DNA from: Niabella ginsenosidivorans
GTDB taxonomy: Bacteria; Bacteroidota; Bacteroidia; Chitinophagales; Chitinophagaceae
Direction: 5' to 3'
Assembly: GCF_001654455.1 (NCBI RefSeq)
Contig: NZ_CP015772.1
Span: forward strand, 248,001-312,000
DNA length: 64,000 bases
Below, piece after piece: positions 1-64,000 of this stretch. The notes below the pieces were generated by a model that made no database searches, was not told the origin of the DNA, and was given only the letters and a program-made list of their open reading frames with translations. Positions within the stretch are counted from its first letter, which is position 1, and the number at the start of each line of letters is the position of its first letter. Made by a program: the position numbers and the translations under genes.

Positions 1-860
1 CGACCCTGCTGACCACTTTCTTTGGCGCACATATTGTACAATGCGAGGCGCATGAGATCGTATCGGGTTATGAAAACGCCAATGCCGGCGAGGTGGCTCT
101 GTTGAAAGAAGACATCCTGGGTTTTTTTGATACACCGGATCCCTCATCAGATCCTATTGCAGAAAAACTAAATGAAGCAGATCTTGAAACAGCGGCAAGG
201 GCTACAGTAGCGCTTCAGCGTTTTGTGCAGGAAAAAGAGTTGGACGGGCTGGCCTATTATTATGAGGGAGCCGCAAACAGCCTGGAGCGCCTCGTAATGT
301 CTAACCTTATAGTGGGCAACTCCCTGCTTACTTCGCGGGGCTTTCCCATGTGTGGAGAGAGTGACCTTAAGACCTGCTTTGCTTTATTTATCATGGACAG
401 GCTGGGCATAGGCGGCAGCTTTGCGGAATTTCATCCGGTGGATTTTAATGAGGGCTTTGTGCTGGTGGGGCATGATGGTCCGCATAATATTGCCATTGCA
501 GATGGCAAGCCGGTATTAAGAAGCCTTAAAAAATATCATGGAAAATATGGCTCCGGCGCCAGTGTGGAGTTTAAAATAAAAGAAGGTCCCATCACCATGC
601 TCAGTATTAATGCTACCTATAACGGCAAACTCAGGTTTATTATAGCGGAGGGGACTTCTGTTGCCGGTCCTATTCCGCCCACCGGTAATACCAATACGCG
701 CGGCTTCTTTAAGCCGGACGTCCGCACATTTCTGTACAGATGGATGAAAGAAGGCCCCACCCATCATTTTGCATTGGGGGTGGGGCATCATGCTTCAACG
801 ATTCAGAAAATAGGGCAATACCTGAATGTTGAAACGGTGCTGGTACAGACGGGGGAATAA
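1..860 (+). CDS. L-fucose/L-arabinose isomerase-like protein, C-terminal part (5' end cut by window edge)
   Basis: The reading frame is open from the left edge (first whole codon at base 3), so this is the C-terminal part of a longer gene; a GTG at 93 is internal and probably not the start. The visible 286 or so residues resemble the C-terminal half of sugar ketol-isomerases of the fucose/arabinose isomerase superfamily. Likely metal or substrate residues lie in MCGESD, in EFHPVDFNEGF followed by GHDGPHN, and in the late GVGHHAS histidine pair. These enzymes interconvert aldoses and ketoses in the cytoplasm. It lies 129 bp upstream of a SusC/SusD pair on the same strand, so it may process the sugar released by PUL1. 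The exact substrate cannot be read from this fragment. Confidence 0.75.
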   Translation, partial: TLLTTFFGAHIVQCEAHEIVSGYENANAGEVALLKEDILGFFDTPDPSSDPIAEKLNEADLETAARATVALQRFVQEKELDGLAYYYEGAANSLERLVMSNLIVGNSLLTSRGFPMCGESDLKTCFALFIMDRLGIGGSFAEFHPVDFNEGFVLVGHDGPHNIAIADGKPVLRSLKKYHGKYGSGASVEFKIKEGPITMLSINATYNGKLRFIIAEGTSVAGPIPPTGNTNTRGFFKPDVRTFLYRWMKEGPTHHFALGVGHHASTIQKIGQYLNVETVLVQTGE

Positions 861-956
861 AAAGACATCAATCAATTATAAATATTCTGATTATTCAATT
901 ATGAAATGAGCCATAAAAATTATTCATGCCTAAAAGAATGATTATTTGGCGAATTC

Positions 957-992
957 CATCTGACCATTAAAACAATAAAAAATAAACAGATG
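957..992 (+). promoter_or_regulatory. Leader hairpin over the susC start codon (PUL1)
   Basis: CATCTG at 957-962 is the exact reverse complement of CAGATG at 987-992, and the second arm contains the ATG of the downstream SusC gene. The 24-nt loop is A-rich. A near-identical leader occurs upstream of the GH76 gene at 29919-29955. The repeats are seen directly; a role in masking the start codon is inferred. Confidence 0.5.
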
Positions 993-3900
993 AAACAATT
1001 AAGGTTCTGTAAAACGCTGCCAAAGAAATGGGTGTTGCTGGTATTCAGCCTCGTTTCCTGTTGCCTTATTGTAACTGCCCAGCAGCGCATTGCTGTTAAA
1101 GGCAGGATAACGAATGCTTCCACGGCTGCGCCGGTTTCCGGCGTCAGTATTATTGAAAAGGGTACAAAGAATGGCACGTTAAGCGATTCGGATGGAAATT
1201 TTACATTGACGGTAGCCGCCAATGCAACACTCACCGCCACCTATGTGGGCTATCAGCCCCGGGAGGTGAAGGTAGAGGGCCGCACTACGCTTTCTATTGG
1301 GCTTACGGAAGAAGTAAAAGACCTGGGTGAAATAGTAGTAGTGGGGTATGGATCGCAGCGTAAAAAAGACCTTACCGGGTCTATAGCCAATTTAACGCAA
1401 AAAGACCTGGTGCCTATTCCTGCAGCAAACAGCTTTGACCAGATGATGCAGGGTAAGGTGGCCGGTGTGCAGATCACCCAGACATCCGGCGCCCCGGGCG
1501 GCAATGTAAATGTGCTGATAAGGGGCGTTAACTCTATTACAGGAGGCAACCAGCCGCTGTACGTGGTAGATGGCTATGCCATTGGTACCAGCGGAGGCGG
1601 CAATGTAAGCAGCTATGCATCCGGGTCCTATTCCGTAGATGGGCTGATCGGTTCCAGCGGCATCAACCGCATCAACCCGCTGAGCACCATCAACCCTTCC
1701 GATATTGAATCGATCCAGATATTAAAGGATGCTTCTGCAACGGCGATCTATGGTTCAAGAGGCGCCAATGGTGTTGTAATTATCAATACCAAAAGAGGAA
1801 GGAGCGGAAAGGCCAGTATTAATTTTGAGCATTCTACCGGGCTGCAGGAGGTGCAAAAGAAATTAGACCTGCTTACGCCAAGGGAATATGCCGAGTTTGT
1901 GGCTGAAGGCAGGGATAACGCCTGGGTCTTTTTAGGCGGCAAGGCATCAGATCCTAATAACGTAAGAGGCACGGGGCAATATGTAAAACCGGCATTCAGA
2001 AACCCCGAACAATTTGCGGATCAGGGTTATGGTACCGACTGGCAGGACCTGATCTTCAGAAAAGCACTGGTGCAGAATTACCAGCTTTCTGCAACCGGTA
2101 ATAAAAACGGCATGATGTATTTTGTATCCGGCGGGTATATGGACCAGGATGGGATCATTATCGGTTCCGATTTTAAGAAATTCAATACCAGGGCCAACCT
2201 GGATGTGAACCTGACTTCTAAATTAAAGCTTGGGGTATCTTTTGCCGGAACCTATTCCTACGGGGATTTTGCACGTGCAGAGGGGCACCTGCAATACCGG
2301 GGCCTGATCTCTTCTGCCACAGCAAGCGACCCTACGATACCGGTATATGATGAGAATGGCAATTATTATTCAGAATTTTCTGACCCAACCGGTATACCGG
2401 TAGAGCATGTATTGTTAATTAATGATGAATTTTCCGATAAGCGGAAAAATGCCAACGTGTTTACCAATAACTATCTTGAATATAAAATTGCAGATGGCCT
2501 TACATTTAAATCTTCCTTTGGCGTAAACTATTCCAGCAACCAGACACGTTTATGGAAATCTTCCAAGATCGGCATCGCTACCAGCAGAACCGGTGCTGCC
2601 ATAGCCGGGGTCACCCGCTATAATTCGCTGAACTGGTTAAATGAAAATACCCTGAATTATAAAAAGCTGGTAAACGAAAAACATCGCTTTGATGCCCTGC
2701 TGGGTCTTTCTTCCCAGAAAAATACGGATGATGTGGTACAGGTGGGGGCAACAGATTTTCCTACGGATGATATTCCGTTGATTGCTGCAGGCATTGTTAG
2801 CGATGGTACCGATTACACAACGGAATGGTCAATGGTATCCTGGTTCGCCCGGCTGAACTATGCATTCGCTGATAAATATCTGGTAACAGGAACGCTTCGC
2901 CGCGATGGAAGCTCCCGTTTTGGCGCGGACAATAAATGGGGCACCTTCCCTTCTGTTTCTGTAGCGTACCGCCTTTCCGAAGAAAATTTCCTGAAGCAGG
3001 TACCGGCCATCAATGAATTAAAGATCCGGGCCAGCTATGGTTTGTCCGGTAACAATCTTATAGGAAACTATGCAAGCCTTGGTTTATTAGGTATAGCCCC
3101 CACCGTTTCAAACGGACAGGTGGTTTCCGGTATTGTGCCTTCTTCTCTGGCCAACGATCTTTTGCGCTGGGAAAAATCGCATCAGACCAACCTTGGGCTT
3201 GATCTCAGCCTGTTTGATAACAGGGTTTCCCTTACTGTTGATGCCTACCGGAGCCTTAAGAAAGATCTGTTACTCTCTGTTTCGCTGCCCGCTGCCTCAG
3301 GCTTCTCCTCTTCTGTGCAGAATATAGGGAAGCTGGAAAACAAAGGACTTGAATTTACGTTGAACACGGATAATATTGTTGGTAAAAATTTTAAATGGAG
3401 CTCCGATTTTAATATAAGCCTTAACCGGAATAAGGTTTTAGAATTAAACACGGAAAATTCAACGATCAGTACTTCCAGCTACCAGGTAGCACAGGTAGGG
3501 TATCCCATCGGCAGTTTTCGCCTGATGAAGATCCTGGGCATTTTCCAGACTGCGGAAGAAATAGCTAACAGCCCGGTTCAGAATCCTAAAGTGCAGCCCG
3601 GGGATTACCGGTATGAGGACGTTGACGGAAACGGCACCATTACCCAGGCCGACAAAGCGATTGTAGGAAATCCCTGGCCAAAATTCACCTGGGGCTTTGG
3701 GAACAACTTCTCTTATAAAAATATTTCCCTTGGCATAGACCTGTATGGTTCCCAGGGCAATGATATGTATTTCCAGGGGGGAGAGGTGCTGCTGAACGGG
3801 GCCGGTGTGCAAAATCAACTGGCTATGGTGGCAGACAGGTGGCGCTCACCGGAAGACCCCGGTGCGGGTAAAATAGCCCGGGCCATCCGTAATGATTATG

Positions 3901-4187
3901 CTTTTGGTTTTGGCGCCAGTTCTACCAAGCTTCTTTTTGACGGTTCCTTTATAAGGATGCGCAATATAAATCTTGCCTATGCGTTTCCCGCAGCACTTAT
4001 GAACCGGATCAACATACAGGCATTATCCGTTTTTGCCAATGTGACCAACCTGTTCACCATTACCAGCTACCCCGGCTATGACCCCGAAGGCGCAACCTCC
4101 GGAGACAATGTAGGTATGGCCGGCGTTGACTTTTTTGCCTATCCCAATCCTAGGACCTATTCTTTGGGCCTGAGGCTTACTTTATAA
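990..4187 (+). CDS. SusC-like TonB-dependent outer-membrane transporter (PUL1)
   Basis: This 1065-residue outer-membrane receptor imports oligosaccharides through a TonB-energised beta-barrel. After a signal peptide (hydrophobic core about residues 12-30, TAQ cleavage site) comes a carboxypeptidase-regulatory-like domain (about 33-105), the TonB-box-like stretch GEIVVVGYGSQ, a plug domain with IRGVNSITGG and LYVVDGY, the typical SusC motif DASATAIYGSRGANGVV, and a long barrel. It lacks an N-terminal STN domain, unlike the SusC at 23490, so it is not expected to signal through FecR. The SusD partner starts 18 bp downstream. The ATG at 990 fits the signal peptide and lies within the leader hairpin. 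Confidence 0.95.
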   Translation: MKQLRFCKTLPKKWVLLVFSLVSCCLIVTAQQRIAVKGRITNASTAAPVSGVSIIEKGTKNGTLSDSDGNFTLTVAANATLTATYVGYQPREVKVEGRTTLSIGLTEEVKDLGEIVVVGYGSQRKKDLTGSIANLTQKDLVPIPAANSFDQMMQGKVAGVQITQTSGAPGGNVNVLIRGVNSITGGNQPLYVVDGYAIGTSGGGNVSSYASGSYSVDGLIGSSGINRINPLSTINPSDIESIQILKDASATAIYGSRGANGVVIINTKRGRSGKASINFEHSTGLQEVQKKLDLLTPREYAEFVAEGRDNAWVFLGGKASDPNNVRGTGQYVKPAFRNPEQFADQGYGTDWQDLIFRKALVQNYQLSATGNKNGMMYFVSGGYMDQDGIIIGSDFKKFNTRANLDVNLTSKLKLGVSFAGTYSYGDFARAEGHLQYRGLISSATASDPTIPVYDENGNYYSEFSDPTGIPVEHVLLINDEFSDKRKNANVFTNNYLEYKIADGLTFKSSFGVNYSSNQTRLWKSSKIGIATSRTGAAIAGVTRYNSLNWLNENTLNYKKLVNEKHRFDALLGLSSQKNTDDVVQVGATDFPTDDIPLIAAGIVSDGTDYTTEWSMVSWFARLNYAFADKYLVTGTLRRDGSSRFGADNKWGTFPSVSVAYRLSEENFLKQVPAINELKIRASYGLSGNNLIGNYASLGLLGIAPTVSNGQVVSGIVPSSLANDLLRWEKSHQTNLGLDLSLFDNRVSLTVDAYRSLKKDLLLSVSLPAASGFSSSVQNIGKLENKGLEFTLNTDNIVGKNFKWSSDFNISLNRNKVLELNTENSTISTSSYQVAQVGYPIGSFRLMKILGIFQTAEEIANSPVQNPKVQPGDYRYEDVDGNGTITQADKAIVGNPWPKFTWGFGNNFSYKNISLGIDLYGSQGNDMYFQGGEVLLNGAGVQNQLAMVADRWRSPEDPGAGKIARAIRNDYAFGFGASSTKLLFDGSFIRMRNINLAYAFPAALMNRINIQALSVFANVTNLFTITSYPGYDPEGATSGDNVGMAGVDFFAYPNPRTYSLGLRLTL

Positions 4188-4205
4188 TAAAAAAATCCAG
4201 CAATT

Positions 4206-5642
4206 ATGAAATTGAAGTATATTTTAGTTTTACTGATTGTGACAGGCTTAATGTCCTGTAAAAAGTTCCTGGATCTTACTCCCAACAGCCAGATGAGCAG
4301 TAATGATTTTTATAATAATCAAAACGATTTTGAAAGAGCATTGCTGGGCGCTTATGCCAACATAAGAGGGCTGTACAGCGGCAGCGCTATTCAGTATGCA
4401 GCAGATCTGAGAACAGATAATGCAGAGATCAACTGGTCTTCTCCATCGATCGATGAAATGCAGTTGGAGCAGAACGCGCTTACCTCTTCTAACGGTATCG
4501 TAAACAGTATCTGGAACACCTGTCTGAAAACCATATCCAAATGTAATACGATCTTAAACAGGATTGAGAGCGTGAATTTTACTGAAGCCGATAAAAACAG
4601 GATCATAGGGGAAACAAAATTCCTGCGGGCCCTGAGCTTCTTCTATATGGTGCAATTGTTTGGCGAGGTGCCGGTTACCTTTGAGGAATTTAACAGTCCT
4701 GAAGAAATAATGAAAGCAGACCTGAGCCGCAAGCCGGTAGATGAGGTGTATAAAGTGATCATTGATGACCTTACAAGTGCTGAATCACTATTGCCGGCTG
4801 CACTGAATACAGATAAAACAAGAGCTTCCATGGGTACCGTTAAAACCCTGCTGGGGAAAGTATACCTTACAAGGGGTAATAATGACGGGGCAGCAGCAAA
4901 GCTGAAAGAGGTGATAGACCTGGGTCAATATAAGTTACATAATGATTACGAATCCCTGTTCTCCCCGGGCAATAATAACCTGGACGAATCGATATTTGAA
5001 ATACAATTTGTAAAAGGCAAAAGCCTGGGCAATAATTATTCAGCGTTATTTACCCCCGCCATAACCAGCATGGCGCTGTTCCCCGGCAATGCGCAGGGCT
5101 CCGGGCGCATTACGCCCACCCTTGATCTGTTTAATGCTTATGAAGCAGGCGATAAAAGAAAAACAGCCTCTGTCAGCGATTCTGTTCCGCTGATCAACGG
5201 AACAAAATCCTATGCCCGTTACGCATTAAAATTTGTAGATTGGGAAGCTGTTTCAACATCCGATGGAGGTGTTACGTTTACAGTGCTGCGTTATGCCGAT
5301 GTTTTATTAATGTATGCCGAAGCCTTAAATAATCTGGGTAAAACCGCGGAAGCATTAGCCGAAATAAACAGGGTAAGGCAGCGGGCCGGTTTGCCGGACC
5401 TTACCGGGTTGGATCGGTCTGCCACAGCGTTGGCCTTGGAAAAAGAAAGAAGGGTAGAGTTCCTGTTTGAAGGCCAGCGCTGGTTTGACCTGCTGCGTAC
5501 CGGCAGATTAAGAGAGGTGGTAAATGCCTATTACCAGGGGAGAGGATTGAGCTTTAAAATAGAGCCGTTCGAAACATTATTCCCGGTGCCTTTGGCAGAG
5601 ATCCAGTTAAATTCAGCCTTAACGCAAAATGAAGGGTATTAA
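4206..5642 (+). CDS. SusD-like starch/glycan-binding lipoprotein (PUL1)
   Basis: This 478-residue surface lipoprotein is the lid partner of the preceding SusC transporter. The lipobox GLMSC places the lipidated cysteine at residue 18, followed by KKFLDLTPNSQ, a hallmark of SusD/RagB proteins. The TPR-like region contains the characteristic RFLRALSFFYMVQLFGEVP-type segment, and the C-terminal part has RYADVLLMYAEALN followed by INRVRQRAGLP and the RRVEFLFEGQRWFDLLR motif. The length is usual for the family. It lies 18 bp after susC and 39 bp before the next gene, so co-transcription is expected. The bound glycan is not known. Confidence 0.95.
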   Translation: MKLKYILVLLIVTGLMSCKKFLDLTPNSQMSSNDFYNNQNDFERALLGAYANIRGLYSGSAIQYAADLRTDNAEINWSSPSIDEMQLEQNALTSSNGIVNSIWNTCLKTISKCNTILNRIESVNFTEADKNRIIGETKFLRALSFFYMVQLFGEVPVTFEEFNSPEEIMKADLSRKPVDEVYKVIIDDLTSAESLLPAALNTDKTRASMGTVKTLLGKVYLTRGNNDGAAAKLKEVIDLGQYKLHNDYESLFSPGNNNLDESIFEIQFVKGKSLGNNYSALFTPAITSMALFPGNAQGSGRITPTLDLFNAYEAGDKRKTASVSDSVPLINGTKSYARYALKFVDWEAVSTSDGGVTFTVLRYADVLLMYAEALNNLGKTAEALAEINRVRQRAGLPDLTGLDRSATALALEKERRVEFLFEGQRWFDLLRTGRLREVVNAYYQGRGLSFKIEPFETLFPVPLAEIQLNSALTQNEGY

Positions 5643-5681
5643 TAGCGTTTTCCGGTTTGGTCATTTAACAAAAAACAGACA

Positions 5682-8210
5682 ATGTTTATACAATATAAAC
5701 GGATAGTAACAGGCATTATCCTGCTCTTGCTGCCCTGCTGCATGGCGGCGCAATACCAGCTTGCTCCGCTCAAGGGACAACCTTTTAATAATATTGTGCT
5801 CGAAGCTTCCCTGAAGCCATTTAAAGTAAATGAAAAGAACTATATCCATGCAGTTGCCCGGGAACTATTCACACAATGGCAGTCCCTGCTAAGGCATGCT
5901 GATACCGCCTCGGTAATGTTATGGACGGGCGATGGTTCCGAAATACTGGATTATACCGGGAATATGCAGCAACGCCTTGAATGGGCCATGTACATGGGAA
6001 ATCCCAATACAGGGCATGAGGTAGGTTCCGGTCCAAAGGAATTGTCCATTCACGAAAGGGCCTATTTATATATTGATCACCCGCCCAAATTTAACTATGG
6101 TGATCTCCGGTCCATTGTACAGGCGTTAAAGGAAGAAGGGCGGAAGATAACCGGCAAACCGGTGTTGGTGGGCGCTACATTCGATCCCGGTCCCGAATTT
6201 GCCAGATCGGAATTCAAATACAAAAAACATCCGGAAGTACTGGGTGGCAATGCAATGGGGCATAAGACCTTTGTAAACTGTTACGCTATTTTAAACAAAG
6301 ATAAGACACACTATGCAGGATATCCGGACGGCATCCCGCAAGGAACACCGTTCGGCACTTTTTTTGGGCGGCAAAGCCAGCATTTTCTTACCGACCTGCA
6401 GTTTGATTATATCTGGTTCAGCAACGGTTTTGGCTTTGGTGCAGAAGGCTGGTCCTCCACCGGCGCCACTTTTACCGGTAAGGAATTTAGGCAGGAGGCG
6501 CTGCCAGGCTTTTCAGAAAAGGTGTTGCAGTTCTGGAAACTGTTCAGGGCTGAATGCCCCGTTTTCCCTATCCAGACAAGAGGTACTAACTTATCCGTAG
6601 GTGCAGATCTTGCGCGGGATGCCGTAAACTTAAAAGCCATTTATGAGGGCGGCTTTAATATGCTGCCGCCCCCCAATTCTCCCTGGGCCGCACTGGATGG
6701 CGATTTTGGGCTGGAAATGACGGGTTATATGTCGCGCATGGCACAGCTGCCGGATCACCGGTTCCCGTTCCGGTTTTATACGCATGATCCCTGGTGGCTG
6801 AACAGCCCCTGGCTGGACCGGTACGGAAGAGAGCCGCATGATATTTATTTGCCCATGTCGGTAAGCCGGATTGATGAAGAAGGAACTATTTGCGGGCCTA
6901 CGCAATTAAACTTTTTAACAGTTGATGATACTTATGGCAATATGCCTGCACAGGTTCCGGATGAAGTGATCCCTCATATCCTGAAAGCCCGGTACGATAT
7001 GCCCACCGCGCCGGGCCCGCTGGTTTGGGTGTACCCGTTTGATGAATATCATAACTGGGCTTACCGGCAGCAGGGCCGGCTGTCTGAAGTGTATTATGGC
7101 GACTGGTTTATAAGACAGGCTGTTAATAACGGCCTGCCATTAAATACGGTCATTTCCACTACTGCATTTCAGTCGGTCATCACTAAAAAACCGGCACTCT
7201 TTCAGGAGTCCGTATTGCTGACGATAGTGCCGGATGCGGGTACGCCACTGGAAAAAAAACTGATGCAATTTGTGCAGGAGGGCGGAAAATTAATTCTTTT
7301 CGGTCCCGCAGAGCATGCAGGCAGGGAATTTCTCAGGATGCTGAATTTAAAAAATGAAGCACCGCTGGAAGGGGTTTTTACACTGGGCATTAAAAATCAG
7401 CCTGACCAGATGACTATAAAATTCCCTTCACAGATCAATCACCGTTCCCTGTTTAATGGAGGGGGCATTGCCACCGTTTTGCTGGACCGGAATGATCGGT
7501 ATACCCAACTGCTTGCACAGGCGCAGCAAGGAGGCCAGGCAAGAGATGTGGTATGGGTTAGGCAATTACCGGAATGGAAGGGTGGTAAAGTGCTGTATAT
7601 AAGAGGTACCAACAGCAGCAATTTTACAGAAGGAAGGCTGCTGACGCCCGATGATCCGTCTCAGTATTTTGCAGGGCCTGTTTTGCTGCGTTACGCATTG
7701 CAGGAATTCGGGCTCACGATTGCCATCGATAAACTTTCACCTGAAATTAAAAGCCCGGTGCTGACGATTTCCCGGTCGGCAAATGCTTTTATTTTTTCAG
7801 GATATAACCCCAACAGCACGGTAAAGGAGCGGTTCAAATTCGCCCGGGGTGCGCCATTGCTGCTTGGGTTTGAAACCATACTGGAGAATGGCTTTTCTGC
7901 CTATACGCTGCCTACTTCCTGGCATCGTACCTGTAGGGTCTTTGTAGAACAGCAGGAAGGAATGATCTCCCATAAGGAGTTACATTCCGGTGAGCGGGGT
8001 ATTTATAAACGCTACCAGATCAGCGGGCTGAAAGCAGCTACGGTTCGGGTATATGCTGACCCGGGCATTGACGAAGCGCATTTTCATGCTTATGTAAACG
8101 CGGGCTATCCTTGGAAAAAAGGGAAATACCCGTTCCGCTTAAAAAAGGATCAGTATGGAACGTATTTTTTGATAGAGCAGGTAACCGGAGACCTGGTGGT
8201 TTCCTGGTAA
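5682..8210 (+). CDS. Secreted 842-residue PUL protein of unknown family, possibly a glycoside hydrolase
   Basis: I do not recognise a family. The N-terminus is a signal peptide (hydrophobic LLLLPCC core, then MAAQ), so the protein is exported; the Cys pair near residue 19 could alternatively be lipidated. The first 470 or so residues alternate predicted beta-strands and helices as in a TIM-barrel-like fold, rich in aromatics and acids (DPGPEF around Glu172, FDYIWFSNGFGFG, HDPWWLNSPW, WVYPFDEYHNWAY). Residues of about 500-560 resemble the Rossmann-like middle domain of some glycosidases (FVQEGGKLILFGP). The C-terminal part is beta-rich. Position between susD and an SGNH hydrolase suggests it acts on the PUL1 glycan. 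The enzymatic role is inferred from context only. Confidence 0.7.
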   Translation: MFIQYKRIVTGIILLLLPCCMAAQYQLAPLKGQPFNNIVLEASLKPFKVNEKNYIHAVARELFTQWQSLLRHADTASVMLWTGDGSEILDYTGNMQQRLEWAMYMGNPNTGHEVGSGPKELSIHERAYLYIDHPPKFNYGDLRSIVQALKEEGRKITGKPVLVGATFDPGPEFARSEFKYKKHPEVLGGNAMGHKTFVNCYAILNKDKTHYAGYPDGIPQGTPFGTFFGRQSQHFLTDLQFDYIWFSNGFGFGAEGWSSTGATFTGKEFRQEALPGFSEKVLQFWKLFRAECPVFPIQTRGTNLSVGADLARDAVNLKAIYEGGFNMLPPPNSPWAALDGDFGLEMTGYMSRMAQLPDHRFPFRFYTHDPWWLNSPWLDRYGREPHDIYLPMSVSRIDEEGTICGPTQLNFLTVDDTYGNMPAQVPDEVIPHILKARYDMPTAPGPLVWVYPFDEYHNWAYRQQGRLSEVYYGDWFIRQAVNNGLPLNTVISTTAFQSVITKKPALFQESVLLTIVPDAGTPLEKKLMQFVQEGGKLILFGPAEHAGREFLRMLNLKNEAPLEGVFTLGIKNQPDQMTIKFPSQINHRSLFNGGGIATVLLDRNDRYTQLLAQAQQGGQARDVVWVRQLPEWKGGKVLYIRGTNSSNFTEGRLLTPDDPSQYFAGPVLLRYALQEFGLTIAIDKLSPEIKSPVLTISRSANAFIFSGYNPNSTVKERFKFARGAPLLLGFETILENGFSAYTLPTSWHRTCRVFVEQQEGMISHKELHSGERGIYKRYQISGLKAATVRVYADPGIDEAHFHAYVNAGYPWKKGKYPFRLKKDQYGTYFLIEQVTGDLVVSW

Positions 8211-8241
8211 TACCTGATGTTCTGTTTATAAAAAAACAATT

Positions 8242-8946
8242 ATGAAATTTTTTTTATGTGTTGCTGCAATGCTGCTGATAACACAGTGCCTGCCGGGGCA
8301 GGTAGCGCTTCCTGAAACCTACCTGTCTGCAATCAGGCAACAGCTTACTGTTCAGTGGCCAAAAAATAAGACCATTAACCTTGTATTTCACGGCCACTCT
8401 GTTCCGGGAGGCTATTGGAATGATCACCGGGTAGAAACGTTGCGCTCTTATCCTTACCAGGTGCTTAAAGCGTTAAAGGAAAAATATCCCTATGCATTGA
8501 TCAATATCATTGTTACCGCAAAGGGAGGTGAAAATTCCGTTGACGGTCAAAAGCGGTTTGCTGATGTACTGGCCCATAAACCGGATGTTTTGTTTATTGA
8601 TTATGCATTGAATGATGTAGGTATTGGGTTAAATAAAGCAAAAAAGGCATGGGAACAGATGATCCGGCAGGCCCTGGCAGCGGGGATAAAAGTAGTGCTG
8701 CTTACACCCTCTCCCGATCAGCGCATCCATCTTTCTGATAGTGCAAATATACTGGAACAGCACGCCCGGCAGATCAGGCAACTCGCCGCTGCCTACAAAA
8801 CGGGACTGGTGGATAGTTATGCGCTATTTAAAAATAGATTTCAAACAGCAGGTACAATAAAACCTTATATGTCCTGGGTGAACCATCCCAATGAAAAGGG
8901 GCATTTGCTGATTGCCGGAGGCATTTTAAAATATTTTGATCTGTAG
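8242..8946 (+). CDS. SGNH/GDSL-family hydrolase (probable carbohydrate esterase)
   Basis: This is a 234-residue exported hydrolase with an N-terminal signal peptide (cleavage near LPGQ). Block I reads FHGHSVPGG with the candidate nucleophile Ser53. Block II glycine lies in AKGGENS, block III asparagine in DYALNDVG, and block V is WVNHPNEKGH with His215. The usual Asp three residues before this histidine is replaced by Trp, so the enzyme may work with a Ser-His dyad or recruit another acid. Family members remove acyl groups from glycans or lipids. It lies 31 bp after the 842-residue protein and ends PUL1, which suggests deacylation of the same glycan. Confidence 0.8.
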   Translation: MKFFLCVAAMLLITQCLPGQVALPETYLSAIRQQLTVQWPKNKTINLVFHGHSVPGGYWNDHRVETLRSYPYQVLKALKEKYPYALINIIVTAKGGENSVDGQKRFADVLAHKPDVLFIDYALNDVGIGLNKAKKAWEQMIRQALAAGIKVVLLTPSPDQRIHLSDSANILEQHARQIRQLAAAYKTGLVDSYALFKNRFQTAGTIKPYMSWVNHPNEKGHLLIAGGILKYFDL

Positions 8947-9069
8947 GCCCCGGCAGCCTTTGCTTGCAGATGCCTAACAGCAGCCAATTAAATAAAAGCA
9001 TTCGTATTTTACGAACTGCAAAAAATGGTATGCTTCTCTGATACCTGTACTTTATTACAACGGATTTAT

Positions 9070-9102
9070 TTCTTATAATTTTGCAGGTTTAAATTATAAG
9101 AA
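9070..9102 (+). promoter_or_regulatory. 12-bp perfect inverted repeat over a -7 box, upstream of the MBL gene
   Basis: Bases 9070-9081 and 9091-9102 are exact reverse complements (arm TTCTTATAATTT) separated by 9 nt; the second arm ends on the first base of the ATG. The left arm overlaps TAATTTTG at 9076-9083, which fits the Bacteroidota -7 box TAnnTTTG. It could be an operator or an RNA hairpin just before the start codon. The repeat is seen; the function is inferred. Confidence 0.5.
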
Positions 9103-9851
9103 TGAAAATTATACCATTATCAGAAGGGAGCTTTACTGTTGACAGTACAAAAAAATTTATTCCGTTTCGTTTATCGGAAGATGAAATGACCCAAAGGGCA
9201 CAGGGCAGCCTGCTGGTAGAAATACAGCCCTTTCTGGTCATAACCTCAAAAGATGTTTTGTTGCTGGATACGGGTTTGGGGTTTAACCATCATACGGGCA
9301 GCCAGATGCAGCTTGTAAAGCACCTGGCTGAGAACGGTATCCGGAGCGGGGATGTTACAAAAGTCTTAATGAGCCATTTGCATAAAGATCATACCGGGGG
9401 TATGGTAAACCCGGCAACGGGTAAGCCTACTTTTGAAAATGCCACCTATTACATACAGGAGCGGGAAGTGGCGTATGCAAAAGAACGGGGCGCTCCTTCC
9501 TATGATATTTCAAAAGTTGCGGCAGTGCTGGAAGGGCAGGCTGCTTTGTTAAAAAAGGATACCGGAGTCATCAATGACTATATCCGCTACGAGGTTACGG
9601 GGGCCCATTCAAAATACCATCAGGTTTTTTGGATAGAAGAAGCCAATGAGATCCTTTTCTTTGGGGCGGATGATGCGCCCCAGTTCCAGCAAATGAAACA
9701 TCGCTTTGCCGCTAAATATGACTATGATGGAAAGAAAGCAATGGAATTACGTACAAAATGGTGGGAACAGGGCAAAAAAGAAGGCTGGAAATTCCTTTTT
9801 TATCATGATACGCAAAAACCGGTAGCCATACCGGGAAATGAGAACAGTTAA
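9102..9851 (+). CDS. MBL-fold metallo-hydrolase
   Basis: This 249-residue protein has no signal peptide and belongs to the metallo-beta-lactamase superfamily. The di-zinc motif is SHLHKDH (His92, His94, Asp96, His97), preceded by LLLDTGLGF and followed by GAHSKYH, the FFGADDA aspartate and a late FYHDTQ histidine. The layout is close to the lactonase-like MBL subgroup, but the substrate cannot be assigned. It is transcribed alone: a palindrome with a -7 box lies directly upstream and an A/T-rich inverted repeat lies downstream before a convergent gene. The ATG at 9102 directly follows the palindrome and fits the beta-strand start MKIIPLSEG. Confidence 0.85.
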   Translation: MKIIPLSEGSFTVDSTKKFIPFRLSEDEMTQRAQGSLLVEIQPFLVITSKDVLLLDTGLGFNHHTGSQMQLVKHLAENGIRSGDVTKVLMSHLHKDHTGGMVNPATGKPTFENATYYIQEREVAYAKERGAPSYDISKVAAVLEGQAALLKKDTGVINDYIRYEVTGAHSKYHQVFWIEEANEILFFGADDAPQFQQMKHRFAAKYDYDGKKAMELRTKWWEQGKKEGWKFLFYHDTQKPVAIPGNENS

Positions 9852-9941
9852 AGGCATAAAAAAAGGCCTGCCCTAAAAAGAGCTGGCCGTTGCTAACCTA
9901 TGAAAAACACCAGCGCAAATATAAGCACAGTTTTTTGAATG

Positions 9942-9971
9942 AAACAAATATTTTTTTTGAAATATTTGTTT
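9942..9971. terminator. A/T-rich inverted repeat between convergent genes
   Basis: AAACAAATATTT (9942-9953) is exactly repeated in reverse complement at 9960-9971 with a 6-nt loop. It lies between the 3' ends of the MBL gene and the convergent gene at 9994. A third CAAATATTT copy follows at about 9987. A bidirectional terminator role is inferred from position; neither side has a long U tract beyond the stem. Confidence 0.45.
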
Positions 9972-9993
9972 AAACATTGGTTTTAACAAATAT

Positions 9994-10380
9994 TTAGTTT
10001 TTCTTAACATTCCGGCCTTTTAATACTTCTCTTATTTTTCTCCGGAACAGCTGTTCTTCAGTAAAAAAACGTGTGGCCCGTTGGTTGCCCAGTATGGGAG
10101 TAAAAGATTTCCGGTAACTGATCTTAAGGGCAGCGCGCTCCTGTTCCCTTTGCAGGGGATCCGTGATGGTTTTGTTAATCCGCCTTGTTTCTGAAAAATA
10201 GCCCACGATCAGCGGTCGCATCTGGTTACGTTCGGTTGGGGTCAGATGGATCTTTTCTGTAAGAAAATCAAGGAAAGCATCTACAACCTTTGGCTGCGGG
10301 CTGCTGCCGGACGGTTGCTGGGCGTTTAGTGGCCGGCAAAAAAGAAGGAAGGGTATAAAAAAAATAAAGATCAGTTTCAT
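9994..10380 (-). CDS. Small exported protein, possibly Spy/CpxP-like
   Basis: This 128-residue protein begins with a signal peptide (hydrophobic FIFFIPFLLF, cleavage near LNAQQ). The mature part is short, basic and helical: KVVDAFLDFLTEKIHLTPTERNQM resembles the LTxxQ-type helices of Spy/CpxP periplasmic proteins, and the remainder carries several Arg/Lys-rich helices. It is the last gene of the ECF sigma operon (sigma at 11668, membrane protein at 11080), 115 bp after the second gene. A periplasmic sensing or buffering role in an envelope stress circuit is plausible, but the family match is weak and is not proven by the sequence. Confidence 0.55.
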   Translation of the reverse strand: MKLIFIFFIPFLLFCRPLNAQQPSGSSPQPKVVDAFLDFLTEKIHLTPTERNQMRPLIVGYFSETRRINKTITDPLQREQERAALKISYRKSFTPILGNQRATRFFTEEQLFRRKIREVLKGRNVKKN

Positions 10381-10495
10381 CCGTATATTGTTTTGTTTGT
10401 GTTATTAAAGCAGAGCGGTTCAATAGTTCAGTGAAGCCTGTACAGGCGCAGGCACAGCCTGGTTGCTTTTGCATAACGGAACTTATACCATTGGT

Positions 10496-11080
10496 TTACT
10501 GGTTAACCAGCAGGTCCTCGCCCGTATCCGCAGTTTCATTCAGAAAATTATTTAAGTCATCGCTGGACACATCTTTTAAAAGTGATGCGGCATCAACGGT
10601 GTTGCCTTCTGCCTGCTCTTTATAAGAAGAACCGTCGGCGGCATTATTGCCTCCTATAAACCGCTCCATCTGCTCATTGCTCAGTTTGTTAATGCTTGCA
10701 GCAGAAGATGGGTACAGCCTGTCATCGGTAGCTTTTTTTGTAACCAGAAAGATACTTGCAGTAGCAATGATTATAAAACTTGCCGCGATGGAAACTCCTT
10801 TTCTGAAAGAAATAACAGGTGCGGGTTTCGGTTGGTAGCTGACAGGGGCTTCAAAATAGGAATCCGGTACCGTAAAAGGCATTTGTTTTGAAATGCTGTC
10901 AAGCACCGGAAAGGGCGGCTGTTCCTCTTCTGCCGGCTCCATATGCCGGATCTTTTGCAGCAGCTTTTTTGAAAAACTGTCAAAATAGGTGTCGGGGACG
11001 CTAAAAACTGCGTTCAGTACAGTGCGGTGGTGCTTTTTTAGTCCGCTTAAAATGGGCAATATTTCTTCTTTATCTTCCAT
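10496..11080 (-). CDS. Single-pass membrane protein, putative anti-sigma partner
   Basis: This 194-residue protein has a cytoplasmic N-terminal part of about 95 residues containing two similar motifs, FSVPDTYFDSF and FTVPDSYFEAP, then one hydrophobic segment (about 97-115, SIAASFIIIATASIFLV) and an acidic periplasmic tail. It has no zinc-binding HxxxCxxC motif of classical anti-sigma factors. It starts 36 bp after the ECF sigma gene on the same strand, the usual place for an anti-sigma factor. The VPDxYF repeats recur in Bacteroidota proteins encoded beside ECF sigma genes, as far as I can recall. The anti-sigma function is inferred from topology and neighbourhood. Confidence 0.6.
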   Translation of the reverse strand: MEDKEEILPILSGLKKHHRTVLNAVFSVPDTYFDSFSKKLLQKIRHMEPAEEEQPPFPVLDSISKQMPFTVPDSYFEAPVSYQPKPAPVISFRKGVSIAASFIIIATASIFLVTKKATDDRLYPSSAASINKLSNEQMERFIGGNNAADGSSYKEQAEGNTVDAASLLKDVSSDDLNNFLNETADTGEDLLVNQ

Positions 11081-11116
11081 TTTCTATTTAGTCAGACATT
11101 TTTTTGAGTAATTTGT

Positions 11117-11668
11117 TTAATCATTCAATAAATAATTTTCTACCTTTTTGGCTGCATGGTGGTAGCTGGCTTTTAAAGCGCCTTCGGTAACTCCCAGCAA
11201 TTCGCTCATTTTCTGGTAAGGCATTTCATCAAAATACCTCAGGTTGAAAATAAGCCGTTGCTGTTCCGGCAATTGCTGTATGGCCAATTGTAATTTCCAT
11301 TCGATCTTACGGGCGTTAAACTGCGGATCAGCCTTTATCCGCGAGGTCAGGTCATAATCCGTAGGTGCGGCATTAATAGCCCTTCTCTTTTTCAGGTTTT
11401 GAAGAAAACTAAGGCTTTCATTGGTGCTGATGCGGTACAGCCAGGTATACAGGCTGCTATCCTCCCGGAAACGGTCCAGCCCTTTCCAGCTCTTTATAAA
11501 TACATTCTGCAGGATATCGTCCGTATCTTCATGAACAATCACTAACCGCCGTATATGCCAGTACAGGCGTTCCCGGTATTTGTTTACAATAGCGGTAAAC
11601 GCAGCCTCCTTCGTAGCGGGGTTACGAAAAAGAGCCACTAAAGTTTCATCGTTCTCAACCTGTTCCAT
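11117..11668 (-). CDS. RNA polymerase ECF-type sigma factor
   Basis: This 183-residue sigma-70 family protein has region 2 (about residues 28-95), including DTDDILQNVFIKSWKGLDRF for core binding and SLYTWLYRISTNESLSFL for -10 recognition, and region 4 (about 125-180) with LPEQQRLIFNLRYFDEMPYQKMSELLGVTEGALKASYHHA forming the -35-binding helix-turn-helix. It redirects RNA polymerase to a small regulon. The next two genes on the same strand, a single-pass membrane protein and a small exported protein, form a likely sigma/anti-sigma/sensor operon. The ATG at 11668 gives a normal length for the family. Confidence 0.92.
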   Translation of the reverse strand: MEQVENDETLVALFRNPATKEAAFTAIVNKYRERLYWHIRRLVIVHEDTDDILQNVFIKSWKGLDRFREDSSLYTWLYRISTNESLSFLQNLKKRRAINAAPTDYDLTSRIKADPQFNARKIEWKLQLAIQQLPEQQRLIFNLRYFDEMPYQKMSELLGVTEGALKASYHHAAKKVENYLLND

Positions 11669-11747
11669 TCGGGCGCCGGCATTTCTTTGACCGGGAAGAT
11701 AATAAAAGGTTTAATGGAGGTAAATGAAATAATTCCGTGCAAAAAAT

Positions 11748-11886
11748 GAAGTTGTCCCAAAAGAAAGAAATCGTCATATCAAGTGAGGCGAAGCGGAACG
11801 GAGATATCTCTTAATCAATACAAAATATCTGAGATTTCTCGGCTACACTACGTTTCACTCGAAATGACGACTTTTGATACAGCCTC
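11748..11886. repeat. Palindromic dispersed element with TTTGATACAGCCTC end
   Basis: The right end TTTGATACAGCCTC (11873-11886) is identical to the right end of the element at 54634-55128. The left end at 11748-11763 is a degenerate inverse of it. Inside, about 39-bp imperfect arms at roughly 11771 and 11828 (both ending in CGTCAT and ATCTC motifs) can fold into one long hairpin. It fills most of the gap between the sigma operon and the transketolase gene. Confidence 0.6.
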
Positions 11887-11907
11887 TTTCAGTTCTTTTA
11901 TTGAGGG

Positions 11908-12870
11908 CTATCCGTTTTTGCGGGCAAGCACCTTTTCGGCAGCAGCTACAATATCCGGCACATCCAGGTGATATTTTTTCAGCAGTTCATCCGGGGTGCC
12001 GCTTTCGCCAAACGTATCCAGCGTGCCTACATATTCAATAGGAATGGGAAAATGTTTAGCGGCGCATTGAGCAACAGCGTCGCCCATTCCGCCATAAATA
12101 TTGTGCTCCTCTGCCGTAACAGCGCATTTTGTTTTTTTGATAGAAGCCAGTACCGCTTCTTCATCCAGTGGCTTTATCGTATGTATATTGATCACTTCAA
12201 CGCTCAGCCCTTTTTCTTCCAGTTGAATACCAGCCTGGATGGCGTTCCAGACCAGGTGCCCGCAGGCAAAGATGGTCACATCCGTTCCTTCGGAAAATTT
12301 TTGGGCTTTGCCAAACACAAAATCAGCCTCTTTTGTAAAAATGGGCCAGGAAGGGCGTCCAAAACGCAGGTAAACAGGGCCTTCAATGCCGGCAATGGTT
12401 TGGGTGGCTGCTTTTGTCTGGTTATAATCGCAGGGAACCACAACAGACATGCCCGGCAGCATTTTCATCATACCAATATCTTCCAGTATCTGGTGGGTAG
12501 CCCCGTCTTCCCCCAGCGTTACGCCGGCATGGGAAGCGCATATTTTTACATTTTTACCGCTATAGGCAATAGACTGGCGGATCTGGTCATACACGCGCCC
12601 GGTGCTGAAATTGGCAAAAGTGGTGGTAAAAGGAATATGGCCGCCAATGGTTAAACCAGCGGCAATGCCCATCATATTGGCTTCTGCAATACCACATTGT
12701 ATAAAACGCTCAGGAAATTCTTTTATAAACTGGTTCAGCTTCATTGAGCCTAATAGGTCTGCTGAAAGGGCAACAATTTTATCATTACTGCGCGCCGCCT
12801 CCACAATACCATCTCCAAACCCGCTGCGGGTATCTTTTTTACCTGTAGATTGAATATCCTTTAAAGCCAT
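11908..12870 (-). CDS. Transketolase, C-terminal subunit (split type)
   Basis: This 320-residue protein carries the pyrimidine-binding and C-terminal domains of transketolase but not the N-terminal pyrophosphate domain. Visible motifs are GIAEANMMGIAAGL, PFTTTFANFSTGRVYDQIRQSI, SHAGVTLGEDGATHQ and the C-terminal EEHNIYGGMGDAV. Transketolase transfers two-carbon units between sugar phosphates in the pentose phosphate pathway and needs thiamine diphosphate. A split enzyme needs an N-terminal partner, commonly encoded just upstream, but none is found next to it here. A -7 box TACATTTG and a TTG -33 element precede the ATG on the minus strand. Confidence 0.9.
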   Translation of the reverse strand: MALKDIQSTGKKDTRSGFGDGIVEAARSNDKIVALSADLLGSMKLNQFIKEFPERFIQCGIAEANMMGIAAGLTIGGHIPFTTTFANFSTGRVYDQIRQSIAYSGKNVKICASHAGVTLGEDGATHQILEDIGMMKMLPGMSVVVPCDYNQTKAATQTIAGIEGPVYLRFGRPSWPIFTKEADFVFGKAQKFSEGTDVTIFACGHLVWNAIQAGIQLEEKGLSVEVINIHTIKPLDEEAVLASIKKTKCAVTAEEHNIYGGMGDAVAQCAAKHFPIPIEYVGTLDTFGESGTPDELLKKYHLDVPDIVAAAEKVLARKNG

Positions 12871-13347
12871 AGTTTCTTTTTGAGGTTACAAATGTACTAT
12901 TTATCGCAAAGAATTCAACATAAGTTTTCAGGGCTGCGGCAGGAGCCTGTGAAATTTTTAACCACCGGTTTGCTCCGGAAAGAGGTTGTGTATATGAACA
13001 CAATAATGCCGATTGGTACTTTTAAAACAGCACCTGCTATTACTTTTGTGTATATTTCCTGCATTGGTAAACAGCACATTGAAAAAAGAAACTGAGATGC
13101 CGGGGCTTTAGTACCAGAATGCCAATAAAACGGGATCTTTCCGGCGGGTACCAGTTTGGAGCCGGTTTAGTTGAGTTAAAATATTGTATAATATGAAATA
13201 TAGAACAGGCCCGTTTGATCCCGGTTTTGCCAATCTGTTGCGGTGGCCTAAAATTCCTGCGCCTGACGGTAGTTTTACTTTGTTAATTTGGATTATTTAC
13301 TTCACCTTTGCTCCTCACGAAAAGCATAAGCAATTTATTTATAAAGA
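12871..13347. other. Gene-free interval between transketolase and mreB
   Basis: These 477 bp separate two divergent genes. The left end holds the transketolase promoter. The right end holds a candidate mreB promoter: TTTG at 13279-13282, 20 bp, then CACCTTTG at 13303-13310, which is one base off the -7 consensus. Short open frames here have no recognisable protein features. Otherwise I see nothing definite. Confidence 0.5.
12889..12918 (-). promoter_or_regulatory. Promoter of the transketolase subunit gene
   Basis: On the minus strand TACATTTG (12896-12889) matches the Bacteroidota -7 consensus TAnnTTTG, with TTG (12918-12916) 19 bp upstream as the -33 element. The start codon is at 12870, so the leader is very short. 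Confidence 0.5.
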
Positions 13348-14373
13348 ATGGGACTTTTTAACTGGTTTACACAAGAAATAGCAATGGATCTGGGTACGGC
13401 AAATACCCTTATTATACATAATGACGAGGTGGCTGTAAATGAGCCAAGTATCGTTGCTCTGAACCGTAACAACCCTAAAGAGGTGCTGGCAGTTGGAAAA
13501 CGGGCGCTGATGATGCACGAAAAAACGCATGAAAGCATCCGTACGGTACGGCCTTTAAAAGACGGCGTTATTGCCGATTTTAATGCCGCTGAACTGATGA
13601 TCAGGGAATTAATAAAACTGGTATATCCCAAAAAGCCTTTATTTCCGCCCAGCTGGAGGATGATGATCTGTATCCCATCTTCCATTACAGAGGTAGAAAA
13701 AAGAGCGGTAAGGGATAGCGCAGAGCAGGCTGGTGCAAAGGAGGTTTATCTGATCCATGAGCCCATGGCAGCTGCTTTGGGTATCGGGATCGATGTGGAG
13801 GAGCCCGTGGGCAATATGATCATTGATATTGGCGGTGGTACCACCGGTATTACGGTAATCGCCCTTGCCGGTATCGTTTGCGACCAGAGCATCCGCATTG
13901 CCGGAGATGAATTTACCGCGGATATTATGGAAGCCCTGCGTCGTTACCATAGCCTATTGATCGGGGAGCGCACTGCCGAGCAGATCAAGATCCAGGTAGG
14001 AGCTGCCATGAAGGACCTGGATAATCCGCCGGATGACATTCCTGTTAACGGGCGCGACCTGGTGACCGGTATCCCCAAACAGATAATGGTAAGCTACCAG
14101 GAGATAGCCGAAGCCCTTGATAAAAGCATTTTCAAAATAGAAGAAGCCATTCTTAAGGCTCTGGAACAAACACCGCCTGAATTAGCAGGTGATATTTATC
14201 GCAGAGGTTTGTATCTTACAGGCGGCGGGGCATTGTTGCGCGGGCTTGATAAAAGGCTCAGCCAGAAGATCAAGCTGCCGGTGCACATCGCAGATGATCC
14301 GTTGAAAAGCGTTGTAAGAGGAACAGGAATCGCATTGAAAAATTACGATCGCTATCCTTTTGTAATGCGTTAA
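13348..14373 (+). CDS. mreB: Rod shape-determining protein MreB
   Basis: This 341-residue bacterial actin polymerises on the inner membrane and guides lateral cell-wall synthesis. The actin-fold motifs are clear: phosphate-1 AMDLGTANTLI near residues 12-22, phosphate-2 IDIGGGTTGITVIAL near 159, the adenosine motif LTGGGALLRGLD near 290, and EPMAAALGIGI in between. The N-terminal GLFNWFTQE is short and amphipathic, fitting membrane contact. mreC starts 56 bp after its stop and mreD overlaps mreC, which makes the usual mreBCD operon. The ATG at 13348 gives standard family length. The presence of mreB suggests a rod-shaped cell. Confidence 0.97.
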   Translation: MGLFNWFTQEIAMDLGTANTLIIHNDEVAVNEPSIVALNRNNPKEVLAVGKRALMMHEKTHESIRTVRPLKDGVIADFNAAELMIRELIKLVYPKKPLFPPSWRMMICIPSSITEVEKRAVRDSAEQAGAKEVYLIHEPMAAALGIGIDVEEPVGNMIIDIGGGTTGITVIALAGIVCDQSIRIAGDEFTADIMEALRRYHSLLIGERTAEQIKIQVGAAMKDLDNPPDDIPVNGRDLVTGIPKQIMVSYQEIAEALDKSIFKIEEAILKALEQTPPELAGDIYRRGLYLTGGGALLRGLDKRLSQKIKLPVHIADDPLKSVVRGTGIALKNYDRYPFVMR

Positions 14374-14429
14374 TCCATCAAACGTCCTGTTTTGCAGAGG
14401 CAAAGCAGGCAGTAAATTTTTAACACCCG

Positions 14430-15305
14430 GTGCGTAACATTTTTTTGTTCATCAGGCGGTTCTCGGTTTTTATAGGCTTTCTCATCTTACAGGGGATATG
14501 CTTATACAACCTGTTTACCTATAACCGCATCCACCGGGTAAAGGGATTGAATGCCGCAGGGCGTATTACCAGTTACTTTAATTCAAAATACAATTCTCTG
14601 GAAGACTTTTTCCGCATGCAGGCGGAAAACAAGCGGGTGCACCAGATGAATGATTCATTAATGAACCTGCTGAATGAAAACTTTGTATCAATAGACAGCA
14701 ACGCCATACTGGTGCATGATACGGCTACTATTGATACCACCGGTAAAAAAAGGGCCTATACCTGGCGAACAGCACAGGTGCTGTATGCCACGGTTAACGG
14801 CGAACGGAATTATTTACAGATCAACAGGGGCAGTAATTCCGGTATCAGTGATGATATGGGCGTTTTCAGCTCTAACGGAGGCCTGGTTGGGAAAGTGGTC
14901 AATACCGGTAAGGATTTCAGCGAGGTGATGACGATGCTGCATGTTATGTTCAGGCTGAGTGTGCAACTGAAAAAAACAGGGAATTCAGGCATTATTTCCT
15001 GGAATGGTCAAAGCCCCACAGAACTTACGCTGAACGGGATCCCCAAAACAGACTCTGTGCATGTAGGCGATACCATCCTTACAGGCAACTATTCCCTCAG
15101 TTTTCCCCCGGGGAAAATGGTAGGCACGGTTTCCAAAGTTATTAAGGATGAGGCTACCAATTTCTTTATTCTTAGGGTAAAGCCAACAGCTAATTTTGGC
15201 AGCCTGCAACAGGTGTTTATTGTTGAGAATATGAATTACGCCGAACAGCAGCGGTTAAATGATGAAACCATTAAAAAAGTAGAGGCGAAATCTGAAAACA
15301 AGTGA
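14430..15305 (+). CDS. mreC: Rod shape-determining protein MreC
   Basis: This 291-residue bitopic protein of the elongasome has one N-terminal membrane segment (about residues 8-28, FSVFIGFLILQGICLYNLF), a predicted coiled coil (about 55-85) and a periplasmic beta domain with the family motifs YLQINRGSNSGISDDMGVFSSNGGLVGKV and DTILTGNYSLSFPPGKMVGTV. It links MreB with the transpeptidase complex. The start is a GTG at 14430; no upstream ATG in frame gives a better signal anchor. Its stop codon overlaps the GTG start of mreD by 4 bases, indicating translational coupling. Confidence 0.95.
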   Translation: MRNIFLFIRRFSVFIGFLILQGICLYNLFTYNRIHRVKGLNAAGRITSYFNSKYNSLEDFFRMQAENKRVHQMNDSLMNLLNENFVSIDSNAILVHDTATIDTTGKKRAYTWRTAQVLYATVNGERNYLQINRGSNSGISDDMGVFSSNGGLVGKVVNTGKDFSEVMTMLHVMFRLSVQLKKTGNSGIISWNGQSPTELTLNGIPKTDSVHVGDTILTGNYSLSFPPGKMVGTVSKVIKDEATNFFILRVKPTANFGSLQQVFIVENMNYAEQQRLNDETIKKVEAKSENK

Positions 15306-15835
15306 GTGACTTAGTAAAAAATAGTATCCGGTTCGTATTATTTGTTTTTGTACAGGTATACGTGTTCAATGTAATGCCGCACCTGCATGAACTGATCACC
15401 CCCTATATTTATTTTTTGTTTATACTCTGGCTGCCTTTTACCATAAAAAGAGGCTGGTTGCTGCTGCTTGGATTTTTGCTGGGCATGACGGTTGATTATT
15501 TTACCATGACCCCGGGATTGCATGCGGCAGCGGCGGTATTGGTGGCTTTCCTGAGACCCTTCATTATTCACTTATTTGCCCCCAAAGACGCAACGGAATA
15601 TACTTACCAGGAACCCTCTCCCAAATCAATGGGGTGGACGGCTTACAGCCTGTATGCGTTAATGTTGTCCTTTGCCCATAATTTTTACCTGCAGTTGCTG
15701 GAGTGGCTGTCTTTCGGTTCCTTTATTCATTTCCTGCTAAAAACGCTGGTGACCACTGCGGTCAGCATGTTGCTGATCCTGATTACAGAGCTCATTTTCT
15801 TCCGCAAGCAACGCTATCGTACCAATACGGCCTAA
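15302..15835 (+). CDS. mreD: Rod shape-determining protein MreD
   Basis: This 177-residue polytopic inner-membrane protein has about five hydrophobic segments, including VLFVFVQVYVFNV near the N-terminus, FLFILWLPF, LLLLGFLLGMTVDYF and a final LLILITELIFF. The FLLGMTVDYFTMTPGLHAAAAVLVAFLRP segment is typical of MreD. It starts with GTG at 15302 overlapping the mreC stop. In many Bacteroidota the operon continues with genes for PBP2 and RodA; here it is followed by 1.6 kb of repeat-rich DNA and glyS, so the synteny is broken. Confidence 0.92.
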   Translation: MSDLVKNSIRFVLFVFVQVYVFNVMPHLHELITPYIYFLFILWLPFTIKRGWLLLLGFLLGMTVDYFTMTPGLHAAAAVLVAFLRPFIIHLFAPKDATEYTYQEPSPKSMGWTAYSLYALMLSFAHNFYLQLLEWLSFGSFIHFLLKTLVTTAVSMLLILITELIFFRKQRYRTNTA

Positions 15836-16313
15836 TCGATCAGCTGTATTTGCTAAATTAACGTGGCAGGCTATGAGGCTGTCAAAAGTCGTCATCCGAT
15901 AGTCAGATTTGAGCGAAACGCCCGCCTGACCGGACGACTACCCGGTATACATATCTTTTGCTAACAGCTATAAGAGGTTCTAATTATTAGGTTTTGCTTT
16001 TTTCTTGTTTTTCAATTCCGGAACGCAACTGCAACTACTGTATCCAGCCGACTTCGCAGTGCCTCTTTTTTATACAACGGATGCTTATCGTTTAACGGGC
16101 CATGCCTGTAAAAAAGCAGCACATTAGTGACCTGTACAACAGCAGGCAGTGGAATCTACAGCCTGCTATTTCATTAGTATTTTGGGGTTGCTTTTCGATT
16201 GGAATCTTCATGTGCGCGGGAGGCCAAAAGGCGGAGCGTTCTTTTGGCTAAGCCTTTTATGCGCATCATTTATTATTGTTTTTGGCGCTTATGAACTCCC
16301 TTTGGTCGGTTGG

Positions 16314-16444
16314 AGGGGTGACCAAAAAGTCCCTTTTGTCATGCTGAATTTATTTCAGCATCTAAAATGGCGTCTGATTGTCAATAGATTCTGAAACAAG
16401 TTCAGAACGACAATCCACTATAAACAGACTTTTTGGCCACCCCT
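16314..16444. repeat. 131-bp element with 18-bp inverted ends (family 2, copy 1)
   Basis: AGGGGTGACCAAAAAGTC at 16314-16331 pairs with 16427-16444 with a single mismatch. The interior contains TTTCAGCATCTAAAATGGC, also found in the related element at 31268-31420. There is no coding capacity, so this is MITE-like or a large REP-type palindrome. Confidence 0.75.
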
Positions 16445-16623
16445 AAAAGAAAATAGAAGAGTTGAAAGGTCTGTCCTTATCTCAATAACTCCGCAACTCA
16501 ATAAAGACAAACTCACAATCAGAATTACTGTACGAACCTGGTTAATAGAAGAAAAAATTTGTGTGTATAGCGTAGCTACTGGCCGGCCGGCATTTTGCTT
16601 CACTTCTCCTGATAGTAATCGAG

Positions 16624-16893
16624 TGCCAATGACAGATGGTATTATGCATTGAGGATCAATTATACTTTCGTCATGCTGAGTTTTTTATAGGGGGCCTAAT
16701 CATCCGAAAGTTCGGATGAGAGGATGACAAATACGCTTATGGTCACCCTGCCCCGAATGTTCGAGGTATTTCAGGGTCTACTCCTGTTCAGGGTCCAGGG
16801 GAACGATAGATAGATGCCGAAACAATTCCGAACTATCGGAACGGCATGACAATAAGAAGGATTGATTTTCAAAACAATCATCTGTCATTGGCA
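16624..16893. repeat. Region bounded by perfect 15-bp inverted repeats
   Basis: TGCCAATGACAGATG at 16624-16638 is exactly inverted at 16879-16893. The interior contains two mini-hairpins, CATCCGAA-AG-TTCGGATG (16701-16718) and TTCCGA-ACTA-TCGGAA (16826-16841). The right arm continues into an imperfect GGCAGCG/CGCTGTGCTGCC palindrome at 16890-16947. Confidence 0.65.
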
Positions 16894-16944
16894 GCGTAGC
16901 CGAAGCATCTCTTCAACTCTGAGACCTTTCGACTTCGCTGTGCT

Positions 16945-17277
16945 GCCAATGATGCATTTGTAAGTAACTGATTTGTAATATTCTTTTCCCGTTCAATTGT
17001 ATACCTTATTTAAAGCTCCCTGGTATTTTATTTGTACCTTTTTGCTTGTCCAAAAATCCCGATCGCTATCGGGGCAAAAAAGACTCCTGAAATCGGTTAT
17101 AGCAGGATTCCGGGGGGCACTTCTATCGGCTTCAGCACATAGTGGTATGTTTCGCTTTCAGTGAAACGCTCAGCTGTTGAATTACTATCATTAAGCTGAT
17201 ATAGACCTATATTTAGAAACTCTTTCAATTTGAAAGAGCAAATAAAATATGTCATCGCATCATTGACTTGGGCCACC
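16945..17277 (+). repeat. Dispersed non-coding repeat of about 330 bp, copy A
   Basis: This copy is colinear and highly similar with 54750-55075 in the same orientation. Shared blocks include AAGTAACTGATTTGTA, CACTTCTATCGGCTTCAGCA and CTTTCAATTTGAAAG. The hairpin GTTTCGCT/AGTGAAAC here is GTTTCGCT/AGCGAAAC in the other copy, so pairing is kept. A CCCGAT-CGCT-ATCGGG hairpin (17058-17073) replaces a GGTACC present at that place in the other copy. Confidence 0.85.
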
Positions 17278-17461
17278 TGTATTCTAATGGTGTTTAAAGC
17301 TGGTGGCAGACACCGGTCTTTGGTAAGATGTATGTACCCCGGATAGCCGGGGGGGCTAAAGCTGGTTGATCCTATCCGGTTATTTAAGTAAATCGTATAA
17401 GTTAGGCAACCGGATTCTCAACTCTCAACGCTCAATTCTCAATTCTGTGAATTTTTCAGCC

Positions 17462-17469
17462 TAAATTTG
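17462..17469 (+). promoter_or_regulatory. -7 box of the glycyl-tRNA synthetase gene
   Basis: TAAATTTG matches TAnnTTTG and lies only 6 bp before the ATG at 17476. Transcription from it would give a leaderless or nearly leaderless mRNA. No good -33 element is evident. Confidence 0.45.
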
Positions 17470-17475
17470 CGCCCT

Positions 17476-18948
17476 ATGGCAACTACAGATACGAATAAAT
17501 TTCAGGCGATCATATCGCATTGTAAAGAGTATGGATTTATTTTCCCCAGCAGCGAGATCTACGATGGTTTGCAGGCCGTGTATGATTATGGCCAGTGGGG
17601 AGCGGAATTAAAAAAGAATATCAAGGATTATTGGTGGAAATCCATGACGCAGCTGCAGGATAATATTGTAGGTATTGATGCCGCCATTTTTATGCACCCC
17701 ACCACCTGGAAGGCCAGCGGGCATGTAGATGGGTTTAATGACCCGATGATCGACAACAAGGATAGCAAAAAGCGTTATCGTGTAGATCATCTTATAGAAT
17801 CCCATACAGACCAGCTCAAAGCAGAAGGAAAAGAAGAAGAAGCCGCCGCTATTATTGGTGCAATGGAAAAAGCAGATGCTGCGGGCGACCTGGAGGCACT
17901 GAAAAAGATCATTGATGAGAACAGGATCAAATGCCCGGTAAGCGGCACTGCCAACTGGACGGACATCCGCCAGTTCAACCTGATGTTCTCCACAGAATTC
18001 GGCTCTACCGTTTCTTCTGAAGAAGAGAACAATAAAGTATACCTGCGCCCGGAAACAGCGCAGGGGATCTTTGTCAATTTCCTGAATGTGCAGAAAACCG
18101 GTCGTATGAAAATACCATTCGGGATTGCGCAGATCGGTAAAGCCTTCCGGAACGAGATCGTTGCCCGCCAGTTCATTTTCCGCATGCGGGAGTTTGAACA
18201 GATGGAAATGCAGTTCTTCATCAAACCCGGCACACAAAAGGAATGGTATGAATACTGGAAGCAGGAGCGCCTGAAATGGCACCTGGAGCTGGGTGTTCCC
18301 CAAACCGAGTACCGCTTTCATGATCACGTAAAGCTGGCCCACTATGCCGATGCCGCCTGTGATATTGAATACAATTTTCCCATGGGCTTTAAAGAGCTGG
18401 AGGGCATCCACAGCCGTACGGATTTTGACCTGAGGAACCACCAGGAGTACAGCAGGAAGAAAATGCAGTATTTCGATAATGACATCAACCCGGAAACCGG
18501 AAAACCGATCGGTAACTATATTCCTTATGTGATCGAAACCTCTATTGGTCTGGACCGGATGTTCCTTTCCATGGTCTGCGCGGCTTATACGGAAGAGGAT
18601 CTGAGCGCTGACGGAAAAGAAGACAGCCGCGTGGTATTAAAATTCCCGGCAAAATTAGCGCCGATAAAACTGGCCGTTTTCCCGCTGACCAAAAAAGACG
18701 GGCTGCCGGAAATTGCACAGGAAATTATGGCCCGGTACCGGGCAGATTTTAAATGCTTCTATGAAGAAAAAGATACCATTGGCAAACGCTACCGCCGCAT
18801 GGATGCGCTGGGGGTACCTTTCTGTGTAACAGTAGACCACCAGACCAAAGAAGACAATACGGTTACCATCCGCCATCGCGACAGTATGGAGCAGGAGCGC
18901 ATTCCGATTGACCGGATCGGGGAGCTCGTTGGGAAAGCTATAAAATAA
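17476..18948 (+). CDS. glyS: Glycyl-tRNA synthetase (homodimeric type)
   Basis: This class II aminoacyl-tRNA synthetase of about 490 residues charges tRNA-Gly. Motif 2 is seen in FGIAQIGKAFRNEIVARQFIFRMREFEQMEMQFF, motif 3 in SIGLDRMFLSMVCAAY, and the anticodon-binding domain near the C-terminus has LAVFPLTKKDGLPEIAQEI and RYRRMDALGVPFCVTVD. The N-terminal KEYGFIFPSSEIYDGLQAVYDYGQWG is typical of the alpha2 eukaryote-like GlyRS used by Bacteroidota. The ATG at 17476 (MATTDTNKF) is preferred over an in-frame TTG at 17467 that lies within the -7 box. A hairpin follows the stop. Confidence 0.97.
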   Translation: MATTDTNKFQAIISHCKEYGFIFPSSEIYDGLQAVYDYGQWGAELKKNIKDYWWKSMTQLQDNIVGIDAAIFMHPTTWKASGHVDGFNDPMIDNKDSKKRYRVDHLIESHTDQLKAEGKEEEAAAIIGAMEKADAAGDLEALKKIIDENRIKCPVSGTANWTDIRQFNLMFSTEFGSTVSSEEENNKVYLRPETAQGIFVNFLNVQKTGRMKIPFGIAQIGKAFRNEIVARQFIFRMREFEQMEMQFFIKPGTQKEWYEYWKQERLKWHLELGVPQTEYRFHDHVKLAHYADAACDIEYNFPMGFKELEGIHSRTDFDLRNHQEYSRKKMQYFDNDINPETGKPIGNYIPYVIETSIGLDRMFLSMVCAAYTEEDLSADGKEDSRVVLKFPAKLAPIKLAVFPLTKKDGLPEIAQEIMARYRADFKCFYEEKDTIGKRYRRMDALGVPFCVTVDHQTKEDNTVTIRHRDSMEQERIPIDRIGELVGKAIK

Positions 18949-18974
18949 AAGGACGTAAAGCCATACAGATAAAA

Positions 18975-19025
18975 GGCCCTTGCCGATGACTGTTTTCCAA
19001 AGGGCCGTATTTATTTTATATTTGA
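18975..19025 (+). terminator. Terminator after glyS
   Basis: GGCCCTT (18975-18981) pairs with AAGGGCC (19000-19006), followed by a T-rich tail up to about 19025. It lies 26 bp after the glyS stop. Confidence 0.6.
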
Positions 19026-19149
19026 TCATAAAAGCTGATCAGCCTCAGGCTCCTTATCCTTTTGGATGAGGTGGAAAGGGTCCGGAGAAACAATAGATAA
19101 GTTCCCGGACAGCAATGAAAAAACATTTATTCTAACAAATTAACAAATT

Positions 19150-21420
19150 ATGAGAAGCTATTTACTCACTTTAATTATTTCAGTATTCAGCATGACTTTA
19201 ATAAATGCGCAGGATATTACAGGAGCCTGGAAGGGAGCCCTTGATGTACAGGGGACAAAGATCGCGTTGATCTTTCATCTAAAAAATGATAATAATGGCT
19301 TAACGGCCACGATGGACAGCCCGGACCAGGGCGCTTCCGGCATCCCGGTGGATAGCGTCCATTTTGCAGAGAACACCTTAGGGCTGGGTATAAAGGCAGC
19401 TGGTATCAGTTACAAGGGTACGCTCAATAATAATACGATCACCGGTGAGTTTCACCAGGGAGGCATGCAGCTTCCGCTGGTATTGACCAAAACCGTTATT
19501 ACAAAGCCGGGAGATACCACGCTTCCTTCAGGAGCAACTGAACTGCAAAAAATTATTGAACAGGACAAAGGCAATTACCAGTACAGGGTGGAAGACTATT
19601 TTGCACGGCCCAAATCCTCGCAATTTCAATTGTCACCCGGTGGCAAATTCCTTTCTTATATGGAAAAAGAAGATGATGGTAAACGCCATGTATATGTAAA
19701 AGAGATCGCTACCGGAAAAATAACCAGGGCCATTGAAGAGAAGGAGGAGCTGATAAAAGGTTATGGCTGGATCAATGATGAGCGCCTGGTATATGTAATG
19801 GATAAGGGAGGAAATGAAAATTTTCATATTTATGCCGCCGGCGTGGATGGCAGCAATGTGCTGGACCTGACCCCGTTTGACGGAGTGCAGGCAAGTATAG
19901 AGCGGATCCTGAAAGATCAGAAGAACTACATCATTATTACCATGAATAAGGACAATAAGCAGATCTTTGAGCCTTATAAGGTAAATGTGGTTACCGGCCA
20001 GATGGAAAAGTTATATGAAAATAAGGATGTAACAAATCCTATAGCCGGTTATGATTTTGACAAAGACGGCAACCTGCGCGGCTTTTCAAAAATGTACCAG
20101 GGCATAAAATCACAATATTTTTACAAGCCTTCCGGAGCAAGTAATTATTCGTTGTATTTTACCACTAACTGGGACGATAATTTCAACATCCTTTCCTTTA
20201 GTTACAACCCGGCCAACCCTGATGAGGCCTATGTTTTGACCAACCTGGATTCTGATAAGGCCCGTATTATCCTGTATGATTTTAAAAAGAAGGAGAAGGT
20301 AAAGGAAATTTTTTCCAATAAAGATTTTGATGTAAGCAGTATCGGCCTTTCGCGCAAGCGGAATTATGAAGTGGATTATTATGCTTATGAAGGAGAGAAA
20401 GAAGAAGTGATCCCTGTCAGCGAAACATTTAAAAAGATATACAACAATCTTAAAAAAGAGTTCAGCGCTTACCAGTTTGGCATAGCCGGAAAAACAGATG
20501 ATGAAAGTAAATACCTGGTATACGTGACCAGCGATCGCCTGGTGGGCAAATATTACATTTATGATGCTGCAACCGGCAAAATCACTTTCCTGTACGATCT
20601 GATGCCGCAACTGAAAGAAACAGACATGGCTGTCATGCAACCCATTACCTTTAAAAGCCGCGATGGCAAAACCATTCACGGGTATATCACCCTGCCCAAA
20701 GCAGCCCTGGAAGGTAAAAAAGTACCTTTGGTGGTGAATCCGCATGGAGGGCCGCAGGGCATCCGGGATAGCTGGGGTTTTAACCCGGAAACGCAGCTTT
20801 TTGCCAGCAGGGGGTATGCCACGTTGCAGGTGAACTTCCGGATCAGCGGTGGTTACGGTAAAGAATTTTTAAGGGCAGGATTCAAGCAGATCGGGCGGAA
20901 GCTGATGGATGATATTGAAGATGGTGTGCAATATGCAATTGACAAAGGCTGGGCAGATGCCGGTAAAAAAGCGATCTACGGCGGAAGCCATGGTGGGTAT
21001 GCAACATTAATGGGCCTGGTAAAAACACCGGACCTCTATACCTGTGGTGTGGATTATGTAGGTGTGTCTAATATTGAAACCTTCTTTGCCTCGTTCCCTG
21101 AATACTGGAAACCCTATAAGGAAATGGTAAAGCAGATCTGGTACGACCTGGACAACCCGGAAGAAGCAAAGATCGCGAAAGAGGTATCTCCATTTTATCA
21201 GCTGGATAAGATCAAAAAACCCTTACTGGTTGTGCAGGGGGCAAACGATCCCAGGGTAAATATCAACGAATCTGACCAAATCGTAAAGGCGCTGCGTGCC
21301 AAAGGGTTTGATGTGCCGTATATCGTTAAGTACAATGAAGGCCACGGATTTCAAAGAGAAGAGAACCGTATTGAATTTTATAAAACAATGCTGGGCTTTT
21401 TGGCAGGGTATTTAAAATAA
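19150..21420 (+). CDS. Exported S9-family prolyl oligopeptidase-like peptidase
   Basis: This 756-residue serine peptidase has a signal peptide (cleavage near INAQ). It then has a small beta domain of about 90 residues ([11 protein letters not shown] to [10 protein letters not shown]) often attached to Bacteroidota hydrolases, a seven-bladed propeller region (about 150-480) and a C-terminal alpha/beta-hydrolase domain. The catalytic triad is Ser613 in GGSHGGYA, Asp700 in GANDPR and His732 in [19 protein letters not shown] provides the oxyanion region. It likely cleaves peptides in the periplasm. A strong terminator follows 18 bp after the stop, so it is probably monocistronic. Confidence 0.93.
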
Positions 21421-21438
21421 GGTAAAAAAGAAACAAGG

Positions 21439-21465
21439 TACGGGTGGCAACACCCGTATTTTTTT
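21439..21465 (+). terminator. Rho-independent terminator after the S9 peptidase gene
   Basis: TACGGGTG (21439-21446) and CACCCGTA (21451-21458) form a perfect 8-bp stem closed by a GCAA (GNRA) tetraloop and followed by seven T residues. Confidence 0.9.
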
Positions 21466-21627
21466 GCTGCGTATTTTAAAAAATACCGGATTTATCACCG
21501 GTCAAAAACAAAAGCAGCCGTGTAAATTTGATAAATAGACCCTGCAAAACGGGGTTCGTGTATCTGTGGTATTGAAAAAGGAATATGCTACCGGTATTAA
21601 AAGATTCTTTGTATTTTCACCGCTACA

Positions 21628-22212
21628 ATGACTGAGAGCCGTAAGAAATATCTTGTTTGTTCGATTGCTGAAAATAATGACCAGTCTGCTTTTGAAGAGC
21701 TGTTTACATTTTATTATCCCGGCCTGGTGTCATTTGCGGCAGGTATTTTGAAAGACCGCCAGTTGGCGGAGGAAATCGTGGAAGATGTGTTCCTGAAATT
21801 ATGGGAAAACAGGAACACAATGGTCTCTATTAATAATTTTTCGCATTATATGTATACTGCCTGCAAGTATGCCGCTATAAATGCCTTAAAGGCAAAAAAG
21901 AAAACTTTTGAAGAAATACCGGGGGATGATTTCTGGCTGGATGACACCTATAAAGGCCCCGAGACGGATCTGATAAGCAATGAAAATATGAATGAGATCC
22001 TCCAGGCCATCAATCAGCTTCCTCCCAGATGCCGGTTAATTTTCAGGCTGGTAAAGGAAGAAGGCATGAAGTACCAGGAAGTGGCACAATTGCTACAGCT
22101 CTCCGTTAAGACGGTTGAAAACCAAATGATTATTGCCATTCGTAAAATTCAGGACACACTGGAGCTTTTTTTGCCCGGATTGAAAAAACGTTTTAGCAAA
22201 AAGAAAGCTTAA
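21628..22212 (+). CDS. FecI-like ECF sigma factor (PUL2 regulator)
   Basis: This 194-residue sigma-70 family protein has region 2 with AFEELFTFYYPGLVSFAAGIL and AEEIVEDVFLKLWENR, and region 4 with LPPRCRLIFRLVKEEGMKYQEVAQLLQLSVKTVENQM as the helix-turn-helix. It is followed by fecR (67 bp) and an STN-containing SusC. This is the standard arrangement in which glycan binding at the outer membrane releases the sigma factor through FecR. Its targets likely include the PUL2 transporter promoter. The ATG at 21628 gives normal family length. Confidence 0.93.
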   Translation: MTESRKKYLVCSIAENNDQSAFEELFTFYYPGLVSFAAGILKDRQLAEEIVEDVFLKLWENRNTMVSINNFSHYMYTACKYAAINALKAKKKTFEEIPGDDFWLDDTYKGPETDLISNENMNEILQAINQLPPRCRLIFRLVKEEGMKYQEVAQLLQLSVKTVENQMIIAIRKIQDTLELFLPGLKKRFSKKKA

Positions 22213-22279
22213 AAAAAATTTCACTGTTTTTAGGGGTAAAAGCCTGGAAAAACTGACATATACGTACAGGTCAGTTTAA

Positions 22280-23350
22280 ATGAATAAAGAAAGGCTTACA
22301 GAATTGCTTGCCAAAAAAGTTTCCGGAATGCTTACACTTCCTGAAGCAAGGGAATTGGCGGAATACCTGGAAAAGAATCCTGATGATAAAGAGCTGGTGG
22401 CCCTGATGGATGATTTTCTGAAGGGAAGCCTGCATTTTGATCATGTGTACACCAAACAGATGCTGGATGAAAGAGTTACTCGGCTTAACCAGAAGATTTT
22501 TAAAGAGAAGCAGGGGCAGGAACCTCTACAAAAAAAGAGCCTTCTGCGTACAATTACTCTTTATATCTCTGTTGCCGCTCTTCTTGTTTTACTGGCTGGT
22601 ACCGCCTGGTATTTTTTTTATAGCCGTAAAAATGAGGCATCAGTTCCAAAAAATGTGCTGGCTACCAAACCGGGCTCTAAATCAACGGTAGAACTTCCTG
22701 ACGGAACCCGGGTACTGCTGAATGCAGACACCCGGTTGTTTTATGACCAGTCTTTTGGCAACAATACGCGTGAAGTAACATTGGAAGGAGAAGCCTATTT
22801 TGACGTGGTAAAAGATGCAGCGCATCCTTTTATCGTGCATACTTCTTTAATGAATATTAAGGTGCTGGGAACGGTTTTTAATGTGAGAGCCTATAAGAAT
22901 GAAGAGAACATGCAGGCCACTTTGCTGCGGGGCTCTGTAGAAGTTACTTTAAAGAAAAAAGGCGACCGGAAAATACTGGTACTGAAGCCCAATGAAAAGG
23001 TGATCGTCCGGAATTTCAACGCGGATGATACCGCAGCGGATAAAAGCAGGAATGCTTTGCCTGATATAGCGATTATGACCATTAAAGCAATGGGGAGCGA
23101 CTCTACCGTTAAAGAAACCCAGTGGACCAAGAACCGGCTGGTATTTGACCAGTCGAGACTGGAAGATATTATTCCCGAACTCGAAAGATGGTATGGCGTA
23201 ACGATCCAGATAAAGGATACTTCCCTGCTGAACAGGAAAATAAGTGGTATTTATGAAAATGAAAGCCTGACGGAAGTGCTGGAATCTTTTAAGCTGGTAT
23301 TGGACTTCAGCTATAAAATTTCAGGGAACACCGTAACGATTGTAAAATAG
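22280..23350 (+). CDS. FecR-family anti-sigma/signal transducer
   Basis: This 356-residue inner-membrane protein has a cytoplasmic N-terminal domain of about 90 residues that should bind the sigma factor, one membrane segment (about 93-114, LYISVAALLVLLAGTAWYF), the periplasmic FecR domain (STVELPDGTRVLLNADTRL, LEGEAYFDV, VLGTVFNVRAY) and a C-terminal DUF4974-type domain (LVFDQSRLEDIIPELERWYGV). It relays the signal from the STN domain of the SusC encoded next to the FecI-like sigma factor. A long gap of 139 bp with a hairpin and direct repeats separates it from susC. Confidence 0.94.
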   Translation: MNKERLTELLAKKVSGMLTLPEARELAEYLEKNPDDKELVALMDDFLKGSLHFDHVYTKQMLDERVTRLNQKIFKEKQGQEPLQKKSLLRTITLYISVAALLVLLAGTAWYFFYSRKNEASVPKNVLATKPGSKSTVELPDGTRVLLNADTRLFYDQSFGNNTREVTLEGEAYFDVVKDAAHPFIVHTSLMNIKVLGTVFNVRAYKNEENMQATLLRGSVEVTLKKKGDRKILVLKPNEKVIVRNFNADDTAADKSRNALPDIAIMTIKAMGSDSTVKETQWTKNRLVFDQSRLEDIIPELERWYGVTIQIKDTSLLNRKISGIYENESLTEVLESFKLVLDFSYKISGNTVTIVK

Positions 23351-23357
23351 ATTTATT

Positions 23358-23389
23358 AACCCGTAAAACAAGCATATGAACCCGTAAAA
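23358..23389 (+). promoter_or_regulatory. Direct repeat AACCCGTAAAA, 21-bp period, upstream of susC
   Basis: AACCCGTAAAA occurs at 23358-23368 and again at 23379-23389, exactly 21 bp apart, two helical turns. The GAACC core resembles ECF sigma -35 elements. It could be a binding site for the PUL2 FecI-like sigma factor or another regulator; this is inference. Confidence 0.4.
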
Positions 23390-23397
23390 AAACAGAA

Positions 23398-23425
23398 GGC
23401 GAAAAATGCTGCCACATTTTTCGCC
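23398..23425 (+). promoter_or_regulatory. Strong hairpin between fecR and susC
   Basis: GGCGAAAAATG (23398-23408) and CATTTTTCGCC (23415-23425) form a perfect 11-bp stem with a 6-nt loop. There is no T tract, so it may be a factor-dependent terminator, attenuator or mRNA processing site separating the regulator genes from the transport genes. Confidence 0.6.
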
Positions 23426-23489
23426 GGATAACAGACAGAAATAATTGCAGTATTGCAATATTCCATCACATTTAAATCACAACGAAAAT

Positions 23490-26400
23490 ATGAAAAAATC
23501 GGATTGCCTTGCCATGGGCCTGGGAAGGTATTGGATCATTAAATTTCTGCTGCTAATGAAATTGTCAGTCATTTTTTTATTCCTTACAGCATTTCAGGCG
23601 ATAGCTTATACAGGTATTACACAGGAACAGGTCAGTTTGCATTTAGAAAATACATCCCTGTCTGCCGCCCTGAAGAAAATAGAAGCCGATTACAGCTACC
23701 GTTTTGTGTATAACGATAGCGTGGCACTTATAAATCAGAAAGTAAACCTGAATGTAAATAATGCTTCTATTGATGATGTAATGCACCAGTTACTGATCAA
23801 TACCCGCTTTACCTATAAAAAAATGAGAAAAGACCTGCTGGTTATTGTACCTGCAGGAAGAAAAAGGTCGTTGCTAACTGTAAAAGGCAAGGTGCTGGAT
23901 TCATTGGGGCACCCCTTGGCGGGCGCAAGTATCCTTGAAAAAGGCACCAGCAATGGAACGGTGTCCGGGCCCGACGGTTCTTTTAGCCTGGCGCTCAATA
24001 GCAATACAGCTGTATTGGTCATCTCGGCAATAGGCTATGAAACAAGGGAAGTACTGGTAACGGGCGAAGAGCTCGGCGATATCCTGTTAATGGCTTCAGA
24101 TCAGAAATTAGAAGACGTGATTGTGATTGGTTATGGAACCACCACGCGAAAACGGATTACAGGAGCTGTAGACCAGATCTCTTCCAAAAATATTGAAAAC
24201 CGCCCGGTCGGGAACCTGACACAGGCGCTCCAGGGGGCGGCTCCAAGCCTCCTGATCCAGCAAAAAAGTATGGATCCCAATAATAACACGATCAATATTA
24301 ATATTCGCGGTATTAATACTTTCACCAACGCTTCGCCATTGGTAGTTATTGACGGGATGATCTCAGATGTAGGGAATATGAATAAGCTAAACCCTAACGA
24401 TGTGGATAATATTTCTATCCTGAAAGATGCCGGTACCGCAGCCATTTATGGCTCCCGTTCTGCAAGCGGTGTTATTTTAATTACCACCAAGCAGGGCGCT
24501 AAAAATTCAAAGCCCAGGGTCCGGCTGGGTGCGTCTTATGGGGTTCAGACACCGGATATTTTATATGAGCCGGTAGACGGCTGGCAGAATGCCACACTGC
24601 TGAATGTGGCATTGGCCAACGGAGGGAACAACCCTGCTTATACGCCGGAACAGATACAGGATCTGAAGAATCATGGAGATGCTGAATGGATGATGGACTA
24701 TATTTTTAAAGATGCACCCCAGCAATCCTATGATGTAAATATTTCCGGTGGTGCCGCCAACAGCACTTATATGGTTTCCGGTGGCTATTTCAGCCAGGGA
24801 AGCAATTTTATTGGCCCCGGATATGGAATACAACGGTATAACCTGCGCACCAAATTTACTACCGAATATAAACGGCTGAAGGTAAATGTGGTAATGGGTT
24901 ATGTGCGAAATGACATAAAAGGCGACGAAGCGAACCAGGATTTTAAAATAGCAGACGCCAGCCGTACGCCCAAATATTATTATAATGCCCCCAAAACAGC
25001 AGATGGCAGGTATATTAACAGCTCTGTGGGCACCAATGTGGCGGCCCAGCTGGAACTGGCAGGATATAACAAGCATAACAATGATTGGGTCAATATTGGA
25101 ACATCGCTCGATTTTAAGGTGACCAACGATTTAAAACTGAGAGGTGTATTTGGCTATGATCTTACATCCGACTGGAGGTTTATCCGCCGGTTTGAATATC
25201 CTGTTTATAATAGCCCGGAAAGTACAGAACCTGTAATGAACGGTACCAACCGGGAAACGGAAAACTATACATCCAAAAATGTTTTTATCAATGCGCAGGT
25301 TTTGCTGGATTATAACAAGCAAATCGGTAAACATGCAATAAGCGCCATGGGAGGTGTTTCCCAGGAAGTGCTGAACAACAGGGGTATTGATGCAAAAACA
25401 AAATTTACGGATCCGGATCTGGGTATCCCCATTTCAGGAGAAACGACCTTTGATGACACCCGTACAGAAGTCAACAACACGCTGAAACGGGTGATCCAGT
25501 CTGTTTTTGGACGTGCAAATTACAGTTATGACAACAGGTATTCGGCAGAATTTACCATCCGTGCTGATGGATCCAGCCGTTTTCCAAAAGAGAACCGCTG
25601 GGGCACTTTTCCTTCCGTTTCCCTGGGATGGACGCTTTCTCAGGAATCGTTTATGAGTGCCTACAAGGACAATATAGGAGATCTGAAGCTGCGGGGCTCC
25701 TGGGGTATTCTGGGAAATCAGGAAATAGACGACTACCAGTATTTTACCACGTACACAGTTTATTCCAATATTGCCGGTTTTAATAACAAGATCGCTTCCG
25801 GCACCGGATTTCAGATAGGTAGCCCGGACTTAAAATGGGAAAAAGTAAACACCAAAAACATCGGAGCCGATCTGTCTTTTCTTAAAAATAAATTAACGGC
25901 CAGCCTGGATTTCTTCTTTAATAAAACAACGAACATCCTGCTCGTTCCTATAACACCAACCGTGCTGGGAACAACATTGGGTGACGTAAACATCGGTTCC
26001 ATGCAAAACAGGGGCTGGGAAGTGAACATTGGCTATAACCTCAGAACAGGCGACGTAAATCACAGTTTTTCGTTCAACATTGGCAATACGCAGAACAAAG
26101 CGGTTGATCTGGGCAACCCGGAGATCAGAACAGTGGACAATATAGGATTTATCCGTCGCAACGGCCTGCCGTTAGGGGCTTATTACGGCCTGAAAACAGA
26201 TGGTCTGTTCCAGAGCTATGATGAAATAGCAAAGTCAGCGGTTCCCGTTGGCGCGGCTCCCCAGCCGGGTGACGTGAAATATGTAGACCGTAATAACGAT
26301 GGTATCATTGATGATGATGACCGTTTTTATTTAGGTGACGGGTTCCCCCATTATAATTTCGGATTCACTTATAATGTCAATTATAAAGGTTTTGATCTGG

Positions 26401-26867
26401 CACTGCTGATACAGGGGGTTGGTAAAAGGCTGCAATCACTCAGAGGCGATATCTATACTCCTTTTCATAATGGCGCCTGGTACCCCGTAATTTTTAAGCA
26501 TGAGCTGGATACATGGACGGTGACCAACACGGATGCAAAGTTTCCACGGCTGACTACTGATAACTCTGCTTCTTTTGCCAATAACTGGGGACATGCCTCT
26601 GACCTCTACCTGCTGGATGCTAAATATATCCGTGTAAAGAATATTCAGCTGGGGTACACGCTTCCCAATAAACTGGTTAGCAGATGGGGACTGGGTAAAG
26701 TACGCGCTTACCTGAATGCCCAGAACCCTTTTACATTTTCAAAGAATTCTTTCATAGACCCGGAATCCACAGAGTTTGATAATATGTTAAAAGCCAATGG
26801 AGGAAACAGCGGCAGGAATTATCCTACGCTTAAATTTTATGGCGGTGGCATCAATATAGATTTTTAA
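23490..26867 (+). CDS. SusC-like TonB-dependent transporter with STN domain (PUL2)
   Basis: This outer-membrane receptor of about 1125 residues has, after its signal peptide (cleavage near AIAYTG), an STN signalling domain (about 45-105, VSLHLENTSLSAALKKIEADYSYRF), a carboxypeptidase-regulatory-like domain (TVKGKVLDSLGHPLAGASILEK), the TonB box-like EDVIVIGYG, the plug (NINIRGINTFTN, VVIDGM), the SusC motif ILKDAGTAAIYGSRSASGVILI and a large barrel. The STN domain is expected to contact the FecR encoded upstream. The ATG at 23490 (MKKSDCLAMG) is preferred to an in-frame ATG at 23445 because it precedes the signal peptide more closely. Confidence 0.95.
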   Translation: MKKSDCLAMGLGRYWIIKFLLLMKLSVIFLFLTAFQAIAYTGITQEQVSLHLENTSLSAALKKIEADYSYRFVYNDSVALINQKVNLNVNNASIDDVMHQLLINTRFTYKKMRKDLLVIVPAGRKRSLLTVKGKVLDSLGHPLAGASILEKGTSNGTVSGPDGSFSLALNSNTAVLVISAIGYETREVLVTGEELGDILLMASDQKLEDVIVIGYGTTTRKRITGAVDQISSKNIENRPVGNLTQALQGAAPSLLIQQKSMDPNNNTININIRGINTFTNASPLVVIDGMISDVGNMNKLNPNDVDNISILKDAGTAAIYGSRSASGVILITTKQGAKNSKPRVRLGASYGVQTPDILYEPVDGWQNATLLNVALANGGNNPAYTPEQIQDLKNHGDAEWMMDYIFKDAPQQSYDVNISGGAANSTYMVSGGYFSQGSNFIGPGYGIQRYNLRTKFTTEYKRLKVNVVMGYVRNDIKGDEANQDFKIADASRTPKYYYNAPKTADGRYINSSVGTNVAAQLELAGYNKHNNDWVNIGTSLDFKVTNDLKLRGVFGYDLTSDWRFIRRFEYPVYNSPESTEPVMNGTNRETENYTSKNVFINAQVLLDYNKQIGKHAISAMGGVSQEVLNNRGIDAKTKFTDPDLGIPISGETTFDDTRTEVNNTLKRVIQSVFGRANYSYDNRYSAEFTIRADGSSRFPKENRWGTFPSVSLGWTLSQESFMSAYKDNIGDLKLRGSWGILGNQEIDDYQYFTTYTVYSNIAGFNNKIASGTGFQIGSPDLKWEKVNTKNIGADLSFLKNKLTASLDFFFNKTTNILLVPITPTVLGTTLGDVNIGSMQNRGWEVNIGYNLRTGDVNHSFSFNIGNTQNKAVDLGNPEIRTVDNIGFIRRNGLPLGAYYGLKTDGLFQSYDEIAKSAVPVGAAPQPGDVKYVDRNNDGIIDDDDRFYLGDGFPHYNFGFTYNVNYKGFDLALLIQGVGKRLQSLRGDIYTPFHNGAWYPVIFKHELDTWTVTNTDAKFPRLTTDNSASFANNWGHASDLYLLDAKYIRVKNIQLGYTLPNKLVSRWGLGKVRAYLNAQNPFTFSKNSFIDPESTEFDNMLKANGGNSGRNYPTLKFYGGGINIDF

Positions 26868-26895
26868 AAGGTATGAAAATGAAACGAAGCATTAT

Positions 26896-26971
26896 AAGCC
26901 CGAAAGCCTTCGGGGCTCAAATAAGAGAATATATGCGCGGAGTTTTATTCTGCCAAAAGAATCATCGCGCA
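26896..26971 (+). promoter_or_regulatory. Two intercistronic hairpins between susC and susD (PUL2)
   Basis: Hairpin 1 is AGCCCGAA/TTCGGGGCT (26897-26917). Hairpin 2 is TGCGCG (26934-26939) with CGCGCA (26966-26971), with an inner ATTCT/AGAAT pair. The PUL1 susC-susD gap is only 18 bp and has no such structure. A role in uneven expression of transporter and lipoprotein, or a mobile mini-palindrome, is inferred. Confidence 0.5.
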
Positions 26972-26995
26972 GCGGCAAACAAAAAAAATATACGG

Positions 26996-28651
26996 ATGAA
27001 AAAATTATATATCGTAGCTGTTATAATAGCAGCAATGCAGCTTTATTCCTGCCAGAAATTAGATATAGCACCGATTAGTAAATTTACGGAGGCCAATTAC
27101 TGGACAAGTACAGATAAGGCAGAACTGGTTTTAAATATGGCCTATAACCAGATGTACAATGCCGGTATTATGTGGCGGGACGAGTTTTTGGGCGATAATA
27201 TGGTGCATACCTATGGAACAAGCGACCCCAATTCGATCCGGAGAGGAGAAGCTACGGCCGCGTTAAATCTGTTCGCAAGTGAGTGGAAAGATGCCTATGG
27301 TGGTATTAAGACCTGCCTGGTTTTCCTGGCGAATGTGGACCGGATACCGGGGATGCCGGAGGAGCTCAAAAACAGGATGATCGATGAGATCCGCTTTATA
27401 AGAGCGTACATCTATTTCCGCCTTGTTAATTATTATGGTGATATTCCGTTCTTCACTACAGAGATTTCACTGGATGATGCCTACAAGGTAAAACGTACTC
27501 CCAAAAGTGAGGTACTCTCGTTTATTCATTCAGAACTGGATGATATCATGAACGGAGGGCATCTTCCTAAAACTGAAAACCTGGTCCCTGACGAAAAAGG
27601 CCGTATTACCATTGGCGCCGCCTGCGCTTTCCAGGCAAGGGCTTATTTGTATGAAAATAATTATCAGAAGGTAAAAGAATATGCCGGGCATCTTATCAAT
27701 GAACAGGATAAATATGGAATGTATCAGTTGTTTGAGTATCCTGCCAAGAAAGAGGAAAGCTACTTCAGGCTTTTTACACCGGAATATGAATATAATAATG
27801 AGGTAATTCTGGACATTACCTATGTGCCCGATCTGAAAACCTGGAGCAACATGAGCCAGATGGCGCCTATATCCAAAAGGGCGGAAATATCAGCAGACAA
27901 TCCCACGCAGGAACTGGTAGATTGCTATATGACCATGAATGGCCTGCCCGTGAAAGGGGCTGACAAGGATCCTGCTTATAATGAAAATGATCCCTATGTA
28001 AACAGGGACCCCCGCCTGTCAGCTACCGTTGTGTATGATAATTATAAATGGCTGAATAAAGATGGTTCAGTAGATACTATCCGAACGGCTATTGGCACCA
28101 AAACGGATGACTCTTATAAAAGCCCGGTAGACCGGCAAACAAAAACAGGCTACTATGTTCGTAAATATTATGACTGGACGATGAGCAGCAATAATCAGTC
28201 GGGTTTGAATATTATCATGTTCCGCTATGCGGATGTATTGCTGATGTATGCTGAAGCCTGTAATGAACTGGGAAAAATAGCACAGCAGGAATGGAATGCT
28301 ACCATAAGGCCCATCCGGGAAAGAGCCGGTTTTAAAGTAGCTGCGGCTTTAGATTATCCTGCTGCAAAATCCCAGGCAGAGCTCCGGGATGAGATCCGGA
28401 ATGAACGGAGGGTTGAGCTGGCGCTGGAAGGTTTACGCTGGTATGATATCAAGCGATGGAAAACTGGCCAGCAGGTGCTGAACGGTGCCATCCATGGCTT
28501 CAGATTTGCCGGCTCAGCCGGAGCCACAGACGGTGGCTATATCCGCGTTAACCAATACACGTTTAATAATAACCGCGATTATCTGTGGTCTGTTCCGCTG
28601 GATCAGATGGATCTTAACCAGAACCTGAAACCAAATAACCCCGGTTATTAA
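26996..28651 (+). CDS. SusD-like glycan-binding lipoprotein (PUL2)
   Basis: This lipoprotein of about 551 residues starts with MKKLYIVAVIIAAMQLYSC, a clear lipobox with Cys19, which supports the ATG at 26996 over an in-frame ATG at 26873. Typical SusD features are QKLDIAPISKFTEANYWT, IRFIRAYIYFRLVNYYGDIPF, the C-terminal FRYADVLLMYAEACNELG, PIRERAGF, and RRVELALEGLRWYDIKRW. It caps the STN-SusC transporter and binds the incoming oligosaccharide, probably mannan-derived given the GH76 gene in the same operon. Confidence 0.94.
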   Translation: MKKLYIVAVIIAAMQLYSCQKLDIAPISKFTEANYWTSTDKAELVLNMAYNQMYNAGIMWRDEFLGDNMVHTYGTSDPNSIRRGEATAALNLFASEWKDAYGGIKTCLVFLANVDRIPGMPEELKNRMIDEIRFIRAYIYFRLVNYYGDIPFFTTEISLDDAYKVKRTPKSEVLSFIHSELDDIMNGGHLPKTENLVPDEKGRITIGAACAFQARAYLYENNYQKVKEYAGHLINEQDKYGMYQLFEYPAKKEESYFRLFTPEYEYNNEVILDITYVPDLKTWSNMSQMAPISKRAEISADNPTQELVDCYMTMNGLPVKGADKDPAYNENDPYVNRDPRLSATVVYDNYKWLNKDGSVDTIRTAIGTKTDDSYKSPVDRQTKTGYYVRKYYDWTMSSNNQSGLNIIMFRYADVLLMYAEACNELGKIAQQEWNATIRPIRERAGFKVAAALDYPAAKSQAELRDEIRNERRVELALEGLRWYDIKRWKTGQQVLNGAIHGFRFAGSAGATDGGYIRVNQYTFNNNRDYLWSVPLDQMDLNQNLKPNNPGY

Positions 28652-28700
28652 CAGCGCTCTTTTATGTATTAAACAACTAATTAATTTTTAATAAAATAGT

Positions 28701-29834
28701 ATGAAAACGATAATAGCCAGAATTCTTGTTGTATTTACTTTCCTCGCTCTTGTAGCAGGATGTAAAAAGAATGACATGGAATATAAGGATCCGAAAGTGA
28801 GCCCGGTTGATGAGCTATATGCACCTTTGGAAAACCAACAGGTTACTTTGAGCACGCAACCGGATGCCCGTTTATTATTTCAATGGGCTCCAAGCCATGC
28901 ACAGGATGGTCAGTTGGTTGCTTACGAAGTGGTCTTTTACAAAGAATCAGATACAACCAATCCTGTATACAGGATCACATCTGATAATACGGGGAAAGAG
29001 TTGTATGCAAACATCTCGCATCTTGATATTAACAGGGCCTGTGCAGCAGCTGGTATTCCTACCGGGGAAACAGGAACTGTTTACTGGTCCGTGGCTTCAT
29101 GGCGGGGATTAAGTTCCGCTGTTTGCCCCCAGAAAAACAAGCTTACGGTAAAACGTCTGGAGGGCTTTGAAGTGATCCCGGATAATGTATATCTTACCGG
29201 TGAAGCGTCGGAAACAGGCGATGATCTTTCCAAGGCAATACTGATGCAAAAGACCGGGGAAGGAAAATTTGAAATATATACACAACTCAAATCACAGGGT
29301 GGGTACAAATTTGTAGATCGTACCACCGGAACGCCTGAAGTATATTATATCAACCCTTCCGGAAAACTGGCCGATGCTGACAATAATGAAACATCCAGTG
29401 TTACAGAAACCGCGGTTTACAGGATCACGATTGATTTTACGAATAAGGGAACCACAATGACTAAAATAACAAAGATGGGTGTATTCTTCTGCCCTGAAAA
29501 TAAAGTCATCCTGGATCTGGATTACCAGGGATTAGGCGTTTGGTCCGGAACAGGGATCATTAATTTCAAGCAAGAAAGCTGGGGCAGGGATGAGCGTTAT
29601 AAATTCCAGATGGAAACGTCCGCTGGAACAAAGCAGTTAGGAACCGTCAATTCGACCGATAGCCGCCCGGATGCAGGGTCTCCCGCTTCCTATTACTATG
29701 TCAGGTTGCTCGATCAGAACTCTCAGTGGGATGATAAATGGAAATTTGCAACCGAGGTAGATGGTGCCAATTCTACCATTACCTTAACTATGAAGGGCGG
29801 CGCTCCGTATACCCATACTGTAAAGGTGAATTAA
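28701..29834 (+). CDS. SusE/SusF-like surface glycan-binding lipoprotein
   Basis: This 377-residue lipoprotein has the lipobox LVAGC (Cys21). The N-terminal half (about 30-150) matches the SusE immunoglobulin-like domain, with VSPVDELYAPLENQQVTL and LLFQWAPSHAQDGQLVAYEVVF. The C-terminal half has two starch-binding-type beta domains, starting with NVYLTGEASETGDD and with FFCPENKVILDLDYQGLGVWSG. Such proteins add glycan-binding sites next to SusC/SusD on the cell surface. It begins 49 bp after susD. A perfect 12-bp hairpin directly follows its stop codon. Confidence 0.85.
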   Translation: MKTIIARILVVFTFLALVAGCKKNDMEYKDPKVSPVDELYAPLENQQVTLSTQPDARLLFQWAPSHAQDGQLVAYEVVFYKESDTTNPVYRITSDNTGKELYANISHLDINRACAAAGIPTGETGTVYWSVASWRGLSSAVCPQKNKLTVKRLEGFEVIPDNVYLTGEASETGDDLSKAILMQKTGEGKFEIYTQLKSQGGYKFVDRTTGTPEVYYINPSGKLADADNNETSSVTETAVYRITIDFTNKGTTMTKITKMGVFFCPENKVILDLDYQGLGVWSGTGIINFKQESWGRDERYKFQMETSAGTKQLGTVNSTDSRPDAGSPASYYYVRLLDQNSQWDDKWKFATEVDGANSTITLTMKGGAPYTHTVKVN

Positions 29835-29838
29835 GAAT

Positions 29839-29866
29839 GCAAGGGGCAATAACCATTGCCCCTTGC
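29839..29866 (+). terminator. Perfect 12-bp hairpin after the susE-like gene
   Basis: GCAAGGGGCAAT (29839-29850), loop AACC, ATTGCCCCTTGC (29855-29866). The tail TTAAACTACTATTAG is only moderately T-rich, so this may be a partial terminator that lowers GH76 expression relative to the transport genes, or an mRNA stabiliser. Confidence 0.65.
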
Positions 29867-29883
29867 TTAAACTACTATTAGAA

Positions 29884-29955
29884 AATGCTCCTGTCGGTCA
29901 TAAAACTACCGGAGCATTCATCTGACTATTAAAAAAAATTAAAAACAAACAGATG
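29884..29955 (+). promoter_or_regulatory. Structured leader of the GH76 gene
   Basis: AATGCTCC (29884-29891) pairs with GGAGCATT (29911-29918). Immediately after, CATCTG (29919-29924) is the inverse of CAGATG (29950-29955), which contains the start codon. The second pair and its A-rich spacer closely match 957-992 before the PUL1 susC gene. Confidence 0.5.
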
Positions 29956-31149
29956 AAAAAGCTTGCTATAATCTATAGCCTTATCCTGCTAACGCTTGCG
30001 TCCTGCCAGAAATATAATGATGTTTACACGGGCAATGAAACAGAGCCTGCCGGTTTTTACCAGGTAGACTGGACAGCAGCAGTGGACAGTAGCACGAATT
30101 CCTTTGTCAACAGGTACTGGAATACCACCTACCATGTGTTCAATAATACATATAATGGTGAAATACAGTGGAACGATTACTGGCCGGAAGCGCATGGGCT
30201 GGATGTGCTGGTGGATGCCTACCTCAGAACAAAAGACAATAAATTCAAACAGGCTATTTATGATTTTTATGAGGGTGTCCGGAAAAAGAACTGGTACAGT
30301 GATAACTGGGAAAATGATTATTATGATGATATGGGCTGGCATGGATTAGCGCACATGAGAGCGCTGGAGGCCACGGGTGATCAGCGTTATGCACAATCAT
30401 CAAAAGATTTATGGAGGTGGATTACTGAAGGCTGGACAGATTATGATGGCGGCGGTATCAAATGGCGTAAAGAATCGGACGATCTGGGCGAAGGCAAAGG
30501 CATACCCGCCAATGGCCCGGCGGCGATCATAGCCGCAAGACGATATAAGATGTACCCGGATGAAATAAATGGCGGTCTGAACAACCTGGAATGGGCCAAA
30601 CGGATCTATGACTGGATGAAATACAATCGCACTATATTGTCTTCCGGCAGGATCTTTGAGAATATTAACAACACCAATAGTGATTATTCCTATGATGTGG
30701 GTACTTACCTGGGGGCAGCACTGGAATTGTATGACATCACAAAGGATAAAACCTATTTTGATGATGCTGTAAGGATTACCAATTACCATATTACGCACAA
30801 CATCGATAAAGCTTATGGAGTAATGAGAGACTTTGGCGAGCAATCGGGCAATGGTGGCGGAAATGATGTGAATCTCTTCAAAGGGATATTTGTCCGTTAT
30901 TTTACCATCCTGATCCAGCATCCGGATCTGCCCGATGAAGACCGGGAACGTTATATTGCTTTCCTGAAGAACAATGCAGAATATCTTTGGATAGAAGGTA
31001 CACAGAAAACCCCCGACATAAAATTCAGCTATACCTGGTGGAAGAATCCCGGAGATGCTGAAACCTGGGGTGACCTTCGGTCTGCCATAAGTGCGGCAAC
31101 CACAATTGAAGCGATGGCTTTGTTACAGAAAAAGGGGTACTTGAAATAA
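29953..31149 (+). CDS. GH76 family endo-alpha-1,6-mannanase, lipoprotein
   Basis: This 398-residue lipoprotein (lipobox LASC, Cys18) has an (alpha/alpha)6-barrel of glycoside hydrolase family 76. The catalytic Asp pair is in NDYYDDMGW (Asp125-Asp126), followed by HMRALEATGDQRYAQ. Further family features are TEGWTDYDGGGIKWR, NGPAAIIAARRY, YDVGTYLGAALELYDITKDKTY and the C-terminal WGDLRSAISAATTIEAM. GH76 enzymes cut the alpha-1,6-linked backbone of fungal or yeast mannan. As the last gene of PUL2 it indicates that the locus targets alpha-mannan. A surface or periplasmic location is expected from the lipoprotein signal. Confidence 0.92.
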   Translation: MKKLAIIYSLILLTLASCQKYNDVYTGNETEPAGFYQVDWTAAVDSSTNSFVNRYWNTTYHVFNNTYNGEIQWNDYWPEAHGLDVLVDAYLRTKDNKFKQAIYDFYEGVRKKNWYSDNWENDYYDDMGWHGLAHMRALEATGDQRYAQSSKDLWRWITEGWTDYDGGGIKWRKESDDLGEGKGIPANGPAAIIAARRYKMYPDEINGGLNNLEWAKRIYDWMKYNRTILSSGRIFENINNTNSDYSYDVGTYLGAALELYDITKDKTYFDDAVRITNYHITHNIDKAYGVMRDFGEQSGNGGGNDVNLFKGIFVRYFTILIQHPDLPDEDRERYIAFLKNNAEYLWIEGTQKTPDIKFSYTWWKNPGDAETWGDLRSAISAATTIEAMALLQKKGYLK

Positions 31150-31267
31150 AAATTGCCTGGTTAAGATCCTGTATATAAAAAGCCGGTCAGTTATTATGCA
31201 TGTTTGTATGATCAGTAATAATGCATTCATAAAACATCTTACAGGTCATAAGCTCAACCAATTCTCC

Positions 31268-31420
31268 GGGGTGACCAAAAAGTCCCTTTTGTCTTGCTGT
31301 TCCGGTAGATTCGGGACTATTTCAGCATCTAAAATGGCATCTGGTTGTCAAAGATGCTGATCCGCCAACCGGCGGACAGAACGACACTCTATAATCGACA
31401 GACTTTTTGGTCAAACCCCT
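31268..31420. repeat. 153-bp element with inverted ends (family 2, copy 2)
   Basis: GGGGTGACCAAAAAGTC at 31268-31284 is inverted at 31401-31420 with a 2-nt insertion. The ends and the inner TTTCAGCATCTAAAATGGCA match the element at 16314-16444. Two mini-hairpins not present in the other copy sit inside: about 31299-31317 and TCCGCC-AACC-GGCGGA (31361-31376). Confidence 0.75.
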
Positions 31421-31740
31421 TTATAATTAGAACAATTCTTTCAGCTGATATTATACGCCAGTGAAATTTATTATACACCAACAAAAAAGCGTTGCATTTC
31501 CGGGAAACTTTTTCGGTCTGATTAAAATGTCACTTCCGTGTTATACCATTTTAATTGAATGATCATTTAATACCATTTAAATTAAATGGCACCAGGTGAA
31601 GGTATGTAAGGCTCACCATGACATTTGCTTTTGATAACGTCCGGCTTATTTGTCATTTCACAGAGCATAACTGCAATGCTTTTATGGTTGCCTGTTCATG
31701 ACAGGTGCTGTAATCTGTTTGAAATGGATATACAGAGAAG

Positions 31741-31842
31741 CGTCATCCGGATGATCGGATCTGACCGAATGGAGTGGAATGAGCGGAGCAATCTCTGCAA
31801 AGTTAGAAATCCTCGGTTTCGCTGTGCTTCACTCGGATGACG
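31741..31842. repeat. 102-bp REP-like palindromic element
   Basis: CGTCATCCG (31741-31749) is exactly inverted at 31834-31842. The interior has the GAGCGGAGCAATCTC and TCGGTTTCGCTGTGCTTCAC type motifs that also appear, in changed form, at 11771-11866 and 16890-16947. Confidence 0.6.
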
Positions 31843-32041
31843 ATTGGAAGGAGCCTGTTGTTTTAAAGAACTTAATCCTGTTTATTGGGGGGCTGGGTGA
31901 TAATGTTCTTTTAATGTAATTGGTATAACACCTGAATGCGGATCCGCCCGCCTGTACTCCGGCAGGTAGCCCGGCGTGCGGCATGACAAAAGTGTTTTTT
32001 AGTCAGCCCCTTACTGCGCTTCCCTGCATCACCGGTTGTAT

Positions 32042-32899
32042 TCAGACCATCTGCTGTTCCGGAACAATGGCTTTAGGTGTTTGCGATCGGGTAGTTGAAG
32101 AGGCTGCGGGCTTGTTTTCCCTTCCGTAAGTAATATATAAGGCAGCGGCAGTAAACAGCAAAGCTCCCGCAATATTACCCAGCGTAACAGGTATCTGGTT
32201 ATATACCCACCAATCGCTTAAAGTAACTTTTGCGCCAAACAGCATGCCTGCGGGGATCAGGAACATGTTTACCACAGCATGCTCAAACCCCTGTGCAAAA
32301 AACATAAATACCGGTATCCAGGCAGCTATTATTTTACCAATGGTGGAAGAGGAGGTAAGCGCCAGCACCACACCCATGGTCACCATCCAGTTGCACAGGA
32401 TGCCTTTTGTAAATGCTGTAGCAATGCCTGCCCCTCCCAGCTGTCCGTAGCCGGTTGTCTTTGCCTCCGCTATTTTTACAATAGCCGGTATCAGCGGTGA
32501 GCCGGAGGTTTGCCCGAAACTGGTAAGAGATGCCCAGAACAGGAATACATATAAAAGCGCCCCGAATAAATTGGCACTATAAACGATCATCAGATTACGC
32601 AATAAGGATCCTATAGAAAGGCTTTTATGAAAGTAAGCTGCCGGCAGCAGGGCAAAGCTGCCGGTAACCAGTTCCAGCCCCATCAGCACTACCACTACAA
32701 AACAAATGGGAAATAATAAGGCTCCCACAATGGGAATGCCGGTTTGTGTGCTGCCCGTAACGGCAAGCGTGGTGCCAATGCCCAGCAGCATGCCGGATAA
32801 GGCACCTCTTACAAAAAGATCAGTGGTGCCGAGCCGGCCTTTATCAGTGCCGGACTGGATCATCAATGCAACTACTTCTGCGGGTTTTTTGTAATCCAT
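32042..32899 (-). CDS. Formate/nitrite transporter family channel
   Basis: This inner-membrane protein of about 285 residues with six hydrophobic segments belongs to the FNT family. Characteristic stretches are FVRGALSGMLLGIGTTLAV, GLELVTGSFALLPAA, AFTKGILCNWMVTMGVVLAL, and FEHAVVNMFLIPAGMLFGA with the conserved pore histidine region. FNT channels move nitrite or formate across the membrane. As the last gene of the nirBD operon it most likely handles nitrite. The ATG at 32899 (MDYKKPAEV) is chosen over an upstream in-frame ATG because it lies at the conserved family start. Confidence 0.93.
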   Translation of the reverse strand: MDYKKPAEVVALMIQSGTDKGRLGTTDLFVRGALSGMLLGIGTTLAVTGSTQTGIPIVGALLFPICFVVVVLMGLELVTGSFALLPAAYFHKSLSIGSLLRNLMIVYSANLFGALLYVFLFWASLTSFGQTSGSPLIPAIVKIAEAKTTGYGQLGGAGIATAFTKGILCNWMVTMGVVLALTSSSTIGKIIAAWIPVFMFFAQGFEHAVVNMFLIPAGMLFGAKVTLSDWWVYNQIPVTLGNIAGALLFTAAALYITYGRENKPAASSTTRSQTPKAIVPEQQMV

Positions 32900-32930
32900 A
32901 CTATTGGGTTTAATTAAAGATTGATAAATA

Positions 32931-33341
32931 TTAGAATTTATAGCCCAGTCCCACACCTACGTTCCATTTTCCGTCGGCTGTGGTTGTTTTGGTATTATAA
33001 TACAAGGGAACCTGTATTACCAGTTGCTTGTATGATGCGCTGAGCCCGCAGCCCAGGGAAGGTGTTACGGTTGCGTTTTTGGAGGCATTGGCAGCTGCTT
33101 TGTCTTCTTTAATACGCAGCGAGGGGAGCATACCCAGGCTGATGCAGAAAGGCTTCCGTGTCCATTTAACAGCTGGGCCTCCAAAGTTGAGAAATGCCCC
33201 TTTATCCACATAGCCCGCTACAATCATGCCGTCCCAAAGAGAGGCGCTGGTTTTGGAAGCAGGGGTTGTTTGTGCAGCAGCGGTTCTTGTCAGCAGCAGC
33301 ATTGCTGCCAGTATCAGTAGTTTGGATCTATTGCTGTTCAT
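32931..33341 (-). CDS. Small exported protein in the nitrite reductase operon
   Basis: This is a protein of about 136 residues with a signal peptide (LLILAAMLLLTRTAAAQ). The mature part is beta-rich and ends in GKWNVGVGLGYKF, a terminal aromatic typical of outer-membrane barrels. Segments WDGMIVAGYVDKGAFLNFGGPAV and PFCISLGMLPSLRIKED suggest alternating strands. I know no function; similar small proteins seem to accompany nirBD/FNT genes in other Bacteroidota, from memory. The ATG at 33341 overlaps the 3' end of nirD by 14 bp and is the only start that places the signal peptide at the N-terminus. Confidence 0.7.
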   Translation of the reverse strand: MNSNRSKLLILAAMLLLTRTAAAQTTPASKTSASLWDGMIVAGYVDKGAFLNFGGPAVKWTRKPFCISLGMLPSLRIKEDKAAANASKNATVTPSLGCGLSASYKQLVIQVPLYYNTKTTTADGKWNVGVGLGYKF

Positions 33342-33714
33342 ATGCCGGATAAGTTGAAGGGTTGGGTGTAAGGAGGGATGCAATATCAATGAAGACATTG
33401 CCCTCATGTACTTTAACCGGATACGTTTTAATAGCGCTGCAGTTTTCATCATTAAGGCACTCCCCGTTTTTAAGCGAAAATGTTTTTTTATGAAACGGGC
33501 AGGCCACTTTTGGCTCTCCCTGCTGTGACCCCAGTATACCCCGGCTGAGCGCCATCTGCTTTTTGTGCGGACACAGGTTTTGTGTGGCATACCATTCCTT
33601 ACGGTGGGTGAAATAATAAAGAGCGATCTGCTCCGTTCCATACTGCACGCACACACCTCCGTTGTGCGGCATGTCTGCTGTCTTACAGGCATAGATCCAG
33701 TTACTTTTTTGCAT
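33328..33714 (-). CDS. nirD: Nitrite reductase small subunit (Rieske-type)
   Basis: This 128-residue Rieske-fold protein is the small subunit of NADH-dependent assimilatory nitrite reductase. The Rieske-type motif positions are NLCPHKKQMALSRGILG and VACPFHKKTFSLKNGECL. They retain one Cys-x-His (C-P-H) and a second C-P-F-H, so a [2Fe-2S] cluster is possible, whereas many NirD proteins have lost it. It is 26 bp downstream of nirB and overlaps the next small gene. Together they reduce nitrite to ammonium in the cytoplasm. Confidence 0.9.
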   Translation of the reverse strand: MQKSNWIYACKTADMPHNGGVCVQYGTEQIALYYFTHRKEWYATQNLCPHKKQMALSRGILGSQQGEPKVACPFHKKTFSLKNGECLNDENCSAIKTYPVKVHEGNVFIDIASLLTPNPSTYPAYEQQ

Positions 33715-33740
33715 GGGCTATAAAATTTGGTTGAAAAAAA

Positions 33741-36230
33741 TTACCATTCTGCGGCTTTCTTCTGGCCGCGCATTGTTTCAAATACCACCGTAGGGTCTTT
33801 GGCTTCCGGGGCATTGATAAAATGGGCGAAGCGTTTTCTCAGTTCAGGTGTTTCCACCGCTTTTTTCCATTCGCACTCATAATGGTCTGCAAGCGTTTGC
33901 ATCTGAGCTTCCAGTTCAGCGCCAATGCCCAGGCTGTCATGCACCACTACATTTCTCAGATAGTCGATGCCACCTTCCATTTTATTCAGCCAGGTAGCGG
34001 TGCGGGTCAATGGGTCGGCTGTTTTGATGTAAAACATCAGGAACCGGTCAATGTATTTTATACAGGTTTCGGAATCAATATCCGCAGCCAGTAATAAGGC
34101 ATGCTGGGGTTTGGAACCTCCGTTGCCGCATACATAAAGGTTCCAGCCTTTTTCAGTGGCAATGATGCCAAAATCTTTCGATTGTGCTTCGGCACATTCA
34201 CGGATACAGCCGGAAACGGCCGACTTTATTTTGTGCGGGGCCCTTAATCCTTTATACCGGTTTTCAACGCGTATGGCAAAACTTACACTGTCATGCAAAC
34301 CAAAGCGGCACCAGGTAGACCCTACACAGCTTTTTACGGTGCGCAACGCCTTTCCGTAAGCATGGCCGCTTTCAAAACCTGCTGCAATCAGCTCTTCCCA
34401 GATCAATGGCAGGTCATTTAAATGGGCACCAAAAAGATCAATACGTTGCCCGCCGGTTATTTTGGTATACAGGTTGTATTTTTTTGCTACTTCACCAATC
34501 ACAATGAGTTTTTCCGGTGTAATCTCACCTCCCGGTATGCGGGGCACAACGGAGTAAGTGCCGCCTTTCTGAATATTGGCCAAAAAGCGGTCATTGGTGT
34601 CCTGTGAGGTGGCGCTTTCCTTTTTAATGATGAGGTCGTTCCAGAGACTGGCCAGGATGGAGCTGACCGCCGGCCGGCAAATTTCGCAGCCATCGCCGGC
34701 ACCCAGCGTATCCAGCACTTCATCGAATGAGTGCAGGTCTTTGATTTTTGTAAGATCATAGAGCTCCTGGCGGGAATAAGCAAAGTGCTCACAGATCACA
34801 TTGCGTACTGCTTTCCCCTGCTTTTTTAAAGTAGCAGTGATAATATCTTTTACCATTGGCGTGCATCCGCCACAGCCCGAACCGGCGCCGGTACATTTTT
34901 TTACCGCGTCAAAAGATTCGCAGCCCTTCCGGACAACCGCATCTTCAATGGTTTGCTTTTTTACACCTTCGCAGCTACAGATCAGTGCTTCAGCGGGAAG
35001 CTCAAAATCATCTGCGCCATTTGCGGTTTTGTTTGATGTTACGATCAGGTCAGCCGGCGAAGAAGGTACTGCCAGCCGGTTGGTGCAGATCTGCTGTAGT
35101 TGATTATAGGTTTCCGCATCTCCCACCAGGATGCCGCCCAGCAGTTCTTTGCCGTCATTGGAAACATTGATGCGCTTATAGATGCCTTTATGATTATCAT
35201 GGTAAATGATGGAACGGGCTTCTTCACCGCCGGTGAACGGGTCGCCAAAGCTGGCCACATCAATGCCGATCAGCTTTAGCTTGGTGCTCATGTCAAACCC
35301 TCTGAAGTCTCTGGTGCCGCCGCTTAGCTGGTGTGCCACCACTTCTGCCATTTCATAACCCGGGGCTACCAGCCCATAAACAGTCCCTTCATGTACGGCG
35401 CATTCACCAATGGCATAGATAAACGGATCGCTGGTTTGCATCTGATCATTTACGGAGATGCCGCCTCTGTGACCGATGGTTAAACCGCATTTTTTAGCCA
35501 GCTCATCGCGGGGCTTAATGCCGGCAGAGATCACCAGCATGTCTGTGTTGAGTATACTGCCGTCGGTGAACATCAACCCGGTAATGGTTTCATTACCCAG
35601 GATTACGGCGGTATTCTTTTGTGTATGCGTAACGATGCCTAAGGCTTTGAGCTTTTCAGTAAGCACATGGGAGCCACCCTCGTCGATCTGGCGGGGCATC
35701 AGCCGGGGCGCAAATTCGATCACATGCGTGTCAGTGATGCCCAGGTCCAGCATAGCCTTGGCAGCTTCCAGGCCCAGCAGCCCACCGCCGATAACAACAG
35801 CTGATTTTGCCACTTTTGCATGCCGCCAGATGAGGTTCAGGTCTTCAATAGTACGGTAAACAAATACGCCATGCTTGTCAACACCGGAGATCGGTGGTAC
35901 AAAAGCCGCCGAGCCTGTAGCAAATACCAGGTAGTCATATGAGAATTGCTTTCCTTCAAAGGAAGTGATGACTTTCTGATCACGGTCTACCTGTACAACA
36001 GGATCACCGAGATGCAGATCAATCTGATTCTCTTTATACCAGTTCATAGGCTTCATGCACAGGTCCTGAACGGTTTTGCCGGCAAAATATGCGCTCAGGT
36101 GCACCCGGTCGTAGGCAGGAAGCGTTTCTTCTCCAAAAACGGTCAGTTTAAGGCTTTCCGGTTTTTGAGCAACCAGTTTCTCGCAAAACTTTTGCCCCAC
36201 CATGCCGTTGCCAATAACAACAACTTTCAT
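33741..36230 (-). CDS. nirB: Nitrite reductase [NAD(P)H] large subunit
   Basis: This 829-residue cytoplasmic enzyme reduces nitrite to ammonium. In order it has the FAD/NAD(P)H oxidoreductase part (MKVVVIGNGMVGQKF and VVIGGGLLGLEAAKAM), a BFD-type [2Fe-2S] domain with CSC at residues 418-420 and a CGGC pair, a second BFD-like unit (GAGDGCEICRPAV), and the siroheme/[4Fe-4S] module. The cluster cysteines are Cys635 and Cys641 (C-x5-C), and Cys675 and Cys679 (C-x3-C). nirD follows 26 bp downstream. A promoter with TTTG and TATATTTG lies upstream, and cobA, for the siroheme precursor, is divergent. Confidence 0.97.
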   Translation of the reverse strand: MKVVVIGNGMVGQKFCEKLVAQKPESLKLTVFGEETLPAYDRVHLSAYFAGKTVQDLCMKPMNWYKENQIDLHLGDPVVQVDRDQKVITSFEGKQFSYDYLVFATGSAAFVPPISGVDKHGVFVYRTIEDLNLIWRHAKVAKSAVVIGGGLLGLEAAKAMLDLGITDTHVIEFAPRLMPRQIDEGGSHVLTEKLKALGIVTHTQKNTAVILGNETITGLMFTDGSILNTDMLVISAGIKPRDELAKKCGLTIGHRGGISVNDQMQTSDPFIYAIGECAVHEGTVYGLVAPGYEMAEVVAHQLSGGTRDFRGFDMSTKLKLIGIDVASFGDPFTGGEEARSIIYHDNHKGIYKRINVSNDGKELLGGILVGDAETYNQLQQICTNRLAVPSSPADLIVTSNKTANGADDFELPAEALICSCEGVKKQTIEDAVVRKGCESFDAVKKCTGAGSGCGGCTPMVKDIITATLKKQGKAVRNVICEHFAYSRQELYDLTKIKDLHSFDEVLDTLGAGDGCEICRPAVSSILASLWNDLIIKKESATSQDTNDRFLANIQKGGTYSVVPRIPGGEITPEKLIVIGEVAKKYNLYTKITGGQRIDLFGAHLNDLPLIWEELIAAGFESGHAYGKALRTVKSCVGSTWCRFGLHDSVSFAIRVENRYKGLRAPHKIKSAVSGCIRECAEAQSKDFGIIATEKGWNLYVCGNGGSKPQHALLLAADIDSETCIKYIDRFLMFYIKTADPLTRTATWLNKMEGGIDYLRNVVVHDSLGIGAELEAQMQTLADHYECEWKKAVETPELRKRFAHFINAPEAKDPTVVFETMRGQKKAAEW

Positions 36231-36330
36231 AATATTTTATTTTTTGAAATAAAGAACGGCAGGCAATCACTAACATATTATAAAAATATAAATATTATTT
36301 ATTTAATAGGTTTATAATATAAATTCATTT

Positions 36331-36363
36331 CAAATATACATAAAATATTATTTAAATAACAAA
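36331..36363 (-). promoter_or_regulatory. Promoter of the nirB operon
   Basis: On the minus strand TTTG (36363-36360), 21 bp, TATATTTG (36338-36331) matches the Bacteroidota -33/-7 pattern. The leader to the nirB ATG at 36230 would be about 95 nt. The whole 36231-36428 divergent region is very A/T-rich, like the region before the Crp/Fnr gene. Confidence 0.55.
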
Positions 36364-36428
36364 TTAATATGATAAAATATTATTTTTACATCATAATACA
36401 TTATATGTAATTATTTATAATATAAGTT

Positions 36429-37202
36429 ATGACAAAATTAATCTTAATAGGAGCGGGGCCCGGAGATCCGGAACTGATCACACTGAAGGCCATACGGGCG
36501 CTTCAGAAAGCGGATGTGATATTGTATGATGCGCTGGCAAATGAAGAACTGCTGTTGTATGCCCCGAATGCGGCTGTTAAGCAATTTGTGGGTAAGCGTT
36601 TCGGATGTCATGCATTAAGTCAGCAGGAGATCAATGATCTTATATTAGAATACGGACAGCACTATAAGCATATAGTGCGGTTAAAAGGAGGCGACCCGTT
36701 TGTGTTTGGCCGGGCACAGGAAGAAATGGAGATAGCCTTTGCTGCAGGAATGCAGGTTGAAGTGATCCCGGGAATTTCCAGTGCCCTTGCGGTACCGGCA
36801 TCGGAAATGATACCATTGACCTGCAGGGGAGTGAATGAAAGTTTTTGGGTGGTTACCGGTACCACACGGTCAGGAGAGTTATCGGAGGATATTGCATTAG
36901 CGGCCCGGTCATCTGCAACCGTGGTGCTGCTGATGGCCATGAGCAGACTGGAAACGATCGTGGATATCTTTATGGCAGCCGGGAAAGGAGAAACTGCTGC
37001 CGCCATCATTCAGAATGGTACACGGCCTGATGCAAAAATGGTATTGGGAAAGGTAAAAGACATTGCCTGCCGCGCGCAGCACAGCGGTCTGGGCAACCCG
37101 GCTGTTATTATTATTGGTGAAGTGGTGAACCTGAGCCGGCAACTGGCGGATAAGATGGCTGCCGGTAACGGAATAGCTGCTGTAATGGGCGGGTTGATAT
37201 AA
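36429..37202 (+). CDS. cobA: Uroporphyrinogen-III C-methyltransferase
   Basis: This 257-residue SAM-dependent enzyme methylates uroporphyrinogen III to precorrin-2, the precursor of siroheme. Family motifs are ILIGAGPGDPELITLKAIRAL at the N-terminus, VRLKGGDPFVFGRAQEE, EVIPGISSALAVPA and the C-terminal NPAVIIIGEVV. It is the single-domain SUMT type, so oxidation and iron insertion need another protein not found in this window. Divergence from nirB across 198 A/T-rich bases fits supply of siroheme for NirB. Confidence 0.95.
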   Translation: MTKLILIGAGPGDPELITLKAIRALQKADVILYDALANEELLLYAPNAAVKQFVGKRFGCHALSQQEINDLILEYGQHYKHIVRLKGGDPFVFGRAQEEMEIAFAAGMQVEVIPGISSALAVPASEMIPLTCRGVNESFWVVTGTTRSGELSEDIALAARSSATVVLLMAMSRLETIVDIFMAAGKGETAAAIIQNGTRPDAKMVLGKVKDIACRAQHSGLGNPAVIIIGEVVNLSRQLADKMAAGNGIAAVMGGLI

Positions 37203-37302
37203 AAAGCAAAGCAAATTATCGCCTCTTGTCTGTTCAGGTGGCTATGTGTTCTGCCAGTCCTGTATTTAACCCAATGCCCCTTTATTTTTCTAACTTTATT
37301 GT

Positions 37303-37602
37303 ATGAAACCGGAAATAACAATAGAATATTGTCCGAAATGTAAATGGCTGCTGCGTGCAGCATATATAGCGCAGGAACTGCTGACCACTTTTGAGGAAGA
37401 GCTGAAAAGCGTAAGCCTGCAGCCCAGTGAGGTGAGCGGTCGTTTTCTCATTGGTCTGAATGGGGAATGTATTTTTGACCGGAAGCGCTATGGCGGTTTC
37501 CCTGAAATAAAGGAGCTGAAACAAATGGTGCGGGACCGTGTATGCCCCGGTAAAAGCCTGGGGCATAGTGATACTGAAGCGCATCATCAGCAGGAACCCT
37601 GA
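37303..37602 (+). CDS. SelT/SelW/SelH (Rdx) family redox protein
   Basis: This 99-residue thioredoxin-like-fold protein carries the redox motif YCPKCKW (Cys10 and Cys13) right after the first strand, as in the Rdx/SelW family; here both positions are cysteine, not selenocysteine. Conserved GRFLIGLNGECIFDRKRYGGFPEIKELKQMVRD follows. The redox role and partner are not known. It lies 100 bp after cobA and converges on the rubredoxin-domain gene. TAACTTTA at 37291, one base off the -7 consensus, may be its own promoter. Confidence 0.85.
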   Translation: MKPEITIEYCPKCKWLLRAAYIAQELLTTFEEELKSVSLQPSEVSGRFLIGLNGECIFDRKRYGGFPEIKELKQMVRDRVCPGKSLGHSDTEAHHQQEP

Positions 37603-37642
37603 TACAGGTGGTAATTGGTCAGTATGTTATACAATAGCGGTA

Positions 37643-39133
37643 TCATAGGTATTGCCGGTTCAGGCTTTCCTGTTCAATTTTTATAAACTGGTCCTTGTTT
37701 GCCTCACATAAAGAGCAGGTATAAGTATGGGGCAAGGTTGCAAATGCAGTGCCGGCTGGAATGCCGTTTTCAGGATCTCCGGTTGTGGCGTCATAAACAG
37801 TAAGGCAATGTGCGCATTGATAAATAGGCTCTTCTGTAAACGCTGATGCAGTAACCGGCGAAGTAACGCTTCCCCGGAAGGGAAGTTCCTGATGCGTGCA
37901 CTGGTCGTAGAAGGCAGCAAGCGATTTGCGCAGATTCCCGGCCAGCAAAAAACGGGGAAGATTGCTGCGGAAGATATAGCCGGTGCGTTTATTGGGATTG
38001 TAATCGTGCGCGCAAAGGATATCATATAAATAAAACAGGGCATAGCCCCTGATGGGTAAAACGGGTTTGCGTTTTACCAGTATGCTGCTGAATATTTCGC
38101 TCTTCTTCCTGGTTTTGATGCCGATACAGAGGCCGAATGTACGGGTGTCAGTATTGTTCAGTTCTTTTACCAGGTATTGTTTCAGCCGGGTGGCCTTGCT
38201 GTTATTGTCTTCTACCTGAAAATTGAGCTCATTGGCTGCATGACGCATATTGATCGTATGTATATTCAGCAATGCATTCCACAAGTGTTTGTCTTTTTCT
38301 TCAATACCTTTCACAATAACCGATTTCCAGGGCGTGGAGCACAGCTGTCCGATCTTTGTTTGCAGGCAGATGCTGCAAAGGTCTTTTAAAAATGCAACAG
38401 GAAATAATTCATCCCTGCGGTATACGCCCAGCCAATACCTGTTATTGTGCTTGTGCAACCCTTCATAATAAGGCAGGTTAAACTCTGGTAATACCGCTCT
38501 TTGTTCCGCGGGTTTTGTAATATATTGTTTCTCCTGTATTCGCAGGAAGAACGTAGTTCCATCCGCGCCCGGCTGGTCATAAAACAGCGTTTTGTTGTTC
38601 AGGATCAGTGCCTCAATTTCCTTTGAAAGACGCGCAATGTCGTTGGTATAAACCATCTTGTCCCATTCGTAAATGGTATTGGTTTTCGGAAACCGGATCA
38701 GCAGGTGCCAGAAATGCGGTACGCTGGCGGATGCTACCCAGTTGATATTACCGGTCAGTAACGGAGTAAAGCTCTGGTGGCTGTCGGAAATATTGATCTT
38801 GAATCTGGGCGGGTAGTCTATTGCGTTCAGAATGTCTTTATAGGTGCCCTCGCTCAGCCAGGTGTGGGCAATAAAAATGTCTTCGGCGGGGCAGGAGGTT
38901 ACAATGTTAGGAAAAGCATCATTGTTTATTTCGTAAAATAAATTGCTTTGTTCCAGAAAGGTGGTAAGCGGCTTTATTTTCCGGGTAGGACAGTTGGTTA
39001 ATAATTGCTGCCGCAATCCAAAGCTTACCTGTTGCACACCTGCGTGCTCCAGGTGCTCCAGTAGTTGATACAGCAGCCCGGGCGATATAATTCCGCCTGC
39101 AAAGTTGATTTTTATTTTGCTGTATTTCCTCAT
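37643..39133 (-). CDS. Degenerate siroheme nitrite/sulfite reductase-like protein with C-terminal rubredoxin domain
   Basis: This 496-residue protein appears built like an assimilatory nitrite/sulfite reductase. It has a ferredoxin-like half (about 5-62, ending in VQQVSFGLRQQLL), a region aligned with the cluster domain (about 75-150), and a second ferredoxin-like half (about 233-292, GQLCSTPWKSVIVKGI). The cluster motif is lost: only Cys81 remains of C-x5-C, and the C-x3-C position reads ISDSHQS (115-121). The C-terminus is a rubredoxin with Cys440, Cys443, Cys473 and Cys476. Its ATG overlaps the nitrate reductase stop by 4 bases (ATGA), so the two are translationally coupled. It may pass electrons to, or assemble with, the nitrate or nitrite reductase. 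The homology of the N-terminal part is my reading by eye. Confidence 0.75.
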   Translation of the reverse strand: MRKYSKIKINFAGGIISPGLLYQLLEHLEHAGVQQVSFGLRQQLLTNCPTRKIKPLTTFLEQSNLFYEINNDAFPNIVTSCPAEDIFIAHTWLSEGTYKDILNAIDYPPRFKINISDSHQSFTPLLTGNINWVASASVPHFWHLLIRFPKTNTIYEWDKMVYTNDIARLSKEIEALILNNKTLFYDQPGADGTTFFLRIQEKQYITKPAEQRAVLPEFNLPYYEGLHKHNNRYWLGVYRRDELFPVAFLKDLCSICLQTKIGQLCSTPWKSVIVKGIEEKDKHLWNALLNIHTINMRHAANELNFQVEDNNSKATRLKQYLVKELNNTDTRTFGLCIGIKTRKKSEIFSSILVKRKPVLPIRGYALFYLYDILCAHDYNPNKRTGYIFRSNLPRFLLAGNLRKSLAAFYDQCTHQELPFRGSVTSPVTASAFTEEPIYQCAHCLTVYDATTGDPENGIPAGTAFATLPHTYTCSLCEANKDQFIKIEQESLNRQYL

Positions 39134-42100
39134 ACGCTTTGCTTTTCGATAGTTATGGTTTCTTTTGGATAAAGGCCCAGGTTTTTTTCGAGGATGGCTT
39201 TTACTTCCGGTTTACAGCTGCCACAGCCCATACCGGCGCCGCTCAGCTGGCAGAGCTGCAGGTGATCGGTACAGCCTTCTTTGATCTTATTAATCAAATT
39301 GCCTTCTCCCACATTGTTGCAACTGCATACCAGTTTTCCGATCACGGGTTCCGGGGCCTTGCCGGACCGCAGTAGTTGCAGGCGTTTTTCACTGAGCTCT
39401 AGTTTTTTTTCAATAAGGTTACGGTACTCTAAGAATTCAGTTTTGTCGCCGATAAGAATAGCACCTACCAGGCGGTCTTCGTGAATAATGCATTTTTTGT
39501 AATAGCGCTGTGCTTTGTCAATAAAGATCACTTCTTCATAGGCAGGATCGTCCGGGCATTCCACCATTCCAAGGGAACAGAGATCGGTGCCATGCATTTT
39601 CAGTATGTTCATTGCTAATGTGCCACTGTAATACATGGATATATCTCCATTCAGGTAATGCGCTGCAATTGCTGCCTGCTGCTCGGCTGCTGCTGTAATA
39701 CCATACATACGGCCTTTGAATTCGGCTATTTCTCCTATGGCAAAAATGCCGGGGTCTGAGGTTTGAAGGTACTCATTCACAATAACGCCCCTTTTGCATT
39801 CCAGTCCGCTGGACCTGATGAAATCAATGTTGGGAACGGTGCCGATAGCAAACACAATAGCCGTGCAGCTGATGGTACGGCCGCTTTTTAAACGGATACC
39901 GGATACGGAACTGCCGCCAAGTATCCGGTCTGCTTCATCGTTAAAATAAATTTCAATTCCCTTATCGGTCAGCTCTTCATAGAGGAGCTGGCTACCAATG
40001 GTATCCAGCTGACGGTCCATCATGCGGGATGACCGGTTCAGGATCGTTACGGCTATGTTGATCTCACGGAGGGAGGCCGCCAGCTCTACCCCTAATAAAC
40101 CGGCTCCTATAATAACCACTTTTCCTTTAAAGGCTGCAGCGTGCGCCGTGAACAGATCGGCGTCTGTACGGCTGCGCATGGTGAATATGCCTGCCATAGC
40201 GGGTATTTCTTTGGGCAGGGCAGGACTGCTGCCGGTAGCCATTATTAAAATGTCATAATTGTGCACCTGCCCCTTGCTATCGGTGATCGTTTTGTTGCTG
40301 CGGTCAACGTTCAGAATGCTGACGCCCCGGTGCAGCCGGATATTGTAATCATATTCCTCCTGGCTGGTCATTTTTACCAGGCTGTCCCATTGCAGGGTAC
40401 CGGAAATATAATCCGGTAGCAATACCCGGTTGTAAAAAGGAAAATTCTCCTTGCTGAAAACTTCAATTTCATCGGTAGTATTCAGCGCGCGGTAGCTTTT
40501 TACAAAACCACAGGCTCCTGCGCCGGCGCCTGCCACAAGGATCTTTTGCCGGGGTTTCCGGTAACGGCATATTGCAACAGCAGTGTATTTGAAATCGGGC
40601 TCTTTGCTTTGGGGGTCTGTAAGGTTATTGGTAAGATTGTTTGCCCTGACCAGGTCCCTGCCCAGTAGCTTACCCCAGTGCATGGGAAGGAACACCACGC
40701 CTTTTTTTATGGTATCTGTGAGCTTTGCCCTCACCCGCACTTCACCCCGTGGGTTGCTGACCGCAACGAGGTCGTCCTCATTAATGCCGAGCGCTGCAGC
40801 ATCTTCCGGGTGAATCTCTAAGAAAGAAGCACTGATGTGCTGCCGGAGCTTGTTTACCTTACCGGTCTTGCTCATGGTATGCCATTGATCCCGGATGCGG
40901 CCGGTGGTTAGTATGAACGGGAAATCCGGTGTTAAAGGCTCTGATTGGTTCACGTCCGGGAAGGAATGTAGCTGTGCCCGTTGTGTAGGGGTAAAGAATT
41001 GTTGGTTTTCAAAGAGCCGCTTTGTGCCTTGCTGGTCTTCTTTGTCTGCTGCAGCAAGGTGTTTGGTTGTAAACGGCCACTGTACGCTATTGCGCTGGCG
41101 GAGTATATTGTAGTTTAAGCTGCTGATGTCCATCTTTGTTCCGCCGGTAAGAGCAGCATGTTCTTCAAAGATGGCTGCCGGACTTTCATAATCAAAACCC
41201 GGGAATCCCATTTTCCGGGCGAAACGGCAAATGATGGTTGCATCCGGTAATGCTTCACCAGGGGCATCATTTATTTTATTAAGCAGGCTGATACGGCGTT
41301 CGGCATTGGTCATAGTGCCTTCTTTTTCGGTCCACGCAGCTGCGGGCAATACCACATCCGCGTATTGCAGTGTTTCCGGCTTGTTGCTGATTTCCTGTAC
41401 CACTACAAATTTTGCCTTTTTTAAGGCTGCTTCTGCCCGGCGCACATCGGGCAGGCTGATCAGCGGGTTGGTGCATAGGATCCAGATAGCTTTCAGACGG
41501 CCGTCTTCAAGCGCTTCAAACATTTCTGTTGCCGTAAGCCCCGGCCGCGGGGAAATAGTTCCCGGAGCAATGCCCCAAAAATCTTCTACTTCCCTCCGGT
41601 GCTGTTCTTTGGAAAGGTTGCGGTGGGCAGGCAGCAGGTTTGATAGTCCGCCTACTTCCCGGCCGCCCATGGCATTTGGCTGGCCTGTTAAGGACAGTGG
41701 CCCGGAACCGGGTTTGCCGATATGACCAGTGATCAGGTTGAGATTGATCAGTGAAAGGTTTTTGTTTACACCGATCACGCTTTGGTTCAGCCCCATGGTC
41801 CACATGGTCATAAATCCCTTCGCCTTGTTAATATATCGGGCCGCCTGTAAAATATCTGTTTCGGCTACGCCGCAGATCAGTGCTGCTTCGGCAATGGATC
41901 GTTGAAAGACTGTTTCCCTGTAAGCCGCAAAGCCTTCCGTATGTTCCCGGATAAATGTTGTGTCCACCCATCCGTTCTCAATCAGTGCCCGGCCTATAGC
42001 ATGGTGCAGGGTGATATCGGTTCCGGGGTTGAGCTGGAAATGAATATCGGCAGATGCGACCGTTTGTGTTTTGCGCGGATCGCTTACAATAATCTTTAAA

Positions 42101-42717
42101 AGCGGATTGCGTTGCCGGGCAGCTTCTACCCGCCGCCACAGGATGGGATGGCACCAGGCAGGATTGGCTCCCGCAACAAAAATAACATCTGCCAGCTCCA
42201 GGTCCTCATAGCTTACGGGCACGCTGTCTTCTCCCAGGCTCCTCTTGTAGGCCGCTACTGCGCTGCTCATGCACAGGCGGGAGTTGGTGTCAATGTTGTT
42301 ACTGCCTATATACCCTTTCATCAGCTTGTTGACCACATAATATTCTTCGGTAAGGCACTGGCCGGAGGCGTAAAAGGCAACCGAGTCCGGGCCATATTTT
42401 TCAATCAGTGTTTTAAATACGGCAGCAGTCCGTTCCAGGGCTGTGTCCCATGAAACCCGCCTGCGGGGCTGGTTCCGGTTGTACCGCATTTCGGGATACA
42501 GCAGCCGGTCGCTGTAATCATTGGCTGTATAATGCAGGTTCATGCCCTTGCTGCAAAGCATACCTTTGTTTACCGGGTAATCCTTGTTGCCTTCCACCTG
42601 AAGACGGCCCAGTTTGTTTTTACGTACGGTAATGCCACAGCCAACGCCGCAATAGCAACATACCGTATTCATTGCAGTATTGTTACCGGAATTATCATCA
42701 GGGCTGGAAGTGATCAT
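39130..42717 (-). CDS. Single-chain assimilatory nitrate reductase fused to NADH/FAD and [2Fe-2S] modules
   Basis: This 1195-residue fusion starts with a molybdopterin oxidoreductase of the NasA/NapA type: [4Fe-4S] cysteines C20, C23, C27 and C55, then RLCMSSAVAAYKRSLG with the likely Mo-ligand Cys, and the C-terminal molybdopterin dinucleotide-binding domain (FILTTGRIRDQWHTMSKTG) up to about residue 700. From about 715 it continues as a NirB-like FAD/NAD(P)H oxidoreductase (KILVAGAGAGACGF, VVIIGAGLLGVELAASL) and ends in a BFD [2Fe-2S] domain (VCSCNNVGEG and GCGSC). This fuses the roles of separate catalytic and electron-transfer subunits of other bacteria. A second possible start is the ATG at residue 16. 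Confidence 0.94.
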   Translation of the reverse strand: MITSSPDDNSGNNTAMNTVCCYCGVGCGITVRKNKLGRLQVEGNKDYPVNKGMLCSKGMNLHYTANDYSDRLLYPEMRYNRNQPRRRVSWDTALERTAAVFKTLIEKYGPDSVAFYASGQCLTEEYYVVNKLMKGYIGSNNIDTNSRLCMSSAVAAYKRSLGEDSVPVSYEDLELADVIFVAGANPAWCHPILWRRVEAARQRNPLLKIIVSDPRKTQTVASADIHFQLNPGTDITLHHAIGRALIENGWVDTTFIREHTEGFAAYRETVFQRSIAEAALICGVAETDILQAARYINKAKGFMTMWTMGLNQSVIGVNKNLSLINLNLITGHIGKPGSGPLSLTGQPNAMGGREVGGLSNLLPAHRNLSKEQHRREVEDFWGIAPGTISPRPGLTATEMFEALEDGRLKAIWILCTNPLISLPDVRRAEAALKKAKFVVVQEISNKPETLQYADVVLPAAAWTEKEGTMTNAERRISLLNKINDAPGEALPDATIICRFARKMGFPGFDYESPAAIFEEHAALTGGTKMDISSLNYNILRQRNSVQWPFTTKHLAAADKEDQQGTKRLFENQQFFTPTQRAQLHSFPDVNQSEPLTPDFPFILTTGRIRDQWHTMSKTGKVNKLRQHISASFLEIHPEDAAALGINEDDLVAVSNPRGEVRVRAKLTDTIKKGVVFLPMHWGKLLGRDLVRANNLTNNLTDPQSKEPDFKYTAVAICRYRKPRQKILVAGAGAGACGFVKSYRALNTTDEIEVFSKENFPFYNRVLLPDYISGTLQWDSLVKMTSQEEYDYNIRLHRGVSILNVDRSNKTITDSKGQVHNYDILIMATGSSPALPKEIPAMAGIFTMRSRTDADLFTAHAAAFKGKVVIIGAGLLGVELAASLREINIAVTILNRSSRMMDRQLDTIGSQLLYEELTDKGIEIYFNDEADRILGGSSVSGIRLKSGRTISCTAIVFAIGTVPNIDFIRSSGLECKRGVIVNEYLQTSDPGIFAIGEIAEFKGRMYGITAAAEQQAAIAAHYLNGDISMYYSGTLAMNILKMHGTDLCSLGMVECPDDPAYEEVIFIDKAQRYYKKCIIHEDRLVGAILIGDKTEFLEYRNLIEKKLELSEKRLQLLRSGKAPEPVIGKLVCSCNNVGEGNLINKIKEGCTDHLQLCQLSGAGMGCGSCKPEVKAILEKNLGLYPKETITIEKQSV

Positions 42718-42738
42718 AAAAAGGAGTGCTTTTAAAAT

Positions 42739-44049
42739 TTAAGAAACAGTAGCGGGCTGCATACGGGTAGCTGTTTTTTCCGTAGCAGCTTCCTGTTTTC
42801 CAAACCGGGTGAACAATACAATAAATGAAGTTGCAATAACAGCAAGCCCTATATAGCTAAAAGCCTGCGAATAAGTAATGGCGTTGCTTTTGAACAGGAA
42901 GCCAAACAGCATGCCTCCTAAATTGCCTCCGGCCCCTACAATGCCACTGATGAGACCAATATTTTTTATATTGATAAAAGGGGTCATGGCATAGGTGGCG
43001 CCGTTCACCATTTTAAGAAATAAGGCAAAGCTGATCATGGCGGTTACGGCCAGTGGCAGTGTGGGCGCTTTGGCAAAGAGCAGCAGGCCAATGCCTTCAA
43101 AAAGGAGCATTACCGCAAGAAAAATACCCTTGCCTTTCATGCCCTGCTTTTTACCGATCTTATCCGCAAAGATACCACCCAGCGCTCTTGCAAAAAGATT
43201 CATCAGCCCGAACACCCCGGCCCAGAAGCCTGCGGCAGCCTGGGATAGTCTGAACTCCTGTACAAAGTGCAGTGCGGCTACATTGTCAAAGGTGATCTCC
43301 ATACCAAAACCCATGGCATATGCCAGGGATAATGCCCATATCCGCCAGTCTTTCAACAGGGAATAATCTGTTTTGACAGAAGCGCTTTTTTTCCCTTTAA
43401 TGGAATCGCCGTAATTGCCTTCCGGTGTATCCTTTGTATAGCGGTAATATAAAAAGGCTGCCAGTATCATTAATAACCCCGGTAGCAGCATGGCATAGCG
43501 CCAGGCCTGGTGTTGGGTATAGCCTAAACCAACAATTGCGGCAAATACCAGGGGCATCAGCATATTGGTAATACCGCCACCCAGGTTGCCCCATCCGCCG
43601 GCTATGGCGTTGGCAGTACCTTTAATATTGGGAGCAAACATTACAGAGGTGTGGAACTGTGTAATTACAAAAGACGCTCCGATAACGCTTATGGCCAGCC
43701 GGAATAACAGGAATGTGGTGTAATCTTTGGACAGGCCCACGCACATTACCGGCAGGGCGCCACAAAGCAACAGCGCCGTATAGGTTTTCCTGGGCCCCCA
43801 GGAGTCACAAAGCCGGCCAATGATCAAACGGGCAATAATGGTTCCGGACACGGAGGCAATAACAATATTGCCGATCTGGGATTTGCTCAGGTGAAGGTCT
43901 TCTTTTATCGTAGGCATCAGCGGCGCCAGTCCAAACCATCCAAAGAAACAGATAAAAAAAGTAAACCAGGTAATATGAAAGGTGCGCATTTGTGCACCTT
44001 TCAAAGAAAAAATATTCAGTTTTGTAAGCGGGGCATTGGAAGAAGTCAT
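42739..44049 (-). CDS. narK: NarK/NasA-type nitrate/nitrite transporter (MFS)
   Basis: This 436-residue protein of about 12 membrane segments belongs to the nitrate/nitrite porter branch of the major facilitator superfamily. The two glycine-rich signature stretches are visible: ANAIAGGWGNLGGGITNMLMP in the first half and SGIVGAGGNLGGMLFGFLF in the second. The substrate-binding arginine is probably in IIARLIIGRLCDSWGPRKTY or FLLFRLAISVIG. It lies 21 bp upstream of the nitrate reductase on the same strand and is probably the first gene of the operon, importing nitrate for assimilation. Confidence 0.95.
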   Translation of the reverse strand: MTSSNAPLTKLNIFSLKGAQMRTFHITWFTFFICFFGWFGLAPLMPTIKEDLHLSKSQIGNIVIASVSGTIIARLIIGRLCDSWGPRKTYTALLLCGALPVMCVGLSKDYTTFLLFRLAISVIGASFVITQFHTSVMFAPNIKGTANAIAGGWGNLGGGITNMLMPLVFAAIVGLGYTQHQAWRYAMLLPGLLMILAAFLYYRYTKDTPEGNYGDSIKGKKSASVKTDYSLLKDWRIWALSLAYAMGFGMEITFDNVAALHFVQEFRLSQAAAGFWAGVFGLMNLFARALGGIFADKIGKKQGMKGKGIFLAVMLLFEGIGLLLFAKAPTLPLAVTAMISFALFLKMVNGATYAMTPFINIKNIGLISGIVGAGGNLGGMLFGFLFKSNAITYSQAFSYIGLAVIATSFIVLFTRFGKQEAATEKTATRMQPATVS

Positions 44050-44416
44050 AATAATTGAATTATTGGTTTAAAATAGTAAGGCAGGAAAAACGGATATTGG
44101 GTTATTGCCGTGGGTAAGCTGGCAAACCCGGGTAATGTTCTTGGTTGCAGGAGGCATTCAGAGCCGTCATTAACTGATTTTCCATTCATAACAGAACAGT
44201 ATTAAATAATAATGACAGGCAATAATTAAATATAGTATTATATATAATATGAAATATTTTGTAGTATACTATATATTTACAGTATTAAAATATAATTTAT
44301 ATTATAAAAATAATACTTTAATGTATATTTTTTATATTTTAACTTTAAAATATATTATATATTTATTATTATAATATAATAGAAATGATCTTTAATTCTT
44401 TTAAGACCACAAACTG
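44050..44416. promoter_or_regulatory. A/T-rich divergent control region between narK and crp/fnr
   Basis: This 367-bp gene-free stretch holds the promoters of the nitrate operon (minus) and of the Crp/Fnr gene (plus). The part from about 44215 to 44400 is almost pure A/T, with many short palindromes, for example TAGTATACTA at 44262-44271. ATAATATAA-type words also occur in the nirB-cobA interval. I could not pick a definite -7 box or Crp/Fnr box. Confidence 0.5.
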
Positions 44417-45109
44417 ATGAAAAAAAATAAAGGAAAGACAGCTGTTACCGAAAGTTTTTTATACCGCACATGCGTGCCGGAATGGTGGCCGGCACTGGAC
44501 GCCTATTGCAGGATACTGAAGTTTAAAAAAGGAGCGGTCATTTTCAGCACGGGAGAGCAGGTGGCCGGTATTTATTTTGTAATAGACGGAATGGTTAAAG
44601 TGCACAAGCGCTGGGAGCAGGGTAAGGAACTCATCATCCGCTTTGCCGGTCCGGATGATATCCTGGGGCACCGGGGCCTTTCCACCCGTTCCACTGTTTA
44701 TCCTGTAAGCGCAACTGCTGTCACATCCGGAACCTTATGCTTTGCAGATATGGCGTTTTTCCGCAAAACCCTTACTGTAAATCATAACCTGCTTTATACT
44801 TTTATGTTGTTTTTTGCGGATGAATTACAGTTGTCTGAGCAGCGGATGCAGGAGCTGGCCCATGTACCTGTAAAAAGGAGGGTAGCAAAAGCGATCCTGG
44901 AAATTTATGAAAAAACAGGCTCTGTAACAGAGGCCGGCCCTGCCATAACCATTAGCAGGCAGGACCTGGCGGCTTATGTAGGCGCTACTTATGAAACCGT
45001 ATACCGGTTTCTGCTGGAGTTTTCAGAGCAGGGCTGGATCAGCGCGGCGGGCAAGAATATTGTATTGCAGCATATACCGGCATTAGAGCTTGCTGCCGCA
45101 GGCCGGTAA
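44417..45109 (+). CDS. Crp/Fnr family transcription regulator of the nitrate island
   Basis: This 230-residue regulator has an N-terminal cyclic-nucleotide-binding-like domain (about 25-140, GAVIFSTGEQVAGIYFVIDGMVKVHKRWEQGKELIIRFAGPDDILGHRG) and a C-terminal winged helix-turn-helix (about 160-215, ITISRQDLAAYVGATYETVYRFLLEFSEQGWI). It lacks the FNR-type cysteine cluster, so oxygen sensing by [4Fe-4S] is unlikely; heme-based nitric oxide sensing as in DNR or ligand-free function are possible. Divergent from narK, it probably controls the nitrate and nitrite genes. The ATG at 44417 follows the A/T-rich control region. Confidence 0.88.
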   Translation: MKKNKGKTAVTESFLYRTCVPEWWPALDAYCRILKFKKGAVIFSTGEQVAGIYFVIDGMVKVHKRWEQGKELIIRFAGPDDILGHRGLSTRSTVYPVSATAVTSGTLCFADMAFFRKTLTVNHNLLYTFMLFFADELQLSEQRMQELAHVPVKRRVAKAILEIYEKTGSVTEAGPAITISRQDLAAYVGATYETVYRFLLEFSEQGWISAAGKNIVLQHIPALELAAAGR

Positions 45110-45155
45110 AATTCTGCATCATAAAAATGAGATTTTTTAATCAGCCCGATCGGTA

Positions 45156-46097
45156 TTATTTTTTTATATAATCAATAATAGTGTGCACAAGGGTGTCGTT
45201 TACAGGCAGCTCTGGATTGCTATACGATTGCATGTTTTCTGCTTGCTCCCCTGGTATATTTTTCAATACGTGGTTCATATTGCCAATAATAACCAGGGTG
45301 CTTTTGGGTTGCGCAGTTTTTAGTTTTTGAGCATCTGCTACCGTAATCTGCAGATCCTTTGTACCCTGAATAATCAGTACAGGGATCTTTAATTTTTTTA
45401 TCTCGGTCTGAGGGTCATATTTAAACCAGGAAATTAAATAAGGCTGTATGGATGGTCGGAATAATTGTTGTAAGTTGGGGTTGACATCTTTAACTTCATC
45501 CCCCCTTTTTAAACTGTCAATGGTTTTTACGGCAGTCTCATACAGATTTTGTGGTAATTTTTGAAGCTGTGTTTTTAATATAGTATCTGCCGATGTTCCT
45601 GCGCCTGCAAGCGAAATGAATTTGTCTGCGTGGCCTGGAGTGGCAATCATGCCAATTAAAGAGCCTTCACTATGTCCGGCAACAACCAGTTTTGAAAAAT
45701 GGCTGTCCTTTCTTAACAAGTCCATCCACGCTCTTGCATCCGCAATATAATCATCAAATCGCAGGGATGCTTCAGATTTTGCGGCGCCCACACTTTCAGC
45801 GACACCTCTTTTATCGTAACGTACAGATGCAATTTTTGCTGCGGCAAGGGCATGCGCCAGTTGAAGCGTACAATTAGTCTTTAAACCCATATTATTATTG
45901 CCATTACGATCGGTAGGGCCACTACCGGCAATAAATAACACAACGGGTACAGCACCACCGGAGTGCGGCAGAGTTAAAGTTCCATAAATTTTCCCGGTTG
46001 CAGTTTCCAGAACAATGGGGCTTTCTGTATATGAGCTGTCTTGCGCACCGACTGCTGCTCCCAGGCTCATGAACAAAAGAAGGAGTAGATACTTCAT
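45156..46097 (-). CDS. Exported alpha/beta hydrolase
   Basis: This 313-residue serine hydrolase has a signal peptide (cleavage near VGAQDSS). The oxyanion region is FIAGSGPTDRNGNN, the nucleophile elbow is AGHSEGSL, the acid is probably Asp in QGTKDLQI and the histidine lies in GNMNHVL. Bacteroidota relatives are often annotated as dienelactone hydrolase-like or peptidase-like; the substrate is not known. It is the last gene of a three-gene minus-strand operon, 8 bp after a membrane protein gene. Confidence 0.85.
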   Translation of the reverse strand: MKYLLLLLFMSLGAAVGAQDSSYTESPIVLETATGKIYGTLTLPHSGGAVPVVLFIAGSGPTDRNGNNNMGLKTNCTLQLAHALAAAKIASVRYDKRGVAESVGAAKSEASLRFDDYIADARAWMDLLRKDSHFSKLVVAGHSEGSLIGMIATPGHADKFISLAGAGTSADTILKTQLQKLPQNLYETAVKTIDSLKRGDEVKDVNPNLQQLFRPSIQPYLISWFKYDPQTEIKKLKIPVLIIQGTKDLQITVADAQKLKTAQPKSTLVIIGNMNHVLKNIPGEQAENMQSYSNPELPVNDTLVHTIIDYIKK

Positions 46098-46105
46098 AAT
46101 TGTTT

Positions 46106-46711
46106 TTATTTTAGAAAGTGGAGTAAATTGGGATAAAGCAACCCGCGGTATATGACTTCTGCTATGATCAATGTTGCTGCAAAAAGCACATAATGTATGG
46201 CTTTTCTAACGTGCACTGCTGTTCTGAAACCATTTAACAGTAATACGATGGCACAGACAAAAAACACCAGCATCAGCAGGCTTACAACTGTGGATATCCA
46301 TATAGTGGTACCGGACAATGACTCTAAATGATTACTTTTAACCGCCTGCAGGATCTTATCCATTGCGGCTTTTATAAAAGGAAGCTGAAGGATCAGGATG
46401 CCTAAGGTTAACGGGATGCGGTGGATCATCGTGGCGTTCAGAATGTCGATGATCCTTGTTTTAGGATTGATAGCTTTGCCCAGGCCCGATAGCAGCGCAC
46501 ATACCAATAAGGTGTAAACAACGGCTTCTGTTATTGCCCCAACCAGGGACAGATCCGCCTTGGGCGATACATGATAAATACCATCATTTGTTTGACCCGC
46601 CCACCAGAACAATATTATGGAAAGCAGCAGGGTAATGATCCCCGCTACGGCTAAGCTCTTTTCCGAATAGCGCTCAAACGGATTAAAAACAGTTTTCCAG
46701 TTTTTAGACAT
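46106..46711 (-). CDS. Multi-pass membrane protein of unknown function
   Basis: This 201-residue protein has about five hydrophobic segments: VAGIITLLLSIILFWWAG, a stretch around ITEAVVYTLLVCALLSG, IPLTLGILILQLPF, ISTVVSLLMLVFFVCAIVLLL and the C-terminal HYVLFAATLIIAEVIY. I do not recognise the family; the overall plan resembles Yip1-like or related small integral membrane proteins. Its ATG shares one base with the stop of the upstream DUF2089 gene, so translation is probably coupled. It likely acts with that regulator. Confidence 0.65.
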   Translation of the reverse strand: MSKNWKTVFNPFERYSEKSLAVAGIITLLLSIILFWWAGQTNDGIYHVSPKADLSLVGAITEAVVYTLLVCALLSGLGKAINPKTRIIDILNATMIHRIPLTLGILILQLPFIKAAMDKILQAVKSNHLESLSGTTIWISTVVSLLMLVFFVCAIVLLLNGFRTAVHVRKAIHYVLFAATLIIAEVIYRGLLYPNLLHFLK

Positions 46712-46977
46712 TATGAAGTCATTTTTTTTATTTTCTCAATCATATCATCCATTTTATTGCGCATGGTAGGGTAGCTGGTACCCGCCTGCCTGGCCATTTC
46801 TTTTATACTTCCACTGGCCAGGAAAAATTCCATAATAAAACCCTGTTCTTCCTGGCTTAATTTCAGGTAAAGCGGCAATTCATAAAGACCGCTTACTTGT
46901 GTAGAGCAGGCTTCGCATTTCAGCTGGCTTACTTTCAGCGGGCTTTTACAACTGGGGCAATGAATGGGTAACTTCAT
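46711..46977 (-). CDS. DUF2089-family small zinc-ribbon/HTH protein
   Basis: This 88-residue protein has an N-terminal zinc ribbon (Cys7, Cys10, Cys21, Cys24) and a C-terminal helix-turn-helix-like region, LSQEEQGFIMEFFLASGSIKEMARQAGTSYPTMRNKMDDMI, close to sigma region 4. This is the DUF2089 architecture. It is probably a transcription regulator of its own operon, which continues with a membrane protein (1-base overlap) and an alpha/beta hydrolase. The helix-turn-helix and zinc ribbon are visible; the regulatory role is inferred. Confidence 0.85.
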   Translation of the reverse strand: MKLPIHCPSCKSPLKVSQLKCEACSTQVSGLYELPLYLKLSQEEQGFIMEFFLASGSIKEMARQAGTSYPTMRNKMDDMIEKIKKMTS

Positions 46978-47043
46978 TTAATAAATATAAAATTAATTTA
47001 AATAAAATGAAAGTGCGAATTAGTTTTATTAAACTACAGCTGT

Positions 47044-47073
47044 AAAAAAACCACCCTGATAAGCAGGATGGTT
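47044..47073 (-). terminator. Rho-independent terminator of the MBL operon (minus strand)
   Basis: Read on the minus strand, AACCATCCTG (47073-47064) pairs with CAGGGTGGTT (47058-47049), followed by five more T residues (47048-47044). It lies downstream of the gene ending at 47167. Confidence 0.85.
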
Positions 47074-47166
47074 CCTTCATTTTAGTAAATTTTAAATCTG
47101 GCAAAGAGGAATCGCTGCCTTAAAGATAATATAGTTTTTAATGGAAAAGAAAAGGGGCTTCTTATT

Positions 47167-47946
47167 TTATACGGAAATCTCAAGGCCATCATAAGCAAGA
47201 TTACGGCCGGGGGCCAATGTGGCTTCTACTTCCTGGTGAAAGCCCATCTGGTGGGAGATATGGGTAAAATAAACCTGTGGAATTCCCAGCTCATCGGCAA
47301 GCGCAATGGCTTCTTTTAAGGTAAAATGGGAGAGATGGGTTTTATGACGGAGTGCATTCAGTACCAGGATTTTTGAGCCTTTTATTTTTTCTTTGGACGG
47401 TTCATCGATCCTGTTGGCATCGGTAATATAAGTAAAATCGCCCAGTCTGAAGCCCAGCACCGGCATCCTCATATGCCATACAGGAACAGGCACTATTTTA
47501 AGATCGCCAACTGTAAACGGCTGCTGTTCGTTGATCTGGTGCAGGTTAACAGAGGGTACACCGGATATTTTAAGATCGCTGAAAGCATAATCAAATTCCA
47601 TTTTTATACGTTCCTGCGAAGCCTGTGTGGCATAAAGTTCCATGGGTTTTTGCTGGAAATAGTTATAGGCGCGTACATCGTCCAGGCCTGCAATATGATC
47701 TTTATGTGCATGGGTAATTGCAATAGCATCCAGTTTTTTTACGGCATATGTAAGCATCTGTTGCCGGAAATCGGGCCCTGTGTCAATCACCAGTGTTGTT
47801 TGGCCGGATTGTACCAGGAGGCTGGAACGAAGCCGCTTATCTTTCGGATCAGTTGAATGGCAAACGGCACAGTTGCAGGCAATCATCGGAACGCCGGAGC
47901 TGGTTCCGGTTCCAAGAAAGGTGATATGTAAGGGTGGATAGGACAT
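47167..47946 (-). CDS. MBL-fold metallo-hydrolase, PhnP-like
   Basis: This 259-residue metallo-beta-lactamase-fold protein is of the phosphodiesterase-like subgroup. ITFLGTGTSSGVPMIACNCAVCHSTDPKD at the N-terminus carries the CxC-x2-C zinc site seen in PhnP-type enzymes, and the active-site metal motif is THAHKDHIAGLDD. Further ligands are likely in VPVWHMRMPVLGFR, ITDANRID and YFTHISHQMG. Relatives hydrolyse cyclic phosphates or similar esters. It follows a 96-residue gene by 42 bp and is closed by a clear terminator. Confidence 0.88.
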   Translation of the reverse strand: MSYPPLHITFLGTGTSSGVPMIACNCAVCHSTDPKDKRLRSSLLVQSGQTTLVIDTGPDFRQQMLTYAVKKLDAIAITHAHKDHIAGLDDVRAYNYFQQKPMELYATQASQERIKMEFDYAFSDLKISGVPSVNLHQINEQQPFTVGDLKIVPVPVWHMRMPVLGFRLGDFTYITDANRIDEPSKEKIKGSKILVLNALRHKTHLSHFTLKEAIALADELGIPQVYFTHISHQMGFHQEVEATLAPGRNLAYDGLEISV

Positions 47947-47988
47947 GTTGGATGCAAAATAGGAAAAATGCGTTAAGCCTTCCCTGTT

Positions 47989-48279
47989 TTAGCTTTTGGG
48001 GTTTTCGGCATCAGGTGACGCATTTTCCACTACTTCGGCATACAGTTTCTTTGAGCTTTCGTCGAGCTGCGCCGTGTCAATATCCAACTGCGGAATAATT
48101 TCAAGCAGTGCATTGATCCGGCCCTCTGTTTGCAGGAATTTATTCAGTACCACTACTTTTTTATTGTCCAGGATACAGTAACCGCTTTGAAACGTGCCAC
48201 GTTCATAACGCAGGAGATAGCCGCACTGTTCAGGAATTGCTTCCAGCTTGTCTAAACTGTTTTGTGTATACTTGATCAT
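47989..48279 (-). CDS. Conserved hypothetical protein (96 aa)
   Basis: This small soluble protein has an N-terminal LDKLEAIPEQCGYLLRYERGTFQSGYCILDNKKVVVLNKFL and an acidic helical C-terminus. It has no signal peptide or known motif. Similar small proteins are common next to the MBL hydrolase gene in Bacteroidota, as far as I recall. A minus-strand -7 box TATCTTTG (48307-48300) lies 21 bp before the start codon. The function is not known. Confidence 0.7.
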   Translation of the reverse strand: MIKYTQNSLDKLEAIPEQCGYLLRYERGTFQSGYCILDNKKVVVLNKFLQTEGRINALLEIIPQLDIDTAQLDESSKKLYAEVVENASPDAENPKS

Positions 48280-48299
48280 TTTTTATTTGTCAATAACAA

Positions 48300-48307
48300 C
48301 AAAGATA
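48300..48307 (-). promoter_or_regulatory. -7 box for the 48279 minus-strand operon
   Basis: TATCTTTG on the minus strand matches TAnnTTTG. No clear -33 element is seen at the expected distance. Confidence 0.4.
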
Positions 48308-48446
48308 ACCATCGTTTTCGGTTTCGGGGTTATAGTTCATGGCGAGTAGGGAATAGTGAGTAGGAAGTAGGCGCAGACAATCTCTGATAACTGACGACTG
48401 AGAACTCAATGCTTAAATCTCCCATCTCCCATCCCGCTCCTTTTAC

Positions 48447-48454
48447 TAACTTTG
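48447..48454 (+). promoter_or_regulatory. -7 box for the HD-domain/lpxD operon
   Basis: TAACTTTG matches TAnnTTTG and lies 15 bp before the ATG at 48470, giving a very short leader. It also argues against an in-frame TTG start at 48452, which lies within the box. Confidence 0.45.
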
Positions 48455-48469
48455 AGGGCAACTGAACAA

Positions 48470-49696
48470 ATGGCAACAATCCGCAAAATAATCAATGACC
48501 CCGTTTACGGCTTTATAACTATTGATCACCCACTTTTACTGGCAATTATTTCCCATCCGTTTTATCAGCGATTGAGGAATATTCATCAGATGGCTTTTGC
48601 CCACCTGGTTTATCCGGGAGCAGTGCATACCCGGCTGCTGCATTCTCTTGGCGCTTATCATTTAATGTGCACAGCGCTCCGGGAGCTGAAGGGGAAAGGA
48701 GTGGTGCTTACCGGGGAAGAAGCATTGGGTGCAAAAATAGCCATCCTGTTGCATGATATCGGGCATGGTCCTTTTTCCCATGCATTGGAGCATGAGCTGA
48801 TCCCGGGAGTGCATCATGAAAAGCTGTCTCTTGCAATTATGCAGGAGCTGAATAAAGAGTTTAACAATCAGTTAGAAACTGCATTAGCTATATTTACAGG
48901 CACGCATCCCAAAAAGTTTCTGCATCAGCTGGTGTCCGGCCAGTTAGATGTAGACAGGATGGATTACCTGAACCGTGATAGCTTTTTTACAGGTGTGGCA
49001 GAAGGCGTTATTGGTTATGACCGTATTATAAAAATGCTGGCGGTGCACAATGACAACCTGGTTGTAGAGGAAAAAGCTATTTATTCTATTGAAAAGTTCC
49101 TGCTGAGCAGGCGGTTGATGTACTGGCAGGTGTACCTGCACAAAACGGTGGTTGCAGCAGAAAAAATGCTGGTCATGATTATCCGGCGGGCAAAGGAGTT
49201 GATCGCAAAAGGTGTCCGGATTACAGCAGCTACAGCAGCGCTGGAGCATTTTCTGCATAATGGCGCCGGGCGTACTGCCGCCAGTAAAGGCCGGTTGTTA
49301 CAGGACTTTTGCAATATGGATGATCATGATATGATGGCTACCATAAAGAACTGGAGCAGGCATACTGATAAAGTTTTATCACAATTGTGTACGGACCTGA
49401 TAGAAAGAAGGATCATGAACATCCGGTTACAATCACAGCCTTTTGATGAAGCATTTCTTTTACAAAAAAGAAAAGAAATAGCTCAGAAAATGAATGTAAA
49501 TGAAGAAGAAGCTTCTTATTATGTATTCTGGGGCGAAGCCAGCAACAGGCTGTATAATCCGGAAAATGAAACTATTACGATCCAGTATAAGGATGGGCGG
49601 CTGAAAGATATTTCAGAAGTAGACAATGCACTGATCAACGTAAAAACAAGTATGGCAGTTAAAAAATATTACATTTGTTCATTAAGAGTACGCTAA
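48470..49696 (+). CDS. HD-domain phosphohydrolase-like protein
   Basis: This soluble protein of about 408 residues belongs to the HD superfamily. Metal-binding motifs are HTRLLHSLGAYHLM, the central LLHDIGHGPFSHALEHEL, the HHEKLS stretch and QLDVDRMDYLNRDSFFTGV. This pattern resembles the SAMHD1/dGTP triphosphohydrolase-like branch. The substrate is not known. It begins with ATG at 48470 (MATIRKIINDPVYGFI). lpxD starts 17 bp after its stop, and this HD-lpxD linkage is common in Bacteroidota. Confidence 0.88.
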   Translation: MATIRKIINDPVYGFITIDHPLLLAIISHPFYQRLRNIHQMAFAHLVYPGAVHTRLLHSLGAYHLMCTALRELKGKGVVLTGEEALGAKIAILLHDIGHGPFSHALEHELIPGVHHEKLSLAIMQELNKEFNNQLETALAIFTGTHPKKFLHQLVSGQLDVDRMDYLNRDSFFTGVAEGVIGYDRIIKMLAVHNDNLVVEEKAIYSIEKFLLSRRLMYWQVYLHKTVVAAEKMLVMIIRRAKELIAKGVRITAATAALEHFLHNGAGRTAASKGRLLQDFCNMDDHDMMATIKNWSRHTDKVLSQLCTDLIERRIMNIRLQSQPFDEAFLLQKRKEIAQKMNVNEEEASYYVFWGEASNRLYNPENETITIQYKDGRLKDISEVDNALINVKTSMAVKKYYICSLRVR

Positions 49697-49713
49697 AACC
49701 AGTTATTTAGAAT

Positions 49714-50754
49714 ATGACATTTACTGCAGCGCAGATTGCGGCCATCATTAACGGCCAGGTGGAAGGAAATGAGAATGCTTCTGTTGACAATTTCGGAAAA
49801 ATAGAAGAGGCAAAGGAAGGTCAGCTGAGTTTTCTTGCTAACCCAAAATATGAGGAATATCTGTATGAAACAAAAGCCAGTGTCATCATTATCAATGAAG
49901 CCCTGGAGCTGAAAAAGCCTGTTGCTGCTACTTTGATCCGCGTAAAAGATGCCTACTCAGCATTTGCCGCGTTGCTGAGCAGGTACCAGGAACTTGTGCA
50001 GCAACAGTTAAAAGGCATACAGGAGCCTTCCTATATTGCTAAAACGGCCAGTTATGGCGCTGATGTTTTTATTGGCGCATTTGCTTACCTGGGCGAGCAG
50101 GTAACCATTGGCAACAATACAAAGATTTTCCCAGGCGTCTATATCGGCAACAATGTCACCATTGGCAATAATACCGTTATTAACCCGGGTGTAAAGATCC
50201 TGCACAATTGCCAGATAGGAAACAATGTAACCATACATGCAGGAACGGTTATTGGTGCGGATGGTTTTGGATTTGCACCACAGGCCGACGGAACGTTTTC
50301 AAAAGTGCCCCAGATCGGTAACGTGATCATTGAAGATTATGTAGAGATCGGCGCTAATGCAACCATTGACCGTGCAACCATTGGCTCTACCATCATCCGT
50401 TCGGGTGCCAAGCTGGATAACCTGATCCAGATCGCACACAATGTGGAGATCGGCAGCAGCACCGTAGTGGCTGCCCAGGCAGGTATCAGCGGCAGCACCA
50501 AGGTGGGTAAAGGTGTCATGATCGGAGGTCAGGTAGGAATAGTAGGGCATCTGCATATTGGGGATGGTGCCAAGATCAATGCGCAAAGCGGTGTCAGTAA
50601 AAATATAGAACCTGGAAAAGCCGTTACGGGCTCGCCGGCCTATGACTATACTTCTGCTTTGAGAAGCCAGGCACTTAACCGTAAACTGCCCGACCTGGAA
50701 AAGCGTTTAAAGGAGCTGGAGCAGGAACTGGAGCAGTTAAAGAAGCACCTATAA
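49714..50754 (+). CDS. lpxD: UDP-3-O-(3-hydroxyacyl)glucosamine N-acyltransferase
   Basis: This 346-residue enzyme adds the second 3-hydroxyacyl chain in lipid A synthesis. An N-terminal uridine-binding domain (about 1-100, [13 protein letters not shown]) is followed by a left-handed beta-helix of hexapeptide repeats (about 105-300, for example [22 protein letters not shown]), including [15 protein letters not shown] with the catalytic histidine region, and a C-terminal helix ([19 protein letters not shown]). It lies in an apparent operon with the HD-domain gene. lpxC/fabZ follows with its own promoter. Confidence 0.96.
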
Positions 50755-50799
50755 CACCTGAGACTCTTCAAATTATTGATGAATTACAATCGTTCATTA

Positions 50800-50830
50800 T
50801 TGCTACCCAAGGAATTTATAAATATATTTG
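50800..50830 (+). promoter_or_regulatory. Promoter of lpxC/fabZ
   Basis: TTG (50800-50802), 20 bp, TATATTTG (50823-50830) fits the Bacteroidota -33/-7 pattern well. The ATG is at 50849. Confidence 0.6.
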
Positions 50831-50848
50831 CCGCCTTAATTCACAAGC

Positions 50849-52252
50849 ATGGAGAATAGTTTCAACCCTGACAAACAACATACTTTAAAACAGGCAGTAA
50901 GCATCAGCGGCACAGGTTTGCATACCGGTGTGCTGGCCGATCTTACGCTGAAGCCCGCGAATGCCGGGTTTGGTATTCAGTTTCAGAGGGTTGACCTTCC
51001 TAATAAGCCCATGATCAAGGCCGATTGTGACCTGGTTACTGATACCAGCCGCGGCACTACCCTGGAAGCGAACGGAGCCAAAGTAAGTACGGTGGAGCAT
51101 TTGCTGGCGGCTCTGGTGGGTATGGGCATCGATAATGTACTACTGGAGATCAACGGGCCGGAAGTGCCTATCATAGATGGAAGTGCCATGCCTTTTATTG
51201 AAATTATTGAAGAGGCGGGTATTGAGGAGCAGGATGCTGCCAAATTATGGTATTCCATTGATGAGAATTTATACCTTACCGATGAAGAAAAACGGGTAGA
51301 AATGGTCATTATGCCTGCAAGGGAATACCAGATCACCACGCTGATCGATTTTAACTCCCCGGTACTGGGCACGCAGCACGCGGAGCTGAAAACCATGCGG
51401 AACTTTAAAGATAAGATCTCCACTTCCCGTACCTTTTGTTTTTTGCACGAACTGGAAATGCTGCTGCAGCATAATCTTATAAAAGGCGGTGATGTAAACA
51501 ACGCCATTGTGGTGGTAGATCAACCAATTGGTGATGAAGAGCTGGGGCGTTTGAAAAAGATCTTTAACAAAGATGATATTGAAGTGAAAAGCGAAGGTTA
51601 CCTGAATAACCTGGAACTTCGTTTTCCGAATGAGCCGGCACGTCATAAGTTGCTGGATATTGTGGGCGACCTGGCACTGATCGGGTATCCCGTAAAAGGG
51701 CGGGTAATTGCCAACCGGCCGGGGCACAGCACTAATGTGCAGTTTGCGCGGATGATCAAAAAGCATATTAAAGCTAACAAGCATTTAAAGGGTGTTCCCA
51801 ATTATGATCCGAACGTTCCGCCGGTCTATGACCTGCAGTATATAGAAAAAACGCTGCCGCACCGCTTTCCGTTCTTACTGGTAGATAAGATCATTGAGCT
51901 GACCGATGAGCGCATTGTAGGAGTAAAGAATGTAACTTTTAATGAATGGTTCTTCCAGGGGCACTTTCCGCAAAACCCTGTAATGCCCGGTGTTTTACAG
52001 ATAGAGGCATTGGCGCAATGCGGTGGCATACTGGCCATTAATCTTGCCGGGGAAGGAAAGTATGACACCTATTTCCTGAAAATTGATAACTGCAAGTTCA
52101 AGCAGATGGTAAGACCGGGCGACACGATGATCCTGAAAATGGAATTATCAGCACCTATCCGCCGTGGCATCTGCGAAATGCGGGGCACTGTTTATATAGG
52201 CAATAAAGTAGCTACAGAGGCAGACCTGGTAGCGCAGATTGTGAAGCAATAG
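50849..52252 (+). CDS. lpxC/fabZ: Bifunctional UDP-3-O-acyl-GlcNAc deacetylase / 3-hydroxyacyl-ACP dehydratase
   Basis: This 467-residue fusion is typical of Bacteroidota. The N-terminal LpxC part (about 1-310) has SGTGLHTGVLADLTLKPA, the zinc motif VEHLLAALVGMGID, and HKLLDIVGDLALIG. It commits UDP-acyl-GlcNAc to lipid A synthesis. The C-terminal FabZ part (about 325-467) has LPHRFPFLLVDKIIEL and the hot-dog-fold catalytic stretch FQGHFPQNPVMPGVLQIEALAQ, and it dehydrates 3-hydroxyacyl-ACP. lpxD is immediately upstream. lpxA, which often follows in this phylum, is not next to it. Confidence 0.97.
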   Translation: MENSFNPDKQHTLKQAVSISGTGLHTGVLADLTLKPANAGFGIQFQRVDLPNKPMIKADCDLVTDTSRGTTLEANGAKVSTVEHLLAALVGMGIDNVLLEINGPEVPIIDGSAMPFIEIIEEAGIEEQDAAKLWYSIDENLYLTDEEKRVEMVIMPAREYQITTLIDFNSPVLGTQHAELKTMRNFKDKISTSRTFCFLHELEMLLQHNLIKGGDVNNAIVVVDQPIGDEELGRLKKIFNKDDIEVKSEGYLNNLELRFPNEPARHKLLDIVGDLALIGYPVKGRVIANRPGHSTNVQFARMIKKHIKANKHLKGVPNYDPNVPPVYDLQYIEKTLPHRFPFLLVDKIIELTDERIVGVKNVTFNEWFFQGHFPQNPVMPGVLQIEALAQCGGILAINLAGEGKYDTYFLKIDNCKFKQMVRPGDTMILKMELSAPIRRGICEMRGTVYIGNKVATEADLVAQIVKQ

Positions 52253-52283
52253 ATTTTAAGATTTCAGAACAAGCCTCCACACA

Positions 52284-52342
52284 CACTGACAACTGATCCC
52301 GATAACTATCTGGGCTGACAACTGATGACTGACAGCTGATCA
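52284..52342. repeat. Short CTGACAACTGAT-type direct repeats with inserted mini-hairpin
   Basis: CTGACAACTGAT occurs around 52286 and again at 52315, with related CTGACAGCTGATCACT after it. Between the two copies sits the imperfect hairpin CCCGATAACTATCTGGG (52298-52314). It lies between the convergent 3' ends of lpxC/fabZ and sdaA. Confidence 0.5.
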
Positions 52343-52343
52343 C

Positions 52344-53771
52344 TCAGCATTCCGGTAAGCTCAATGGAACATGCACGGCAAGCCCGCCGTCTGCGGTTTC
52401 CTTATATTTAAAATTCATATCCTGGGCCGTGTCCCACATGGTTTTGATAACATCATCCAGCGATACCCTGGCAAAGTCCGGTGTGCTTTGTAAAGCCAGC
52501 TGGCTGGCGGTTATTGCTTTAATGGCCCCCATGGTATTGCGTTCAATACAGGGTACCTGCACCAGCCCGCCGATGGGATCACAGGTCATGCCCAGGTGAT
52601 GTTCCATAGCGATCTCTGCTGCCATCATTGCCTGTTTCTGTGACCCCCCGAGCGCCTCTGTTAATGCCGCTGCCGCCATGGAGGAAGAAACACCTATCTC
52701 TGCCTGGCAGCCACCCATTGCTGCGGAAATAGTGGATTCTTTTTTAAAGATGCTCCCTATTTCGGCTGCGGTCATTAAAAATTTATTGATCTTTTCCGGG
52801 TCATTGCCATCGCAGAAAATAATGAAATAGTGCAATACAGCCGGAATAACACCCGCCGATCCGTTCGTAGGTGCGGTTACCACGCGGCCAAATGAAGCAT
52901 TTTCCTCGTTTACAGCCAGAGCAAAACAGCTTACCCAATCCAGCGTATAACGGAAATTACTTCCTCCTTTACGGATCAGCCCGATCCATTCTTCGTAGTT
53001 CTGATAAGAGACATCGCCGATCAGTTTCCTGTTCAGCACAGCGGCCCTTCTTCTTACATTCAACCCCCCGGGCAATACTCCCGTTTTATGACAGCCCCGG
53101 TAAATACAATCCCGCATGGTGCGCCAGATCTTTTCCAATCCTTCATTGGTTTCTTTTTCGCTGCGCCAGGCCTGTTCATTTTCGGCCACTATTTCACTAA
53201 TGCTTAGCCCGGTCTTGATAGACCATCGCAGCAGATCATCGGCATCATCTATCGGAAAGGGCAGCAGTACGTCATTATTCAGAACAGTGTCTTCCCCCTC
53301 TTCTTTTACAAAACCGCCGCCTATAGAATAATAGGTCTTTGCAACAGGAGCATCATTGTTCGGCGTTGCCAGAAAAGTCATTCCGTTTGAATGATAAGGC
53401 AGCGTTTCTGTAAACAGGAATTCAATATCCGTTTTTGGATCAAAAGCCACTTCTTTTACACCACCCAGCAGCAGCTTTTTTGTTTGCTGTATAGCGGCAA
53501 TGGTGCTGTTGATTTTTTCAACATCAAAAGTTACCGGGTCATAGCCGCAAAGCCCTAATTGTACAGCTATGTCTGTTCCATGTCCTGTGCCGGTTTTTGC
53601 AAGGGATCCGTATAAGAGTACTTTAATGCTTTCAATATTTGTGAGCAGCCCGGCCGCATTCAGAAAACCCAGGAAACGCTCCGCAGCACGCCAGGGGCCA
53701 AGGGTATGGGAGCTGGAAGGCCCCACGCCAATTTTCAACATATCAAAAACCGAGATCGGTTCGTATTGCAT
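52344..53771 (-). CDS. sdaA: L-serine ammonia-lyase (iron-sulfur type, single chain)
   Basis: This 475-residue enzyme deaminates L-serine to pyruvate. It combines the beta domain at the N-terminus ([29 protein letters not shown]) and the alpha domain with Fe-S cysteines, in [25 protein letters not shown] and [19 protein letters not shown], in one chain. The motif [18 protein letters not shown] is typical of the alpha part. It is transcribed alone, convergent with lpxC/fabZ. TAATTTAG, one base off the -7 consensus, lies shortly upstream of the ATG on the minus strand. Confidence 0.95.
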
Positions 53772-53977
53772 AAAATATTCAATTCTGGATCTAAATTACG
53801 ATAAAGGAAGGAATGGTTTTTGTAAAATATAAGCCAATAATCCGGCTTTTATGGACGACCCCCGGAAATAAAAAAATATTTTATTGGAATAACAGCATTG
53901 CATTAAAAGTTACTTTTCAAACGGTAATAACAGGCCTGTTTTGTAACGGATTATCAGCATACAATTATGAACACAGC

Positions 53978-54478
53978 TCAGTCCCCTACTTTTATAAGTT
54001 CTATATTAAAATAAAGGGGCTGGTTGGTTAAAGACCCTGCGTTAGGATTGCAGCCGTAGGCCAGCGACGAGGGAATGATCAACCGTATTTGCCCGCCTTC
54101 TTTAATTTTAGGCAATCCCAGTTGCCAGCCTTTGATCAGCTGGTTCAGCGGAGGGGTGGTAACGCCATCCGGGGTTTTTACATAGGTGGAATCATATGCT
54201 TTTCCATTCATGAAATAAGCAATGTATTTTACAGTAACCGTGCTGCTGAGCGTTGGCGCAGCGCCGGTGCCGGGGTTAATGATCTCAGAGAAGATGCCGT
54301 CTGTTTCCCCGGTGGTATCCATTACAAAAGCGCTGTCCCTTACCATCGCCTTCATGGTATCCAGCTCATTTGAAATGGGAACGGGCGTGCAGGTTTCCAC
54401 ATCATTTTGTTTCAGGCAGCCGGTTAACAGGAGCAACCCGATCAAAACTGCCAGCCCGGCACTGTAGCGCTTCTTCAT
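53978..54478 (-). CDS. FKBP-type peptidyl-prolyl isomerase lipoprotein (array member 1)
   Basis: This 166-residue lipoprotein (lipobox LLTGC, Cys21) has an FKBP domain. VTVKYIAYFMNGKAYDSTY holds the first strand and the Asp of the substrate pocket. LIKGWQLGLPKIKEGGQIRLIIPSSLAYG holds the pocket Trp and the 80s-loop tyrosine. It is one of four paralogues in tandem; all have an extra Cys nine residues after the lipidated one and another after the AYG/AFG motif. It is separated from member 2 by a 495-bp repeat element. It probably assists folding of exported proteins in the periplasm or at the outer membrane. Confidence 0.9.
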   Translation of the reverse strand: MKKRYSAGLAVLIGLLLLTGCLKQNDVETCTPVPISNELDTMKAMVRDSAFVMDTTGETDGIFSEIINPGTGAAPTLSSTVTVKYIAYFMNGKAYDSTYVKTPDGVTTPPLNQLIKGWQLGLPKIKEGGQIRLIIPSSLAYGCNPNAGSLTNQPLYFNIELIKVGD

Positions 54479-54633
54479 TATTATTGATTAAGGTTGAAAT
54501 TTGCGGCTAAATTACAGGAAACCTTTCTATTTGGTAATACAACCCCTGATTCCTCTTAATTTTTTGGCTGAAGAAAGGTCGCTGCTACGCGGCTTATTCT
54601 GTTTGGGAATTTATGGACTGCTACCAAATAGCA

Positions 54634-55128
54634 GAGGCTGTATCAAAGGTTCACTATTATTTTGCTGAATTCCCGCCCGGATGACCCTGGTCGGACGGGT
54701 ATTTCAGCATCTAAATGAGATATAATTCTCAATAGATGCTGAACCAGGTGCCAATGACACATTTGTAAGTAACTGATTTGTACTATTCTTTTCGCATCCA
54801 CATGTATACCTTATTTAAAGCTTCCCTGGTATTTTTTTTATTTGTACCTTTTTGCTTGTCCAAAAAGGTACCCAAAAAAGACTCCCGAAATCGGTTACGG
54901 CACGATTTCGGGGAGCACTTCTATCGGCTTCAGCATATAGTGGTATGTTTCGCTGAAAGCGAAACGCTCAGCTGTTGAATTGCTATCATTAAGCTGATAT
55001 AGCCCTACATTTAGAAAACGCTTTCAATTTGAAAGAACAAATAAATACGTCATCGCATCATTGATTTGGGCCACCAATAATTTACTCAGGATGACATTAC
55101 GTTCTAAAATGACTTTTGATACAGCCTC
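54634..55128. mobile_element. 495-bp MITE-like element with perfect 14-bp terminal inverted repeats
   Basis: GAGGCTGTATCAAA (54634-54647) is exactly inverted at 55115-55128. The element carries no transposase. Inside are the mini-hairpin CCCGCCCG/CGGACGGG (54672-54699) and copy B of the dispersed repeat (54750-55075). The same right end occurs at 11873-11886, and a close variant lies at 15875. I see no clear target-site duplication. Confidence 0.7.
54750..55075 (+). repeat. Dispersed non-coding repeat of about 330 bp, copy B
   Basis: Colinear with 16945-17277. Conserved structured parts are GTTTCGCT-GAA-AGCGAAAC (near 54948-54966), the CAGCT/AGCTG pair just after it, and the CTTTCAATTTGAAAG palindrome (55021-55035). 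Open frames are not kept between the copies (one-base indels and a stop in copy A), so it is not protein-coding. Confidence 0.85.
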
Positions 55129-55184
55129 ATTTGCAGGTAGCTGTTGCTACCTGGTTTGTTCCCGGAACTTGTACGTCCGTTTTG

Positions 55185-55676
55185 CTAATTCGGCTTGATG
55201 CCCAGCAGTTCCACATAAAAGTAGAGCGGCTGGTTGGCCGGAATCAGTACCTGGCCGGTATAGGGATTCACGGATCCTGTGCAGCCATAGGCCAGGGACG
55301 ATTGTATGATCAGTTTTATTTTTCCGCCTGTCTTTATTTTAGGAATGCCGATCTGCCAGCCTTCAATGAGGGAGGAGAGTTTGAATGTAACATTATTGCC
55401 GGCATCAAATTGCTGGCCGTTCAAAAACCGCCCTACATAGTTGATCGTAATGGAATCGGACTGGGCCGGCGCAGTGCCTGTGCCGGGCTCAAGCACCTGG
55501 TATAAAATGCCTGTTGGGTCCTGTTTGGCATCTATAGAGCTGTCTGCTGCAAATTTCTGCATGGATGGCAATTCCTTTGCAACAGGCTGGGGAGTGCAGC
55601 TTCCATCATCGTTACTCTTCATACAACCCGTTATCACAAGGATTACCAGGGCCGTAAAACCTAATAATTTTCTCAT
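55185..55676 (-). CDS. FKBP-type peptidyl-prolyl isomerase lipoprotein (array member 2)
   Basis: This 163-residue lipoprotein (lipobox VITGC, Cys18) has an FKBP domain with SITINYVGRFLNGQQFDAGN, including the pocket Phe-Asp, and LIEGWQIGIPKIKTGGKIKLIIQSSLAYG with Trp and Tyr. Of the four paralogues it keeps the FKBP pocket residues best, so it is the most likely active isomerase. The extra cysteines are at lipid-Cys+9 (NDDGSC) and in AYGC. It is 27 bp downstream of member 3, so members 4, 3 and 2 probably form one transcript. Confidence 0.92.
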   Translation of the reverse strand: MRKLLGFTALVILVITGCMKSNDDGSCTPQPVAKELPSMQKFAADSSIDAKQDPTGILYQVLEPGTGTAPAQSDSITINYVGRFLNGQQFDAGNNVTFKLSSLIEGWQIGIPKIKTGGKIKLIIQSSLAYGCTGSVNPYTGQVLIPANQPLYFYVELLGIKPN

Positions 55677-55703
55677 TTTTGATTAATACTAATATTTTAA
55701 GAG

Positions 55704-56213
55704 TTAATAGCTGGGTGTCATATCAGTTAGCTCATATTCGTAGAAAAGCTGGGAATTGGGCGGCACAATATTCACTCCGGTCATCTGCCTGCACCCAAAC
55801 GCGGAGGAGGAGGGAATGATCAGCCGGATCTTTCCTCCTTTTGTGAGTTTGGCTAATGCATAAGGCACATACACCAGGTTCCCGAAATTTCTTAAGGGCA
55901 TGGTGGGCGGCGGCTGTACGGTAGCCGAATCGATAATTGTGCCGTTCAGGAGCTTTCCGGTATAATGAAAAGATACCAGGGAATCGGTGGTTGGCCTGTT
56001 CGTGCCGGTTCCGGGATCTTCGATATCATAATAAAGGGCCGCCTGGTCATCAAAAGTAAAACTGGTGGTCTGGTGACTGGCTGAAAGAAAAGAATCAATG
56101 ATCTGCCGGTCCTGCTGTAATGAAAGACCATTGGTACAGGGGGGCGTATCATCGTTTTTTAAACAGCCCAGAAGCGTTGTTGCGATAATAATTATGATCA
56201 ATGCTTTCTTCAC
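55704..56213 (-). CDS. FKBP-like lipoprotein (array member 3)
   Basis: This 169-residue lipoprotein (lipobox LLGC, Cys17) has a recognisable but diverged FKBP domain: LVSFHYTGKLLNGTIIDSAT keeps the Tyr and Asp, while the pocket Trp segment reads VYVPYALAKLTKGGKIRLIIPSSSAFG with no Trp. Both extra cysteines of the array are present (DDTPPC and AFGC). Isomerase activity may be weak. It lies 85 bp after member 4 and 27 bp before member 2. Confidence 0.85.
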   Translation of the reverse strand: MKKALIIIIIATTLLGCLKNDDTPPCTNGLSLQQDRQIIDSFLSASHQTTSFTFDDQAALYYDIEDPGTGTNRPTTDSLVSFHYTGKLLNGTIIDSATVQPPPTMPLRNFGNLVYVPYALAKLTKGGKIRLIIPSSSAFGCRQMTGVNIVPPNSQLFYEYELTDMTPSY

Positions 56214-56298
56214 AAAGAGATCTAAATTTAGTATACCGATCGTATATAAAACAGATAACTAAACACTACCAAAATCAATTTTGCCTGCCGTCCTGCTC

Positions 56299-56847
56299 TT
56301 ATTGATTAGAAGCAACGCCCGTTAATGTAAAATCATAAATGAGCTGTGAATTACCTGGAATAACTTTTCCATCGGCAGTATTTTGTGAATTACAGCCAAA
56401 ATAGACAGAGGAGGGCAAAATGACTTTTGCAGTACCGCCTTTTCTTAACTGGGAAAGAACAGTATATTCTACAGTAGCTACCCCGTTTGTATTAACAAAA
56501 TCACTGAGCTTTAGCAGCATTCCCGTATTCGTGTTCCTGCTGATCGTGTCAGATGTACCCAGACTGGTTCCGTCCATTAATGAAATGGAATATTTATAGC
56601 TGATTACAGAGTCTGCTGCCGGCATGCTGCCTTCTCCAGGATTGGTAATACCAATATAAGCATTAATATCGGAGTTAAAATCCATATAACTCATTCCCTT
56701 GTCGTTTATAAATGAGTCAATTACCTGTCGATCCTGACTTAACGAGTAACCAGTACATTGCGGTGTATTATCTGTTTTCATACAGGAAGCAAGGGTTAAT
56801 ACAGCCACAGCAAAAGTCATCAGGGGTACAACAAATGTTTTTTTCAT
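56299..56847 (-). CDS. Degenerate FKBP-like lipoprotein (array member 4)
   Basis: This 182-residue lipoprotein (lipobox TLASC, Cys22) is the most diverged member. VISYKYSISLMDGTSLGTSDT lacks the normal Phe/Tyr-Asp pocket pair, and the Trp segment reads NGVATVEYTVLSQLRKGGTAKVILPSSVYFG. The array-specific cysteines are nevertheless kept (DNTPQC and YFGC). It probably has a binding or structural role rather than isomerase activity. It is the first gene of the array in transcription order. Upstream, across 51 bp, lies a small membrane protein gene on the same strand. Confidence 0.8.
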   Translation of the reverse strand: MKKTFVVPLMTFAVAVLTLASCMKTDNTPQCTGYSLSQDRQVIDSFINDKGMSYMDFNSDINAYIGITNPGEGSMPAADSVISYKYSISLMDGTSLGTSDTISRNTNTGMLLKLSDFVNTNGVATVEYTVLSQLRKGGTAKVILPSSVYFGCNSQNTADGKVIPGNSQLIYDFTLTGVASNQ

Positions 56848-56898
56848 TCTTTTTGTTTAAAGATTAATAATAAATAATAAAATTGAGCCAATAATAGC

Positions 56899-57213
56899 TT
56901 ATTTTTTGTCTTTACGGGCTAATAATTCCTTATAATAGTTTTCATTAATATCCCATTTATGGTAAGACGAGAAGATGCCTACAAACGCAACAATAATAAT
57001 GCCTGCAACCAATAAAACCAGGAAAAGGGAGGGGTCTGCATTGGCCTCCATTGCAGCCCGTTTATACCAGCCGCTGAAAAAGTTGACGAAAATGCCAATG
57101 ACCAGTATGATTCCCAGGGGAGTAGAAATAAGAATATTTTTAAGCGACCGTTTCTTTTTTAAACGGTGCGCTTCCCAATACTTTATAAATGCTTCTTCCT
57201 TTTGGGTGTACAT
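56899..57213 (-). CDS. Small two-pass membrane protein
   Basis: This is a protein of about 104 residues with a basic N-terminus (EAHRLKKKRSLKNIL) and two hydrophobic segments (about 27-47, ISTPLGIILVIGIFVNFFSGW, and about 60-80, FLVLLVAGIIIVAFVGIFSSY). I recognise no family. The ATG at 57213 (MYTQKEEAF) is preferred over an upstream in-frame ATG at 57345, because the intervening sequence is Cys/Pro-rich and lacks protein character. It precedes the FKBP array on the same strand and could be co-transcribed with it. Confidence 0.65.
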   Translation of the reverse strand: MYTQKEEAFIKYWEAHRLKKKRSLKNILISTPLGIILVIGIFVNFFSGWYKRAAMEANADPSLFLVLLVAGIIIVAFVGIFSSYHKWDINENYYKELLARKDKK

Positions 57214-57469
57214 ACCCCAAAGATAATAAACCCTGCCTGAGCACCCGGCATTTTTCAGGCCGGGCAACCTGAACCGGACAATTTTGCAGCTGTACGGGAC
57301 AGGCAGGTTCACCTGGCGTAAGTCCGGCAGGATGGGTGCTCTCAACCCGATGCAATATAGAACGAATGCCTTAAAAGCTGTACAGAGCCTGCGGAATCAA
57401 TGGTAAAATACATTGGGTAACATTAATTTAAGAAATACCCTGTTGCAGGTATAACAATTCTTTCATATA

Positions 57470-58339
57470 TTGCAGTTTAATCGTTTGTTTGTGAAACTAT
57501 CACCCTTACTGGCACAATACCTCTTAAACCACAAGGAATTAAGCTTACCGGGCCTCGGTACTTTTTATGCCGAAACCTACGGTGGCCCTGAAAATGCAAC
57601 GGTTAAATTTGAGCAAAAACCGGTGGAGCAGTTTGACAATAGCGTTATTGCCTATATTTCTGAAGAAACCGGCAAAATGAAAGTGCTGGCAACGTCTGAC
57701 CTTCAATCACAACTGGAGGATGCAATCCGGTTCTTAAATACAGGCAAGCCTTATCTGTTTGCAGGCATCGGCACCCTGTTGAAAAAAGCAGACGGGACCT
57801 ATGATTTTGTGCCCAATACGCAAACGGAGCCACCGAAAAAGAAGGAAGTACCGTTTACGGAACGGAATACGGTTCCGCAGGCCTATATTGAGGAAAAGCG
57901 CAGCGGCAGTAACAGCCGGTCAAAAAGACCCGCAATAATGATCATTGTTTTAGTAGTAGTAGCCATTGGGGCTACGGTATGGTTTTACTCAAAAACGGCC
58001 CGGCCAAAAGAGGCCCCTGTAACCGGCACTGCGGAAACCGGCAGTGCGGTGGATACTGCCGCACATAAAAATACTGCACAGCCTGCAGCCGGTCCAACTG
58101 TTGTGCCCGCTGCAGCTTCAGGCATGGTAACGTATATACTGGAAACCACCAGAGAGCCAAGAGCTTCCAAACGGTACAACCAGCTAAAAAAGATTGATTG
58201 GCCGGTAGAGCTGGAAAAAATAGATTCACTTCATTACAATATATTAATGAAGCTGCAAACCCTGCCGGCAGATACCGCAAGAGTGCGGGATTCCCTCACT
58301 ATAATTTCCGGCAGAAAAGTTACGATCCGCAATAATTAA
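57470..58339 (+). CDS. HU/CCDC81-type DNA-binding-like domain membrane protein
   Basis: This protein of about 289 residues starts with an HU-like domain of the bacterial CCDC81 type (LSPLLAQYLLNHKELSLPGLGTF, residues 9-31; ISEETGKMKVLATSDLQSQLEDAIRFL, 63-88), then a membrane segment (about 154-172, PAIMIIVLVVVAIGATVWF) and a low-complexity Ala/Pro/Thr linker before a short C-terminal domain. Bacteroidota relatives often end in a SPOR domain. The start is uncertain: TTG at 57470 or GTG at 57491, with no ATG. Its 3' end overlaps the convergent S41 gene by 4 bp. Confidence 0.75.
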   Translation: MQFNRLFVKLSPLLAQYLLNHKELSLPGLGTFYAETYGGPENATVKFEQKPVEQFDNSVIAYISEETGKMKVLATSDLQSQLEDAIRFLNTGKPYLFAGIGTLLKKADGTYDFVPNTQTEPPKKKEVPFTERNTVPQAYIEEKRSGSNSRSKRPAIMIIVLVVVAIGATVWFYSKTARPKEAPVTGTAETGSAVDTAAHKNTAQPAAGPTVVPAAASGMVTYILETTREPRASKRYNQLKKIDWPVELEKIDSLHYNILMKLQTLPADTARVRDSLTIISGRKVTIRNN

Positions 58340-59688
58340 TAAATTGATCTTAACCTGCGGCGGCTTTCTACAGCACCCCTGAGTTTGTTTTCGTATTTTA
58401 AAAGTTTTTGATTAGCTACGGGCATCAATACCGGCTGCGCTGCCGGCAATGCCGCCATGGTTCGTAAACCGGTGCGGTCAATACCGGCCAGGGCTGCCGC
58501 CAGCATGGATTCCTGTACATCGCCCCAGTTGCGGTCAAGCCCATCTGTTGCGGTGACCGTGGGTTGAATGCCGTCAAAATAATTTCCCTGCCTGCTGGCA
58601 TTGAGGCTCCTGAATGATACCGGGAAAATATACCAGCTGCCTACTTCGATAGGGAAGAAACCTACAGCCTTGCCATCCGTCCTTGTACCCACTGTATTTA
58701 CTGTCATATAGGGTTTCAGGCTGTTGATCAGTAATTCACTGGCGGAAGCCGTGCCCTGTGTGGTGAGGAAATAGATCTTATCCAGGTTCAGGGAACTTTT
58801 TTTGTTGAAATAGACCGTTGTATCAAAATCCTGGTAATCGGGGTTAAAATTTTCTGTATACATTACTTTTTTGGAGCCGGATGCATTATTATTAACCAGG
58901 TAATTGGCTAAAAGCTCCTGCATCCATACATAGCCCCCGCTGTTATAACGCAGATCCACGATCATATTTGAAATGCCCGCTGTATTGAATTTATTAAAGA
59001 CGCGGGCCATATTACTGACCACGGATGCGGAATCTCCCAAAAAGCTGTTGTATACCAGGTAGCCCACTTTGCCGGAGGGGCGGTTGTAAACAGTGTCCAG
59101 GTAAACAGGCTGCTCTGTGTAAGTAGCAGCTTTCAGCGTGAGCTGCTGGTTGCTTGCGTCCGGCTTTTTAAAGGTAATGGTAGCTTCCTGGCTGTCGAAA
59201 ACAGCAGTTACGATCGCTTCTATTGCTGCTTCCGTTGTGTCAATCCGGGCTACCCCGTCTATTTTTAATACCTGCCATCCCCGCTGAATGCCTGCGACCC
59301 CGGCTGGTGATAATTTTTCAACTGATTTAACGTACAGCTTGTTGGTGCCCGGCATAAAGAAGATGCCCAGGCCAAAATCACCTGCAATGCCCTGGCTTAC
59401 ATCATTCCACTCGCTTTGCCGGATGGCAAAGCTCCATTCATCAACATTTCTCCGGAATTGCTGCTCAAAGCTGTATTTTTTTATATATTCCATTACATCG
59501 TCCAGGCTGCTGAATTGGGAAGCGTTCATGGAAGCCGGAAGCTGATCGTTCCATAAATAAATTTCCTTACTGTATTCAACCGCCTGTTTTAATTCCTGTG
59601 GGGTATTTGTGGTGGATGGGCGATCGTTTTTCCGGCAGGAAAAAAGGAGTCCCATGATTGCCGCGAAAAAAAGCAGATTTTTTTTCAT
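58336..59688 (-). CDS. S41-family C-terminal processing peptidase, lipoprotein
   Basis: This 450-residue lipoprotein (lipobox LLFSC, Cys18) has an N-terminal helical part, a PDZ-like domain (about 110-190, GLGIFFMPGTNKLYVKSVEKLSPAGVAGIQRGWQVLKIDGV) and an S41 protease domain. VDLRYNSGG forms the substrate-binding strand, TTQGTASASELLINSL holds the catalytic serine, and the following TRTDGKAVGF holds the probable catalytic lysine. It acts in the periplasm or on the surface. It is divergent from maeB. Its 5' leader has hairpins, for example TGCCATC/GATGGCA at 59762-59777. Confidence 0.92.
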   Translation of the reverse strand: MKKNLLFFAAIMGLLFSCRKNDRPSTTNTPQELKQAVEYSKEIYLWNDQLPASMNASQFSSLDDVMEYIKKYSFEQQFRRNVDEWSFAIRQSEWNDVSQGIAGDFGLGIFFMPGTNKLYVKSVEKLSPAGVAGIQRGWQVLKIDGVARIDTTEAAIEAIVTAVFDSQEATITFKKPDASNQQLTLKAATYTEQPVYLDTVYNRPSGKVGYLVYNSFLGDSASVVSNMARVFNKFNTAGISNMIVDLRYNSGGYVWMQELLANYLVNNNASGSKKVMYTENFNPDYQDFDTTVYFNKKSSLNLDKIYFLTTQGTASASELLINSLKPYMTVNTVGTRTDGKAVGFFPIEVGSWYIFPVSFRSLNASRQGNYFDGIQPTVTATDGLDRNWGDVQESMLAAALAGIDRTGLRTMAALPAAQPVLMPVANQKLLKYENKLRGAVESRRRLRSIY

Positions 59689-59893
59689 TCGTATAATTTT
59701 TTAATGCCTGGTTTACGCAGGCAGGTTTTGGGTTAATGCCTGCCTTCCGTTGGCAAGCGGGTGCCATCCTGATGGCAACCGGGATGAACATTTTATAATG
59801 AATGTTTCATAGCGCTTCTAAAGTTTCTGAGAATTAACCTGTCAAATATAAGATTCTAATGGCATTAGTTTAAGGCTTTCATACCTAAATAGC

Positions 59894-59901
59894 TATTTTT
59901 G
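59894..59901 (+). promoter_or_regulatory. -7 box of maeB
   Basis: TATTTTTG matches TAnnTTTG and lies 63 bp before the maeB ATG. No strong -33 element is seen. Confidence 0.4.
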
Positions 59902-59964
59902 TAACCGCTGCCGGCTGATTAAGCGTGCTGCACGCCGGGACCAGCCGGATGAGAAACTGATATT

Positions 59965-62289
59965 ATGGCAAAAAATGATTTAAGAAAAGAGCTGGCGCTT
60001 GATTACCATGCCAAAGGCCGGCCGGGAAAGATTGAAGTAATCCCCACAAAAAAGGCAAAAACACAAAGAGATCTTTCGTTAGCCTATTCGCCGGGTGTGG
60101 CGGAACCCTGTCTGGAGATCGCAAAGAATATTGAGAATGTTTACAAATATACTGCTAAAGGGAACCTGGTAGGGGTCATCAGCAATGGCTCGGCTGTATT
60201 GGGATTGGGTAATATTGGGCCGGAAGCCGGAAAACCGGTAATGGAAGGGAAAGGTGTGCTGTTTAAAATTTTTGCAGATATTGACGTTTTTGATATTGAG
60301 ATCAATGAAAAAGACCCGAAGAAGTTTGTGGAAATCGTAAAGGCATTGGAGCCAACTTTCGGCGGTATTAACCTTGAAGATATTAAAGCTCCCGAATGTT
60401 TTTACATAGAGGAGGAGCTGAAAAAGCAAATGAATATTCCGGTCATGCACGATGATCAGCATGGAACAGCGATCATCAGCGCTGCTGCATTGATCAACGC
60501 ACTGGAAATTCAGAAAAAGAAAATCGATAAGGTCCGGTTTGTGATCAGCGGAGCAGGAGCGGCTGCTATGGCCTGTATCCGCCTGTATCAGGAGCTGGGA
60601 GCAAAGCCTGCCAACTTTCTGCTGTTTGATAAAGAAGGCGCATTGCACAAAGAAAGAACGGATCTTGATCCAACACAACTTCCTTTCGCCAATGCCCCCA
60701 AAGGCATGACACTTGGGGAAGGCATGAAGGGCGCCGATGTGTTTCTGGGCCTGAGCGCGGGAAATATTGTCAATGGCGATATGATCAAAAGTATGGCCAA
60801 AAATCCTATTGTATTTGCCATGGCCAATCCCGACCCGGAAATTTCCTGGGAGGATGCTACCCGCGCGCGTAAGGATATTATTATGGCTACCGGAAGAAGC
60901 GATTATCCTAACCAGGTGAACAACGTGTTAGGGTTTCCGTACATATTCAGGGGCGCACTGGATGTAAGGGCAGGGGTTATTAATACCGCCATGAAACTGG
61001 CGGCTGTAAAGGCGTTGGCCTCACTGGCAAAGATGCCGGTTCCGGATGCGGTAAACAGGGCCTATAACCAGGAAGTGATCGCATTTGGCCCGGAATATAT
61101 TATTCCGAAACCCTTTGATCCCAGGCTGTTGCCTGTAGTGGCGCTGGCCGTAGCCAAAGCCGCTGAGGAATCGGGAGTAGCACGTCATCATATTGAGAAC
61201 TGGGATCAATATGCACTGATGCTGGAACGCAGGCTGGGCATGGGGAACCATGTATTGCGGTCGTTAGGGGCCAAAGCCCGGCAAAACCCGAAGCGGATCA
61301 TATTTGCGGAAGGGGAGAACGTGAAGATATTGAAAGCTGCCCAGATCGTACTGGAAGAAGGGATCGGTTTTCCGATACTGATTGGCGACGGAAAGGAAAT
61401 AACCAAAATAGCAACGGAGAACAACATTGATCTGTCGGGTATGATGATCGTTGATCCGCGCAGTGAGGAAATGGCCGAACGCTGCAGGGAATATGGTGAG
61501 ATCTTTTTCAGGATGCGCGCCCGGAAAGGCTATACAAAGGACGAGGCATATAAGCTGATGAAGGAGCGGAACCATTTTGGGTGCATGATGGTAGAACAGG
61601 GCCATGCCGATTGTATGCTGGCCGGTCTTACTAAAAAATATGATGAGGCAATCCGCCCGGCCCTGCAGATTATAGGAACGGCGCCCGGCGTTAACCGCGT
61701 TGCAGGAATGTACCTGGTAATGACGAAAAAAGGCCCTTTGTTCCTTGCAGATACCACTGTAAATTTTAATCCCACTGCTGAAGAGCTGGCAGAAATTGTT
61801 TTATTAACGGCAAGGGAGGTAGCAGCGCTGAACGTCGTTCCCAAAATAGCCATGCTCAGTTATGCGAATTTTGGAAGCAGCAATTCGCCGGAGGCGAAAC
61901 TGGTAGCCAGGGCAAGGGCCCTTGTAAAGGAAAAAATGCCGGATCTGGTGGTTGATGGGGAAATGCAGGCAAATGTGGCGCTGAATAACAGATTGTTAAA
62001 AGAAATGTACCCATTTAGTGAGTTGGTTGGGCATGAGGTTAACACCCTAATCTTTCCTAACTTAGCATCCGGTAATATTGCCTATAACATTCTGCTGGAA
62101 ATTGGTTCCACAGATGCAGTGGGCCCCATAGTGATGGGTTTGAAAAAACCGGTACACCTGCTGCAACTGGGCAGCACTGTAAGTGGCATTGTAAATATGG
62201 CAATGATAGCGGTCACAGAAGCACAGCTAAAGTCAAAAGAACAGGAACCCGGTACTAAAGGCGGGAAAGGGTTTTTGAGGAAAAAATAA
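59965..62289 (+). CDS. maeB: NADP-dependent malic enzyme with phosphotransacetylase-like domain
   Basis: This 774-residue enzyme decarboxylates malate to pyruvate. The malic enzyme part (about 1-430) has [36 protein letters not shown]-type motif, [20 protein letters not shown] and the NAD(P)-binding [18 protein letters not shown]. The C-terminal part (about 440-765) resembles phosphotransacetylase ([48 protein letters not shown]), usually a regulatory domain in the MaeB type. The length is normal for the family. mlaE follows 27 bp after, on the same strand, though the functions differ. Confidence 0.96.
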
Positions 62290-62316
62290 CGGATCGACTC
62301 AATAAAAATTAATCAG

Positions 62317-63054
62317 TTGAGAATATTAAAAGAGTTCGGGGAGTTTATTAAAATGGCCGGCGGCATGTTTCGCAAGCCGGAAAGTGTTAAAATGTACTGG
62401 AAGCAGTTTATGATCCAGTGCAATGATATCGGCATTGGCTCGCTGGGCATTATTTGTATTATATCTGTTTTTATCGGAGCGGTGTCTACCCTGCAAACAG
62501 CTTACCAGCTGGTTTCTCCCATTATCCCTAAATCGACCATTGCCCAGGTTGTACGGGATACGGTTATTCTTGAATTTGCACCTACTTTAAGCTGTATTGT
62601 CCTTTGTGGCGTGGTGGGCAGTAAAATAGCCAGTGAGCTGGGCAATATGCGGGTAAGTGAGCAGATTGATGCGCTGGAGATCATGGGCATTAATACCAAG
62701 GGGTACCTGATCCTGCCTAAAATTCTGGCCGGCCTTATTACGATTCCTTTACTGATTATGCTGGCAATGATCCTGGGTATCTGGGGCGGACGCCTGGCGG
62801 GCACGGCAGCGGGCATTATTGACCCTGCAATTTTTGATTCCGGTCTTGTAATGGGCTTTAAGGCCTACAACGTTTATTTTGCGCTTATTAAAAGTATTGT
62901 ATTTGCATTTATCATTACTGCCATTCCGGCTTTTTATGGCTATAATGTAAAAGGTGGTGCCCTGGAAATTGGTCACAGCAGCACAAGGGCCGTAGTTGTT
63001 TCCTGCGTATTATTATTACTGGCAGATTATGTGCTTTCTGCTTTGCTTTTGTAA
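62317..63054 (+). CDS. mlaE: MlaE/YrbE-family ABC transporter permease
   Basis: This 245-residue inner-membrane permease belongs to phospholipid (Mla-type) transport systems. About five hydrophobic segments are visible, with the family stretch GVVGSKIASELGNMRVSEQIDALEIMGINTKGYLILPKILAGLITIPLL and a C-terminal KGGALEIGHSSTRAVVVSCVLLLLADYVL. The start is taken as TTG at 62317, since the next ATG (62353) would remove conserved N-terminal residues. The ATPase gene mlaF follows 26 bp downstream. An MlaD-type substrate-binding protein would be expected beyond the window. Confidence 0.92.
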   Translation: MRILKEFGEFIKMAGGMFRKPESVKMYWKQFMIQCNDIGIGSLGIICIISVFIGAVSTLQTAYQLVSPIIPKSTIAQVVRDTVILEFAPTLSCIVLCGVVGSKIASELGNMRVSEQIDALEIMGINTKGYLILPKILAGLITIPLLIMLAMILGIWGGRLAGTAAGIIDPAIFDSGLVMGFKAYNVYFALIKSIVFAFIITAIPAFYGYNVKGGALEIGHSSTRAVVVSCVLLLLADYVLSALLL

Positions 63055-63080
63055 CCCACTCACCCGATAATTTCATAAGT

Positions 63081-63992
63081 ATGATTGAACTGAAAGATCT
63101 GAAGAAGAGTTTTGATGAGAAGCCGGTCTTAAAGGGGGTAAGCGTTGTAATGGATGATGGAAAATGCAACCTCATTATTGGCAGCAGCGGAAGCGGCAAA
63201 ACGGTTTTAATGAAATGCATGGTGGGGTTATTTAAACCCACATCGGGGAATGTATTATATGATGGTGCAGATTTTGTAAACCTCAGCGATAAAGAACAAA
63301 AAACGATCCGGGAAAAAATAGGAATGCTTTTCCAGGGCGGAGCGTTGTTTGACAGCCAGACAGTTGAACAGAATGTGATGTTCCCTATGGATATGTTTAC
63401 CAATGAAAAGTATTCAAAAAAAAGAGAACGGGTAAAACAGGTGCTGGACCGTGTTCAGCTAAAGGAAGAAGCCTACAAAAAATTTCCGTCAGAAATAAGT
63501 GGGGGCATGCAGAAGCGGGTGGCGCTGGCACGTGCCATTGTGCTGAACCCCAAATATCTTTTTTGTGATGAGCCCAACTCCGGACTGGATCCGCAAACTT
63601 CCCTTGTGATCGATAAACTGATTCATGAAATCACAAAAGAGTATGATATGACAACGATCGTCAATACCCATGACATGAACAGCGTAATGGAAATAGGAGA
63701 TCATATTATTTATATGCACCAGGGTGAAAAAGAATGGGAAGGCAATAATAAAGAGATTATTTTTAGTAAGAATGAAAAGCTGAACGAGTTCATTTTTGCG
63801 TCAGAATTTTTAAGGGATGCAAAAAATATGCGCACGATCCAGGAAACCGGAGAAATTCCCAAAGAAGTGGAAGCCGGCATCAAAGATGCAATAGAGGAAA
63901 AGCTGAATGTTGATCTTGACGGGGACGGGCATATTGGCGACCCGGGAAAAGCAGATGAGCCGTCTGAGAAAAAAGCCCCTCCAAAAAAATAA
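63081..63992 (+). CDS. mlaF: MlaF-family ABC transporter ATP-binding protein with unusual C-terminal tail
   Basis: This 303-residue ATPase energises the MlaE permease. Walker A is GSSGSGKT (34-41), the Q-loop is in GMLFQGGALFDSQ, the signature is ISGGMQKRV, Walker B is YLFCDEPNSGLDP, and the H-loop is NTHDMNSV. Beyond the usual end near residue 250 it has a tail with an EF-hand-like acidic loop (Asp278, Asp280, Asp282 in DLDGDGHIGD), then a Lys/Pro-rich end. The gene is complete; the window ends 8 bp after its stop. Confidence 0.94.
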   Translation: MIELKDLKKSFDEKPVLKGVSVVMDDGKCNLIIGSSGSGKTVLMKCMVGLFKPTSGNVLYDGADFVNLSDKEQKTIREKIGMLFQGGALFDSQTVEQNVMFPMDMFTNEKYSKKRERVKQVLDRVQLKEEAYKKFPSEISGGMQKRVALARAIVLNPKYLFCDEPNSGLDPQTSLVIDKLIHEITKEYDMTTIVNTHDMNSVMEIGDHIIYMHQGEKEWEGNNKEIIFSKNEKLNEFIFASEFLRDAKNMRTIQETGEIPKEVEAGIKDAIEEKLNVDLDGDGHIGDPGKADEPSEKKAPPKK

Positions 63993-64000
63993 AGAAAACA

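Follow-up and report, generated by a model that had tools for sequence, protein, structure and literature searches.

The gene that follows the nitrate reductase gene nasC in Niabella ginsenosidivorans encodes a two-half siroheme-reductase fold without its cluster loop, joined by a probably flexible linker to a rubredoxin. We coined the name PSR (pseudo-siroheme-reductase with rubredoxin) for this protein, which was found in the window, that is, the whole stretch of 64,000 nucleotides that was analysed. The linkage of its gene speaks for a role in nitrate assimilation, in the simplest case with NasC. With a confidence that falls just short of even, we infer that PSR is an accessory subunit of NasC, in which a docking body derived from a reductase would tether a rubredoxin specific to nitrate assimilation.

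The PSR gene occupies 37643..39133 on the minus strand and encodes 496 amino acids. This reproduces the open reading frame proposed in an earlier note on this DNA, and the assignment draws on Pfam, a structural model with fold comparison and a 38-member family. The start of the gene overlaps the stop of the nasC gene (39130-42717) by the four bases ATGA, as had been claimed. The parts of the protein, all encoded on the minus strand, follow one another along the sequence. The first reductase half (residues 1-214, 38492..39133), delimited by profile alignment to a set of siroheme reductases (the SiR set) and by residue mapping, is made of a ferredoxin-like half-domain and a degenerate NIR_SIR-type domain, and contains R41, Q42, N76 and K112. 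The second half (residues 215-415, 37889..38491), placed by profile alignment and cysteine positions, holds the expected site of the [4Fe-4S] cysteines, which are deleted or replaced, as well as the invariant K270 and E302. It also contains a conserved C253-x2-C256 pair (38366..38377), located in the model within helix 246-258 of the second half-domain. The linker (residues 416-436, 37826..37888) was modelled with low confidence (pLDDT <50 at 416-433). The rubredoxin (residues 437-487, 37673..37825) matches PF00301 at 438-483 with an E value of 1.2e-15, and the CxxC pairs described earlier at 440/443 and 473/476 are indeed present, both in the window protein and in 37 of the 38 family members; the 38th, at locus L034, is without the whole domain.

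For the window protein alone, Pfam evidence for the reductase body is weak, with one PF03460 match (E 0.17) below the cut-off, and the similarity becomes clear with the family and an AlphaFold model. With E values up to 10 allowed, PF03460 matches all 25 aligned PSR members, the best at E 1e-17. When members were scanned singly, two PF03460 stretches were obtained in 8/8 (E up to 10; 6/8 above the curated cut-off), and again in 3/3 further members. The 4Fe-4S domain PF01077 was not detected in the window protein even with E values up to 10 allowed, nor does it figure in the list of 20 families obtained for the 25 PSR members. An AlphaFold2 model was built from 25 sequences (mean pLDDT 84.1, pTM 0.73), and a Foldseek search with it returned Mycobacterium tuberculosis NirA as the best match (E 4e-16), with chains of SiRHP and NiR next in rank. 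In a VIA comparison, residues 6-415 of this model were superposed on residues 81-545 of the SiRHP chain 4g38 (Z 28.7, rmsd 3.4, 381 residues), with Z about 24 for NirA/NiR, and the 52 residues 435-486 on rubredoxin 1rdg (Z 9.9, rmsd 0.9).

Profile-profile comparison of PSR with the SiR set gave P 2.5e-11 over 394 columns. The score for residues 1-430 was 95.9, versus at most 25.5 in 30 column shuffles, and each half matched the set on its own (1-214, P 5.4e-8; 215-415, P 5.1e-6). The SiR/NirA set has 24 rows representing 23 distinct genes (L058 and L092 are the same gene), namely Escherichia coli CysI (NC_000913) and open reading frames of >480 aa from genomes of the phylum; the shorter matches L076, L078 and L081 were left out. 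On the model and these alignments, residues 6-415 are the predicted whole of a two-half sulfite/nitrite-reductase fold. The two ferredoxin-like half-domains that had been recognised by eye are thus recovered by PF03460, with the model and fold comparison in agreement, and the proposed check of the body against NiR/SiR halves came out positive. Residues 1-300 are structurally NiR/SiR-like, as had been supposed, although the fold ends at about residue 415 and not at 300.

Siroheme nitrite and sulfite reductases use four cysteines, arranged as C-x5-C and C-x3-C, for their [4Fe-4S]-siroheme. The cysteines of E. coli CysI were verified at positions 434, 440, 479 and 483, all in the second half, and we take these to be the cluster ligands. 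The motif C-x(4-6)-C...C-x3-C occurs in 0/38 PSR members versus 24/24 rows of the SiR/NirA set (23 distinct genes), and none of the 38 has a C-x3-C ahead of the rubredoxin. When the profiles are aligned, C434, C440 and C483 of CysI fall opposite gaps in PSR, the loop carrying the first cysteine pair being deleted, and C479 falls opposite Arg342, a position that is variable among PSR relatives and never Cys. This last pairing is alignment-dependent (Arg342 with default and loosened settings, elsewhere with a smaller set), but the absence of any C-x3-C is independent of which residue aligns with C479. As read from these alignments, the canonical siroheme-[4Fe-4S] site is lost in PSR. The earlier note was right that cluster cysteines had gone, but it located the site at ISDSHQS (residues 115-121), the aligned counterpart of VVIPPQN in the first CysI half. 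That argument was rejected because it is the second half that should bear the cluster cysteines, and none of the four is left, where one had been thought to survive. A C-x5-C present in 9/38 PSR members was also rejected as a cluster remnant, as it consists of the C253 position and a nearby cysteine.

The distribution of PSR was analysed in a phylum sample of 296 genomes and a class sample of 395 genomes; first-look candidates were scored per genome, only two for NasC, three for NirB and four for PSR (class sample), so that distant members may be missed and absences are provisional. A match to PSR was found in 94 of the 296 genomes, only 23 of them across the body. The remaining 71 matched only from query residue 379 onward and were rejected as PSR members; L055 and L056, two such rubredoxin-only cases, have an N-terminal rubredoxin on a different body. 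Fused NasC is present in 27 genomes of the phylum sample (in G179 the match begins at residue 162), 22 of which have PSR, and full NirB (E 1e-90 or better) is found in exactly these 22. In the class sample, the PSR profile matched 22/395 genomes, 21 across the body, and all 20 genomes with fused NasC have PSR no more than 1 kb downstream on the same strand. G418 was not counted as PSR: its match covers only 359-480 and contains stops, and the HMM was blank over its 20-kb stretch. The search was extended beyond the phylum by one scan, which returned two Bacteroidota loci, and by a plasmid collection, which returned four Bacteroidota members and one rubredoxin-only match from Caballeronia.

The resulting 38 PSR loci come from 32 genomes (window included), two MAGs and four plasmids. 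In 37 of them NasC is encoded upstream in the same orientation, so the coupling to nitrate reductase genes that had been proposed from the window holds across the homologues surveyed. This count includes L001, where NasC is split into two open reading frames (L001:4427-8004, in a Niabella MAG), perhaps by a sequencing or assembly error. The gap between NasC and PSR is at most 204 bases, with nothing else in it, at 33/37 loci; a PF09655 gene intervenes in three (L002, L033 and L121) and another open reading frame in L054. The four-base overlap is seen in six loci, in L053 only with a later start codon. The exception to the linkage is L034 in genome G126, where PSR lies at 273-1556, 272 bases from the contig start, with its rubredoxin missing; a search of this genome for fused NasC and NirB found neither.

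A complete NirB accompanies PSR and fused NasC in 31/31 genomes, and no sampled Bacteroidota genome in which fused NasC and NirB were both found had PSR missing from its nitrate-assimilation cluster. Five genomes outside the class (G219, G050, G008, G155 and G179; loci L057-L061) have fused NasC without PSR and without NirB, and their NasC loci contain instead a two-half siroheme reductase in which the cysteine motif is present. A sampled NasC cluster therefore contains a catalytic two-half reductase or else the combination of PSR and NirB. Since these five genomes share only the phylum with the window, the pattern represents at most two evolutionary states, not 27 independent points. At L057, genes for a flavodoxin and an FNR-like protein separate the siroheme reductase from NasC, an arrangement that suggests an NAD(P)H-driven nitrite reductase in the style of a sulfite reductase.

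The rubredoxin of PSR was the only one found in most of the PSR genomes searched for this domain. When 12 hand-picked PSR genomes of the 32 were searched with PF00301, 11 of them, including the window genome G000, gave a single match, which lies inside PSR; the twelfth, G190, has a shortened PSR rubredoxin and gave no PF00301 match. That the only PSR without a rubredoxin (L034) sits in a genome without detected fused NasC or NirB counts for a dedicated rubredoxin. Two annotated plasmid members (L128 and L129) are named just 'rubredoxin', a label that conceals the entire reductase-fold body. Two Aquirufa descriptions list a rubredoxin with nitrate genes (PMC10821818, PMC12528234); a single PSR rubredoxin per genome fits that listing, on the assumption that the Aquirufa protein is PSR. 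A rubredoxin of the operon is therefore already in print. No description of PSR as a reductase fold was found among the titles and abstract openings listed by searches of open-access literature, a scope that makes this absence weak.

The genes around PSR were assigned in part by family matches and in part by eye. NasC (39130..42717, minus strand) is a molybdopterin nitrate reductase fused to an FAD/Rubredoxin_C/BFD module according to Pfam and NCBIfam, its best NCBIfam matches being below their equivalog cut-offs. Its Pfam matches include Pyr_redox_2, Rubredoxin_C (E 1.1e-22) and BFD (PF04324), the latter with a cysteine pattern that looks normal by eye. Rubredoxin_C also matches NirB (E 1.3e-10) and is thus not specific for rubredoxin. 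NirB itself, the large subunit of a siroheme nitrite reductase (33741..36230, minus strand), matches TIGR02374 with 1035.7 bits (cut-off 578.35), and a NirD-like Rieske protein (PF13806, E 2.5e-29) is encoded at 33328..33714 on the same strand. A tetrapyrrole methyltransferase (36429..37202, plus strand; PF00590, E 5e-49) is probably a uroporphyrinogen-III methyltransferase for siroheme supply; the corresponding genes in the L128 and L129 neighbourhoods are annotated cobA. An open reading frame named by eye as a NarK-type nitrate/nitrite transporter (42739..44049, minus strand) lies upstream of NasC, of which it is a recurrent neighbour, and its counterpart in L128 is annotated as NarK family. 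Open reading frames for a NirC-like channel and a Crp-type regulator, likewise named by eye, are found near PSR. Between the Rieske and NirC-like genes, or overlapping them, runs a further frame (32931-33692, minus strand), the end of which resembles by eye a small secreted or outer-membrane protein.

If PSR is an accessory subunit of NasC, its body would be unable to hold the usual [4Fe-4S]-siroheme pair and would reduce neither nitrite nor sulfite. Like the body of a reductase on its electron donor, it may dock on NasC or on NasC and NirB as a pair; a body that once received electrons for siroheme would now position the tethered rubredoxin. This rubredoxin could be loaded by NasC through its NADH-FAD module, the type of which is rubredoxin-reductase-like, and the electrons might then pass to the molybdenum/[4Fe-4S] domain of NasC or across to NirB, the direction being possible either way. 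The accessory-subunit reading is supported by the fold match, the loss of the motif, the linkage to NasC, the sole rubredoxin, the Pyr_redox_2 and Rubredoxin_C domains of NasC and purifying selection on the body. Against it, the five fused-NasC genomes described above manage without PSR. Against a simple carrier in particular, NasC and NirB each own modules of NADH/FAD/BFD type, so that no carrier is obviously missing. Moreover, co-occurrence with NirB is as perfect as that with NasC, and either may be the partner.

The PSR body is under purifying selection. For the three closest pairs (L045 with L047, L048 and L050), dN was 0.008-0.061 and dS 0.64-1.42 in both body halves, and the dN/dS ratio came to about 0.05-0.07 for the first half, 0.01-0.02 for the second half and 0.03-0.06 for the rubredoxin. 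In the other eight pairs the rubredoxin dN was 0.15-0.58, and many dS values were high or not computable. Over all 11 pairs, which were hand-picked and include many dS values that are saturated or missing, dN of the second half was below that of the rubredoxin in 10, a pattern that suits a binding function no less well than a pure carrier. Column conservation was mixed (0.64 for residues 215-292, 0.53 for 293-415 and 0.57 for the rubredoxin).

The slow second half, together with the FAD/BFD modules present in NasC and NirB, leads us to take a ligand-binding role seriously as a rival, though one we consider unlikely on balance. PSR might bind siroheme in transit, or nitrite or nitrate, and hand it to NirB or NasC, with the rubredoxin sensing or setting the redox state. 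The pattern of conserved residues in the body, with 28 positions invariant across the 38 relatives, suggests a pocket that was remodelled and not decayed. R41, N76 and T267, corresponding to R117, N154 and T393 of CysI, are each kept in 38/38, and two residues invariant in the SiR rows (24/24) have been swapped for others invariant in PSR (38/38), T115 to G39 and Q396 to K270. At the positions of CysI R83, R153, K215 and K217, which we take to be the anion cage, a basic residue is found in 34, 0, 23 and 36 of 38 PSR members, respectively, and the cage as a whole is not preserved. Selection on the body and the adjoining gene for siroheme synthesis are also in favour of a bound ligand. However, R153 and Q121, both invariant in the SiR set, are lost (Arg 0/38, Gln 0/38) along with the cluster loop. 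In addition, the pocket is deduced from alignment and not from geometry, and NirB already accounts for the methyltransferase gene.

The same residues allow a combined reading, to which we give a rather low probability, in which the siroheme-reductase fold has become a non-catalytic channelling subunit of nitrate assimilation, a kind for which the papers searched gave no description. A re-specialised pocket would pass a ligand (for example siroheme in transit, or nitrite from NasC), and the rubredoxin would pass electrons, between the nitrate and nitrite reductases. It is drawn from the T115 to G39 and Q396 to K270 swaps and the loss of R153 and the cluster loop, with R117 and N154 retained.

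We are similarly doubtful that PSR is a maturation or assembly factor for NasC, inserting the molybdenum cofactor or Fe-S clusters, and not a working carrier. The presence of one PSR per fused NasC, with overlapping genes at some loci, would suit such a role, as would the nitrate-reductase-associated PF09655 gene (NarM), which is a small partner gene beside an assimilatory nitrate reductase and takes the slot between NasC and PSR at three loci (L002:7491-7994, L121:8762-9268 and L033:10296-10799). Yet PSR has no PF09655 match, and both proteins coexist at these loci, so that neither replaces the other. The rubredoxin tail, moreover, has no obvious use in cofactor insertion. The PF09655 gene is patchy, being found in only 2/37 genomes searched, and was rejected as a general partner.

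That PSR is still catalytically active as a siroheme nitrite reductase, using an unusual cluster bound for example by C253/C256, is very improbable. The whole fold is kept, and this CxxC, which was absent from the earlier note, is conserved (C253 in 38/38, C256 in 37/38), but the pair lies in a half-domain helix at CysI positions L379 and I382, away from the cluster site, the cluster loop is deleted, and NirB is complete in all 31 genomes found with PSR and fused NasC. Strongly disfavoured, finally, is the view that PSR is what remains of an old nitrite reductase, in decay since NirB took its place: the true siroheme reductases in the clusters of the five out-of-class, NirB-less genomes and the lost rubredoxin of L034 would agree with it, but dN is well below dS in all pairs with estimable dS, the invariant positions persist across the family, and PSR is retained in 20/20 fused-NasC genomes of the class.

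Compared with known proteins, PSR shares with CysI/SiRHP and the NirA-type reductases the two-half fold over residues 6-415 and the R117, N154 and T393 positions. It differs from them in the absence of the cluster cysteines, the first-pair loop, R153 and Q121, in its own invariants G39, K270 and C253, and in the added rubredoxin. Residues 437-487 resemble rubredoxins (PF00301) in having all four iron-binding cysteines and in their close superposition on 1rdg; unlike these, they are fused to a reductase-fold body and encoded with a nitrate reductase gene. By analogy, the role proposed for PSR, that of a carrier inside an NADH-dependent nitrate/nitrite assimilation system, would be like that of NasG of Paracoccus denitrificans, a Rieske protein required for nitrate/nitrite reduction with NasB and NasC (PMC5424462). 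NasG is a Rieske protein whereas PSR carries a rubredoxin, and the PSR cluster additionally has a NirD-like Rieske protein of its own. In Bradyrhizobium, NasC may receive its electrons from the flavoprotein Flp (PMC4724949).

If PSR is indeed an accessory subunit of NasC, the body of a siroheme enzyme would have found new use as partner to a different redox enzyme, and these bacteria would employ a dedicated rubredoxin in assimilating nitrate. The nitrate-assimilation cluster that includes PSR is located on plasmids of about 330 kb in both L128 (Spirosoma oryzicola) and L129 (Hymenobacter volaticus), and can therefore be borne outside the chromosome.
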